Shown here piece by piece: positions 1 through 45,514 of a stretch of 45,514 nt of DNA. The stretch is taken from positions 1 to 45,514 of the forward strand of contig JAEORX010000006.1 in NCBI GenBank assembly GCA_016840685.1, written 5' to 3'. The notes under the pieces are model-generated. The model was not told where the DNA came from and did no database searches. It saw nothing but the letters and a program-made list of their open reading frames with translations. The number at the start of each line of letters is the position of its first letter. Position 1 is the stretch's first letter. Position numbers and translations under genes: made by a program. Source of the stretch: Candidatus Thorarchaeota archaeon (GTDB taxonomy: Archaea; Asgardarchaeota; Thorarchaeia; Thorarchaeales; Thorarchaeaceae).

Positions 1-1
1 T

Positions 2-142
2 CTTGACAAAGGACATCTTGTGGCAGCTGGAACTCATGACGAGTTACTTCGGGAGTCAGAGCACTACCGACGTGTCTTTGAGAGACTTCCCGGGGCGCAA
101 GAACTTCTCGCCACTGTTTCTTCCAGTGGAGGTGCAGCGTAA
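2..142 (+). CDS. ABC exporter subunit, C-terminal fragment
   Basis: This is the last 46 codons of a gene that begins before the window, read in the frame starting at base 2 and ending at TAA 140-142. The peptide begins LDKGHLVAAGTHDELL and continues with a SEHYRRVFERL-like stretch. That is the usual end of an ABC-exporter nucleotide-binding domain just after the H-loop, where the strand GxxVxxGTHxELL leads into the last helix. The stop codon overlaps the next ATG (TAATG), so the two genes are probably translationally coupled and encode the two halves of a heterodimeric exporter. No catalytic motif lies inside the window. Family assignment rests on this short tail and on the neighbour. Confidence 0.75.
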   Translation, partial: LDKGHLVAAGTHDELLRESEHYRRVFERLPGAQELLATVSSSGGAA

Positions 143-2424
143 TGGGTTTTCACGGACCGGGTGGGCCACGAAGAGGTCCTCGAGCCCTTCTTGGAACGAA
201 AGAGAAGAGAAGTCGCCCAGTACGACTCTTGCTTGGTAAGATGGTTCACTACCTTGGGAATTTCAAGCGTATTGTAGTAGTTGGTGCAATCCTCTCGCTT
301 GCAGCAACAATAGTTGGTGTGATTAATCCGCTTGTGCTGAGGGCTGGGATTAATTCAGTTTACCTAGAGGGGTCTTTAAACACATTATATACTCTGACTG
401 CCATTTTCTTGATTCTATCTGTATTATCTTGGGCGATGGGCGGTGTGAATACTTGGATTATGTCGGTAGCGCAGGCTGGTCTTGTTCAGAATGTCCAGGA
501 GGACGTCTATAGTCACTTGGTTAATGCTGATTTATCATACCATAAAGCTGAACAGGCTGGAAATGTCACTTCAAGAGTTACAAGTGATTCGACAAGCTTA
601 AGCACAGGAATCCATGTTCTTATCAACTTTGCAAGCCAATTTCTTACACTTGGGGCTTCATTTGTACTTCTATGGTTGATGTCTCCATTTCTTGCTCTGA
701 CATCACTCGTGGTCGTACCTGGTATTCTGTTCATTGCAGGCCTCTTCGGCACAGTGGGACAAAGAATCATGCTTGCTTCGCAACGTGCTTCTGGAGAAGT
801 TTCCGGACAAATCGCAGAGAATCTTAGTGGAATTCATGTGGCTAAAGCTTTCAACCGCGAAACAGAGCTTGCAGAGAATCTCATGACATTGAATCAAGAG
901 GCATACAAACACGGATTTAGATTTATGATTCTAATGACAGCAATGCAACCTCTTATGATGTCAATTGGCCAATTTGCCATTGCTGCAATGCTTTTTGTTG
1001 CTGGCTCACTCGCTATTGGGACTCTTCCCATCCTGCAGCTTGGAGACATCTTTCTTGGTATCGCTTTGGTTAGAGGTATCTTGTTCCCATTGCTGGGATT
1101 GAGCATGATGGCTACACAGGTACAAGCATCGCTTGCTGCCATGGATCGAGTTACAGATGTGCTAGAATCAAAACCAGCAATCACTGACGCACCTGATGCG
1201 ATCCCACTCAAGCCAGAAAATGATGGCATTACTTTCAAGGATGTTACATTCGAATACGTGAAAGGAATTCCTGTTCTAAAGCAAGTTAATTTCTCAATTA
1301 ATCCTGGAGAGACGGTGGCTATTGTTGGGCACACTGGAGCTGGAAAAACAACTCTTGCTGCATTGGTGAACAGATTCTATGATCCTATAGAAGGAGGAAT
1401 TTACATCGGAGATCAAAACATCAGAGATGTTCAACAGCATTCTCTTCATCATTCGATGTCACTCATCCCGCAGGAGCCCTACTTGTTCGATGATTCAATA
1501 TTGGAGAATATTAGATATGGAAATATTGATGCGACTGATGATCAGATAATTGAATTGTGCAAGATTCTTGGTGCAGACGAATTTATCGAAGTTCTTGCTG
1601 ACGGATATCAAACGCAAATCATCCAAAATGGTAAAAATCTGAGTGCTGGTCAACGACAGATGGTCACCATTGCTCGCACTATGTTAGCTAATCCCAAGAT
1701 TTTAATTCTTGATGAAGCGACGAGTCGTCTTGATGCATATAGCGAGTCCTTAGTTCAAGATGCGCAGGAATTACTATTCCATGATCGCACTACCATCGTC
1801 ATTGCCCATCGACTAACAACCATTGCGAATGCATCGCGCGTTTTGGTCTTTGATCATGGTATCTTGATAGAACAGGGTACAATCGAGGAACTCCTTGCCA
1901 TGGATGGTGAGTTTAAGGCACTTTACGAAACATATTATGCGCATCAAGGTCTGGAAGAAATAACGGAAGAGACTGCAGAAATAGCAAAGACTGTGGTGTC
2001 CGAGCATGGTAGAGAAACTCCCGTTCCGTCAGGTCCAGGGATGATGATGATGGGTATGAATCCTGGTATGGGTGCAGGAATGAGACATGGTGGAATGGGA
2101 GGAAGTATGGCTGGAATGAAGCCATCTCCAGAGATGATTGAGAAAATACGGGAGCGTTATCGGACTGACCCCGACTCGATACCTCCAGCAATGCGTGAAA
2201 TGATTGAAAAAATGATTGGAGTTGAAGAAATGACAGATGACAGGAAAAGAGAGATTGGAAAGCGAGAACTCAGTGGACATAGTGGGCCAATCGGATCAGG
2301 GAGACCATCCCCTGAAATGCTCGAGAATCTGAAGAAGCAGTACAGGTCCGATCCCGACTCACTCCCACCCAATGTTCGAGATATGGTTGCAAGAATAATT
2401 GCAGAGGATGAAAAATCGGATTAA
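142..2424 (+). CDS. ABC exporter half-transporter with Met/Gly-rich tail
   Basis: A 760-aa fused membrane/ATPase ABC exporter. About six transmembrane helices span residues 35-330. The nucleotide-binding domain carries Walker A GHTGAGKTT near residue 396, a Q-loop in IPQEPYLFD, signature LSAGQRQ near 500, Walker B ILILDEAT near 520 and switch histidine AHRL. It presumably exports a lipid, drug or peptide with the subunit encoded just upstream (TAATG overlap); the substrate cannot be read. Oddities lie after residue 620. A Met/Gly-rich linker is followed by two copies of a roughly 33-residue motif beginning PSPEM (near 661 and 722), each containing a DPDS(I/L)PP core. This tail is absent from ordinary exporters. 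ATG 142 is chosen because it overlaps the upstream stop. Confidence 0.9.
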   Translation: MGFHGPGGPRRGPRALLGTKEKRSRPVRLLLGKMVHYLGNFKRIVVVGAILSLAATIVGVINPLVLRAGINSVYLEGSLNTLYTLTAIFLILSVLSWAMGGVNTWIMSVAQAGLVQNVQEDVYSHLVNADLSYHKAEQAGNVTSRVTSDSTSLSTGIHVLINFASQFLTLGASFVLLWLMSPFLALTSLVVVPGILFIAGLFGTVGQRIMLASQRASGEVSGQIAENLSGIHVAKAFNRETELAENLMTLNQEAYKHGFRFMILMTAMQPLMMSIGQFAIAAMLFVAGSLAIGTLPILQLGDIFLGIALVRGILFPLLGLSMMATQVQASLAAMDRVTDVLESKPAITDAPDAIPLKPENDGITFKDVTFEYVKGIPVLKQVNFSINPGETVAIVGHTGAGKTTLAALVNRFYDPIEGGIYIGDQNIRDVQQHSLHHSMSLIPQEPYLFDDSILENIRYGNIDATDDQIIELCKILGADEFIEVLADGYQTQIIQNGKNLSAGQRQMVTIARTMLANPKILILDEATSRLDAYSESLVQDAQELLFHDRTTIVIAHRLTTIANASRVLVFDHGILIEQGTIEELLAMDGEFKALYETYYAHQGLEEITEETAEIAKTVVSEHGRETPVPSGPGMMMMGMNPGMGAGMRHGGMGGSMAGMKPSPEMIEKIRERYRTDPDSIPPAMREMIEKMIGVEEMTDDRKREIGKRELSGHSGPIGSGRPSPEMLENLKKQYRSDPDSLPPNVRDMVARIIAEDEKSD

Positions 2425-2437
2425 GAGAACCAAGTTC

Positions 2438-3220
2438 TCACTCCATCCCTTCTTCACTCGATTCGAAGATGAGATTTAGGTTGTTTGCTAGGAGAAATGA
2501 TGCTCCTACTAGAAGATACGACTCGATTGCGGTAATTGGACTAAGTGGATTTCCTCCACAATAGTCTTCAACCTGCCAAAAGATGCTACGAATGAGAAGA
2601 AGGACAACTCCAAAGAGTAGAAGTGCTAATGATCTTGCAATATAGCCTTCTCTGAAAACCCATAAAATTCCTGAGATGACGCAAACAATAAGCCCCAAAA
2701 CTACAATCACTGGCACACCAACTATAGTCGCTAGAATATTCCTGGTTGGGGATATGATGGCAAAAATGACGACAAGAGATAATGATGCTAATGTGGTTAT
2801 AACTCCCACAGCCAGCCAGAGCTGGGTTCCTTCAGTCAATCGCAAGGATGCATTAAGAGCTTTGAAATATCCAAGTATTCCCAGTACCCAAAGGAATAGT
2901 CCGGGGACTTGGACAAGACTAACCGCAAAACAGATTTGGCTTGCATCTTCAGTCATGAAAACTAGAATGGCTGTTATATCTGCTAGACTGAAGAATATCA
3001 ACCCAAGTGCAATCCATACATTAAAGGTATGATACCGGTCTTCTTTCAGAAATGATTCACGACCAAAGAAGCTTATTCCAAGTAGTCCTATGAAGATTGC
3101 AACAAGTGGTGCAAGAATACTCATTATTGAATAAAGAAGAGCATTCAGACCAATAGTAAGGAGGATTAACGAAACAAAAAGAACAATTATTCCAAACAAG
3201 ATGATTGCTATTGCATGCAT
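2438..3220 (-). CDS. multi-pass membrane protein, unknown function
   Basis: A 260-aa very hydrophobic protein with about eight predicted membrane helices and short loops. I recognise no family. It converges on the ABC exporter gene with 13 bases between the stops. The ATG at 3220 (protein starting MHAIAIILFG) is preferred; an in-frame TTG lies four codons upstream at 3232. Charged residues cluster in the loop FFGRESFLKEDRYHTF (after helix 2) and at the C-terminus (FESSEEGME). There is no cysteine motif, no P-loop and no transporter signature. Membrane location is clear from composition; function is unknown. Confidence 0.7.
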   Translation of the reverse strand: MHAIAIILFGIIVLFVSLILLTIGLNALLYSIMSILAPLVAIFIGLLGISFFGRESFLKEDRYHTFNVWIALGLIFFSLADITAILVFMTEDASQICFAVSLVQVPGLFLWVLGILGYFKALNASLRLTEGTQLWLAVGVITTLASLSLVVIFAIISPTRNILATIVGVPVIVVLGLIVCVISGILWVFREGYIARSLALLLFGVVLLLIRSIFWQVEDYCGGNPLSPITAIESYLLVGASFLLANNLNLIFESSEEGME

Positions 3221-3293
3221 CCATCTTGACAATCTGTTTCTTTCTCCTAAAACGCTGTAGAAATTGTGTATCCCTTCACTGTTTTGTATATTG

Positions 3294-4508
3294 CTACGAT
3301 GACTTCAAAGCAGTTAGATACTCCCACTCGATTTCATAAGCTGTACTTGGGAAGTGATTTTGAATCTCTTTCCTCGTGTTTGTTACTATTTTGTTGATTG
3401 GATTAGGACCTAGAAGATCTTTCACTTTTCTTGTAACGAATTGCAATAGTACCCTAAAGCCATCGTTAACTACATCAGGATTAATAGAACCCTTTATTGT
3501 TGCAGATGTCAATGAACTTCTTAATTCAATGTCCACACCTTCCTCTAAACTGACAAATGCAAGCCAAGGGTAATTATCCACAAGCTGTTGCTTTGATGAT
3601 AGGAAGACCTGCCTCATGACTTTTAGTCCCAAAATATTTGCACAATTTTCGAGCAATGATTGAAGAGCTGAAGTATATCTTATTGCGACTGAATGTGCTG
3701 GTGTAACAAGCTCTATCATTTTTCTCTTCTCAAGAAGAGCTACTTCATCGAGAAACCTCTTTAGATCGGATGTCTTTAGCCGTTCAGCTGCAATTGATAA
3801 TGGGGTTTCACCATCAAATTCTGTTAGTGTTCTCACTGTTTCTGGAGTTAGGGGTCCTGTTAATGGATTTGTTCCTGTTATCGACATTGCTTGATATATG
3901 TCATCAGGCTTTACAGGATTATCTACTGAAATTGCCCTTTCCCATAGGGCTTCTGCTGTTAGGTTAAGAGCCACTTCGAGAGGAATCTCAAGAAAATCTG
4001 CAGCTTCCCTCACTGTGCATATCGATGGAATCAGTCTTAGGAATGAGATGACTTCAGATCTCTTTGTGTAGTGTTCCCATTCTGGACGGACTGTGATGAT
4101 TGTATCCGAATGAATAATACTCCTTACATACTCTAGAATGACACTCTGCTCAAATCGAGTGTGAACCGCAAGGTCAATATCAACCCACCTTAATACATTA
4201 AACTGCTCTTCAAATCTCTGGATTAACCTCTTGAGTTTAGCTCTAATCCCTGCGGAATCTTCCTTTGTTGAAACTGCACCTAATGTCCAATCACCAAATT
4301 CCACTATGATTTTGTAGTGAGTACCTTCAAAGGCACGCGCCTGTGATGTCACAGAACGTGTTGCTTCGTCAAAGAAAGAAGTCATGGCGACGAGAAAGGA
4401 CGATAGTAGCTGTGGATCAAAAGCAGACTCTGTGAAGTCTTTATGATATAGACACACTCCTGTCTCGCGTTTGATGATGTAAATGCTATTGATTTCCACA
4501 GTGTGCAT
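3294..4508 (-). CDS. protein with N-terminal longin/roadblock-like domain
   Basis: A 404-aa soluble protein. The first ~130 residues follow the pattern of longin-like domains: a first strand with IYIIKRETGVCLYHKDF, a helix LLSSFLVAMTSFFDEATR, a strand pair YKIIVEFGDWTLGAVSTKED, then a helix RLIQRFEEQFNVL. Such domains in Asgard archaea are often linked to small-GTPase or trafficking-like systems (family knowledge). The central part (residues ~150-290) looks helical and may hold winged-helix units. The C-terminal ~110 residues (LENCANILGLKVMRQVF onward) may form a second alpha/beta domain with the pattern of a regulatory or sensor unit. ATG 4508 follows an AGATGAGGA purine run. No GTPase is encoded nearby. 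The longin call is by pattern only, and the C-terminal function is unknown. Confidence 0.55.
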   Translation of the reverse strand: MHTVEINSIYIIKRETGVCLYHKDFTESAFDPQLLSSFLVAMTSFFDEATRSVTSQARAFEGTHYKIIVEFGDWTLGAVSTKEDSAGIRAKLKRLIQRFEEQFNVLRWVDIDLAVHTRFEQSVILEYVRSIIHSDTIITVRPEWEHYTKRSEVISFLRLIPSICTVREAADFLEIPLEVALNLTAEALWERAISVDNPVKPDDIYQAMSITGTNPLTGPLTPETVRTLTEFDGETPLSIAAERLKTSDLKRFLDEVALLEKRKMIELVTPAHSVAIRYTSALQSLLENCANILGLKVMRQVFLSSKQQLVDNYPWLAFVSLEEGVDIELRSSLTSATIKGSINPDVVNDGFRVLLQFVTRKVKDLLGPNPINKIVTNTRKEIQNHFPSTAYEIEWEYLTALKSS

Positions 4509-4682
4509 TCCTCATCTCTTTTAGCCTACCCTAATCCAACATCCTCTTGGTTTTTGGTGGAGATTTTTGCGTGCTTGTATGTATTACCCACATCTATGCT
4601 TTTGAGCCTTCTAGTGATGTACTCAGCAAAGGTCTCTATGGTCACCCTTATAGGATGAGTATCTACAACGAGCATGATTTGC

Positions 4683-5291
4683 ATGTCGACCAAAGAAGAT
4701 GTTGGTATTATATGCCCCTCTTGTAATGAAACAAGACTCCAAGTACGCTCCATACTCTACAGTATACCCTTCTTCAATGAATTGGCGATGTTCTCAATGG
4801 AATGTCCATCATGTCATTTTCACCACAATGATGTATTTTCAGCAGAAAAAAGGAAGCCTACACGTTTCATACTTCATGTTGACAACCCAGCTCTTCTTAG
4901 AGCACGTGTTGTTCGTTCAGGTTCTGGCACTTTCCGACTTCCAGAGTTTGGCATTGATGTAGAGCCAGGTCCGTCTGCTGAGTCTTTTATAACTAATGTT
5001 GAGGGTGTCCTTCAACGGACAATGTCCGTGGTGGAAACTGCAATCAGTTTTGCAGAAGAGCCGGAAGAGAAGACCAAGGGTGCTGAGATCCTGTTTCAGA
5101 TGAATCTTGCAATAAAGGGAGATTTGCCGTTCACACTCGTGATTGAGGACCCTGCAGGTGTGAGTGGCATCATTCCTGATGACATGTCAAAGGTGAAGAT
5201 TGAGGAACTCAGTCTTGAGGAAGCATCGAAATTGAAAGGGGCTCCATTCTGGCTTGATACAATTCGGGAGGATTACGCTGCTCAGAAATAG
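4683..5291 (+). CDS. ZPR1-type zinc-finger protein
   Basis: A 202-aa protein with one ZPR1 module, as in archaea (eukaryotic ZPR1 has two). The zinc finger is CPSC near residue 11 and CPSC about 30 residues later, followed by FHHNDVF and the beta-rich domain with FRLPEFGIDVEPGP and IEDPAGVSGI. In eukaryotes ZPR1 binds and helps fold elongation factor eEF1A; the archaeal role is inferred to be similar. ATG 4683 (MSTKEDVG) is preferred over ATG 4674. A TATA-like CTTATAGG at 4648-4655 lies about 28 nt upstream, fitting a leaderless transcript. It is divergent from the longin-like gene and lies directly before the tRNA. Confidence 0.88.
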   Translation: MSTKEDVGIICPSCNETRLQVRSILYSIPFFNELAMFSMECPSCHFHHNDVFSAEKRKPTRFILHVDNPALLRARVVRSGSGTFRLPEFGIDVEPGPSAESFITNVEGVLQRTMSVVETAISFAEEPEEKTKGAEILFQMNLAIKGDLPFTLVIEDPAGVSGIIPDDMSKVKIEELSLEEASKLKGAPFWLDTIREDYAAQK

Positions 5292-5342
5292 TTGAGAGCG
5301 TAAGGGTTAAAACACTCCTTCGAAAACGCTCTCGATAGACGT

Positions 5343-5449
5343 GGGCCGATAGATCAGCCTGGCAGATCGTCTGGTTTGCATCCAGAAGGTCGCGAGTTCA
5401 AGTGAGATGGGACTTCCCCACCTCGGAGCAAATCTCGCTCGGTCCACCA
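5343..5449 (+). tRNA. tRNA-Ala(TGC) with T-loop intron, CCA encoded
   Basis: Hand folding gives acceptor stem GGGCCGA/TCGGTCC with the G3:U70 wobble that marks tRNA-Ala, a D stem GATC/GATC enclosing AGCCTGGCA, anticodon stem TCTGG/CCAGA with loop TTTGCAT (anticodon TGC), variable loop AGGTC, and T stem GCGAG/CTCGC. Discriminator A and CCA (5447-5449) are encoded. The T loop is interrupted by a 30-nt insert (5402-5431). Removing it restores loop TTCAAAT and a 77-nt mature tRNA. A TTAAAAC element at 5307-5313 is a candidate TATA box. The gene starts 51 bases after the ZPR1 stop. A 7-bp inverted repeat (GAGAGCG 5294-5300 / CGCTCTC 5327-5333) lies between them and might terminate or process the upstream transcript. 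Confidence 0.95.
5402..5431 (+). other. archaeal tRNA intron with bulge-helix-bulge motif
   Basis: A 30-nt intron in the T loop of tRNA-Ala. A bulge-helix-bulge can be drawn. The 4-bp central helix is GTTC (5396-5399) with GAGC (5426-5429). Bulges are AAG (5400-5402) and AAA (5430-5432). The intron-side helix is TGAG (5403-5406) with CTCG (5422-5425), extended by TGGG/CCCA. Cutting between bases 2 and 3 of each bulge removes exactly 5402-5431 and restores TTCAAAT. The exon-side helix is short, so the motif is slightly relaxed. CAA occurs at both edges, so sequence alone allows a shift of up to three bases. Confidence 0.85.
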
Positions 5450-5503
5450 CTTCTTTTATGGGAGTATACTGTGCTGTAATCTTATGAATTATTGAAAGTC
5501 TGA

Positions 5504-5980
5504 TTAGTGCTCGCTTCTACCATGGGAAGCTCGTTCCAAAATACCTGACCCTTCTGCTAGGGCACAATCTCTGCACGTTGCCCGTTCTGCATTGATAATC
5601 CTATACCCAATATGGGCTGTTGCATTTGACTCTTCGTTGATAGACAACACAAATCCACATGAGGTGAGAAATAAACCTGATTCAGAACCTTTTTTCCAAG
5701 CATCAGCTGAGTGTATTGGTCCCCCACCTTTGATAAAAAAAGGCCTTACTTTTCTGTATCTCCTAAGAACAACCATACCAGCAGAGGTCAGAATGAAACC
5801 AACTGAAAAGATTCCAATCATTGTGAAGATACCCTCTGGGGGTATATACATGTAAGGGGGATTATATGGGTCGTTCATATATGCAAACCAGAAAAGACCG
5901 ACTACTATTGGGAAAAGAAGTAGTATCACCCCGATGGATGCCAGTATCTTGCCTACTAGGCGAAAGAATCTTTGATACAT
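5504..5980 (-). CDS. small two-helix membrane protein, unknown
   Basis: A 158-aa protein. A first hydrophobic helix spans residues ~8-33 (KILASIGVILLLFPIVVG) and a second ~50-70 (GIFTMIGIFSVGFILTSAG). A short Pro/Tyr-rich loop (NPPYMYIPPEG) joins them. The C-terminal ~85 residues are probably cytoplasmic and contain a CRDC pair near residue 136 that could bind metal or be redox-active (inference). No family recognised. ATG 5980 lies about 20-25 bases from the TATA-like ATATATAC on the minus strand, so the mRNA is probably leaderless. The gene points at the tRNA and stands alone. Confidence 0.65.
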   Translation of the reverse strand: MYQRFFRLVGKILASIGVILLLFPIVVGLFWFAYMNDPYNPPYMYIPPEGIFTMIGIFSVGFILTSAGMVVLRRYRKVRPFFIKGGGPIHSADAWKKGSESGLFLTSCGFVLSINEESNATAHIGYRIINAERATCRDCALAEGSGILERASHGRSEH

Positions 5981-5985
5981 CGGGG

Positions 5986-6008
5986 ATACTCTCGAGTATA
6001 TATTTATT
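5986..6008 (-). promoter_or_regulatory. TATA element with overlapping palindrome
   Basis: The minus strand has an AT-rich TATA-like stretch at about 5996-6008, just upstream of the 158-aa membrane protein. A perfect palindrome ATACTC-TC-GAGTAT (5986-5999) overlaps it on the start-codon side, where a repressor could block transcription start. The promoter role is inferred from spacing. Confidence 0.4.
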
Positions 6009-6092
6009 AAATAATTACTTTAGTTTTTCTAAAATTCACGCTGCTATTGTGATAAATAATAGCTTCGCCCATTACTGACTCCCTAGCTTTCT

Positions 6093-6206
6093 CTAAGGTG
6101 TGACTTTGTTTGCACAACTCTTACAGTAGGGGCGAGGTGGATTCCCAACAAACGATGGTTCTCCTCTAATCTTCTTCTTGCATCGTCGACACTGAATCAA
6201 TATCAT
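6093..6206 (-). CDS. 37-aa zinc-ribbon micro-protein
   Basis: A 37-aa ORF beginning MILIQCRRCKKK and ending with a YCKSC knuckle and KVTP. Two CxxC pairs (C6/C9 and C28/C31) with 18 residues between them make a plausible single zinc ribbon. The high Lys/Arg content suggests nucleic-acid or ribosome binding (inference). ATG 6206 is preceded by AGGA four bases upstream, and a TATA box (TTTATAA, about 6248-6256 on the minus strand) lies 40-50 bases upstream, giving a short leader. No neighbour overlaps it. Intact paired cysteines, an SD and a promoter together make it more than chance. Confidence 0.65.
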   Translation of the reverse strand: MILIQCRRCKKKIRGEPSFVGNPPRPYCKSCANKVTP

Positions 6207-6439
6207 CACTTCCTGTTCAAGAGAACTTTATCACTCGCAAAAGGCATGAAGAATTATAAAGCCCTCCATGTAGTGAAAGTGTGTCATTTGCTTATTATCT
6301 CGATGCCTCATTTTTCGTCGTCAAAATTGGCTAAGAGTGAGCTTTTCACAATAAGATGCAAAAATCGTAGACTTGCGGTTATATTGCTATTATACTAGTG
6401 TCCTATTAGGAACAAACAACCCAAATTGCTGGTATACTA

Positions 6440-7468
6440 CTATTCACGGTTCTTGTTTAATTTCTTCCTGACTGCATCATCAAAATAAACAACTGGAATA
6501 TCCTGTGCCATCTCCTTCATGTCATCTAAAATTTCCAAGTCCATTTCATATTCCGCTGCAAACTCCTTTGCAAACGATCCATTCTGGATTTCACGGAGTG
6601 ATTGTTTCATTGCTTCTCGTAACTCGGGACTTGCATATCGCATACCTCTTGACATGCTTCCATACTGACTTGTTGGTGAATGGAGTTCAAGCTGTTTTAG
6701 AGTGCCCATCTTTGCTATCATCTCCGCTGTATATGCAAACTCACCTGACATGTATAGCTCAAGTAAAACAACCTCTGGTGGATATCCTGCTTCAATTGCA
6801 ACATCGACTGCGCACGTGAGAACTTGTCCAAAAGCTGGACCGAAGCATTGCTCATTGAACAGGTCAAGCTCAGCCTCTTGACGGAATGTGACCTCTAGAA
6901 CTGCCCCTCCAGGTTTTGTTGACCCAATACCCTTAGCAATGGCTAATGCGACATCCATCGCTCTTCCCGATGCATTATTGTGCACGCCGATGAAGGTATA
7001 GAATCCTTTGCCATTCACATACGATTCTCTAACACCTCTCCCAATCATCCTTGGTGCAACCAAGATTATGTCTACATCCTTGCGTACAGAGATTGTTTCA
7101 AATGTGATGTTGTACCCTGATGCAAAACAGAGGACTTTATCCTTCTTCAGAGCAGGTTTGATTTGTTCCTCAAAGATAGATGGTTGCAGCTCGTCAGGAA
7201 TCAGAAAGAGGATTATGTTGGCTTTCACCGCAGCCTCCCGAATATCAAGGACTTCGAATCCATCCCTCTTGGCTAAGTCACAATACTCATCATGTATATT
7301 GCCCACTACGACTTCTAATCCACTATCCTTGAGATTGAGTGCCTGTGCCTTCCCTTGGTTGCCATATCCAATTACTGCAATTGGTCCTGCTAGGACTTGT
7401 AGGTCTGCATCTTCGTCAAAATAGACTGGTGTCTTCAATTCCTCAGATATGTCCCGTGAATCTACCAT
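6440..7468 (-). CDS. divergent ketol-acid reductoisomerase-family protein
   Basis: A 342-aa protein with the KARI layout. The N-terminal Rossmann domain has GYGNQGKAQALNLKDSG (residues 34-50) and FLIPDELQ. The C-terminal knotted domain has acidic metal ligands in EAELDLFNEQ (D202, E206) and a second acidic helix LLELYMSGE (E237/E243). True KARI converts acetolactate with NADPH and Mg2+ in valine/isoleucine synthesis. Here the AHGFNI motif reads ASGYNI, with serine 117 at the catalytic-histidine position, and the VAPKGPGH loop reads VAPRMIGRG. The metal-ligand half is intact but the substrate half differs, so the substrate may not be acetolactate. No other branched-chain gene is nearby. TTTAACA at 7491-7500 (minus strand) sits about 25 nt before ATG 7468, suggesting a leaderless transcript. 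Confidence 0.8.
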   Translation of the reverse strand: MVDSRDISEELKTPVYFDEDADLQVLAGPIAVIGYGNQGKAQALNLKDSGLEVVVGNIHDEYCDLAKRDGFEVLDIREAAVKANIILFLIPDELQPSIFEEQIKPALKKDKVLCFASGYNITFETISVRKDVDIILVAPRMIGRGVRESYVNGKGFYTFIGVHNNASGRAMDVALAIAKGIGSTKPGGAVLEVTFRQEAELDLFNEQCFGPAFGQVLTCAVDVAIEAGYPPEVVLLELYMSGEFAYTAEMIAKMGTLKQLELHSPTSQYGSMSRGMRYASPELREAMKQSLREIQNGSFAKEFAAEYEMDLEILDDMKEMAQDIPVVYFDDAVRKKLNKNRE

Positions 7469-7614
7469 ACCACGAAAATGACTTTGTAGATGTTAAATGC
7501 CTTTGTAGTTGTGTAGTTTAGAGATTATGCAAACATATCTCGAACTATGTATTTACACAAGCTATGTCGTAAGGTAACCCTTAAAGGGAGCCAAAAGTGC
7601 GGAAATCGAAACGC

Positions 7615-7668
7615 CAAGGGCTTCACACAGGGTGTCAAATCGCCCAGTTGATGTGTTGGAAACCCTTG
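7615..7668 (+). promoter_or_regulatory. hairpin-forming leader before the pyrophosphatase
   Basis: CAAGGG (7615-7620) pairs with CCCTTG (7663-7668), enclosing a small ACAC/GTGT hairpin. The closing arm ends just before the GTGGTGA ribosome-binding region of the next gene, so folding could influence translation. I match it to no known riboswitch class. The rest of the 7469-7678 gap is AT-rich promoter sequence for the two divergent genes. Confidence 0.25.
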
Positions 7669-7678
7669 AAGTGGTGAA

Positions 7679-10108
7679 ATGATTATGCAATTACTCGAGA
7701 CATTCTTACTGGAAATGTCGCTCGTTGAAAAAGCGATGATTCTTACGGTTATTGTCGCCGCGATAGTAAGTCTCGTGTATGCCTGGTGGCTCAGAAGAGG
7801 TGTCCTCGCACAGGACAAAGGAACTGAGCAGATGCAGAAGGTCTGGAATGGAATTAGAGAGGGTGCTTTGTCTTATCTGAATAGACAGTTAAAGACAATC
7901 ATTCCAATACTAGTAGTTCTGTCAATCCTTCTCTTCTTTACTGTTTACATTACAATTCCTGAGAGAGGAACTGCCCGACTCTTCGAAGATGATATGGAGT
8001 TGGGTAAGATCCTCGTTGGGGTTGGTCGATCCATAGCTTTCGTAGTAGGTGCAAGTTTCTCACTGATGGTGGGACAACTTGGTATGAGAATAGCTGTGGA
8101 GTCGAATATTAGGGTTGCACAGGCCACACGATCAGGTGAAGATAGATACAATCGCGCATTGACAATCTCTTATAGAGGTGGTACATTCACCGGAATGCTG
8201 ACCGATGGACTTGGTTTGCTCGGTGGAACCATCGTTTTCATAATATTCGGAATCGCAGCACCAGATGCACTTCTTGGATTTGGTCTTGGTGGTACACTCT
8301 TGGCTCTCTTCATGAGAGTTGGTGGGGGTATTTATACAAAAGCCGCTGATGTGGGTGCTGACCTTGTTGGAAAAGTTGAACAAGGTCTTCCTGAGGATGA
8401 TCCAAGAAACGCAGCAGTTATTGCTGACCTAGTTGGTGACAATGTTGGCGACTGTGCTGGAATGGCTGCTGATATCTTCGAGTCATATGAAGTCACAATT
8501 GTTTCTTCGCTCATATTAGCTATAGTCCTTTACCTTGACATGGTTGAAGCACTTGAGACCCTTTTCATTCCAATCCCGTTCGCTTCACCACTGGCAGTCG
8601 TGGTCTTTCCACTATTTGTCAGAGCAATTGGTGTCATTTCATCCATGATTGGAACTGTCATGGTGCCTGTATGGCCTCGATTACTTAGGAAAAGAGCAGT
8701 ATATGCAGAGAAAGCGATGTTTCTCTCATACGAGGCTTCAAGCATATTCACTATTGTATTAACAATGGTCCTGTCATGGTTCTATGTTGGGGACCTACGA
8801 TTTGGAATTCTCATTGCAGTAGGTGTGTTGCTAGCTGTATCATTCAATCCAATTACAAGCTATTTCACATCATTGAGGAAACCACCAGTGCAGGAGATTG
8901 TAAAAGCAGCTGAAACTGGACAAGCTACGTTCATTCTATCTGGAATTGTTGCAGGATACGAATCGACCGTTGCGGCTTTGGTCGTCATTGTGACGACTTT
9001 TGGTATCGCTTGGGCTTTATTCTTTGCACCAATTGCAGCTGCTCTTGCTCCCTTCTTGATCAATGGTGCATTGATGACCGATGTTGTGTCTGGCAACCTA
9101 TGGACGCTTTATGGTATTGCATTGATTGGTATCGGAATGCTCTCACACACAGGTAATAATGTGGCAATGGACTCCTATGGTCCAATTAGTGACAACGCTG
9201 CTGGCATAGGTGAATTATCGCCTGGTGACTTCGATGAACAAGCAATGAAGACCATGGCTGAGCTTGATGCCGTTGGTAACACAACCAAAGCTATTACCAA
9301 AGGTGTAGCTATCGCATCAGCAGTCATTGCGGCTGTAAGCCTATTCGATAGCTATGTTGTAGTTGCCTTACACAATCTAGTACCAGCCGTTGACCATCTG
9401 TTTCTAGATGATCCTAGGGTTTTTTCCGGTCTTCTCTTAGGAGCTGCATTACCTTGGCTCTTCTCTGCAGTCAACATCAAAGCTGTTACACGTGCTGCAG
9501 GTGAGATGGTGAAGGAGGTCAGACGTCAATTCCATATCCCAGGTATCCTGGAAGGAACCAAAACACCTGACTATGATAGAGCTGTCGACATCTCAACCAC
9601 AGCTGCCCAGAAGGAGCTTGTCTCACTGGCGGCAATGACAGTTTCTATACCTCTGATAGTTGGTATCCTATTCGGAGTTGAGGCTCTTGGTGGTTTCCTG
9701 GGTGGAATCATAGTTTCTGGACAGCTTCTTGCTGTGTACATGTCAAATGCAGGTGGAGCTTGGGACAACGCAAAGAAATCCATCGAGGATGAAGTGTGTG
9801 ATCCTACTGCAAACACAGGAAAGGGATCCGAGCGTCACAAGTGCGGTGTAGTTGGTGATACAATTGGAGATCCATTGAAGGACACTGCTGGTCCAGCATT
9901 GAATCCCATGATTAAAGTTGTAAACCTTCTAGCATTGATACTTGCTCCAGTCCTTGTCATGATACAGAATGGTGGTGACATTACCTTAGTCTATGCGGCT
10001 GTAGCAGCACTCATCATTCTCTTTGCTTTGACTTTCTGGTCACTTCGTAAAAGCATGAAGCCTGCGGACTTTGGCACGGAATCACCAAAAATTCAGGCTC
10101 TCCATTAA
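7679..10108 (+). CDS. hppA: membrane proton-pumping pyrophosphatase, K+-independent type
   Basis: An 809-aa polytopic protein (about 16 helices). It hydrolyses pyrophosphate to pump H+ across the membrane. The hallmark block DVGADLVGKVEQGLPEDDPR and the following DLVGDNVGDCAGMAADIFE start near residue 223. The second pyrophosphate/Mg site is the GGAWDNAKK...GDPLKDTAGPALNP region near the C-terminus. At the K+-determining site the sequence is GNTTKAITKG (near residue 532). Lys and Thr replace the Ala and Gly/Ala of K+-dependent enzymes, so this is the K+-independent, H+-only class by family rules. GGTGA upstream fits either ATG 7679 or ATG 7685. The gene is single and ends in a strong terminator. 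Confidence 0.96.
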   Translation: MIMQLLETFLLEMSLVEKAMILTVIVAAIVSLVYAWWLRRGVLAQDKGTEQMQKVWNGIREGALSYLNRQLKTIIPILVVLSILLFFTVYITIPERGTARLFEDDMELGKILVGVGRSIAFVVGASFSLMVGQLGMRIAVESNIRVAQATRSGEDRYNRALTISYRGGTFTGMLTDGLGLLGGTIVFIIFGIAAPDALLGFGLGGTLLALFMRVGGGIYTKAADVGADLVGKVEQGLPEDDPRNAAVIADLVGDNVGDCAGMAADIFESYEVTIVSSLILAIVLYLDMVEALETLFIPIPFASPLAVVVFPLFVRAIGVISSMIGTVMVPVWPRLLRKRAVYAEKAMFLSYEASSIFTIVLTMVLSWFYVGDLRFGILIAVGVLLAVSFNPITSYFTSLRKPPVQEIVKAAETGQATFILSGIVAGYESTVAALVVIVTTFGIAWALFFAPIAAALAPFLINGALMTDVVSGNLWTLYGIALIGIGMLSHTGNNVAMDSYGPISDNAAGIGELSPGDFDEQAMKTMAELDAVGNTTKAITKGVAIASAVIAAVSLFDSYVVVALHNLVPAVDHLFLDDPRVFSGLLLGAALPWLFSAVNIKAVTRAAGEMVKEVRRQFHIPGILEGTKTPDYDRAVDISTTAAQKELVSLAAMTVSIPLIVGILFGVEALGGFLGGIIVSGQLLAVYMSNAGGAWDNAKKSIEDEVCDPTANTGKGSERHKCGVVGDTIGDPLKDTAGPALNPMIKVVNLLALILAPVLVMIQNGGDITLVYAAVAALIILFALTFWSLRKSMKPADFGTESPKIQALH

Positions 10109-10123
10109 AGTAGTCTAATCAGT

Positions 10124-10164
10124 GGTGGCACATAGTGCCACCCGCCACTCTCTTTTTCTTTTTT
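10124..10164 (+). terminator. hairpin plus T-run terminator after hppA
   Basis: GGTGGCAC-ATA-GTGCCACC forms an 8-bp stem (10124-10131 / 10135-10142), followed by CTCTTTTTCTTTTTTC. It lies 16 bases after the pyrophosphatase stop. The T-run alone would suffice as an archaeal terminator; the hairpin adds to it. Confidence 0.75.
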
Positions 10165-10219
10165 CATGTATGATGAATCGACAACCTTTTGTTCAATCAA
10201 TTCCCACACTACAAGCTGA

Positions 10220-11395
10220 TTGAAGATAAGAGAGGATGTGAGCAATTTGGAAGGGGAACTAATTCCAAATATTCAATTCGAAGGGCATGAGTTCACGGTA
10301 TGGTCTCTAGCAATCACGCAAGATGGAACTACAATAATATCTGGCGGTCAAGATGCGTCTATACGCCTCTGGGATGTAGCTGCTGGGAGGGAAACACACA
10401 AGTTTGTGGGTCACAATGGTCCGGTTTATGGACTAGTTTTGATTGAGGATGACTCTAAACTGGTGTCCATCGCTGATAAGGATCTTGCTGTGAAGATTTG
10501 GGACCTTGAACGACGAGTACTCAAAACTTCCCTTGCTCCCAATTCTGCTCACATCAATGCAGTAGCTGTGAGTCCGGACAACAGATATATCGTCACTGGC
10601 GGTGATGATGGGATTGCTCGCTTCTGGGACATAGACCGAGGTATCATGCTTAGGTATCTGGAACACTCTCAAGGAATATACACAATCACCATTAGTCCTG
10701 ATGGAAGGCATATGCTCTGTGGAAGCAAGAAGGCTCCCACTTCAGAAAAACCCGGAGTCATCTGGGTGTGGGATTTTGAGTTAGGCGTAGAGCTGAGAGC
10801 CTTGGAGGGCCACAAGGGACATGTCACCGCTCTTGCAATGACCGCTGACTCTCGGTATATCTTGTCGGGTGGTCAAGATGGTGTTGTGCATCTCTGGGAT
10901 CTCGAAACAGGAACTCTGTTAAAAACCATGACTGGGCACAAAACGTCCATCAATATGATCCATATCACCACTGATGGTCAACATGTCATAACAGGCTCAA
11001 CTGATGGCACTGTAAGAGCTTGGCTACTCAGAGGTGGCGTTCTCCTCCAAAGCACAACCACAACAGAGAATGTACATTCGATGGTGGTCACTCCTGATGG
11101 TCGACAGGTCATCACAGGATCGATGGATGGGAATGTTGAGATCTGGGACTTTGAGAAAGACAGTCCGTGGATTGACACGACAAGGGATAGGCTGGAAGAA
11201 CAGCGGGCTGAGCTTGAGGCATTCCGGATGTTTCAGTTGAAAAAGGTGATCACTCGCTATGACTCACTTCCTCTTGAGAGACTTGTCATCCTACTAAGGT
11301 TCGAAAACATGGAAGAACTTGAGGATTGGCTCCTAGACCTCCCCACAGATATGCCAGTGAAGATAGATGGTCCTCTACTGGTCATCAAGAAGTAG
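10220..11395 (+). CDS. seven-bladed WD40 protein with winged-helix-like tail
   Basis: A 391-aa protein. Seven WD40 repeats (residues ~18-320) each end in WD or a variant: IRLWD, VKIWD, ARFWD, WVWDF, VHLWD, VRAWL, VEIWD. This is one complete seven-bladed propeller, normally a protein-interaction scaffold. After a charged helix (RDRLEEQRAELEAFR) come ~50 residues (ITRYDSLPLERLVILL, EELEDWLLDL, VKIDGPLLVI) with the pattern of a small winged helix like the end of PCI domains. The start is uncertain: TTG 10220 is the longest, with GTG 10238 and TTG 10247 possible. A purine run AGAGAGG lies just before 10238. No ATG precedes the first repeat. Cytoplasmic; partners unknown. Confidence 0.85.
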   Translation: MKIREDVSNLEGELIPNIQFEGHEFTVWSLAITQDGTTIISGGQDASIRLWDVAAGRETHKFVGHNGPVYGLVLIEDDSKLVSIADKDLAVKIWDLERRVLKTSLAPNSAHINAVAVSPDNRYIVTGGDDGIARFWDIDRGIMLRYLEHSQGIYTITISPDGRHMLCGSKKAPTSEKPGVIWVWDFELGVELRALEGHKGHVTALAMTADSRYILSGGQDGVVHLWDLETGTLLKTMTGHKTSINMIHITTDGQHVITGSTDGTVRAWLLRGGVLLQSTTTTENVHSMVVTPDGRQVITGSMDGNVEIWDFEKDSPWIDTTRDRLEEQRAELEAFRMFQLKKVITRYDSLPLERLVILLRFENMEELEDWLLDLPTDMPVKIDGPLLVIKK

Positions 11396-11405
11396 CTAGT
11401 TGTCT

Positions 11406-11789
11406 TCAGACACTAGCACCGCAGTTCTCACACCTTGTGATTCCCTGTTCATTCTTATGTCCACAATACGGACAGACCACGAGTACCAGTTGTTTCTCCT
11501 CATTAGTCAGAGAGATCGATTTTATGCCAAGTCGTTCCATTGCTTCTACAAGTTCTTCCTCATCCATATCCTCTACGGATCTCTCCGTATCACTCTCTAA
11601 CCTTCTCACGTCCTCACTATGCAGTTTTACAGCTCTGTTAGTTCCTGCAATGAGATACAGCATTGCAGCTCCGGCACTAATACGAAAAAGTCTCCTGGCT
11701 AGCGGTGCTCTTCTTCGCCGCAGGAACGGTCTTAGTGGTCGGAATACTCTTCGCGGACTTTTTGGTGGTTTTCTTCCTCTACCTCTCAT
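11406..11789 (-). CDS. basic protein with C-terminal zinc ribbon, paralogue A
   Basis: A 127-aa protein. The first ~35 residues are Arg/Pro-rich (MRGRGRKPPKS...RRRR). A short hydrophobic segment ISAGAAMLYLIAG is followed by an acidic helical region (EDVRRLESDTERSVEDMDEEELVEAMERLGI). The C-terminus has CPYCGHKN and CENCGA, a classical zinc ribbon. It is a tandem paralogue of the next gene upstream (minus strand), sharing (A/S)MLYLIAGT(D/N)RA, the (E/D)DVxRLExDT helix and (E)ELVxxMERLGI. The basic tail and ribbon suggest nucleic-acid or membrane-surface binding (inference). Convergent with the WD40 gene. Confidence 0.7.
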   Translation of the reverse strand: MRGRGRKPPKSPRRVFRPLRPFLRRRRAPLARRLFRISAGAAMLYLIAGTNRAVKLHSEDVRRLESDTERSVEDMDEEELVEAMERLGIKSISLTNEEKQLVLVVCPYCGHKNEQGITRCENCGASV

Positions 11790-11917
11790 TGCGTGTCATC
11801 TCACACTAAAACCAAGACAATCTTTCTAAATAAACATCATTCTCCGTTCACTCTCTGAAACGGATTGTTGCTATGCCCTAAATCCTCCTTTTAATGAATA
11901 TCTAATCATTTCTCAAA

Positions 11918-12253
11918 TCAAGGTGGTTCATCATCGGTCAAAATAAAATAGCCCGCCAACACGTACTTGGCCGCTAAACTCGCAATCTGTTCCTCATCAT
12001 CGGTGAGAGAGAGTGGTTCTATGCCAAGACGTTCCATGTGCCCTACAAGCTCTTCTTTATACATCTCTTCGATGTGCTTGTTGGTATCATACTCCAGTCG
12101 TTCCACGTCTTGTCTAAGTATCTTCATTGCTCTATCCGTGCCTGCAATGAGATACAACATCGAAGAGCCTACGCCTATTCGCAGTAGTTCCTTGACCACT
12201 CGAATTTTCCTTCTTCGTTGACTTGTCGGAGTTCCCCTTCTAGATTTTCTCAT
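11918..12253 (-). CDS. basic helical protein, paralogue B, ribbon lost
   Basis: A 111-aa paralogue of the adjacent downstream gene. It has a basic N-terminus (MRKSRRGTP), the shared hydrophobic stretch SMLYLIAGTDRA and the helix LRQDVERLEYDTNKHIEEM followed by EELVGHMERLGI. The C-terminal zinc ribbon is missing and is replaced by AAKYVLAGYFILTDDEPP. ATG 12253 is chosen because it aligns with the paralogue start and has GGTGAT eight bases upstream; an in-frame GTG at 12265 is possible. The ~130-base gap to paralogue A is AT-rich. Function unknown. Confidence 0.65.
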   Translation of the reverse strand: MRKSRRGTPTSQRRRKIRVVKELLRIGVGSSMLYLIAGTDRAMKILRQDVERLEYDTNKHIEEMYKEELVGHMERLGIEPLSLTDDEEQIASLAAKYVLAGYFILTDDEPP

Positions 12254-12342
12254 TGGCCAAATCACCGATTACTAAAATCTAGATGCGTTTCACTTTTTCT
12301 AAGTTGTTGTGAACCTCTAGAACTAAAACGAAGGATAAGATA

Positions 12343-12437
12343 GGGCCGGGACAGAGGTAAAAAGGGAAAGTAGGTATTCTACTTTGTAGGTATTCGCGTG
12401 GTTAGGAGGGGAGTTTGAAGCCCTCTGTTCCAGACCC
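12343..12437 (+). ncRNA. candidate structured RNA 1
   Basis: A noncoding stretch with nested pairing. Outer GGG (12343-12345)/CCC (12435-12437) continues, after a small internal loop, as a 10-bp stem GGGACAGAGG (12348-12357)/CCTCTGTTCC (12422-12431, one G-T pair). Inside is a 7-bp hairpin AAAGTAG-gtatt-CTACTTT (12367-12385). The 10-mer GTAGGTATTC occurs twice (12370-12379, 12386-12395). TTCGCGTGGT and GGAGGGGAGTTTGAAG follow. The same order of elements recurs at 13513-13647. It lies before the apparent TATA box of the DUF362 gene, so it is more likely a separate RNA than a leader. The rest of 12254-12573 holds AT-rich sequence and that promoter. Strand is inferred. Confidence 0.4.
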
Positions 12438-12531
12438 TGATTGAAGTTTATTCTGAAGTATATTAAGGATATCTTTAGAGGAAATTTGGAAAAATAAATG
12501 TGTGACAGCTCACTTTGCTGAGAACTTTACT

Positions 12532-12541
12532 GTTTAATATA
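12532..12541 (+). promoter_or_regulatory. TATA box of the DUF362 gene
   Basis: TTTAATATAA lies 33 nt before ATG 12574. Archaeal TATA boxes sit about 25 nt before the transcript start, so the leader would be only ~10 nt. Confidence 0.45.
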
Positions 12542-12573
12542 AGAGTACGATTTTTGACCACTGGCTGAGTTTC

Positions 12574-13398
12574 ATGAAGCCAACAGTTGTTATAGTCGAT
12601 AAAGACTCGTTAAGGAGTTCGCTTCATCACATAGACGGGTTTGACAACCTGAACAATCCAGACACTCCTGTGTTCATCAAAGTGGGTATCTACAACACTA
12701 AGACAGGAATCTGCACAACTCCGAAGATAGTACAGCAAATCACCACAGCTCTGAATGCAGCTCCGGAGATCAGAGTGACGGAGTCTGATAGCGGAGCAGG
12801 TCCTGGGATGAAACGGTTGGAACTCTGGAGGGACTGCTACAACGAGAGAGTGGTCCCGTTCAATCTTTCAGATGACACCAACACAATGGATGTCAGTATT
12901 GCTGGAGAGAGTGTTCCTTTCCCTATCGTCTTTTCTAAGCCGAGGACATTCATCAGTACACATGTGCCACGGAGATACGAGGAAGCTGGACTTGAAGATC
13001 TCATGAACCTCGGGTCTGTCATCAAGAACCTCCTTGGAATGATTCCGGACACAAAGAAACATAGATTCCACAAACATCTGACTACTGCATTATTGGATAT
13101 CTATCAGGCGATAGGCGGAATCGATCTTGCAGTACTAGATGCAACCAATTGTTACTTGGGCTTTGAGAAAGAGAGAGTCACCATTTCTCCAAATCTACTC
13201 ATTGTTGGGACTGACGCCTTCGCTGTTGAGGCAGTTGGTGGATATCTCGTTGGTTTTGAGCCTACAGAGATGCCAGTCTTGCAGGAAGCCAAAAAGAGAG
13301 GTCTTGGTGAAATAGATATTGACAGAATGAATATCGTTGGGGATATTGGACCACAGAGGGAACTGATATCCAAAGCATTCGAAAAACTAAAACATTGA
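12574..13398 (+). CDS. DUF362 family protein
   Basis: A 274-aa soluble protein of the DUF362 family, often annotated as iron-sulfur related. Family marks are TPVFIKVGIYN near residue 32, TESDSGAGPG near 68, the central NLGSVIKNLLGMIPDTKKHRFH block near 148-169 and AIGGIDLAVLDATNCYLG near 180. The C-terminus has GTDAFAVEAVGGYL, as in other members. The ferredoxin domain (two CxxCxxCxxxC sets) found in many DUF362 proteins is absent. The biochemical role of the family is not established. It is monocistronic, has its own TATA box, and lies between the two candidate structured RNAs. Confidence 0.8.
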   Translation: MKPTVVIVDKDSLRSSLHHIDGFDNLNNPDTPVFIKVGIYNTKTGICTTPKIVQQITTALNAAPEIRVTESDSGAGPGMKRLELWRDCYNERVVPFNLSDDTNTMDVSIAGESVPFPIVFSKPRTFISTHVPRRYEEAGLEDLMNLGSVIKNLLGMIPDTKKHRFHKHLTTALLDIYQAIGGIDLAVLDATNCYLGFEKERVTISPNLLIVGTDAFAVEAVGGYLVGFEPTEMPVLQEAKKRGLGEIDIDRMNIVGDIGPQRELISKAFEKLKH

Positions 13399-13512
13399 CA
13401 GCTGGAAACTGAATCTATTAATCGCTCTGAGTTACTGACTCTCCTTTACTGAGTGTTGAATGAGAATGCTATGATGCCAGATTCTTGGAAGAGTGAATAT
13501 TTAGAAGATGTT

Positions 13513-13647
13513 GGGATTCGATTCGCTGTTTATGAATCGTACAAGTGTTAGAACCAGTACGATAATCGCGTGGTAGTCCCTGAGATGCTCGAAATGAACA
13601 ACCCTGGAGGGAGATTGAAGATTTATAGAAATCGACGAATCGAATCC
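13513..13647 (+). ncRNA. candidate structured RNA 2, related to RNA 1
   Basis: A perfect 12-bp stem GGATTCGATTCG (13514-13525)/CGAATCGAATCC (13636-13647) closes a domain. The domain holds a 7-bp hairpin ATCGTAC/GTACGAT (13536-13542/13557-13563), then AATCGCGTGGT, a TCCCT/AGGGA helix (13577-13581/13608-13612), and GGAGGGAGATTGAAG. Hairpin, TCGCGTGGT and GGAGGGAG-TTGAAG occur in the same order as in RNA 1, and a similar AT-rich tail follows both. The 13399-13810 gap has no credible ORF. Nothing else was seen there apart from an AT-rich stretch after 13650. Strand is inferred from the shared motifs. Confidence 0.45.
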
Positions 13648-13810
13648 TATGTCCTTGAGAAATTGAGAGTTTATTAAACTTATTCTAGGGATATTAGGAA
13701 AAATTGTATTGAAGTGACTGTGATTGTTATCATTGGAACTGTAGCTTGTCGGATGAAGAAATAATGAGAAAATAGTGTCCACTAATATGAGGGGTATGCA
13801 CCTTGGAAGG

Positions 13811-14182
13811 TTAGTATCCCCACTCCTGTCCCAGTCTCTGACGATACCACCGCTGTCCCTTTTTGGTCAGAGAGTATTGTCCTTGCATCTCAGAGAGAAG
13901 TCCCATTTCTTCCATACTTCGAACGACTCCGAATAGTTTGTCCTCTGAGGCTCCAGTTGCGTGTCGGAGGCTCTCAAAGTCCATCCTTCCATTTCTCTTC
14001 AGATGCTGAGCAATGTCGAACTTACCAACAGCTCTCGTTTCTGTGCGGACAATGATATGACCGCAGTTTGTGCATAGGAGGTCTCCCTTGTGATCATCAC
14101 GAGCGACTTCCCTGCTTCCACAGACGGGGCAGGTCGTTTTTGCGAATCTTAGTGAACGTCTGTTTGACATGATTCCGACCAT
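13811..14182 (-). CDS. TFIIB-type zinc ribbon plus winged-helix protein
   Basis: A 123-aa putative transcription factor. Residues ~17-45 (CPVCGS ... CTNCGHII) form a rubredoxin-knuckle zinc ribbon resembling the TFIIB/TFB N-terminus. Residues ~55-115 (FDIAQHLKRNGRMDFESL, KLFGVVRSMEEMGLL, YSLTKKGQRWYRQRL) form a winged-helix domain. TFB cyclin folds are absent, so it is not a complete TFB. It probably regulates transcription by DNA or RNA polymerase contact (inference). ATG 14182 is the first start; ATG 14170 (MSNRRSL) is possible. A TTTTATC element about 25 bases upstream fits a leaderless mRNA. The ScpB/kite-like gene lies upstream on the same strand. Confidence 0.75.
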   Translation of the reverse strand: MVGIMSNRRSLRFAKTTCPVCGSREVARDDHKGDLLCTNCGHIIVRTETRAVGKFDIAQHLKRNGRMDFESLRHATGASEDKLFGVVRSMEEMGLLSEMQGQYSLTKKGQRWYRQRLGQEWGY

Positions 14183-14233
14183 GCTGGGGTTTAACGTTGT
14201 CTTGATAAAACTAACGAAGACGCCACAATTTGA

Positions 14234-14740
14234 CTACGGTCTCTCAGAAACAAGATCTCTAAAGAATGCCTCATAGTCTATCTCAAAGGGAACGCGCATT
14301 CCTAACCTCACTCTCTTTGCTGTCTGGTCTAGTTCGATATATCCAAGATTCTGTAACTCTCTAAGGTCTTCAATGACTCCTCTAAGGCTCTTTTTTCTAA
14401 ACTCCCGAACTCGGTCAAAATTGACCCAGCCCCCCTCCTGATAGGCTAGTGTAATCACGATGAGGAGAGTTGCAGCCAGTCTATCAGGAAGCATGGAGTC
14501 ATCTGGTCCTGACTTTGCTAGGTGTGATGTGTCAACATAGAAAACTCCACTAACCGGATTGTGTTTGATTGTGAGCCCTATTGGTTCTAACCTGGAATGC
14601 AGGTCGCTCAAACGTCTGAAGAGAATCTCCCTTCCCAAATCCTCTGGAAGCCCAAGGGCATCGAGCATGTCATCTACTCCCGCGCCTATTGGGTCTCCAG
14701 ACCGTGTAAGGAGCTTCATTAAGATGGCATACTCATTCAT
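14234..14740 (-). CDS. double winged-helix protein, possible ScpB/kite
   Basis: A 168-aa protein with two winged-helix-like halves. The N-terminal half is MNEYAILMKLLTRSGDPIG ... LFRRLSDLHSRLEPIGLTI with strand GVFYVDTSHL. The C-terminal half is LAATLLIVITLAYQEGGWV, VREFRKKSLRGVIEDLRELQNLGYIEL. The second half resembles the ScpB pattern, in which LAxIAYxxP is followed by an xxxRxxxxxxxixxLxexGLI helix. ScpB (kite) proteins bind the kleisin ScpA, and smc-scpA lie 2.5 kb away, which favours that reading. A generic wHTH regulator remains possible. ATG 14740 has no SD, and a TATA-like CAATATACTA (14763-14772, minus strand) suggests a leaderless mRNA. Confidence 0.5.
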   Translation of the reverse strand: MNEYAILMKLLTRSGDPIGAGVDDMLDALGLPEDLGREILFRRLSDLHSRLEPIGLTIKHNPVSGVFYVDTSHLAKSGPDDSMLPDRLAATLLIVITLAYQEGGWVNFDRVREFRKKSLRGVIEDLRELQNLGYIELDQTAKRVRLGMRVPFEIDYEAFFRDLVSERP

Positions 14741-14891
14741 TTTTTTCAGCAAGGTGACTTCGTAGTATATTGTTTAAAACCTGAGGGTTTCATGTAGTTC
14801 CAACAAAAAATAAGCGCCATGAAAATTAATTGTGCAGATTGAAAATCTCAATAAGTGATTTCGCGAATCTTGCCAGAATTGGTGTTTGTAC

Positions 14892-15320
14892 ATGACAATA
14901 ACAAGAGAATACATTTCGAGGGAACGCATAATGGCTATCCTTCTGGTTGTTAATTTCCTCCTTACAACCCCCTTTCTATATGCAGCGGGTTTTGTACAGG
15001 ACTATCTTGCTCTTATTCTCCAGGCTCTTGTACCTTCGATTGCAGCTTTTGTTGAGTATGTTACATTATGGCATTCAGAAGGAAAGAAGGCTCTGGATTC
15101 GAATTATTCATATATAGCCCTCTTTTTATTGTTGGTTTATCAGCCTGTTTTCTTTGACTACGGATTGCTTTCTGTAGTACTCAATCCAGCAAGACTCCTT
15201 ACTATCCAATTCTGGGTTTTAAATTGGAGTTTCATGATCAGCTGGTTCACTGGTCGAGCGATTGTAAGGCTGGTATACCTCCAGACTCGTTCCAAATCTA
15301 TTATTGACTCATCAGATTAG
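14892..15320 (+). CDS. four-helix membrane protein, unknown
   Basis: A 142-aa integral membrane protein. Helices fall at roughly residues 13-33 (IMAILLVVNFLLTTPFLYAA), 36-58 (YLALILQALVPSIAAFVEYV), 72-92 (YIALFLLLVYQPVFFDYG) and 100-128 (LLTIQFWVLNWSFMISWFTG). A basic N-terminus (ITREYISRER) suggests a cytoplasmic N-terminus. I recognise no family. ATG 14892 is preferred over the in-frame TTG 14886. It precedes the micro-protein/MFS cluster by 85 bases, but a TATA box between them suggests separate transcription. Confidence 0.65.
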   Translation: MTITREYISRERIMAILLVVNFLLTTPFLYAAGFVQDYLALILQALVPSIAAFVEYVTLWHSEGKKALDSNYSYIALFLLLVYQPVFFDYGLLSVVLNPARLLTIQFWVLNWSFMISWFTGRAIVRLVYLQTRSKSIIDSSD

Positions 15321-15328
15321 TAACAATA

Positions 15329-15374
15329 TGTGACTTCATTCTGTGACCCTCACAAGTGGCTTCGCTATATATAC
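15329..15374 (+). promoter_or_regulatory. promoter of the micro-protein/MFS operon
   Basis: TATATATAC at about 15366-15374 lies ~33 nt before ATG 15406 and would give a leader of about 10 nt. Just upstream TGTGAC occurs twice, 13 bases apart (15329-15334, 15342-15347). The same GTGACC word, in both orientations, is repeated inside the operon around 15573-15637, so it may be an operator. Confidence 0.45.
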
Positions 15375-15405
15375 TAAATCTCAGCAGTATCTCTTGTGAA
15401 ATATC

Positions 15406-15510
15406 ATGGCTCAGGCAACTAACTCTCGGAACTCGTCTGTGTTCAAGAAGAAGAAGTCAGTCATTAGCACTGATGCAATCTCATACGCTTACTTCTCTGT
15501 TTTGAGGTGA
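15406..15510 (+). CDS. micro-protein 1 of tandem family
   Basis: A 34-aa ORF. The N-terminus is Ser/Asn-rich, followed by KKKK, and the C-terminus is SVISTDAISYAYFSVLR. The end matches the ends of micro-proteins 3 and 4 (consensus ST(D/E)A(I/L), two or three residues, Y(F/I), ending in Arg), while N-termini differ. A conserved end with variable start in three neighbouring short ORFs argues for real genes. It has its own TATA box and starts the run that reads into the MFS transporter. The C-terminal 15 residues could form an amphipathic helix (inference). Function unknown. Confidence 0.6.
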   Translation: MAQATNSRNSSVFKKKKSVISTDAISYAYFSVLR

Positions 15511-15570
15511 AGTGTTTGAACAACCTTCTGAGAATGGCGAGCCTTGTCTGGTTTGACACTCAGATGACCC

Positions 15571-15660
15571 ATGATGGTCACAGAGTGGTCAGAGATATGG
15601 TCAGTTATTCTCAGAAACAGCATATCCTGTGACCATCTATATGGAATGTGTGAAAGATGA
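15571..15660 (+). CDS. possible degenerate micro-protein 2
   Basis: A 29-aa ORF (MMVTEWSEIWSVILRN ... LYGMCER) whose TGA overlaps the ATGATG of micro-protein 3, a coupling-type overlap. Its end keeps only the Tyr and final Arg of the family motif. A competing 32-aa ORF in another frame (15534-15632, MASLVWFDTQ) has no match to the family. The stretch is also rich in repeats (11-bp inverted repeat and TGGTCA copies), so it may be regulatory rather than coding. Which reading is right cannot be decided here. Confidence 0.25.
   Translation: MMVTEWSEIWSVILRNSISCDHLYGMCER
15573..15637. repeat. 11-bp inverted repeat with TGGTCA repeats
   Basis: GATGGTCACAG (15573-15583) and CTGTGACCATC (15627-15637) are perfect inverted copies 43 bases apart. 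TGGTCA recurs at about 15575, 15586 and 15597, roughly one helical turn apart. The arrangement suits either a cooperative operator or a long RNA hairpin inside the operon. Confidence 0.6.
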
Positions 15661-15770
15661 TGAAATCAGATTATAACTCTAAACTCAATCGACTTGTCAA
15701 TGACACCAAGTTCCCGCACATTCAATCAACTGAGGCACTGGCTTATGCCTACATTACTGTAAGAAGGTGA
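15657..15770 (+). CDS. micro-protein 3 of tandem family
   Basis: A 37-aa ORF from ATG 15657 (36 aa from the adjacent ATG 15660). The N-terminus KSDYNSKLNRLVNDTK is polar and basic. The C-terminus HIQSTEALAYAYITVRR is the clearest copy of the family motif. The stop lies within AGGTGA, which doubles as the SD of micro-protein 4, so the two are probably translated in sequence. Pairwise similarity to micro-proteins 1 and 4 is confined to the last ~18 residues. Function unknown; presumably cytoplasmic, since there is no signal peptide or membrane helix. Confidence 0.65.
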   Translation: MMKSDYNSKLNRLVNDTKFPHIQSTEALAYAYITVRR

Positions 15771-15774
15771 AAGA

Positions 15775-15873
15775 ATGGCTCTAGCAAAGATTGAAGGAAC
15801 TCCACGTGTTTGGAGAGAAACAAAGACAATCATGTCAACCGAGGCACTAGCAAGGACTTATTTCAGGAGATAG
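15775..15873 (+). CDS. micro-protein 4 of tandem family
   Basis: A 32-aa ORF with polar N-terminus MALAKIEGTPRVWRETK and C-terminus TIMSTEALARTYFRR, sharing STEALA with micro-protein 3. ATG 15775 follows GGTGA with four bases between. Its last codons (CAGGAGATAG) supply the AGGAGA SD for the MFS gene, which starts six bases after the stop. This is good evidence that the short ORF is translated as part of the operon. A longer MFS start (15810) would overlap it and is not needed. Confidence 0.65.
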   Translation: MALAKIEGTPRVWRETKTIMSTEALARTYFRR

Positions 15874-15878
15874 TCCAT

Positions 15879-17222
15879 ATGACCGAAGTTGCAACTCTGG
15901 ACGAAAACGAACAAAATAATGATGCAAAGGGATTCAGAGGAGTCCTTGCTCATAGGGACTTCTCATTGCTATGGTCCGGGCAACTGGTTTCCAACATTGG
16001 TACTGCAATTGCATCTCTGGCCCTCATGTTCTATGCCTATGCTCTTACAGGTTCTGCACTGTCAATGGCTATCCTAGTAATGGCTGAAACACTACCAGTC
16101 GTCGCATTTGCAGGTCCCATTGGCGTTTACATTGATCGTTGGAACAGAAAGACAATCATGGTAGCTGCTGATATTGTTCGTGCTGTCGCCATCATCCTCA
16201 TTCCTCTTACAGTACACTTCCCATCCTTTTTACCTACAATCTATTGGGTTTACATCCTGACATTTGTGTTTGCTACTGCAAATGCCTGGTTCTTTCCCGC
16301 AAGGAGTGCATCCATCCCAAATCTTGTGGAGGGCGATGAGTTAATTGCAGCCAACTCTCTTTCTCAAATGACATTCCAGGTTGTACAGTTAGTGTTCCCT
16401 CCTATTGGTGGTCTACTGGTTGCACTCCTTGCTCCTGATTACTTCTTGGCATTTGCAATCAACTCAGCTGCATTCCTCTTTTCTGCTGTTGCACTTCAAG
16501 GAATAGCAACTGATCTTCAACCAAAACGTGATTCTGTTATCCGGGAATCACTGGTGGCGCAGATTCAGCAAGGTGCTCGATATGTAATTGGCAATTCTAT
16601 CCTGTCATTCCTCTTTGTGTTTGCGATGTTGCTTGCGGTATCATCAGGTATCCTCAATGCGCTTTTCATACCATACCTCGAAGGTGAACGTGCTCTAGGT
16701 TCAACCCAAGTTGGTCTGGTGCTGAGTGCTGGAGCTGCTTCCGGAGCTGCTGCCGCAGTCTATTTCAGTCGCAAGAAGGAGATTGACAGACCCCTCTATC
16801 TAATCTCTTCTGCAGGACTCCTCGCAGGAGTTGCAGTCTTTGCTCTCGTTCTAGCTTTCGACCTTTTGACAGTGATGCTGTCTTGGGTAATGATTGGAGC
16901 TGTAGATGTCATTCTGAACATTCCTCTTACTGTTCTTATGCAGGAGCTAGTAGAAGACAAGCTGCGTGGTCGGGTCTTTGCACTTCTCAATGTTGCATTC
17001 ACTGCTGTGCAGGTCATCGGAATGGGTATAGGTGGAGTCTGGGCTGAGGTTGTTGTTTCAACAGGTCCTCCCATGATCGGAGCGGCTCTTGCTCTCACAT
17101 TTGTTTCTTTGGTTGGTTTTCTAGCAGTAGCAAAGTTCAACCTACACGGAAGACTTTCAAAACCCATCGAAGAAACAATAGAATCCAGAGAAGAGATTAT
17201 TCCTATTGAGGTTCCTGCTTGA
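15879..17222 (+). CDS. MFS transporter, DHA3/MefA-like
   Basis: A 447-aa, 12-helix major facilitator. The N-terminal FRGVLAHRDFSLLWSGQLVS, then GxAIASLAL, tGSALSMA and the loop GVYIDRWNRKTIM match the DHA3 drug-antiporter group, which exports hydrophobic compounds using proton motive force. The second half has the LRGRVFALLN motif (loop 10-11). The C-terminal tail is acidic (IEETIESREEIIPIEVPA). The ATG at 15879 is chosen because AGGAGA lies eight bases upstream, inside the end of micro-protein 4. The substrate is unknown, and coupling to the micro-proteins may mean they act on or through it (inference). Confidence 0.9.
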   Translation: MTEVATLDENEQNNDAKGFRGVLAHRDFSLLWSGQLVSNIGTAIASLALMFYAYALTGSALSMAILVMAETLPVVAFAGPIGVYIDRWNRKTIMVAADIVRAVAIILIPLTVHFPSFLPTIYWVYILTFVFATANAWFFPARSASIPNLVEGDELIAANSLSQMTFQVVQLVFPPIGGLLVALLAPDYFLAFAINSAAFLFSAVALQGIATDLQPKRDSVIRESLVAQIQQGARYVIGNSILSFLFVFAMLLAVSSGILNALFIPYLEGERALGSTQVGLVLSAGAASGAAAAVYFSRKKEIDRPLYLISSAGLLAGVAVFALVLAFDLLTVMLSWVMIGAVDVILNIPLTVLMQELVEDKLRGRVFALLNVAFTAVQVIGMGIGGVWAEVVVSTGPPMIGAALALTFVSLVGFLAVAKFNLHGRLSKPIEETIESREEIIPIEVPA

Positions 17223-17246
17223 TACGTCAAGCAGACCTTTCATCTT

Positions 17247-17906
17247 CTACGTGAAGTCAATGTCTGAAACTGAGGGTCTCCAGACCTCGCGTGTTTCTGG
17301 ATTATATTGCAACCGTCCTTTTGAAACCAAAATCACAACATAGAGGAAGTTTTTCAGAAAGGACTCGAACTCGTCATGCATTACAAGATCATTGAACTTC
17401 ATCTTACTACCTTCTGGAATCGTTGCGAGGAATCTTTCTAGATCATCAAGGAACACGGAGTCTTCTGTTTCCAGGGTATATCCATTAGGTAGTGAAGTGA
17501 TCTGAGGAACAGAGTCCTCAGGAGGTTCACGCGCCATTGCGTCTATTAGTGTAACCACTCTGTTTAGAGCGTTTACTAGTGACTCATGCTCTAGATGCCC
17601 TATGAGCACCGGTTGTTTTGACGTGACCATTTTGGAGAGATGTCGTACTGGTACTTCCTTTATCCTACTTACATAGACCTCTGGCGCAGCGAGTATCCGG
17701 GCAAGTTCCTGTACCCTATCAACCTTTGCACTAAGTATCTCATTCAACATCTCATCAATGTCAATTCGTTTATCGATTCTCTCTGAGAGTAGCTGAAGGT
17801 CTCTATAAGCCTGGGTGAGTCTGAGCTCAAGTGGGTCAATCTCGCCTGAACGAACAGCCTGAACCATGTCAAAGACACCCTTGGCAAGACTATAGTCGTC
17901 ACTCAT
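17247..17906 (-). CDS. scpA: kleisin ScpA, SMC partner
   Basis: A 219-aa kleisin. The N-terminal helices after YSLAKGVFDMVQAVRSGEIDP, and the C-terminal winged helix (KMKFNDLVMHDEFESFLKNF, YVVILVSKGRLQY, TREVWRP), match archaeal ScpA. It bridges the two SMC heads to close the ring that organises and segregates chromosomes. The gene follows smc by 13 bases. ATG 17906 is preferred; an in-frame TTG at 17912 lies closer to the AGGA ribosome site in the smc stop region. No scpB is in the same operon; a candidate lies at 14234-14740. Confidence 0.88.
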   Translation of the reverse strand: MSDDYSLAKGVFDMVQAVRSGEIDPLELRLTQAYRDLQLLSERIDKRIDIDEMLNEILSAKVDRVQELARILAAPEVYVSRIKEVPVRHLSKMVTSKQPVLIGHLEHESLVNALNRVVTLIDAMAREPPEDSVPQITSLPNGYTLETEDSVFLDDLERFLATIPEGSKMKFNDLVMHDEFESFLKNFLYVVILVSKGRLQYNPETREVWRPSVSDIDFT

Positions 17907-17919
17907 TCCCAACCACTTC

Positions 17920-20900
17920 CTATTGAGCCTTGAACTGGGGGCTCTCGATTATCACTGATGGCTCCACTCCGTTTGGTGACACGACACCTAGGATTTTATC
18001 AGCATGTTTCAACAAGTGTGTGCTTTTTGCAGGTGTGAGTAAAATGAACTGACTCCGTCGGGATGCATCATGAAACAATCGGCTGACAAGTTCAGTGTTT
18101 GTCGCGTCAAGAAATGTGTCAACCTCATCCATGACATACACAGGTGCAGGATTGAACCGTTGCAATGCGAGAATGAGACCAATTGCGATGAGAGACCTCT
18201 CCCCGCCAGAACCTGCACTAATATCTCCAAAGCCCTCAGTCTTTATTCTTGATTTGAACTCCACACCATAGTTGCCATCTCTCAGAGCAAGTGCGAAACG
18301 CACACTACCAGGGAATTGCACTCTCCCTAGAACCTCATTCACCCCTTTCTCAACTTTCCTGAGTGTTTCATTCATACCATTATGATATTGTTCTCGGATA
18401 TTACGTACCGCAGATTCTGCTTCTTCAAGCTCTTCTCCAAGTTCTGCCACTCTCATTACTAATGTTTGAAGTCGGTCCTTCAATTGGCTCTCTGTGTGCG
18501 CTATCGTTTCTGAAACATCATCATAGTCATCAAGGATGTGCCTGAGTTTCACTAGTTCACTCCTTACATCGTCAATTACTCTGATATTGTCAGGTCTCTG
18601 TTTTCCCTCCAGTTCCTGTTCCACTAACTCGAGGTCATATTCAAGGTTTGTCAGTTGTCTCTTTGATTGCACAACCTCAAGTCTGCGATTCTTAACAAGT
18701 AGATTGAGTTCCACAAGCCGTTCACTGAGTTTCCGAATTATGTTGCGAATCCCAGTGAGCTGTTCCCTTATGCCCATCTGTTTCTGTTTTGCATCGTCTC
18801 GTCCTTCACGCATGATCTCAATCTTTTCTAGAATGGCGGCGGCTTCATCCTTCGATTGTTTGATTTCCAGACGCAGATCATTTAGACTGTCAGTTAAAAC
18901 TGTGATACTTTCACAGACCCTCTTCAACTCTTGTCTTTTAAGCTGCTCATCTTTCTCTGAGGCATGTGCATTGTTGTCTGCTTTTGTCAATTCAGTCTGC
19001 AGTCGACGATGTTTCGTCCTGATGGCTGACTCTTGTCCAACTAATCTACTTCTTTCAGGGGGTTGCGTATTATCGAGTTTTCTCAGGTTTCTTTCTGCTT
19101 TACCGTAGTCCTGTCGCAGACCTTTCAGCTCGTCATTAATGGATGCAATACGCTCTTCCAACTCCGGAATACTTTCATTCAGTTTCCTTCTCCGCTCCCA
19201 AGTTGAGCCCCATCGAGTCATTTGACTGATTAGTTCTATTGTTTCCTCTCGTTCGTTCGAGAGAGCTTCCAATTTAGACATTATACTAGTAACTCTTCTA
19301 CTTTCTACAGTCAGTTCTTTTTCCATCTTCGTCATTCGTGTCTGAAGTGGAGCAGTTGAAACCATCCCCGATGGCTCACTCTTAGGATGGCTTATGATTT
19401 GCTTGTCATCAGGAATAATGACCAAGCCGTCTTGGGTGACGACTCGGTGATTCTGTCTTGTTGCAAGACTAACAGCTGTCTGAGAGTTTTTCACTAGCAC
19501 AAAATCTCCGAACACCTTAGCCATGAGCGATTTCATAGATGCATCAGCTGTGAGCCTGTCCCACAGCCACTCCTGTACTCCTGACCCTTGAGGAAGTTCA
19601 GTTCTAGTTTTTTCTTCAACATCCCTGAGAAGGATTATTGGCGAAGGTGCTTCCTCCTTATTGCGTAACTTCAGTAGAAGCTGATAGTCCGACTGCTCGG
19701 TTGTGACAAAAGCTAATGGGAGATTGCCTGAAAGCACACCCTCTACAGCAGTTGAAACCTCATCATCTGCCGTAAATAAACTGATGAGTGGTCCTTTCAC
19801 ACTCTCTAGACCATGCTCTGTAATTGCTTCACTCAGGCTTCTGACTGATTCAGGGATGCGTTTTGAAGTTTCAGTTAGACGGACTTTGATGTCATCAATA
19901 TCTTTCTGGAGCATTGCCACAAGACTGGTCTTCCTGAACCGTTCCTCATTGAGAGAAGCAATCTCCCTTTCTAACTGGGACTTCTTTCTTTCCAGCTCTT
20001 TTGCATCTGTCTTTTCTATCCTATCCCACATATGTGACCATTTGTTTTCTATTGCCTGAAGTTCAGCTTCTTCTAACTGGAGCCTCTCGCGAAGACTTCT
20101 CATGAAGAGGTCCTTGCCCTCAATCTCAGCCTGAAGTGCTTTGTAGTGGCCATGTGCTTCAGCTCTCTTTGTGTTCCATTCTGCAAATGCGGCCAGTTCA
20201 TCCTGTATTCGAGACCGTTCTTCCTCCAGTTCGCTGAGTTCGTCACGCAATAGCTTTTGTTGCTCCATATAGTGTTCCCTTGCTGCAGATACTCTTTCTA
20301 GGTCTTCTCTCAGCTTCTCCTCTTTCCGTTTCTCGGCCTTAACACCATTCTCAAGTTGGCGTAGTTCAACTATTTGCTTCTTCGAATCTCCCTCGAGTTT
20401 GGAGAGGTTTTTCTCCTCTTCTTCAATTTTAGCATCAATTCTACCAAGTTCTGTTTGTAGTCCCGATAGACTGGTTTCTAACTCGTTGTTCCTTTCCTCT
20501 TCTTTAGCAATCTGTCCCTCAACATCAGATTGCTCTTCAAGTATCCCAACCAGACCGGATTCCTTTGTTTCAATCTCATCCTTAGTCTGCTGTATTCTTT
20601 TTGATAGATCGTCTAAGCTTGCCCACTTCAATTCCTGTTCAAGGTTTCTCTCTTGTTCTTGTAGCGCTCTCTTCTTCTCAAGACGAGAGAGATCATTTTG
20701 CAGCAACTCGAGTTCTCGTTCAACGGTTCTAGACTCACTAAGGGCTGTGTCAAGCTTCTGACGACTTTGTATCACCTCGGTTTCCTGGAGACCAATCCTA
20801 TCTCTAAGAACATCAAGTCCTGTCCCCTCCTCAACAAGTCTTCTGACCTCAAATGGGTCCATCTCTCTTATCGCATTGATTCTCTCCTGTGGCATGAACA

Positions 20901-21288
20901 CAAGAGGGTTGTCTGTTTCAAGTCCAAGAGCGCTAATCATTCGTTTCTGTTCTGCAGCTTTGATTCGCTTTCCATCTGCATATGCACGAGGGATACCATC
21001 TCTATCAATCCGCCTTAGAAACCTCCGACTCTGCCCATTGACTTTTACAATGATTTCCGCCTCTGCTGTACTTGCGCCGTGTCGGATGAAATCGCTCCAC
21101 TTACTATACCGGTTCTCCCTCTGGTTTGACCCGAGTGCAAATTTAAGAGCATGGAAAATCGATGTCTTTCCCGATCCATTTGGTCCCGCCAAGACAGTGA
21201 GACCTTTGTCAAACTCAACTCTTCCCTTGTAGAAGGAAAGGAAATTCCCAAGCCGTATGCTTTCGATTTCTACTCTAGCTTCACTCAT
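17920..21288 (-). CDS. smc: SMC chromosome condensation ATPase
   Basis: A 1122-aa SMC protein. The N-terminal head has Walker A GPNGSGKTS (35-43). Two long coiled coils (about 170-470 and 640-940) flank a hinge near residues 490-620 (GPLISLFTADDEVSTAVEGVL, AFVTTEQSDYQLLL). The C-terminal head has the signature SAGSGGERSL (near 1027) and Walker B VYVMDEVDTFLD (near 1049). SMC dimers hold and extrude DNA loops with ScpA. It is shorter than typical bacterial SMC, and VYVMDEVDTFLDATN differs from the usual FLLDEVDAALD form, so it may be a divergent archaeal clade. The start codon abuts the stop of the upstream AAA+-like gene with no gap. Confidence 0.93.
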   Translation of the reverse strand: MSEARVEIESIRLGNFLSFYKGRVEFDKGLTVLAGPNGSGKTSIFHALKFALGSNQRENRYSKWSDFIRHGASTAEAEIIVKVNGQSRRFLRRIDRDGIPRAYADGKRIKAAEQKRMISALGLETDNPLVFMPQERINAIREMDPFEVRRLVEEGTGLDVLRDRIGLQETEVIQSRQKLDTALSESRTVERELELLQNDLSRLEKKRALQEQERNLEQELKWASLDDLSKRIQQTKDEIETKESGLVGILEEQSDVEGQIAKEEERNNELETSLSGLQTELGRIDAKIEEEEKNLSKLEGDSKKQIVELRQLENGVKAEKRKEEKLREDLERVSAAREHYMEQQKLLRDELSELEEERSRIQDELAAFAEWNTKRAEAHGHYKALQAEIEGKDLFMRSLRERLQLEEAELQAIENKWSHMWDRIEKTDAKELERKKSQLEREIASLNEERFRKTSLVAMLQKDIDDIKVRLTETSKRIPESVRSLSEAITEHGLESVKGPLISLFTADDEVSTAVEGVLSGNLPLAFVTTEQSDYQLLLKLRNKEEAPSPIILLRDVEEKTRTELPQGSGVQEWLWDRLTADASMKSLMAKVFGDFVLVKNSQTAVSLATRQNHRVVTQDGLVIIPDDKQIISHPKSEPSGMVSTAPLQTRMTKMEKELTVESRRVTSIMSKLEALSNEREETIELISQMTRWGSTWERRRKLNESIPELEERIASINDELKGLRQDYGKAERNLRKLDNTQPPERSRLVGQESAIRTKHRRLQTELTKADNNAHASEKDEQLKRQELKRVCESITVLTDSLNDLRLEIKQSKDEAAAILEKIEIMREGRDDAKQKQMGIREQLTGIRNIIRKLSERLVELNLLVKNRRLEVVQSKRQLTNLEYDLELVEQELEGKQRPDNIRVIDDVRSELVKLRHILDDYDDVSETIAHTESQLKDRLQTLVMRVAELGEELEEAESAVRNIREQYHNGMNETLRKVEKGVNEVLGRVQFPGSVRFALALRDGNYGVEFKSRIKTEGFGDISAGSGGERSLIAIGLILALQRFNPAPVYVMDEVDTFLDATNTELVSRLFHDASRRSQFILLTPAKSTHLLKHADKILGVVSPNGVEPSVIIESPQFKAQ

Positions 21289-22362
21289 CTACTGTCTTCC
21301 CATTATTCTATGAAGTCTATCGCTGCTTTTCTTGGCTCTGAGAAGTCGCGTCAACCGATCCTCAGCAGTCCCGGTTAGGAGAAATGAGTGACGACTAAGA
21401 AACTCACGATCTTTCGCAGAAAGCGGTAGTCCCTCATTCAGGACCTCTATTACACGTTGAGTTTCAGTATAGTCCTCACCTACTGCCATGAGGTAAAGCT
21501 GGTCTAGAAAGTCATCTGGATATTCTTCACTCAACTTTCTGATGTCTGGTTGCCGAGAGCCCTTCGTTTTTCTTACTATACCGGCAAGAAAGTTAGAATC
21601 ACCAAATGCCCCCACTCGACTCTTTTCAATAAGCTCCTCAACCTCTTCTCTTGACATCTCTTCACCCTTTGATTCCTCTTGCATGAATATACTCATTGCT
21701 AGGTGGTTGACATCGGAGAAACCCCAACCATCTGTCAGTTCAGCTATCATTGAAACATCAAGGTCATCACGCTCCTTCAAGACTTGCTCAAAGACGCGAA
21801 TCCTGTCTTCGATGGAAGTTCCCTCAATGAGGTATGTGCGATTAAAAATTGAGAGTAGTTCTCTGTCTACATCTGCAGGCCTCGTGGTAGCTGCAATGGT
21901 GACCACTTCCTCGCGACTCCATCTAGTATTTTTTATTTCATCTTGAAACACGATTGAATTGACTGAGTTTCTAGGAGCCAGAGCCTCTAACTTCTCAACA
22001 TAGAGCATCGCAGGGGCATTCCTACGAGCGAACTCAAACCCCTCTCTTAGTGCATCATTACTCCTTATGTTCTCGTCAAGAACCCCTTCTAACTTAAAGC
22101 GGATAATCTTGATTGGCACCTCCCTTGCAAGAAAGTGAGGAAATGCACCAAAATCACTTCCAGGTGGTCCTATGAGTAGCACACGTCCCCCAAACTCTAA
22201 TCCTCTTTCTTCCATCTTTGTTTCTAGAACCTTGTAACGTTTGAGTACTTGTAGGAACTCCATGGCAAAGTTCACTACTGAGTATTGACTAACACGTTCT
22301 ATCGGTACTTGTTCTGGAGTAGTGAGAGTAACTGTTTCAATGAAATCTTTATCTTCGCCCAA
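21289..22362 (-). CDS. degenerate AAA+ (pseudo-ATPase) in smc operon
   Basis: A 357-aa protein with the outline of a classical AAA module (FtsH/Cdc48 type) but broken active sites. The Walker A position reads GPPGSDFGAF (65-74) where GPPGTGKT is expected, so the phosphate-binding Lys and Thr are gone. Walker B reads AMLYVEKLEAL (118-128) in place of IIFIDEIDAL, so the catalytic DE is EK. The sensor-1 region AATTRPADVD and FNRTYLIEG keep the overall fold, and a helical lid (IAELTDGWGFSDVNHLAM) follows. The C-terminal ~110 residues are helical. It is the first gene of the operon with smc and scpA, with zero bases before the smc start, so a structural role with SMC is inferred. Upstream (22363-22474) lie the promoter and a palindrome. 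Confidence 0.8.
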   Translation of the reverse strand: MGEDKDFIETVTLTTPEQVPIERVSQYSVVNFAMEFLQVLKRYKVLETKMEERGLEFGGRVLLIGPPGSDFGAFPHFLAREVPIKIIRFKLEGVLDENIRSNDALREGFEFARRNAPAMLYVEKLEALAPRNSVNSIVFQDEIKNTRWSREEVVTIAATTRPADVDRELLSIFNRTYLIEGTSIEDRIRVFEQVLKERDDLDVSMIAELTDGWGFSDVNHLAMSIFMQEESKGEEMSREEVEELIEKSRVGAFGDSNFLAGIVRKTKGSRQPDIRKLSEEYPDDFLDQLYLMAVGEDYTETQRVIEVLNEGLPLSAKDREFLSRHSFLLTGTAEDRLTRLLRAKKSSDRLHRIMGRQ

Positions 22363-22448
22363 ATTTCGACCCCACGGACTTCTGGCTTTTCGGTCGTTCG
22401 CCTGAAGGCATATTACGTCTTCGGAGAAGGTATAGTTACGCGCCGTTC

Positions 22449-22479
22449 AATAATATCATCATATTGTTCCAATATTATT
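22449..22479 (-). terminator. AT-rich hairpin at the end of the TauE gene
   Basis: Downstream of the permease stop, AATAATAT (22449-22456) pairs with ATATTATT (22472-22479). Alternatively ATATTG-ttc-CAATAT (22461-22475) forms a tighter hairpin. There is no long T-run, so terminator function is only a guess. Confidence 0.25.
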
Positions 22480-23452
22480 CAATGTACGGAATTTCAAAAT
22501 CATTAGCTGGTTTTTTCCGCCTTTTTCTTATTCTATAGAATGAAACCATCAATAGAGGAATTCCAATTAGAAGCCAAATAATTGAATCACCTATTGTTGC
22601 TAAAAGAAAACTGGACCCCTCAGGATTAAACCAGAGCTGCCCTAATGACATCATTTTCACTAACGCGAAGATGAGAATGAACCCAAACAACCTCTGGAGC
22701 ATCAAACCATCCACTCGATTGGCATATTTTGGGCCAATGAATCCCCCAGTAACCATCCCCGTACCCATCACCAGACCATAGTACAGGAATACAATCAAGT
22801 TATCGGTCTGGATAAAGGCTATGTAATTGATCAATGATCCCACAGAGGTCGTGAATATCATTGTGAACATCGATGTTGCGGCTGCAGCAAGGATTGGAAA
22901 ATTGAGAATGATGCAAAGTGCTGGAACAATAAGTGTACCTCCGCCAAGACCAAGTAAACCAGCTAATATTCCTGCTAAGAATGCAGCGAAAATAATCATA
23001 ATTATCTTCATCAAGGATAATTGAGAGATTCTTACGATTTTTTCTTCGTCGCATAACGCATCATTCTCAATTGGTAAAGACATCATCATTTTCAACGCTA
23101 TTGGAAAAAGAACGATACCAAATATAGAGCGGAGTATATGTGCATCAGCAAATATTGTTCTCAGAAAAATACCCACTGAAGTCCCTGGTAATGTTGCAAT
23201 CACGAGAAAAAGCCCAATTCTGAAATTTACTTGATCAGGGTTGTGTCTATAATAGGCCAGAGTACCAACAACTGAAACAAATACCGCTGAAAGTAGTGAT
23301 ACAGCTGATGCAACTTCAGCAGGAAGGAGGAAAAGTATAATGAGCAATGGAGTTTTGAAAGCACCTCCACTTATTCCAGTCAGAGCTGCAACAATTCCTA
23401 TGCAAAGTGATATGGGAAGAATGATTATGAATTCGAAGACTAGTTGTTCCAT
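22475..23452 (-). CDS. TauE/SafE family anion permease
   Basis: A 325-aa protein with about eight helices in two repeats. The paired signature motifs are ALTGISGGAFKTPLLI (residues ~23-38) and AGLLGLGGGTLIVPAL (~163-178), the internal repeat typical of TauE/SafE (DUF81) permeases. The family moves sulfite, sulfoacetate or other organosulfur anions, usually outward; the substrate here cannot be read. The C-terminus is basic (YRIRKRRKKPAN) and probably cytoplasmic. ATG 23452 follows a divergent AT-rich spacer shared with the MoxR gene. No sulfur-metabolism gene is adjacent. Confidence 0.88.
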   Translation of the reverse strand: MEQLVFEFIIILPISLCIGIVAALTGISGGAFKTPLLIILFLLPAEVASAVSLLSAVFVSVVGTLAYYRHNPDQVNFRIGLFLVIATLPGTSVGIFLRTIFADAHILRSIFGIVLFPIALKMMMSLPIENDALCDEEKIVRISQLSLMKIIMIIFAAFLAGILAGLLGLGGGTLIVPALCIILNFPILAAAATSMFTMIFTTSVGSLINYIAFIQTDNLIVFLYYGLVMGTGMVTGGFIGPKYANRVDGLMLQRLFGFILIFALVKMMSLGQLWFNPEGSSFLLATIGDSIIWLLIGIPLLMVSFYRIRKRRKKPANDFEIPYIE

Positions 23453-23630
23453 AGGAATCAGTTCTACTAGACACCTCTCGTTTCTATATTCAAAGGGCTC
23501 ACCTGTGTGTATTGGTTTGTTTTTGTAATTTTTTATAGACGGTGACAGTCGCTATATCGTGTCATTCGCGCCGTTGTGTGCGAGGTTCATAAGTGTTAAG
23601 ACTGACAATATGTCGTGGTGGGTGGTTCCA

Positions 23631-25340
23631 ATGAGTCAGAGTGAGAAACTTCGAGGACTGGTATTGAATGTCATGTCCACAGTGGAAAGTAGGGGTCTTT
23701 TCGTTCATTCATCCGATCTTGAAATCCGATATAGTGATTCATCTTCCAAGAAGGCATCTGTGAAGACAACGAGATTTCCTCTGATTGTTAGTTCTTGCAT
23801 ACTGAATGCACTTGTACCAAGGTCTGCGATGCTTCTTATCGGAGGACATGGTGGGGGGAAAACCACACTCGTTAAACTGCTAGGAAGAATGATGACTGGG
23901 AGGTCTCTCGATGAGATTGAGGATAGCATTCTTCGTGGTCATCCCATGCTCACCGAGGAGAAAATGGTCGCAACACTAAAGCCTGGACCCTTGATGAAGG
24001 AAGGGATTGAGGTGGTCGTCTGGCGCAGATTCGTCACAGACTTCTGGAAGATTATAGATGAGGTCAATAGACTCACGCCGCATGCGCAGAATATACTCCT
24101 CTCTCTCCTAGCTGAGGGAGAAGTCAAGTACTATGATGAGATAAAGCGATGCGAGGAGTATTGTCTTTATGCGACCCTGAATCCTGCTGATGCAGGTACC
24201 TTTGATATTGGTCCTCCGTTCCTTGATCGATTTGGCATAGCTGTCCCAATCACTATGCCCACAGTTAATGACCTAGAACTCATTCTCGCCGCGAGAGATG
24301 AGAGGCTCTTTGGCTTTGATGAACTCTGGCAAGTGCCTGCAGTCCTCACCGAGGAAAATCTTCTGACCATCTGGAACCTAGCCGACAAAGTCTATGTTTC
24401 TTCTGAGGCTTCTGAATTTATGCGCTCTTTGGTAAGGGAGTTTGGAGCATGCATCCGCGTTGATAAGAGCCAGTCCTCTGGTCTGACAGTCGAAACTGGT
24501 CTCTGCGATGGTTGTCACTTTAACACTACGAAAAGCATTTGCAATAAAGTAGTCATACCTCTTAGTGTTAGGGCTGCTAAGGACCTTAACCGATACTCTA
24601 AAGCTGCAGCATGGCTTGTAGGTGCTCAAGAGGTGACTGTGGAGATAGTTAAGTCATTAGCTCCTTTAGTCTTTTGGCATCGCACACGACTAGTTCGAGA
24701 TGAACTTGAACGTTCACCCTATTATGGCGACGTGTATTCATACATCACATATCTTGTTGAGCTGGCTGCTTCCAGATTCGCGCAACGATCTCCTGCTGTC
24801 GCAATTATGAACAAATTAAAACAAGGTCAGGAAATCAAAGATGCAATTGAAGAGCTTAAGGAAATGGGCAAGAGTGACATCCTAGTCTATCTTGACTACA
24901 CAGTCTTTGCAAAGGAGCTGCGAAAATCGAGTTATACAAAGACAGTGAAGATTATTGAGAAGGGCATAAAGGATGGTGATGTTGAACAGCTGACAAAGAC
25001 CTATGACGAGTTACTCCTAGACACCGAGTTTCCCAACAGGAGTATGTTGCTCAAACAGGTATCAGATGCACTCCACAAACTCACCCTAACACAGTTCGCA
25101 ATCACTTTCGAACAATGGCAAGACATCTGGACCACAATCAGTTTACAATATCCAAAACTGACGAGTGTGCTGAAAGAGACCCTCTCCCCCCCTAAGAGAA
25201 AGGTGGTGCGAACTGATGGTCTGACTGTGGTCATTTACACGACTGGTGACTCTCCAGACTCCTCAGTGTTTCTGGAGATTTCTGGAGGAACAGATGCCAT
25301 CAATCTGAAGAAAGAGATTGAGAAGCAAATTGGAGGATAA
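23631..25340 (+). CDS. MoxR-type AAA+ ATPase with zinc-knuckle insert
   Basis: A 569-aa protein. The MoxR/RavA-like AAA+ core has Walker A GGHGGGKTT (near residue 71-79), Walker B WKIIDEVNRL with HAQN (near 140) and sensor YCLYATLNPADAG (near 180). Residues ~270-300 contain four cysteines (ACIRVDK, GLCDGCHF, SICNK), a likely zinc knuckle not seen in ordinary MoxR. A helical C-terminal region of ~250 residues follows. MoxR ATPases work with VWA proteins to insert cofactors or remodel complexes (family knowledge). ATG 23631 is chosen because GGTGG lies seven bases upstream; earlier in-frame starts lack an SD. Four bases separate it from its VWA partner. Confidence 0.85.
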   Translation: MSQSEKLRGLVLNVMSTVESRGLFVHSSDLEIRYSDSSSKKASVKTTRFPLIVSSCILNALVPRSAMLLIGGHGGGKTTLVKLLGRMMTGRSLDEIEDSILRGHPMLTEEKMVATLKPGPLMKEGIEVVVWRRFVTDFWKIIDEVNRLTPHAQNILLSLLAEGEVKYYDEIKRCEEYCLYATLNPADAGTFDIGPPFLDRFGIAVPITMPTVNDLELILAARDERLFGFDELWQVPAVLTEENLLTIWNLADKVYVSSEASEFMRSLVREFGACIRVDKSQSSGLTVETGLCDGCHFNTTKSICNKVVIPLSVRAAKDLNRYSKAAAWLVGAQEVTVEIVKSLAPLVFWHRTRLVRDELERSPYYGDVYSYITYLVELAASRFAQRSPAVAIMNKLKQGQEIKDAIEELKEMGKSDILVYLDYTVFAKELRKSSYTKTVKIIEKGIKDGDVEQLTKTYDELLLDTEFPNRSMLLKQVSDALHKLTLTQFAITFEQWQDIWTTISLQYPKLTSVLKETLSPPKRKVVRTDGLTVVIYTTGDSPDSSVFLEISGGTDAINLKKEIEKQIGG

Positions 25341-25344
25341 CTCC

Positions 25345-27081
25345 ATGGAGTCGAAAGCCTCAGCTGATGTTTCTCAAGATCACTGGCTCGTTCAAATAGC
25401 CCTCAGTGCTTGGCAGCAGTCTCAGGCTGACTTCTATCATCCCCCACTTCCTGACCCAGAAGTTGAATATCTACCAGAAGCAGCAAGTTACTTCTATATT
25501 GATTCAAAGAGCTGGAAGGTTCATCTCAACACAGCTGGTGTCCCCCTTCATATGGATTCAAACGAGGCCATACCCTATCTGAGATCGGTCTGTCATCATG
25601 AGATTCAACACTATCTTCTATGTCCCTTCGATGGTGTGACCAATGGACTCATGTTTTCTGCAGCACGAAAGAAAGTTAATGATGCCACCGCAATGTTCGT
25701 GTGTAATCTCTTTGCTGATCTTGTTGTTGACTCGAAGCTCCTGAAGCAGTTTCCATCCCTCACTCACAGCAGAATCAATTCGTCTATTCACGAGTCTGCC
25801 ATCAGAGAGTCTGAACATAGTATGCTCTGGTCCTTAATTGTGTCCTCCTATCGTGCTATGTGGGGCTTCCCCATTCCTCCCTTAGTTACGATTGAACAAT
25901 CCATATCAGATGCAGCTACAAAGATCACAGGTGTCGCTCGAAAATCTATTGATAATGAGAAACGCTGGCCAAAGGCTTGTGAGAAGATAGCTGAAATAGT
26001 TGCTAACCTTCTGCCTGAGGATGAACTGGAGCAATTACTTGGGTGTGGAGGATTTTCCAACAAGGAGATGGAGAGTGAATCAGTTGAGGGTCCTATAATC
26101 ATCAAGGTTCCACTAGATGTTGACATTGTAATGGGAAGCCCAATTGAAACTCGAAATGGTGATCTTGCGCGCAAATGCCTAGAGAAGCAGTCTTCGTCAG
26201 ACTTGGAGGCTGAAATGGAAGATCTAGCAATCGAAGTGGAACAACGCGGGGGTGATCTAAAGGACTTAGAATCTGTCTATCTCACTGCAGGATATGGTGA
26301 TCCCAAAGAGTCCTGGGTCCGCTTCTGGTATCGAGCAAAAGCAAAGGGCTTGATACGGTTTGATGTTAGTGAGAAGAAGTTCTCTGGACTTGCTCCTCTC
26401 TCTCCCCAAGTTTGGAGGCTAGGGGACCCGATTGAGGAGCTGGACATCGTTCAGTCACTTCAGGCGTTCCCCCTCCTCATTCCAAACCTGTCTACACGGA
26501 AGTGGTTGAAGGTAAGCTCAGAGGGGACCACGCAGTCAAGCTCACTCCCAGACATGCTCCTTGTGATCGACTCAAGTGGTTCCATGACCTGGAATATGAC
26601 CTCTACAACCATCCGTGGTCCCTATCACACTGCACTCGTGGCGGCTTTTGCAGCTATGGATGTTGTCTTGCGAAGGGGCTCACGAGTTGCCGCGATAAAC
26701 TTCTCAAGTGGGAGTAAATCAAGTGAATGGTCCACATCCAAATCTGTTGTGGAACAAGTCCTCCTTAACTATCAGGGTGGAGGCACGGTTGCGCCTGTGA
26801 AGAAAATTGCTAAAGTATGCGACGAGGCCGAGTCACAAGTGATGGTGCTCATGATTACTGACGCAGAGATTGCCAATTGGGATACATTCGTAGAGACCGT
26901 CTACTATCTCTCTACACGTGGTCACAGAATCTTCCTGTTCCATATTGGCGGGAAAGGTGGAAAGAAGAGCATGACACATGTGGCGCTCGAGGATGCTGGG
27001 GCAATAGTATATCCGATAAAGTCCATAAAGGACCTCCCCGGACTTGTCATACGAGAAGTTCGAAATATATACGGTATCTAA
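25345..27081 (+). CDS. VWA protein with HExxH metallopeptidase-like domain
   Basis: A 578-aa partner of the MoxR ATPase. The N-terminal domain has CHHEIQHYLL (His85-Glu86-x-x-His89), a zinc-peptidase motif as in the DUF2201-type metallopeptidase/VWA proteins. The middle is helical and charged. The C-terminal VWA domain has the metal-binding MIDAS sequence LLVIDSSGSM (near residues 402-412) followed by MVLMITDAEI. ATG 25345 follows GGAGG with eight bases between, and that SD overlaps the MoxR stop codon. The pair probably acts as a chaperone or processing machine; whether the peptidase is active is not known. Confidence 0.82.
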   Translation: MESKASADVSQDHWLVQIALSAWQQSQADFYHPPLPDPEVEYLPEAASYFYIDSKSWKVHLNTAGVPLHMDSNEAIPYLRSVCHHEIQHYLLCPFDGVTNGLMFSAARKKVNDATAMFVCNLFADLVVDSKLLKQFPSLTHSRINSSIHESAIRESEHSMLWSLIVSSYRAMWGFPIPPLVTIEQSISDAATKITGVARKSIDNEKRWPKACEKIAEIVANLLPEDELEQLLGCGGFSNKEMESESVEGPIIIKVPLDVDIVMGSPIETRNGDLARKCLEKQSSSDLEAEMEDLAIEVEQRGGDLKDLESVYLTAGYGDPKESWVRFWYRAKAKGLIRFDVSEKKFSGLAPLSPQVWRLGDPIEELDIVQSLQAFPLLIPNLSTRKWLKVSSEGTTQSSSLPDMLLVIDSSGSMTWNMTSTTIRGPYHTALVAAFAAMDVVLRRGSRVAAINFSSGSKSSEWSTSKSVVEQVLLNYQGGGTVAPVKKIAKVCDEAESQVMVLMITDAEIANWDTFVETVYYLSTRGHRIFLFHIGGKGGKKSMTHVALEDAGAIVYPIKSIKDLPGLVIREVRNIYGI

Positions 27082-27170
27082 ACTCGACCACCAAAACATA
27101 GTACCTAACCCAAATGCTTATTTCAACGATGCAGTGGAACCCACGTCACTCGGATTGAGGCAGTGATTCC

Positions 27171-30125
<2,955 letters not shown>

Positions 30126-30237
30126 GGGTGTTCTCAGATGTAGACATATCCAATGGTGATGAGTTTTGCGACAGGAGAATGAATTGATATAGGGAGGCTT
30201 CCACAACAAACTCATCCCATTACGAGCGTGAAAGGTC

Positions 30238-31755
30238 ATGGAGACTGATCCCATATCGACTGAGGAAATGCGAATTCTAGAACTGAATGCGGAATATCTC
30301 GGTGTTACTCATAGCATGTTGATGCAGAATGCTGGCCGTGAGGTTGCTCGAGTTATTTCTAACACGACCAAGGTTAAAGGAAAACACATCGCTATTCTTT
30401 GTGGACTTGGAGGGAATGGTGGTGACGGGATTGTCGCTGCCAGATATCTCGATGAAGATGACGCTGATGTTGATGTCTATTTATTGGGAGATGAGAGTGG
30501 TATTAGAAATAAGGATACCCTTCATAACTGGGACATTTTAAACAACCTTCATGATATACTGAGCTCTGAGTTACTAACAGAATCAAGCGTGAAGTCATGT
30601 AGAGCTATTCACGAGGCTGATATTCTTGTTGATGGGATAATGGGGTTTGGTCTCCGCTCTCGACTAAGAGAACCCCTCTTTACTACAGTAAAGATGATGA
30701 ACAAGTCTACAGCCACTAAATACTCAATTGATGTACCAAGTGGGATCGACTCAGATACTGGAGTAATCCATGGTGTAGCAGTGAAGGCCGATCACACTAT
30801 CGCTCTTCATGCACCCAAAATTGGCTTTTCAAAGGCAAAGGAATTCGTTGGGAAACTGCATGTTGTTTCAATTGGCATCCCAAGGGAGGCGAAATATACC
30901 TGTGGTCCTGGTGATTTGAGTCCATACAAACAAGTACGTGATGCACATGCAAAGAAGGGCGACTTTGGCCGGATACTTGTTGTTGGTGGCAGTGATGTCT
31001 ATTCGGGAGCACCAGCTCTGTCAGGAATGGCTGCACTAAGATCAGGAGCAGACCTAGTGAGTGTTCTGGCTCCCGACCCTGTTGTTTCAGCTATCAGAGC
31101 ATATAGTCCAAATCTGATGGTAACAAGTATGGGCACTCAGATATTACTTCCAGAAACAGTAGAAACTGTTATTGAACACTCTAAGAGAAATCACGTCGTG
31201 GCAATAGGTCCTGGTTTGGGGCTTGAGCAACAAACCAGATCTGCTGTAATCTCTGTTGTAGAACAACTCGTGGCATTGAAGAAGCCCATTGTTCTCGATG
31301 CAGATGGTCTCAAAGCCTTGGCTTCGTCAGAGATCCTACTAGACCCCAACATTTCTGTAATGACACCGCATTGGGGTGAGCTTTCAATTCTCATGGAGGA
31401 TGATTTAGGCGATGAAACCTCTTTACAAAACAGATCCGAGCAAGCTATAGCATGTGCTGAGAAGTATAACTCTACTATTCTGTTGAAAGGTCCAGTTGAT
31501 GTCATTGCTGAACCAACTGGAAGATTCAAACTAAACCGGACTGGTGTCCCCGCAATGACCGTGGGAGGAACTGGTGATGTTCTGACTGGGATTGTCGCTT
31601 CACTCCTTTCAAGAAGAAATTCAGCATTTCTCGCGGCCTCAGCTGCTGCGTTCGTTTCAGGAGTGGCTGGAGAGATGGCATTCCATGAACGTGGCAATCA
31701 TATTGTGGCAACCGATTGCATCGAAAATATTCATCATGTTTTTAGCAAGTCATAG
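30238..31755 (+). CDS. nnr: bifunctional NAD(P)HX epimerase/dehydratase
   Basis: A 505-aa fusion. Residues ~1-215 form the YjeF_N epimerase (LMQNAGREVAR, CGLGGNGGDGIVAARYL near 57, and VDGIMGFG). Residues ~225-500 form the ADP-dependent NAD(P)HX dehydratase of the ribokinase fold (KKGDFGRILVVGGS, GPGLG, VLDADGLKAL, the ATP/ADP site VGGTGDVLTGIVASLLS). Together they repair hydrated NADH and NADPH. The fusion is usual in bacteria and archaea. ATG 30238 is preceded by GAAAGGTC. It stands as one gene and is convergent with the CoA gene 11 bases beyond. Confidence 0.95.
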   Translation: METDPISTEEMRILELNAEYLGVTHSMLMQNAGREVARVISNTTKVKGKHIAILCGLGGNGGDGIVAARYLDEDDADVDVYLLGDESGIRNKDTLHNWDILNNLHDILSSELLTESSVKSCRAIHEADILVDGIMGFGLRSRLREPLFTTVKMMNKSTATKYSIDVPSGIDSDTGVIHGVAVKADHTIALHAPKIGFSKAKEFVGKLHVVSIGIPREAKYTCGPGDLSPYKQVRDAHAKKGDFGRILVVGGSDVYSGAPALSGMAALRSGADLVSVLAPDPVVSAIRAYSPNLMVTSMGTQILLPETVETVIEHSKRNHVVAIGPGLGLEQQTRSAVISVVEQLVALKKPIVLDADGLKALASSEILLDPNISVMTPHWGELSILMEDDLGDETSLQNRSEQAIACAEKYNSTILLKGPVDVIAEPTGRFKLNRTGVPAMTVGGTGDVLTGIVASLLSRRNSAFLAASAAAFVSGVAGEMAFHERGNHIVATDCIENIHHVFSKS

Positions 31756-31766
31756 GACAACATATC

Positions 31767-32759
31767 CTACGAATGGATGACGGGCATCTTTTCTAGAAGT
31801 GTTCGAGCAATTTTCCTGTTCTCTTCATTGACTGGTATCCAGACTATTCCCTCATCTGGTTGACCATAAAGAACTGCTGAGTTATCTGGAGCAAGCAAGA
31901 CTGCAGGAAAACCTAGAAGGTCCTCTTCGCCCTCCACCATGATTAGGGTTTCTAACTCATCCTGAATTGCAGTATCTATAACTGACCAAGATTCCGGATA
32001 GATTGCAGCTGGAGGATTGTATATTGTATAGACACGTTCGGATGTGAATTTCTCTTCGAAGGGGCCTCGTTTTGTTATGCCGTCCACAATGATGACATTG
32101 GGTCTATGCCCCTCCTTCAGTATCGTACTAGCTGTTACATCTCCCACAGCAATGACACATGATGGTGATGTTTCTCGTATCTTTTGTACAACGCGTTTTT
32201 CAGGTGGTCCATCCCTGGTGGAGAATAGCTCACCTTTTGGAGACTTCAATGTTTTTCTTCCAGTCAAAGGAAGTTCTCTTGGTGGTTCACTCGTCCCCCT
32301 GAGTCGACGTCCCTCCCTATCAATCTCTCCAAGTCTTATTCTTGCAGAAGCAAGTTTTCCTCCATCATGAGCACGGACTGGCTTTAGATATTCTATTGTG
32401 TCTCGAACTCGCATCTTTTTCTTTCTTGTTTTGAGAGCACCAGACTCTATCTCAGTACAGCAAGGTCCTTCATACATAACAAAGTTGCAGTTTCCCTCTA
32501 TTGCCAAGAGATCATCTACCTCTGTGCAGGTTCTGACTGCAATTGATTGATCAAGTTTGGTCTTCTTTAAGTAATTTCTCAGGTTCTTCTCTCTGATACC
32601 TATTGGTTGGACAAGAGCAGCCAGTTCAAGCTCGAGTCCTACAAGCTCACCTCCTGTGACACATGCAACAGGTTTGGGCATCTCAGAAAGACGATCAATC
32701 ATTACTTGATGACCCACATGTAGTCGGTCGAACAAGTTGAGACCCCATGAGCTAGACAT
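31767..32759 (-). CDS. fused phosphopantetheine adenylyltransferase / GTP-dependent dephospho-CoA kinase
   Basis: A 330-aa two-domain enzyme for the last two steps of CoA synthesis. Residues 1-155 are an archaeal-type adenylyltransferase: GLNLFDRLHVGH (7-17, with HVGH), the 3' ASARIRLGEIDREG (137-150). Residues ~165-330 are the DUF359 dephospho-CoA kinase: IAVGDVTASTI (203-213), NVIIVDGITKR (221-231), NPPAAIYPES (248-257), VEGEEDLLGFPAVLLAP (275-291), LYGQPDEGIV (297-306). In most archaea these are separate genes. The usual GGTFDRLH loop reads GLNLFDRLH. ATG 32759 starts the domain; upstream codons to 33089 are non-protein-like and overlap the divergent phosphoesterase. Confidence 0.88.
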   Translation of the reverse strand: MSSSWGLNLFDRLHVGHQVMIDRLSEMPKPVACVTGGELVGLELELAALVQPIGIREKNLRNYLKKTKLDQSIAVRTCTEVDDLLAIEGNCNFVMYEGPCCTEIESGALKTRKKKMRVRDTIEYLKPVRAHDGGKLASARIRLGEIDREGRRLRGTSEPPRELPLTGRKTLKSPKGELFSTRDGPPEKRVVQKIRETSPSCVIAVGDVTASTILKEGHRPNVIIVDGITKRGPFEEKFTSERVYTIYNPPAAIYPESWSVIDTAIQDELETLIMVEGEEDLLGFPAVLLAPDNSAVLYGQPDEGIVWIPVNEENRKIARTLLEKMPVIHS

Positions 32760-32893
32760 TTCTTTCACGACACCTCTCTGCAATTTGAAGCACTTAATAT
32801 CATTGCTCCATGTAGTGTATTCCCATAATAATAAGAAACGCTTTGGAATACTTAATATCCTCCTCTTACTTTGACCGCATAAGACACAGACAA

Positions 32894-33610
32894 GTGAAAA
32901 GGGTGAAGATACTAGCAGTTGCAGATGTTCATAGCCCAAGGTTCCTCGAGGAGTTTGTGAAGGATTTAGCCAAACGCAATGCTCCTGATGTGTTCCTCTT
33001 TGCAGGGGATATGATAAATCGCGGAAATGCAGAGGAGTACACAACAGTACTAAACGTAATTGAAAAGGTACTAGGTTCAAGTTTCCCAATCATTGGTTGC
33101 TTTGGGAATGAAGAGTATAGTGAGGTCCGGAAGGAGATTATCTCAATTGTGGGCGACCGGATGGTCTTCCTTGATGAGAAATCATATGTCTTGGAATCTA
33201 ATGATATCAAAGTTGGTATTGTGGGAACACAGGGATCACTAGACAAAGCGACAAGTTGGCAACGGAGAAACATACCAAGCGTAAAGGGTGTGTTTGAGAG
33301 GAGGGCTAAGAGGGCTGCTTCTCTCCTGAAGAAGATGAAGGGTAAGGTTGACCATCGAATTCTTCTGATGCATTATAGTCCTTGCCTGGAAACATGTGAG
33401 GGCGAAGATTCCAGGGCTTTTTCATGGCTTGGTAGTAGGAAGTTCTACACAGTGGTTGTTGAACATCAACCAGAACTAGTTATCCATGGGCATGTGCATA
33501 ATTCAACCAGACATGAGGTTAGGATAGGATCGTCTCTCATCAGGAATGTCGCATTGCCTGCTGTTGGCTCTATCACAGAACTCAATCTCTGGACTACACC
33601 GACAATCTGA
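32894..33610 (+). CDS. calcineurin-like metallophosphoesterase, copy 1
   Basis: A 238-aa phosphoesterase. The metal-site motifs in order are ADVHS, FAGDMINRG, CFGNEE (normally GNHE), LLMHYSP and IHGHVH. Two-metal phosphoesterases of this type hydrolyse phosphomonoesters, diesters or nucleotides; the substrate is unknown. GTG 32894 is proposed by alignment with its downstream paralogue (MTPARIAAIADVHS); GTG 32903 and TTG 32843 are possible. It is followed 10 bases later by a second copy, clearly a tandem duplication. This copy has an insertion (HYSPCLETCEGEDSRAFSWLGSR) near residue 170. Confidence 0.85.
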   Translation: MKRVKILAVADVHSPRFLEEFVKDLAKRNAPDVFLFAGDMINRGNAEEYTTVLNVIEKVLGSSFPIIGCFGNEEYSEVRKEIISIVGDRMVFLDEKSYVLESNDIKVGIVGTQGSLDKATSWQRRNIPSVKGVFERRAKRAASLLKKMKGKVDHRILLMHYSPCLETCEGEDSRAFSWLGSRKFYTVVVEHQPELVIHGHVHNSTRHEVRIGSSLIRNVALPAVGSITELNLWTTPTI

Positions 33611-33620
33611 AGGATTAATC

Positions 33621-34301
33621 ATGACTCCTGCAAGAATAGCTGCAATTGCGGATGTACATAGCCCTCGATACCTCCATGATTTTCAGGTTGCCTTGCTGAA
33701 CCACGAAGTTCCCGATCTTCTACTCTTTGCAGGTGATATGATCAACCGAGGTAAAGTTGATGAGTATATTAACATCATAGATGCAGTAGAATCACAGTTG
33801 GGTAGAGATTTTCCTATTCTCGCCTGTTTCGGGAATGAAGAACCACTGAAATGTCAGAATGAGATTAAGAAAACAACGAAGGGCTTTATCACCTTCCTTG
33901 ATGATAAATCACAGACACTCAAACTTGCTGGTTCAGCTATAACAGTGATAGGGGTGTCTGGCACCACGATCGAATCGTCGAGGTCATATATAGGAGCACT
34001 TGAAGAATTACAAACTACCTTTGAGAAACGTGCGTTAAGGCTCACTGGGCTCCTTCAAAAAGCATCTAAATCCTCAGAATATGTTATTCTTTTAATGCAT
34101 TTCAGCCCTCTACTTGAGAATGACCCAAATAGGTTCTCTTGGTGGGTTGAAAAAGTGGTGGAGAATTGTCCACCAAACCTGATCATCCATGGACACATCC
34201 ATGATGGTATACAAAATGAAGTGAGGATAGGCGCCACAGTCATCAGAAATGTAGCTTTGCCTGCAACTGGTCGTGTGACAGAAATGAATCTGCCACACTA
34301 G
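33621..34301 (+). CDS. calcineurin-like metallophosphoesterase, copy 2
   Basis: A 226-aa paralogue of the preceding gene. Its metal ligands are in ADVHS, FAGDMINRG, CFGNEE, LLMHFSP and IHGHIHDG, and it shares EVRIGxxxIRNVALPAxGxxTExNL at the C-terminus. ATG 33621 has AAGGA six bases upstream, overlapping the stop region of copy 1, so the two are co-translated. Retention of all metal ligands suggests both are active. The 3' end overlaps the convergent DUF35 gene by four bases. Confidence 0.87.
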   Translation: MTPARIAAIADVHSPRYLHDFQVALLNHEVPDLLLFAGDMINRGKVDEYINIIDAVESQLGRDFPILACFGNEEPLKCQNEIKKTTKGFITFLDDKSQTLKLAGSAITVIGVSGTTIESSRSYIGALEELQTTFEKRALRLTGLLQKASKSSEYVILLMHFSPLLENDPNRFSWWVEKVVENCPPNLIIHGHIHDGIQNEVRIGATVIRNVALPATGRVTEMNLPH

Positions 34302-34723
34302 TCAACGTGTCCCGTGACTTTCATTGTTGGTTCAAACTTGTATCCGTATACTATCACACCGCTAGATCCGAATGCCTTGATTTTTCTGAAACAAGCTCGA
34401 ACTCTCATCCCGATTTTAACGTCCTCAGGGTTAATATTCACTATCTGTGCTGTGAGTCTTGTACCCTCATCTAGTTCAACCTGAGCTATGACATATGGTA
34501 ACTGCCTTTGAAAGTCCTCAGGAGCTTGACGAACTATCGCAAAGGAATAGATCTTTCCGAGTCCCTTGAACTGATAATCTTCCAGTTGTCCTTTTCTTCT
34601 ACACTCTGGACAGACTGGTCTTGGGGGGAAAAAGTATTTGCCGCAAGTGTTACACTTGTTTCCAAGAATATTGTAGATTGTTCTGATTCTGCGCCAGACC
34701 TGTGCTACTCCTTGTTCTGCCAA
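34298..34723 (-). CDS. DUF35 zinc-ribbon/OB-fold protein of the mevalonate operon
   Basis: A 141-aa protein. The N-terminal rubredoxin-like zinc ribbon is CNTCGKYFFPPRPVCPEC (residues ~24-41), followed by the OB fold (GKIYSFAIVRQAP, LPYVIAQVELDEGTRLTAQI, IGMRVRACFRKI). In archaea DUF35 holds thiolase and HMG-CoA synthase together so that acetoacetyl-CoA is passed on (established for a methanogen complex). The start is TTG 34723, since GGAGGT lies seven bases upstream and no ATG is available. The gene is five bases after the thiolase stop. Confidence 0.92.
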   Translation of the reverse strand: MAEQGVAQVWRRIRTIYNILGNKCNTCGKYFFPPRPVCPECRRKGQLEDYQFKGLGKIYSFAIVRQAPEDFQRQLPYVIAQVELDEGTRLTAQIVNINPEDVKIGMRVRACFRKIKAFGSSGVIVYGYKFEPTMKVTGHVD

Positions 34724-34728
34724 CTAAT

Positions 34729-35889
34729 TTACCTCCCTAGAATGTGAACGATTGAGGTTGCACCAGTTCCTCCAATGTTCACTGCTAGTGCCTTCTCAGC
34801 CCCAGCAACTTGCCGCTTCTCAGCATCCCCTCGAAGCTGCAAGGCTAGCTCAACGATTTGTGCCACTCCAGTCGCTCCCACTGGATGTCCCCTTGCTTTA
34901 AGGCCTCCCGATGGATTGACTGGGTATTTACCATCAATCTCTGTGATTCCTTCCTCCAAAGCCTTTCCACCTTCGCCTTTCTTTGCGATTCCAACATCTT
35001 CAGTAAGTATGATTTCTCCAATAGAGAAACTATCATGAAGTTCGAAGACATCAATGTCCTCAAGTTTGAGATTTGACTCATGCAAGGCTGATTTAGTGGA
35101 ATTAATAACAGCATCCATCCTTGTTATCGATGCTCTGTCATGAAGAGCCAGTGTGTCGCCCCTCTGTTCTGATGCCTCTATGTAGACTGGAGTGTCTGAG
35201 TACTTCTTTGCAAGATCACTTCGGCACATCACAAGACCTGCACCTCCATCTGTTACAGGAGCGGAGTGTAATACCCTCAAGGGGTCAGCAAGCAATCCTG
35301 AATTCATTACAACCTCTATTGGCACTGGACGTTGGAACTGTGCCCATGGATTATTAGCGGCATTTTTGTGGTTCTTGACAGTTGGCATTGCGAGATGCTC
35401 TTCTGTGGTACCATATTCCATCATATGGCGTCTTGCCATCATGGCATAGAGAGCTGGGAATGTTGCTCCAAACATACCTTCATACTCCCAATCTGAGGCG
35501 ACAGAGATGGTATTCATGGCTTCAGACTGATTCACATCACTCATCTTCTCATTACCTAAAACAAGTATAACATCATGTTCTCCAGACTTGATAGCCATGT
35601 ATGCATGTCTTACAGCAGCTCCTCCACTAGCACACGCCGCCTCAACGCTATAGGATGGTATATCTCCCAAACCACCTATATCAACCGCTTGAGCTCCTAG
35701 GTGTTCTTGACCAGTAAACCTACCAGCACTCATGTTTCCAATGACAACACCATCTATGTCTGCTCCTCTTATACCCGAATCGAAAATTGCATACATGCCA
35801 GCCTCAAGGGCAATGTCACGAAGACTCTGTTCCCATAATTCTCCAAACTTGCACATTCCAACACCAATTATCGCTACACTTCTACCCAT
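34729..35889 (-). CDS. acetyl-CoA C-acetyltransferase (archaeal thiolase)
   Basis: A 386-aa thiolase of the archaeal/SCP2-like kind. The nucleophile Cys86 is in VEAACASGGAA, and the C-terminal active-site histidines are in ELHDSFSIGEI and LKARGHPVGATGV. It condenses two acetyl-CoA to acetoacetyl-CoA, the first step of the mevalonate pathway to isoprenoid ether lipids. ATG 35889 has the ideal AAGGAGGT seven bases upstream. It is the middle gene of HMG-CoA synthase-thiolase-DUF35, matching the known three-protein complex. Confidence 0.94.
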   Translation of the reverse strand: MGRSVAIIGVGMCKFGELWEQSLRDIALEAGMYAIFDSGIRGADIDGVVIGNMSAGRFTGQEHLGAQAVDIGGLGDIPSYSVEAACASGGAAVRHAYMAIKSGEHDVILVLGNEKMSDVNQSEAMNTISVASDWEYEGMFGATFPALYAMMARRHMMEYGTTEEHLAMPTVKNHKNAANNPWAQFQRPVPIEVVMNSGLLADPLRVLHSAPVTDGGAGLVMCRSDLAKKYSDTPVYIEASEQRGDTLALHDRASITRMDAVINSTKSALHESNLKLEDIDVFELHDSFSIGEIILTEDVGIAKKGEGGKALEEGITEIDGKYPVNPSGGLKARGHPVGATGVAQIVELALQLRGDAEKRQVAGAEKALAVNIGGTGATSIVHILGR

Positions 35890-35903
35890 TATGAAACCTC
35901 CTT

Positions 35904-36944
35904 CTACATCGCCTTGATTTTCCCTCGGTATTTTGCGTAGGTCGCATAATCAACGTAGGTCTTTCTTGAAATATAGTCATCAACAGTTGGTACTTCTCCT
36001 CTACGTTCTTCAATTTCATCTTCAACAGTAATCGAAAATGCATCACTTCCAGCTCCAGATCCATAGGCGACCACGAATACCCTTGACCCTGGCTTTGCGA
36101 TGTCCAATATCCTCGCAAGTCCAATCATAGCAGAGCCAGAGTATGTGTTCCCAATCTGTCGGACCACAAGACTGTCCTCCAATTTCTGTGGTGGTACGCC
36201 AAGTTCCGCTCCCATGGCAATTGGAAACTTGCCATTTGGCATGTGAAACACAAAGTAATCATAATCATCAATAGAGGTCTTGGTCTTCTTGAGTAATGAC
36301 CTTGCTCCCTCACCCACATGCCTAAAGTATGCTGGTTCACCAGTGAACCTTGCGCCATGACTGGGGAAGTCCTCTCCCTCACGTCGCCAGAAGTCTGGAG
36401 TGTCGGTCGTGAAGGAAACTGTATCCTCAATGGTGGCAAGAATATTCTTCATTCCAATTATGAATGCCGCGCCTCCTGCAGCAGCAGAGTATTCCAGTGC
36501 GTCACCTGGTCTTCCTTGGGCAGTGTCCGATCCAATTGCGAGACTGAGTTTAACCATCTTTGACTTGACAAGACCCATGCTAGTCTGAATGGCGGCAGTC
36601 CCTGCCTTGCAGGCAAACTCAAAGTCAGCGCATGTCATGTCATGAGAGCATCCAATGGCCTCTGCCACTATGGTGCCTGTTGGTTTGACAGCGTATGGGT
36701 GAGACTCCGATCCAACATAGATGGCACCAATATCCACCGGGTCAATATCTGCCATCTTGACAGCGTTCCTAGCTGCCTCTACAGAAATAGTGGCTACATC
36801 TTCATCAGGTCCGGGCACAGACTTCTCAAAGACACCAAGACCTTTTCCAATCCGAGCACTATCCTCGCCCCAGACCTCCGCGATATCTGAGGTTTTAATC
36901 CGATAGCGCGGTATGTAAACTCCATAACCTACAATACCAACCAT
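35904..36944 (-). CDS. hydroxymethylglutaryl-CoA synthase, archaeal type
   Basis: A 346-aa HMG-CoA synthase. It adds acetyl-CoA to acetoacetyl-CoA to give HMG-CoA. The catalytic triad is E80 ([13 protein letters not shown]), C112 ([11 protein letters not shown]) and H234 ([11 protein letters not shown]). The N-terminus [16 protein letters not shown] is typical. ATG 36944 has GAGGAG nine bases upstream, so the longer ORF to 36977 is rejected. It heads the operon. The upstream gap 36945-37233 holds TATA-like sequences (for example GTATATGAG near 37003-37011 on the minus strand), a TGTCGACA palindrome and no convincing gene. Confidence 0.95.
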
Positions 36945-37233
36945 AGTAATGTTCTCCTCAAATCGAATCCTTTTCATAAAAAATTGTTACGTTAAATGTC
37001 GAACTCATATACGCCAATAGTCTATGTCTTAATCTCTGCATCTTGGACAACGCCCATATGAAGCTTCTTGTCAGACCTCCAGAGAAATTACGACAATCGC
37101 CGATACTCATTCCTGAGCTTTGGAGGATGTCGACAACACAGGGGAGTAAAATCTACTATTTTAGTATAACGAAAAGCCAATCACGGAGAATTTTAATCAG
37201 AATGTCCTATCCCACAATGCTGGTGGATGACTC

Positions 37234-38670
37234 CTAATGTCTTTCGAGAAATCTGCTAACAGATTCCATATCTAGTTTAAGCTGCTCATTCTTTCTCTTG
37301 ACATTAGGAATTCCAATCTGGTAGGCAATTTCATCTAAGACATCCTGCACTTGTTGCGAAGCCTTCTTCCTACTCGTTTCTTTTAATCCGTCAACATGAT
37401 GAAGCACAGAGTCAAGGAGCGCCTTTGATGATCCCGAGCTGTATTGAGTCGCGCTTTTTGGAGCCTGTGCAATCTTTGAAGGAACTCCCATGAGTTGTGC
37501 CAGTTCTCTAAATATGATCTTCCGCTGAGGCGAGCGATAAGGACTCACTTTCCACTCAACTGGAACTGAGAGTGAGGCTCTCACGAAATTCCAATCAAGA
37601 TAGGGGAAGAAGCTTTCGACTCCATGAGCTGCAATTGCTCTCTCATCGCGCTCTATGTTGGTCTTGTGCGTGATTGATACTTCCTGAAACAGTTGAAGAT
37701 TAAGTGCATCAGCGCCTTTCTTGGTGAATGTCTGAACATGTCTAGCATATCCACCAAAGAGCTCATCCGGTCCTTGACCTGAAATGACGGTTGTGCACCC
37801 TTCCTCCATAGCTCTCTTGGATGCGAGATAGAATGGAAGTGCAATTTCTACATCCATCTGTCTGCTGGTTTCTATGGCATAGATCACCTCAGGAAGAGTT
37901 TCCCAAATGACAAGTGAGTTCAGTTCTACCGTATGTAATGGAAGCCCTATCTGCTCAGCAGCCTCTATGGCAGCTGAATCATCATGTGCACCTTCTGAGC
38001 ACGAGGTCACAAGTATTGAACTGTTGCATCTGTTAGATGCAAGGGTGGCTACGAGGGAACTATCAACTCCTCCGGAGAATAGGATTGCGCAAGAGGTGTC
38101 TTCTCTTATCCGCTCAAACGATGCTGACAATATTCTCCTCAGGAACTTGAGTGTTTCTTGATGTGTCGCGCTTGTTTTTTGTGGTTCTTCAAGAGTGGCG
38201 ACTCTCTTGTGGAAAATAACACCGTCCCAAGGTTGTGTTACAACCATACCCGGTTGTAGAGATTGCACATCTGTTATTCCTACACTCCAGAGGTTCTTCC
38301 TCTCTGTTGCAAATGCAAGACAGCTTGGTTTGAATCCATAGTAGAGGGCCCTTGTTCCATCAGGGGTTCTGATAAGACTTAGTCCCTTATCACCAACAAT
38401 GACAATAATAGCACCAAAGAGCTTGGAGATGGATGCATCATCCTTAATCCAGTGTGGGAAAACAAGGTCCTGATTCCTATCAATGACAACTAGGTCACCA
38501 TCAGGACTTTGAAAAGAGTGAGCTCCTGCGATGACACAGTGTGAGTTGTTGTGTTTCACTGTGTTATAGGACTCATACCTTCTATGCCTAGATACCCCTA
38601 ACATTTTCTGAAACATAATTTCTAAATCGTTGGAAGTGTTCCTGATAAGCAGACCTGCAATACCTGCCAT
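37234..38670 (-). CDS. asparagine synthetase-like protein lacking the glutaminase cysteine
   Basis: A 478-aa protein with the AsnB layout. The N-terminal Ntn-like domain (residues ~1-155; TPDGTRALYYG at 102-112) precedes an ATP pyrophosphatase domain with PP-loop FSGGVDSSLVA (198-208), SGQGPDELFGGY (297-308), FFPYLDWNFV and the C-terminal PKSATQYSSGSSKAL. AsnB begins MCGI, where Cys2 attacks glutamine. Here the N-terminus reads MAGI, so Cys2 is Ala and glutamine cannot be hydrolysed in the normal way. It may use free ammonia, or the domain may be structural and the product not asparagine. ATG 38670 aligns with the family start; GTG 38682 is possible. The upstream gene ends at 38682. Confidence 0.8.
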   Translation of the reverse strand: MAGIAGLLIRNTSNDLEIMFQKMLGVSRHRRYESYNTVKHNNSHCVIAGAHSFQSPDGDLVVIDRNQDLVFPHWIKDDASISKLFGAIIVIVGDKGLSLIRTPDGTRALYYGFKPSCLAFATERKNLWSVGITDVQSLQPGMVVTQPWDGVIFHKRVATLEEPQKTSATHQETLKFLRRILSASFERIREDTSCAILFSGGVDSSLVATLASNRCNSSILVTSCSEGAHDDSAAIEAAEQIGLPLHTVELNSLVIWETLPEVIYAIETSRQMDVEIALPFYLASKRAMEEGCTTVISGQGPDELFGGYARHVQTFTKKGADALNLQLFQEVSITHKTNIERDERAIAAHGVESFFPYLDWNFVRASLSVPVEWKVSPYRSPQRKIIFRELAQLMGVPSKIAQAPKSATQYSSGSSKALLDSVLHHVDGLKETSRKKASQQVQDVLDEIAYQIGIPNVKRKNEQLKLDMESVSRFLERH

Positions 38671-38681
38671 GGTGCTCAACA

Positions 38682-39080
38682 CTAAGTCTGCACTTCATGT
38701 AGCATAACTTGTTTTACACCAGTAATACCCTGCAGACGATCGTTGAGCTTGTTTACCTCAACATTCAGTTGTTGAGGCGTAAAGTAGCATTCATAGAAGC
38801 ATTGGTCTGCAGCTTGACATATACCACTGGTGAATAAAATGTCCTCCAGACCGACTTCCATGAAGACCATTGTGAGTTCCTCAAGAAAGCTCTTACTCAG
38901 TTTCTCGATGACCAGCTTGAGATACATCACCTTGCTACTGTCGACAGGATATAACTTCACATTTCCGTCTTTGACTACAAGAATAGCTAGGCCATACTCA
39001 TGACCAATCTTGTTGACAAATTCCTCGGGCAAAGTGATTTTGTCCCCCTTCTCGATTTTGAGAACTCGTGCCTGCGTCAT
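38682..39080 (-). CDS. AbrB-like N-terminal domain protein with C-terminal ACT-like part
   Basis: A 132-aa protein. Residues ~3-47 (ARVLKIEKGDKITLPEEFVNKIG followed by DGNVKLYPVD) match the swapped-hairpin AbrB/SpoVT fold used for DNA binding or as an assembly domain. The C-terminal ~80 residues (YLKLVIEKLSKSFLEEL, DILFTSGICQAADQCFYECYF, NKLNDRLQGITGVKQVML) look like an ACT/ferredoxin-like sensor fold and contain three cysteines. ATG 39080 is preferred (GGGTGA just upstream); GTG 39119 is possible. A TATA-like GATATAATC lies at about 39138-39147. It is co-directional with the AsnB-like gene and may regulate or sense for it (inference). Confidence 0.6.
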   Translation of the reverse strand: MTQARVLKIEKGDKITLPEEFVNKIGHEYGLAILVVKDGNVKLYPVDSSKVMYLKLVIEKLSKSFLEELTMVFMEVGLEDILFTSGICQAADQCFYECYFTPQQLNVEVNKLNDRLQGITGVKQVMLHEVQT

Positions 39081-39168
39081 GTCACCCTTGCTCAATATAT
39101 TCTGCCTCCGGAGAGTCACTGCAATGATAACTTGTGTTGATTATATCTCTTGTGGGAATGACTAATTA

Positions 39169-40746
39169 CTAATTTCCTCGACGAAACCAGCTTCGTATTT
39201 TTGCTAAAGCCTCCTGTTCTGGCTTTTCCACGACACGGAGTTTCCAATTCGGTTCCTCGAGGCTAATATATTCAAGAAAAGCCACCTCTCCCGCAGAGCG
39301 AATTCTCTCCATTTCTTGCAGCTGACCATTTAGCCATGCTTTCTTTGAAACAGGCATGCGTGAAGTAGTCATATCAAATAGACTTGGATGAAGGTCAAAT
39401 ATCAATGCGCGGTCTTTCATATACTCAAGAACTCCATCTTGAAGTGCTTGGCTAATCTTCTCACGGTCCGTGAAGAATGATGCTGCAACAGACATGTTTG
39501 GATACTTCTCAGGTATGTTCAAGGCAAACTTGAATGACTTGTTGAATTTTGATAGATGTGTTGCCGCGTCTAAAAATAGGATTGTTTCTGGTTTCCCTTC
39601 AAACTCATCCACCGAGATCTCCAATGTAGTCTGAGGCAATATTTCATCCTTCTCTATCACAGTCTGAATCAACTGATCTGTGACTGGAGGCAAATCACCA
39701 TCCTCAATCTCTTCTAAAGATTCGTAAGATAGCGCTTCACTCTCCCACGACTCATCTCTCTCCTTCTTCTTTGTGTCCTCTTCCTTCTTGGGTCTTTTAT
39801 GGGGTGGTATGTAACCTATTTCTTCAACTAGGTGTTGTAAAACTAATGGGAGGAAGAGGTCATAGAGAGTCCCACGGGTTTCAAGAATTATTAGTACTGG
39901 CTTGAAGGATGCAACTGCTTCAACAAGTCCGGAGTTGAAATCAGGCGATTGATCGAAGAACAGTTTAAGATTCTCCTCCGAATACCCCTTTTTTACACGT
40001 TCTGTCCACTCTGCATAAACATCCTTGACCTCTTGTTTTCTACGGTCTTTTATCATATTCACAAACTTGCCAAGATATCTAACTCCCCGTGAAACCGCTG
40101 TAGCCGGACTAACAAAGACAGTCATCATACCAACAGCTTCGCCAGCATAGTCACTTGCCTCAGTATCGCGTATTTTTCCCATTACCTCTTCTGTCAAAGA
40201 TGGCGGTCCAAGTTTTTCGACAAGAACCTCAATCATTCCAGGAAAGTCTTCAAATGCAGCGTCTCCGGGACCGACTCTTTCTCCAACTGGTGAAGCATCA
40301 GACAAGACCTCCGCAAACACATTTGGTCTTTTTATAAGCCAATTGAGGGGAATCTTGAGGGATGTAAATTCGTGCAACCAAGTTCTGTTTGATTCTTTTG
40401 GCCCGAAGTAGTATTTTGATGAATCCGGAAAGAGCCCGTCGAAAATATCCATAAACTGATCAAATCCAGCTCTAGTACTCAGACCCATCTCTCCTTTTTC
40501 CATGGCGTCAACAACAAGAACTAGTCCAGCTTCCTTTCCTTTGGCTATCTTCGCCATGGTCAATATGACCTGTTTTGGTGAAAGATAGAGGAGATTGCTC
40601 TCAGCAAATGGTGCATCATAGAACGAGAAGATGCCCAATCGCCTCCAAGGCTTTCTAGACATTTCCTTGTTCACAAGATGTGAAAACCACTCATAACCAC
40701 GTTTGTACCTTGGAATTGATTCGTCATCTATCTCGTCATAGGACAT
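39169..40746 (-). CDS. unrecognised 525-aa soluble protein
   Basis: I recognise no family. The protein has no signal peptide or convincing membrane helix. It appears alpha/beta: strand-like blocks AGLVLVVDAMEKGE, VLIILETRG and ETILFLDAATHL suggest Rossmann-like units in both halves. These are separated by a very charged linker near residues 320-355 (KRPKKEEDTKKKERDES, then many Glu). No P-loop, cysteine cluster or HExxH is visible. ATG 40746 (MSYDEIDDES) has AGGTG six bases upstream; the in-frame GTG 40755 is an alternative. It stands alone between the AbrB-like and surface-protein genes. Confidence 0.7.
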   Translation of the reverse strand: MSYDEIDDESIPRYKRGYEWFSHLVNKEMSRKPWRRLGIFSFYDAPFAESNLLYLSPKQVILTMAKIAKGKEAGLVLVVDAMEKGEMGLSTRAGFDQFMDIFDGLFPDSSKYYFGPKESNRTWLHEFTSLKIPLNWLIKRPNVFAEVLSDASPVGERVGPGDAAFEDFPGMIEVLVEKLGPPSLTEEVMGKIRDTEASDYAGEAVGMMTVFVSPATAVSRGVRYLGKFVNMIKDRRKQEVKDVYAEWTERVKKGYSEENLKLFFDQSPDFNSGLVEAVASFKPVLIILETRGTLYDLFLPLVLQHLVEEIGYIPPHKRPKKEEDTKKKERDESWESEALSYESLEEIEDGDLPPVTDQLIQTVIEKDEILPQTTLEISVDEFEGKPETILFLDAATHLSKFNKSFKFALNIPEKYPNMSVAASFFTDREKISQALQDGVLEYMKDRALIFDLHPSLFDMTTSRMPVSKKAWLNGQLQEMERIRSAGEVAFLEYISLEEPNWKLRVVEKPEQEALAKIRSWFRRGN

Positions 40747-40824
40747 TGAATACACCTAAGGATGCAATTAGCTTGACCCTTGAAGGGTTAATTTCTAGCA
40801 ATCATGATAAAGCTATTGCATAAT

Positions 40825-42039
40825 CTAGTCTGCTCTTACGCCGAGGACTGCCAGTACTATGGCAATAAGAACAATACCTACAATGATGTATAACCGCCAC
40901 TCAAAGCCAGTATCTCCTGGAGAATATGGATCAACTGATGATGACAGAGTATTCAGAGCTCCATCAAACCCAGCCATATTCAACATCTCACATGCATATC
41001 CAGCATAGAGGAGTTTGCCAGTGCTAAAGCCTGGTGCATTGGCAAAGCTACCTTCAGGAGTTTGACAGCTCAGGATAAAGGCTTCTGCAGCTGTAGTGTT
41101 TACTGATGGTAGTGCGGTCAGAACCTCCAACGCAGTGAGAGCAAAGTATGTTGACTCAAGACTTGATACTCCTGTACCATTCCCTTCCTCAAATCCACCT
41201 GCGAATTCCGATTCTCCATCACTGAGTACTTGACGTGCCAAGAGCCATGATTCGACATCTCCAATATCTGGAATAGAGGAAAGTGAATCAAGAGCGTAAT
41301 ATGCCATGATAGCTGCTGCAGTTCCCGTCACACTAGGGAGATATGCATCCGGGTAGAGCTTGTATCCATCTCCCTCCCTACAGCTGTCTATCCATTCCCG
41401 AGTTGCAGTTTCATTAAATAGCCAATCCCACGCGTTTTCCTCAGGATACATGGAGTTTAGAATCTTAAAGGAAGATAATGCATAGGCTGTTGATAGGAGA
41501 TCCGGACCCGCACCTGCATCAATGGCGTCACGACTCACTGCATATCCTCCCGAAACTGTTGACGTTTTGTTGATCCAAAGTAGGTTTGCTGTGGCGTTGA
41601 TTTCATAGTCCCCAGTCCCTGGGACATCACTATGCGACTTCAACATTTGCCATAGGACTAAACCTCTATAGTTGCCTCCATTCGTCACTGGTCCGAGTAG
41701 GTAATCACTAAACCCACCATACTTTGGCTGCTCCTGTTCATCTCCAGTCAGATACTGTTGGAGTTTTACAAAGTTCATGACCAATGTGATTGGGATTGGT
41801 GGTGGTCTGTTTGCAAGTGTGCCAGTTTTATTCATTATAGTGATAGCACCATATGTTGGATCGAGGCGTACTAAGTCTTCATCAGGAATAGAATAACCGC
41901 CTCTTACTGCATCGTATCTACTGTCCATATATGACCTCAATGAATCATAGCGACTTGCTGCTGCTACAGGCTGTACAGTAAATGCTAGTAGTACAAATGT
42001 GAACGCCAGTGTAAATGCTATTACTTTGACCCTCTTCAT
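40825..42039 (-). CDS. membrane-anchored surface protein with prenyltransferase-like toroid
   Basis: A 404-aa extracytoplasmic protein. A Sec signal peptide (MKRVKVIAFTLAFTFVLLAF, cleavage after about VAAA) is followed by an alpha/alpha barrel with repeats of the form GGF ... S ... STxxAL ... L. Examples are GGYAVSRD ... LLSTAYALSSFKIL, GGFEEGNG ... LESTYFALTALEVL and GSFANAPGF ... LYAGYACEML. This is the squalene-cyclase/prenyltransferase repeat pattern. The last ~25 residues (LYIIVGIVLIAIVLAVLGV) are a membrane anchor with RAD at the cytoplasmic end. No catalytic DDxD or zinc site is evident, so a binding role outside the cell is more likely than prenyl transfer (inference). Confidence 0.75.
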   Translation of the reverse strand: MKRVKVIAFTLAFTFVLLAFTVQPVAAASRYDSLRSYMDSRYDAVRGGYSIPDEDLVRLDPTYGAITIMNKTGTLANRPPPIPITLVMNFVKLQQYLTGDEQEQPKYGGFSDYLLGPVTNGGNYRGLVLWQMLKSHSDVPGTGDYEINATANLLWINKTSTVSGGYAVSRDAIDAGAGPDLLSTAYALSSFKILNSMYPEENAWDWLFNETATREWIDSCREGDGYKLYPDAYLPSVTGTAAAIMAYYALDSLSSIPDIGDVESWLLARQVLSDGESEFAGGFEEGNGTGVSSLESTYFALTALEVLTALPSVNTTAAEAFILSCQTPEGSFANAPGFSTGKLLYAGYACEMLNMAGFDGALNTLSSSVDPYSPGDTGFEWRLYIIVGIVLIAIVLAVLGVRAD

Positions 42040-42126
42040 GATGACATCACGGTCAAATTTGATATTACTGAGTTTGGCCTCAGTGCCTTGAGCATCGGAC
42101 AGAGGCGCGGTTATTAACGTTTCCCC

Positions 42127-42167
42127 ACCTGAAAGCTTGTACTAGACACTTCAGGTAATAACAAGCT
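42127..42167. repeat. interlocked inverted repeats at the trxB 3' end
   Basis: ACCTGAA (42127-42133)/TTCAGGT (42150-42156) and AGCTTGT (42134-42140)/ACAAGCT (42161-42167) interlock in the order 1-2-1'-2'. In RNA from either strand the two 7-bp stems are mutually exclusive or form a pseudoknot. The last arm touches the trxB stop. A further hairpin ACTGAG-tttggc-CTCAGT lies at about 42067-42084. Confidence 0.5.
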
Positions 42168-43119
42168 ATGCGTAACCTATTGGGCCTCTCTGAATCTTCC
42201 TGATGTACGAGTATGCGGAGTCTGCTGCAATGGCTCCATGACCCACTGCGACAGCGATCTGCTTCATAGACTCCACTACATCACCAGCCGCAAAGACACC
42301 TGGAATGTTTGTTGCCTGTTTTGCGTTGACAATAATCTCTCCCCGCTGGTTAGTTACCACACCAATGCTCTGTGCAAGGGAACTCTCTGGACTGGATCCC
42401 AGAGCAATGAAGACACCATTCACTGAGAGCGTTCTTTCCTCTCCCGTCTTTACATTCTGCAGAAGCAACTCATTGACAAGTTCGTCACCCTTGATTTCCT
42501 TGACAATTGTATCCCAGAGTATCTCTACACTTGAGTTGAAGACATAGTCCTGAATGATCTTCTCAGCCCGCAGCTCATCCCTTCTATGAATTAGATAGAC
42601 CTTTCCAACAACCTCTGAGAGATATAGCGCTTCAGTAACAGCTGTGTTCCCTCCTCCCACAACAGCCACAATCTTGTCACGAAAGAGTGGTCCGTCGCAG
42701 GTGGCACAATATGAAACACCACGACCAGTGAGGCTGTCCTCCCCAGGTACATTGAGATGTTTGTGTCCTCCGCCAGTTGCAAAAATGATCGCCGGGGTTC
42801 GATAAACACCTCGTCGAGTTTCGAGGAGGAAATCACCACCATCTCCGTCCCTCTCGACATTCTTGACCTCTGTGATTTCCCTGACGAAAGCCCCACATTT
42901 CTTGACCTGTTCCTTCATCTTGTTAGCCAAGTCCAGTCCAACAATGAATGTATATCCGGGATAATTCTCTATTCCTGGACTGGTCGCCTGTGCACCACCA
43001 AGAACCTTTGACTCCAAGAGCAGCGTCTTCAATCCGTAGCGGGCTCCGTAAATCGCTGCTGTCATACCTGCTGGTCCACCGCCAATAACAATGAGTTCCC
43101 AGTTCAAGTCCTCTGTCAA
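42166..43119 (-). CDS. trxB: thioredoxin reductase
   Basis: A 317-aa low-molecular-weight thioredoxin reductase. FAD site VIGGGPAGMTAAIYGARYG (near residue 11), redox pair CATC (C138/C141) and NADPH site VAVVGGGNTAVTEALYL (near 151), then GVFAAGDV near 283. It reduces thioredoxin or a related disulfide protein with NADPH (or another donor; archaeal forms vary). The start is TTG 43119 with GGAGA seven bases upstream; the ORF has no earlier ATG. No thioredoxin gene lies within the window. Confidence 0.95.
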   Translation of the reverse strand: MTEDLNWELIVIGGGPAGMTAAIYGARYGLKTLLLESKVLGGAQATSPGIENYPGYTFIVGLDLANKMKEQVKKCGAFVREITEVKNVERDGDGGDFLLETRRGVYRTPAIIFATGGGHKHLNVPGEDSLTGRGVSYCATCDGPLFRDKIVAVVGGGNTAVTEALYLSEVVGKVYLIHRRDELRAEKIIQDYVFNSSVEILWDTIVKEIKGDELVNELLLQNVKTGEERTLSVNGVFIALGSSPESSLAQSIGVVTNQRGEIIVNAKQATNIPGVFAAGDVVESMKQIAVAVGHGAIAADSAYSYIRKIQRGPIGYA

Positions 43120-43174
43120 TCTACTGTCTCCGTTTTTGGTCCCAAGTGTAGTACACTGGAGTCTTCACTAATGC

Positions 43175-44047
43175 TTAATCTTTCTTTCCTGTGCGAAAGG
43201 GTATTGCGAGGTCAACAAGGTCCTCCGTTGAAATATCTCTGTCAGGTCTAATCTCCAGTCTGCTTAAGGGCTTCAAAAGGTCCGATATCCTTCGGAATGT
43301 CACCTCTCTGATGGGGAGGTTCGGTCTGCTCATGAGAGAAACCGCCTTTCCAAACCTCTCAGGGTCATATGAAAAGACATGCGCTGGAGAAGTGAGAAGG
43401 ACTGCATCCACATCCTCCAGGTCATTCCAAGGCCATGCCGCATCATTAAATGCCTCGATGATCACAACCTCTGCAGTCTTCTCCAGGTGATTAAAGCACT
43501 CTGAAACATGCTCCTCATAGTGCACTCGCTCAAACTCTTGGACAGCTTCGAGGTTGTTGACATCGATAATACCCGTACCTCTTGTCAGCATCCCAACTTC
43601 TTCTTGTGTGATTATCAGTCGTTCCTCTTCGACGAGACTTTGTGCAACCAGCATGGTAGAATCGATGCCTGATTTGTCGGGCCGACTGAATCGTTCCAAT
43701 GTGAGGATTGCACTTGCCCCAGCCAAACCTAATGTGTTCGTCATATTCTGCATTGGTTTCTCCAGCTTCATTGGTACGTAGAGCCTGTGAACAGGATTGG
43801 CTAGTTCAATCGGATTCTTGGAGTCTAGAAACCTTCGAACCTCTACCGCATCCAATGATACAAGGACCCCATTCTCAAGGCAGTACTTTGTGTGCTCATG
43901 GTTATACCAGTAATTATGCCCACTCATTGGCTTGAAATATTCAACAGAATATCCACTCTCACGGAGTGTCTTGCTCAATTGTATAGCTAGATGTGTCTTT
44001 CCTGAGTCAAAGCTGTTCATCCCGACAAGTAAAACACGTAGCGCCAT
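43175..44047 (-). CDS. P-loop NTPase, BioD/MinD-like, unknown
   Basis: A 290-aa protein starting MALRVLLVGMNSFDSGKTHLA. Walker A is the variant GMNSFDSGKT (9-18), and SVEYFKPMSGHN follows as in dethiobiotin-synthetase-like enzymes. A second acidic strand, VVIIEAFNDAAWPW, would be Walker B. The fold looks like the SIMIBI class (BioD, CobQ, MinD). No other biotin or cobalamin gene is close, so its reaction is open. ATG 44047 lies 18 bases from the T-run of the thermosome terminator. A GAGGG run is just upstream. Confidence 0.7.
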   Translation of the reverse strand: MALRVLLVGMNSFDSGKTHLAIQLSKTLRESGYSVEYFKPMSGHNYWYNHEHTKYCLENGVLVSLDAVEVRRFLDSKNPIELANPVHRLYVPMKLEKPMQNMTNTLGLAGASAILTLERFSRPDKSGIDSTMLVAQSLVEEERLIITQEEVGMLTRGTGIIDVNNLEAVQEFERVHYEEHVSECFNHLEKTAEVVIIEAFNDAAWPWNDLEDVDAVLLTSPAHVFSYDPERFGKAVSLMSRPNLPIREVTFRRISDLLKPLSRLEIRPDRDISTEDLVDLAIPFRTGKKD

Positions 44048-44064
44048 TGTGGGTACCCTCTTGC

Positions 44065-44095
44065 AAAAAAGAGATGAATGGAGCCTTGCGGCTCC
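44065..44095 (-). terminator. thermosome terminator
   Basis: Read on the minus strand, GGAGCC-GCAA-GGCTCC (44095-44080) forms a 6-bp stem with a GNRA tetraloop, followed nine bases later by TTTTTT (44070-44065). It lies 18 bases past the thermosome stop. Confidence 0.75.
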
Positions 44096-44113
44096 AAAGT
44101 GTTATAGTTTTTA

Positions 44114-45514
44114 CTACATCATTCCAGGCATTCCGCCCATTCCGCCGGGCATTCCACCCATTCCCTCAGCACCTGCTGGAGGACCGGATGTGGCCTTGGC
44201 AGCAATGACGTCATCGATCCTGAGGATCATCTGAGCTGCTTCAGAGGCAGAACGGATTGCTTGGCTCTTGACTCTTGCTGGCTCAATCACACCAGCCTTC
44301 ATCATGTCAGCAGTCTTACCCCTCATCACATCGACACCAAACCAGAGACCAGTTTCCTTAGAGTGGTCCTTGTTCAGGTCTGCGATGATATCAATGGGGT
44401 CATGACCACCATTCTCTGCAAGAGTTTTTGGAACGATGAGGAGCGACTCAGCAAAAGCCTCGATAGCCAGCTGTTCGCGACCACCGACCTTGTTTGCAAA
44501 CGCCTCAAGCTTTTTGGCAATCTCAGCCTCAGTGGAGCCACCACCAGCGACATAGGTTGTGTCTTCCACAACGTTTCTCACAACAGAGAGTGCGTCGTGA
44601 ATGGCTCTATCAGCCTCATCTACTACGTGCTCGGTTCCACCACGAATCACGATTGAGACCGCCTTTGGATCCTTGCAGTCTCTGACATAGACGAGCTTGT
44701 CATCACCAATCTTGACCTCTTCCACAAGTCCTGCTGAACCTAGGTAGGTCTTATCAAGCTCACCAAGGCTTGTGGCAATCTTTGCACCTGTGGCCTTTCC
44801 TAGCTTCTCGAGGGTGCTCTTCTTAGCCCTGCGAATTGCCATTATTCCAGCCTTGGCCAAGTAATGCTGTGCGACATCATCGATACCCTTCTGGCAAATG
44901 AGGACATTTGCACCGGTCGCGACAATCTTGTCAACCATTCTTGTGAGCATGCGCTCCTCCTCATCAAGGAATGCCTTGATCTGGTCTGGACTGTCAATCT
45001 TGATCTCTGCATCAAACTCAGTCTTCTCGACCTCGATAGCTGCGTCCACTAGAGCAATCTTTGCACTCTGGACCCTTCTTGGCATCGAGGCATGAACTAC
45101 CTCTTTGTCGATGACCATGCCTTTGACGAGCTCGGTTTCAGTCAGGCTCTTGCCTTGCTTCTTGATTATCTCAATCATATCAATGTCAGCTCTGACTCCA
45201 CCATCTGTCTTCTCTGCAACCTGAAGTACTGCATCAACAGCGATCTTGGCGAAGTGTTCCTTTGAACCGACCACAGACTTACTGTTCATTGATGTTTCAG
45301 CAATATTGGTCAGGACTTTCTTGTCCATGCCTTCCATCGTAACTGCTATGTCCTTGAGTATCTTTGTGGCCTGCTCGGCTGCCTTCTGATAACCTCCAAC
45401 AATGATAGTTGGATGAATCTTCTTTTCCAACAAATCCTGTGCTCTCTTCAAGAGTTCCCCTGCGATGACGACGGATGTTGTGGTGCCATCACCAGTCTCC
45501 TGGTCTTGGCTCTT
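44114..45514 (-). CDS. thermosome (group II chaperonin) subunit, N-terminus beyond window
   Basis: The C-terminal 466 residues of a thermosome subunit; about 75 residues lie off the 3' end of the window (the frame is open to base 45514 and begins KSQDQETGDGTTTSVV). The ATP site has GDGTTT with the catalytic Asp. Other marks are RMVDKIVATGANVLICQKGIDD-type apical sequences, the equatorial motif GGGSTEAEIAKKL, and a C-terminus of GGM repeats (MGGMPGGMGGMPGMM). It folds cytoplasmic proteins inside a two-ring, built-in-lid chamber. The gene is followed by its own terminator. Confidence 0.97.
   Translation of the reverse strand, partial: KSQDQETGDGTTTSVVIAGELLKRAQDLLEKKIHPTIIVGGYQKAAEQATKILKDIAVTMEGMDKKVLTNIAETSMNSKSVVGSKEHFAKIAVDAVLQVAEKTDGGVRADIDMIEIIKKQGKSLTETELVKGMVIDKEVVHASMPRRVQSAKIALVDAAIEVEKTEFDAEIKIDSPDQIKAFLDEEERMLTRMVDKIVATGANVLICQKGIDDVAQHYLAKAGIMAIRRAKKSTLEKLGKATGAKIATSLGELDKTYLGSAGLVEEVKIGDDKLVYVRDCKDPKAVSIVIRGGTEHVVDEADRAIHDALSVVRNVVEDTTYVAGGGSTEAEIAKKLEAFANKVGGREQLAIEAFAESLLIVPKTLAENGGHDPIDIIADLNKDHSKETGLWFGVDVMRGKTADMMKAGVIEPARVKSQAIRSASEAAQMILRIDDVIAAKATSGPPAGAEGMGGMPGGMGGMPGMM

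Follow-up and report, generated by a model that had tools for sequence, protein, structure and literature searches.

The three short open reading frames (ORFs) that precede an MFS transporter gene in the window, the whole 45,514-nucleotide stretch of Thorarchaeota DNA analyzed here, are members of one previously uncatalogued micro-protein family. In whole-genome searches, micro-ORF matches were found in 46 of 47 genomes and 13 of 13 genera of the Thorarchaeota family to which the window belongs, and in none of the 181 genomes searched from other Asgard families. Family members are ~27–37 residues long, none of the micro-ORF matches listed contained an internal stop, and a single genome carries up to 14 of them in short operons scattered along the chromosome; the genome of the window has 12 matches in five such cassettes. 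That these are genuine, related micro-proteins, as the initial annotation had proposed, is confirmed, and the extent of the family goes far beyond what was first described. We read the window locus as one cassette of a lineage-wide Thorarchaeota micro-protein system, an explanation that, taken whole, is the best we have and falls just short of an even chance of being right.

All three ORFs lie on the forward strand and were found with the extents and C-termini originally described. Micro-ORF 1 (15406–15510, M1 subtype) encodes a basic 34-aa protein, MAQATNSRNSSVFKKKKSVISTDAISYAYFSVLR, with a predicted C-terminal helix. Micro-ORF 2′ (15660–15770) encodes 36 aa ending in STEALAYAYITVRR, or 37 aa if translation begins at the ATG at 15657; homologues favour the second ATG, at 15660. 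Its end, AGAAGGTGA, serves as the Shine-Dalgarno (SD) sequence for micro-ORF 3 (15775–15873, M2 subtype), which encodes 32 aa ending in STEALARTYFRR. This chaining of stops, starts and SD sequences recurs in the cassettes, with the SD of the second ORF usually within the last codons of the first. Upstream, on the same strand, lies promoter P1 (15318–15405), which comprises a palindrome, GTAACAATATGTGAC (15320–15334), a TGTGACC half-site (15342–15348), a TATA box, TATATATAC (15366–15374), as had been reported before micro-ORF 1, and the start region. The genes flanking the cassette and MFS gene (13811–14752 and 17247–21288 of the window) resemble a condensin set: an SMC ATPase (PF02463) and an unassigned 221-aa neighbour downstream, and an unassigned 172-aa protein and a TFIIB-type zinc-ribbon protein upstream.

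A profile search returned 187 small-ORF matches in the first 90 loci, some of them mutually overlapping, and 426 matches, representing 239 distinct DNA sequences, in the enlarged locus set; within the fetched loci these reached E ~1e-16, far above chance. In a DNA search of relatives, window positions 15318–15480 were multi-copy across the genera of one family, and the MFS gene itself mostly matched single loci. With 36 aligned members of the family we obtained no credible match in Pfam or PHROGs (best E 0.13 or worse) and no match in NCBIfam or the PDB; an Rfam scan of 14800–16000 was likewise negative, and our literature searches returned no mention of the family. The suggestion that the micro-proteins match no known family thus stands.

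Selection clearly preserves the micro-proteins at the protein level. We compared codons across 119 distinct sequences of M1 and 79 of M2. Codons for the invariant T, A, A, Y and R of the C-terminal motif, TxA[ILV]xxA[YF]...R, showed pS values of ~0.5–0.85 against pN values of 0.00–0.13, the exception being the second alanine of M2 (pN 0.31). For the terminal R of M1, pS was 0.68 and pN 0.09. High synonymous change with almost no replacement change at these residues indicates that selection acts on the protein. The proposed conserved C-terminus is supported. Conservation of the C-terminus, above all of its AGG codons, is partly explained by an SD role, as most terminal Arg codons are AGG and double as SD sequence. 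The terminal Arg is nonetheless not maintained for the SD only, because it is retained as CGC in last ORFs that no start codon follows. A conserved end with a variable front does not describe the family as a general rule: first-position members share MALTTNSRNTSVLKNK-like N-termini across genera.

The motif lies on a predicted helix. AlphaFold places the helix at residues 22–33, with a mean pLDDT of 84 for residues 21–30 and low values for the remainder. Both M1 (median pI 10.4) and M2 (median pI 10.7) are basic, and the micro-proteins are not hydrophobic overall (median GRAVY ~−0.5). Some variants carry LYYEY or LYYDY in place of AYxY (L098 at 4612–4725, L177 at 5097–5204, and L219–L221), and one of these replaces M1 before an MFS gene. 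Three known patterns, a PqqA (PQQ-precursor)-like E-x3-Y pattern, a PIP box and a proteasome HbYX C-terminus, were each rejected since the residues they require vary in the alignment.

The MFS gene (15879–17222, forward strand, 447 aa, PF07690/PF05977) begins 5 nt after AGGAGATAG (15865–15873), the AGGAGA-stop of micro-ORF 3, which forms its SD as the initial annotation had noted. Among the same-genus orthologues examined, 5–6 nt separate the end of the last micro-ORF from the MFS start; the exception is L012, whose last recognised micro-ORF sits farther away. In loci of three other genera, the last micro-ORF touches (0 nt) or overlaps the MFS start. Only a diverged micro-ORF, ~100 nt upstream, was seen in L013/L073, and none was seen in the stretch read of L245, a distant MFS homologue with 44% identity. 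At the window locus, the sequence gives good support to the predicted translational coupling between the last micro-ORF and the MFS pump. The closest profiles to the transporter were TIGR00900 (E 2.8e-65; 221 bits against a cut-off of 319.6), Mef (Mef(B), 78 against a cut-off of 800) and EntS; it belongs to the same superfamily as TIGR00900, Mef(A,B) and EntS but falls below all their curated cut-offs, while meeting those of MFS_1 and MFS_3. That the pump defines the system is not supported: MFS matches at E ≤ 1e-60 occurred in 20 of the 47 family genomes, compared with 46 of 47 for the micro-ORFs.

Aligned copies of P1 share the consensus TAGTMACA-N3-TGTGACTy-n-TGTGACCCTCA-n-AGTGGCTTCGCTATATATACTAAATCTGAGCAGTATTTCTTGTGAAATATCATGGC, made up of the palindrome GTMACA-N3-TGTGAC, further GTGACC half-sites and the TATA box. 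Identity is ~75–90% in dozens of cassettes, and nearly all copies open an ORF of 33–36 aa. When 84,980 species genomes were scanned with the P1 pattern, 111 stretches matched; all those listed came from Thorarchaeota MAGs except one, which bears the label Lokiarchaeota (RBin_111) and has cassettes similar to those in Thorarchaeota isolate BC. The exact pattern had no match in the viral contig collection scanned. The extended putative operator was present at 2–6 copies per genome in 16 of 16 same-genus genomes, and a reversed operator used as a control had no match in those 16. Besides cassettes, it lies upstream of a gene for a multi-pass membrane protein in the genome of the window and, in eight other loci inspected, each from a different genome (L234–L241), upstream of a gene for a bactofilin-like protein of 413–417 aa; the one such protein scanned matched PF04519.

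Between micro-ORFs 1 and 2′ lies a further conserved stretch, element B (15554–15663, forward strand), with three TGGTCA-type sites, a TATA-like CATATC and GTGACCA. It recurs upstream of both MFS groups, of a GNAT acetyltransferase gene and of a stand-alone cassette without P1. Its single-sequence fold had a z of −2.7; the consensus fold over 29 sequences reached only −2.65 kcal/mol with none conserved, and a structured RNA was rejected on that basis. As element B lacks a conserved RNA fold, a DNA element is preferred, and we interpret it as a putative second promoter/operator. In four loci (L085, L086, L088 and L053), P1 and element B stand directly before, and would drive, a long GNAT acetyltransferase gene. 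In the first three of these loci, micro-ORF 1 has been lost, is broken or could not be seen.

The same stretch accounts for the degenerate fourth micro-protein that had been suggested in this gap, a GTG ORF at 15507–15632. Among five orthologues, the gap measures 146, 149, 149, 148 and 149 nt, and one of them does not keep the frame. We rejected the fourth micro-ORF as element B read as protein; its apparent conservation arises from the promoter/operator-like DNA at 15554–15663. Frameshifts within conserved DNA, which the initial annotation had regarded as evidence against micro-proteins, were seen for the proposed fourth member and not for the three ORFs.

The usual operon opens with the highly conserved promoter, which is followed by micro-ORFs 1 and 2 and, in many cases, by a third ORF. 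Third ORFs (42 distinct, in many stand-alone cassettes) have a variable N-terminus, are usually acidic (median pI 4.9) and end in EVLxLEAT, for example EVLALEAT; their stop codon falls within a terminator-like hairpin that leads into a T-rich stretch. They are absent from MFS-adjacent and tRNA-adjacent cassettes. In L031, L043, L108 and others, the EVLALEAT end coincides with the hairpin, and one sequence may serve both protein and RNA. Among 88 cassettes with enough flank, 35 (~40%) had no same-strand ORF of at least 80 aa starting within 350 nt downstream, a count in which some of the ORFs scored as present are probably antisense noise.

Five locus types recur. Type A has the MFS gene as in the window, and type B a second MFS group that in many loci has an apparent promoter of its own. 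Type C cassettes adjoin a gene for desulfoferrodoxin and a convergent gene, those of type D follow a PolX-like gene, and those of type E follow the gene for a Zn-ribbon membrane protein. The genome of the window also holds a further type, whose different promoter has GGTTTG/CAAACC sites. In cassettes with such a promoter (L212, L216, L217, L218), these sites stand before TTATATAC and resemble sites upstream of the second MFS group. The recurrent neighbours scanned, a subset of all neighbours, comprised MFS, desulfoferrodoxin, PolX-like, GNAT, Zn-ribbon and uncharacterised proteins, and included no known modification enzyme.

Some copies within a genome are near-identical. Cassettes of types A and E in G011 share an identity of 0.97, five cassettes in G022 share 0.86–0.97, and such copies, although of different locus types, exceed the identity to orthologues elsewhere; other copies group by type. 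Two sets, L223–L227 and L108, L146, L149 and L164, each comprise four to five near-identical stand-alone cassettes, spread over unrelated chromosomal positions of a single genome. Because many cassettes hold orthologous positions between species, a mobile element was rejected, and the pattern better fits vertical descent with gene conversion between copies.

The micro-ORFs might instead be cis-acting leader peptides, with C-terminal nascent-chain arrest or translational coupling tuning the efflux pump. The erm/mef leader peptides tune their genes in this way in bacteria, and the ermBL/ermCL and mef/msr leaders are likewise short ORFs just 5′ of a Mef-type efflux gene with interlocked end and SD signals. 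Here, too, tandem ORFs stand upstream of a Mef/EntS-type pump, the stop codon directly follows the conserved block and is overlapped by the next SD, and coupling is conserved. However, the archaeal micro-ORFs encode a conserved protein family, the N-terminus of M1 included, and a gene to be regulated in cis is not always present: ~40% of cassettes have none downstream, and a terminator-like hairpin closes many cassettes. Arrest motifs usually keep a constant spacing to the stop or stall codon, whereas the distance from the AY motif to the terminal Arg varies (AYFRR, AYxYRR and AYxTVVR types). The many cassettes with no downstream gene indicate that the micro-proteins are not merely leader peptides, and action in trans, rather than only as cis leaders, is further favoured by the selection on protein and by the variable spacing between motif and stop. 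We consider the leader-peptide explanation unlikely.

Three other readings are less supported. Export of the micro-proteins by the MFS protein, as signals or as leaderless bacteriocin-like or modified peptides, would suit cationic, ~30-aa products in tandem, the link of MFS pumps to several cassettes and the GNAT gene in the regulon. Leaderless multi-peptide operons such as those for phenol-soluble modulins and garvicin KS also encode tandem, related, cationic ~30-aa peptides. Unlike those, the present proteins are not hydrophobic overall, are conserved across genera rather than diversified and at most cassettes lack a dedicated exporter or immunity gene; they have no apparent signal sequence, the recurrent neighbours scanned include no recognisable modification enzyme, and many genomes have micro-ORFs but no MFS of the window type. 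This leaves export doubtful. A toxin-antitoxin-like set, in which the basic M1 and M2 are neutralised by the mostly acidic third ORF product, would resemble type II systems in its small, tightly coupled ORFs of opposite charge, palindromic operator and dispersed multi-copy cassettes. Yet we found two basic members and an optional third in place of a constant pair, no family match, and near-universal presence at conserved positions, unlike mobile toxin-antitoxin loci, and regard this reading as improbable. A conserved non-coding RNA or DNA element that merely happens to contain ORFs is most improbable: P1 and element B are conserved as DNA, and the 3′ hairpin over the third ORF keeps some pairs through changes on both sides, but the codon-level signature, the lack of internal stops in the homologues listed, the poor consensus fold of element B and the negative Rfam scan all point the other way.

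On the preferred reading, the micro-proteins are quite probably functional products acting in trans. We propose that a transcription factor would bind the GTMACA-N3-TGTGAC/GTGACC sites and switch the cassettes, together with the efflux pumps, the GNAT acetyltransferase, the bactofilin and the membrane protein. Termination-reinitiation would yield the micro-proteins in fixed proportion, and their C-terminal helices may dock on a common partner, whether protein, ribosome or nucleic acid. At the window locus, the pump would be translated mainly after the micro-proteins had been made. The micro-proteins may thereby form part of a toxicant or envelope-stress response. We hold this stress/efflux setting tentatively, at slightly less than even chances, as it derives from how the families of the co-regulated genes are named; the MFS protein itself scores below every curated Mef/EntS cut-off.

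Gene callers usually miss proteins of such short length. A micro-protein family that is near-universal and multi-copy within one Thorarchaeota family, that has an exceptionally well conserved promoter and whose coupling to an efflux pump is conserved is a concrete and testable piece of Asgard "dark matter"; it offers an exact motif, operator and loci for experiments. It is quite possible, if still the less probable outcome, that these proteins represent a new archaeal class of micro-proteins working in sets of two or three. Multi-copy cassettes, partly homogenised and governed by a dedicated regulator, would then yield them at a fixed ratio, and their short C-terminal helices would act on a shared cellular target to adjust envelope and efflux functions in this Asgard lineage.
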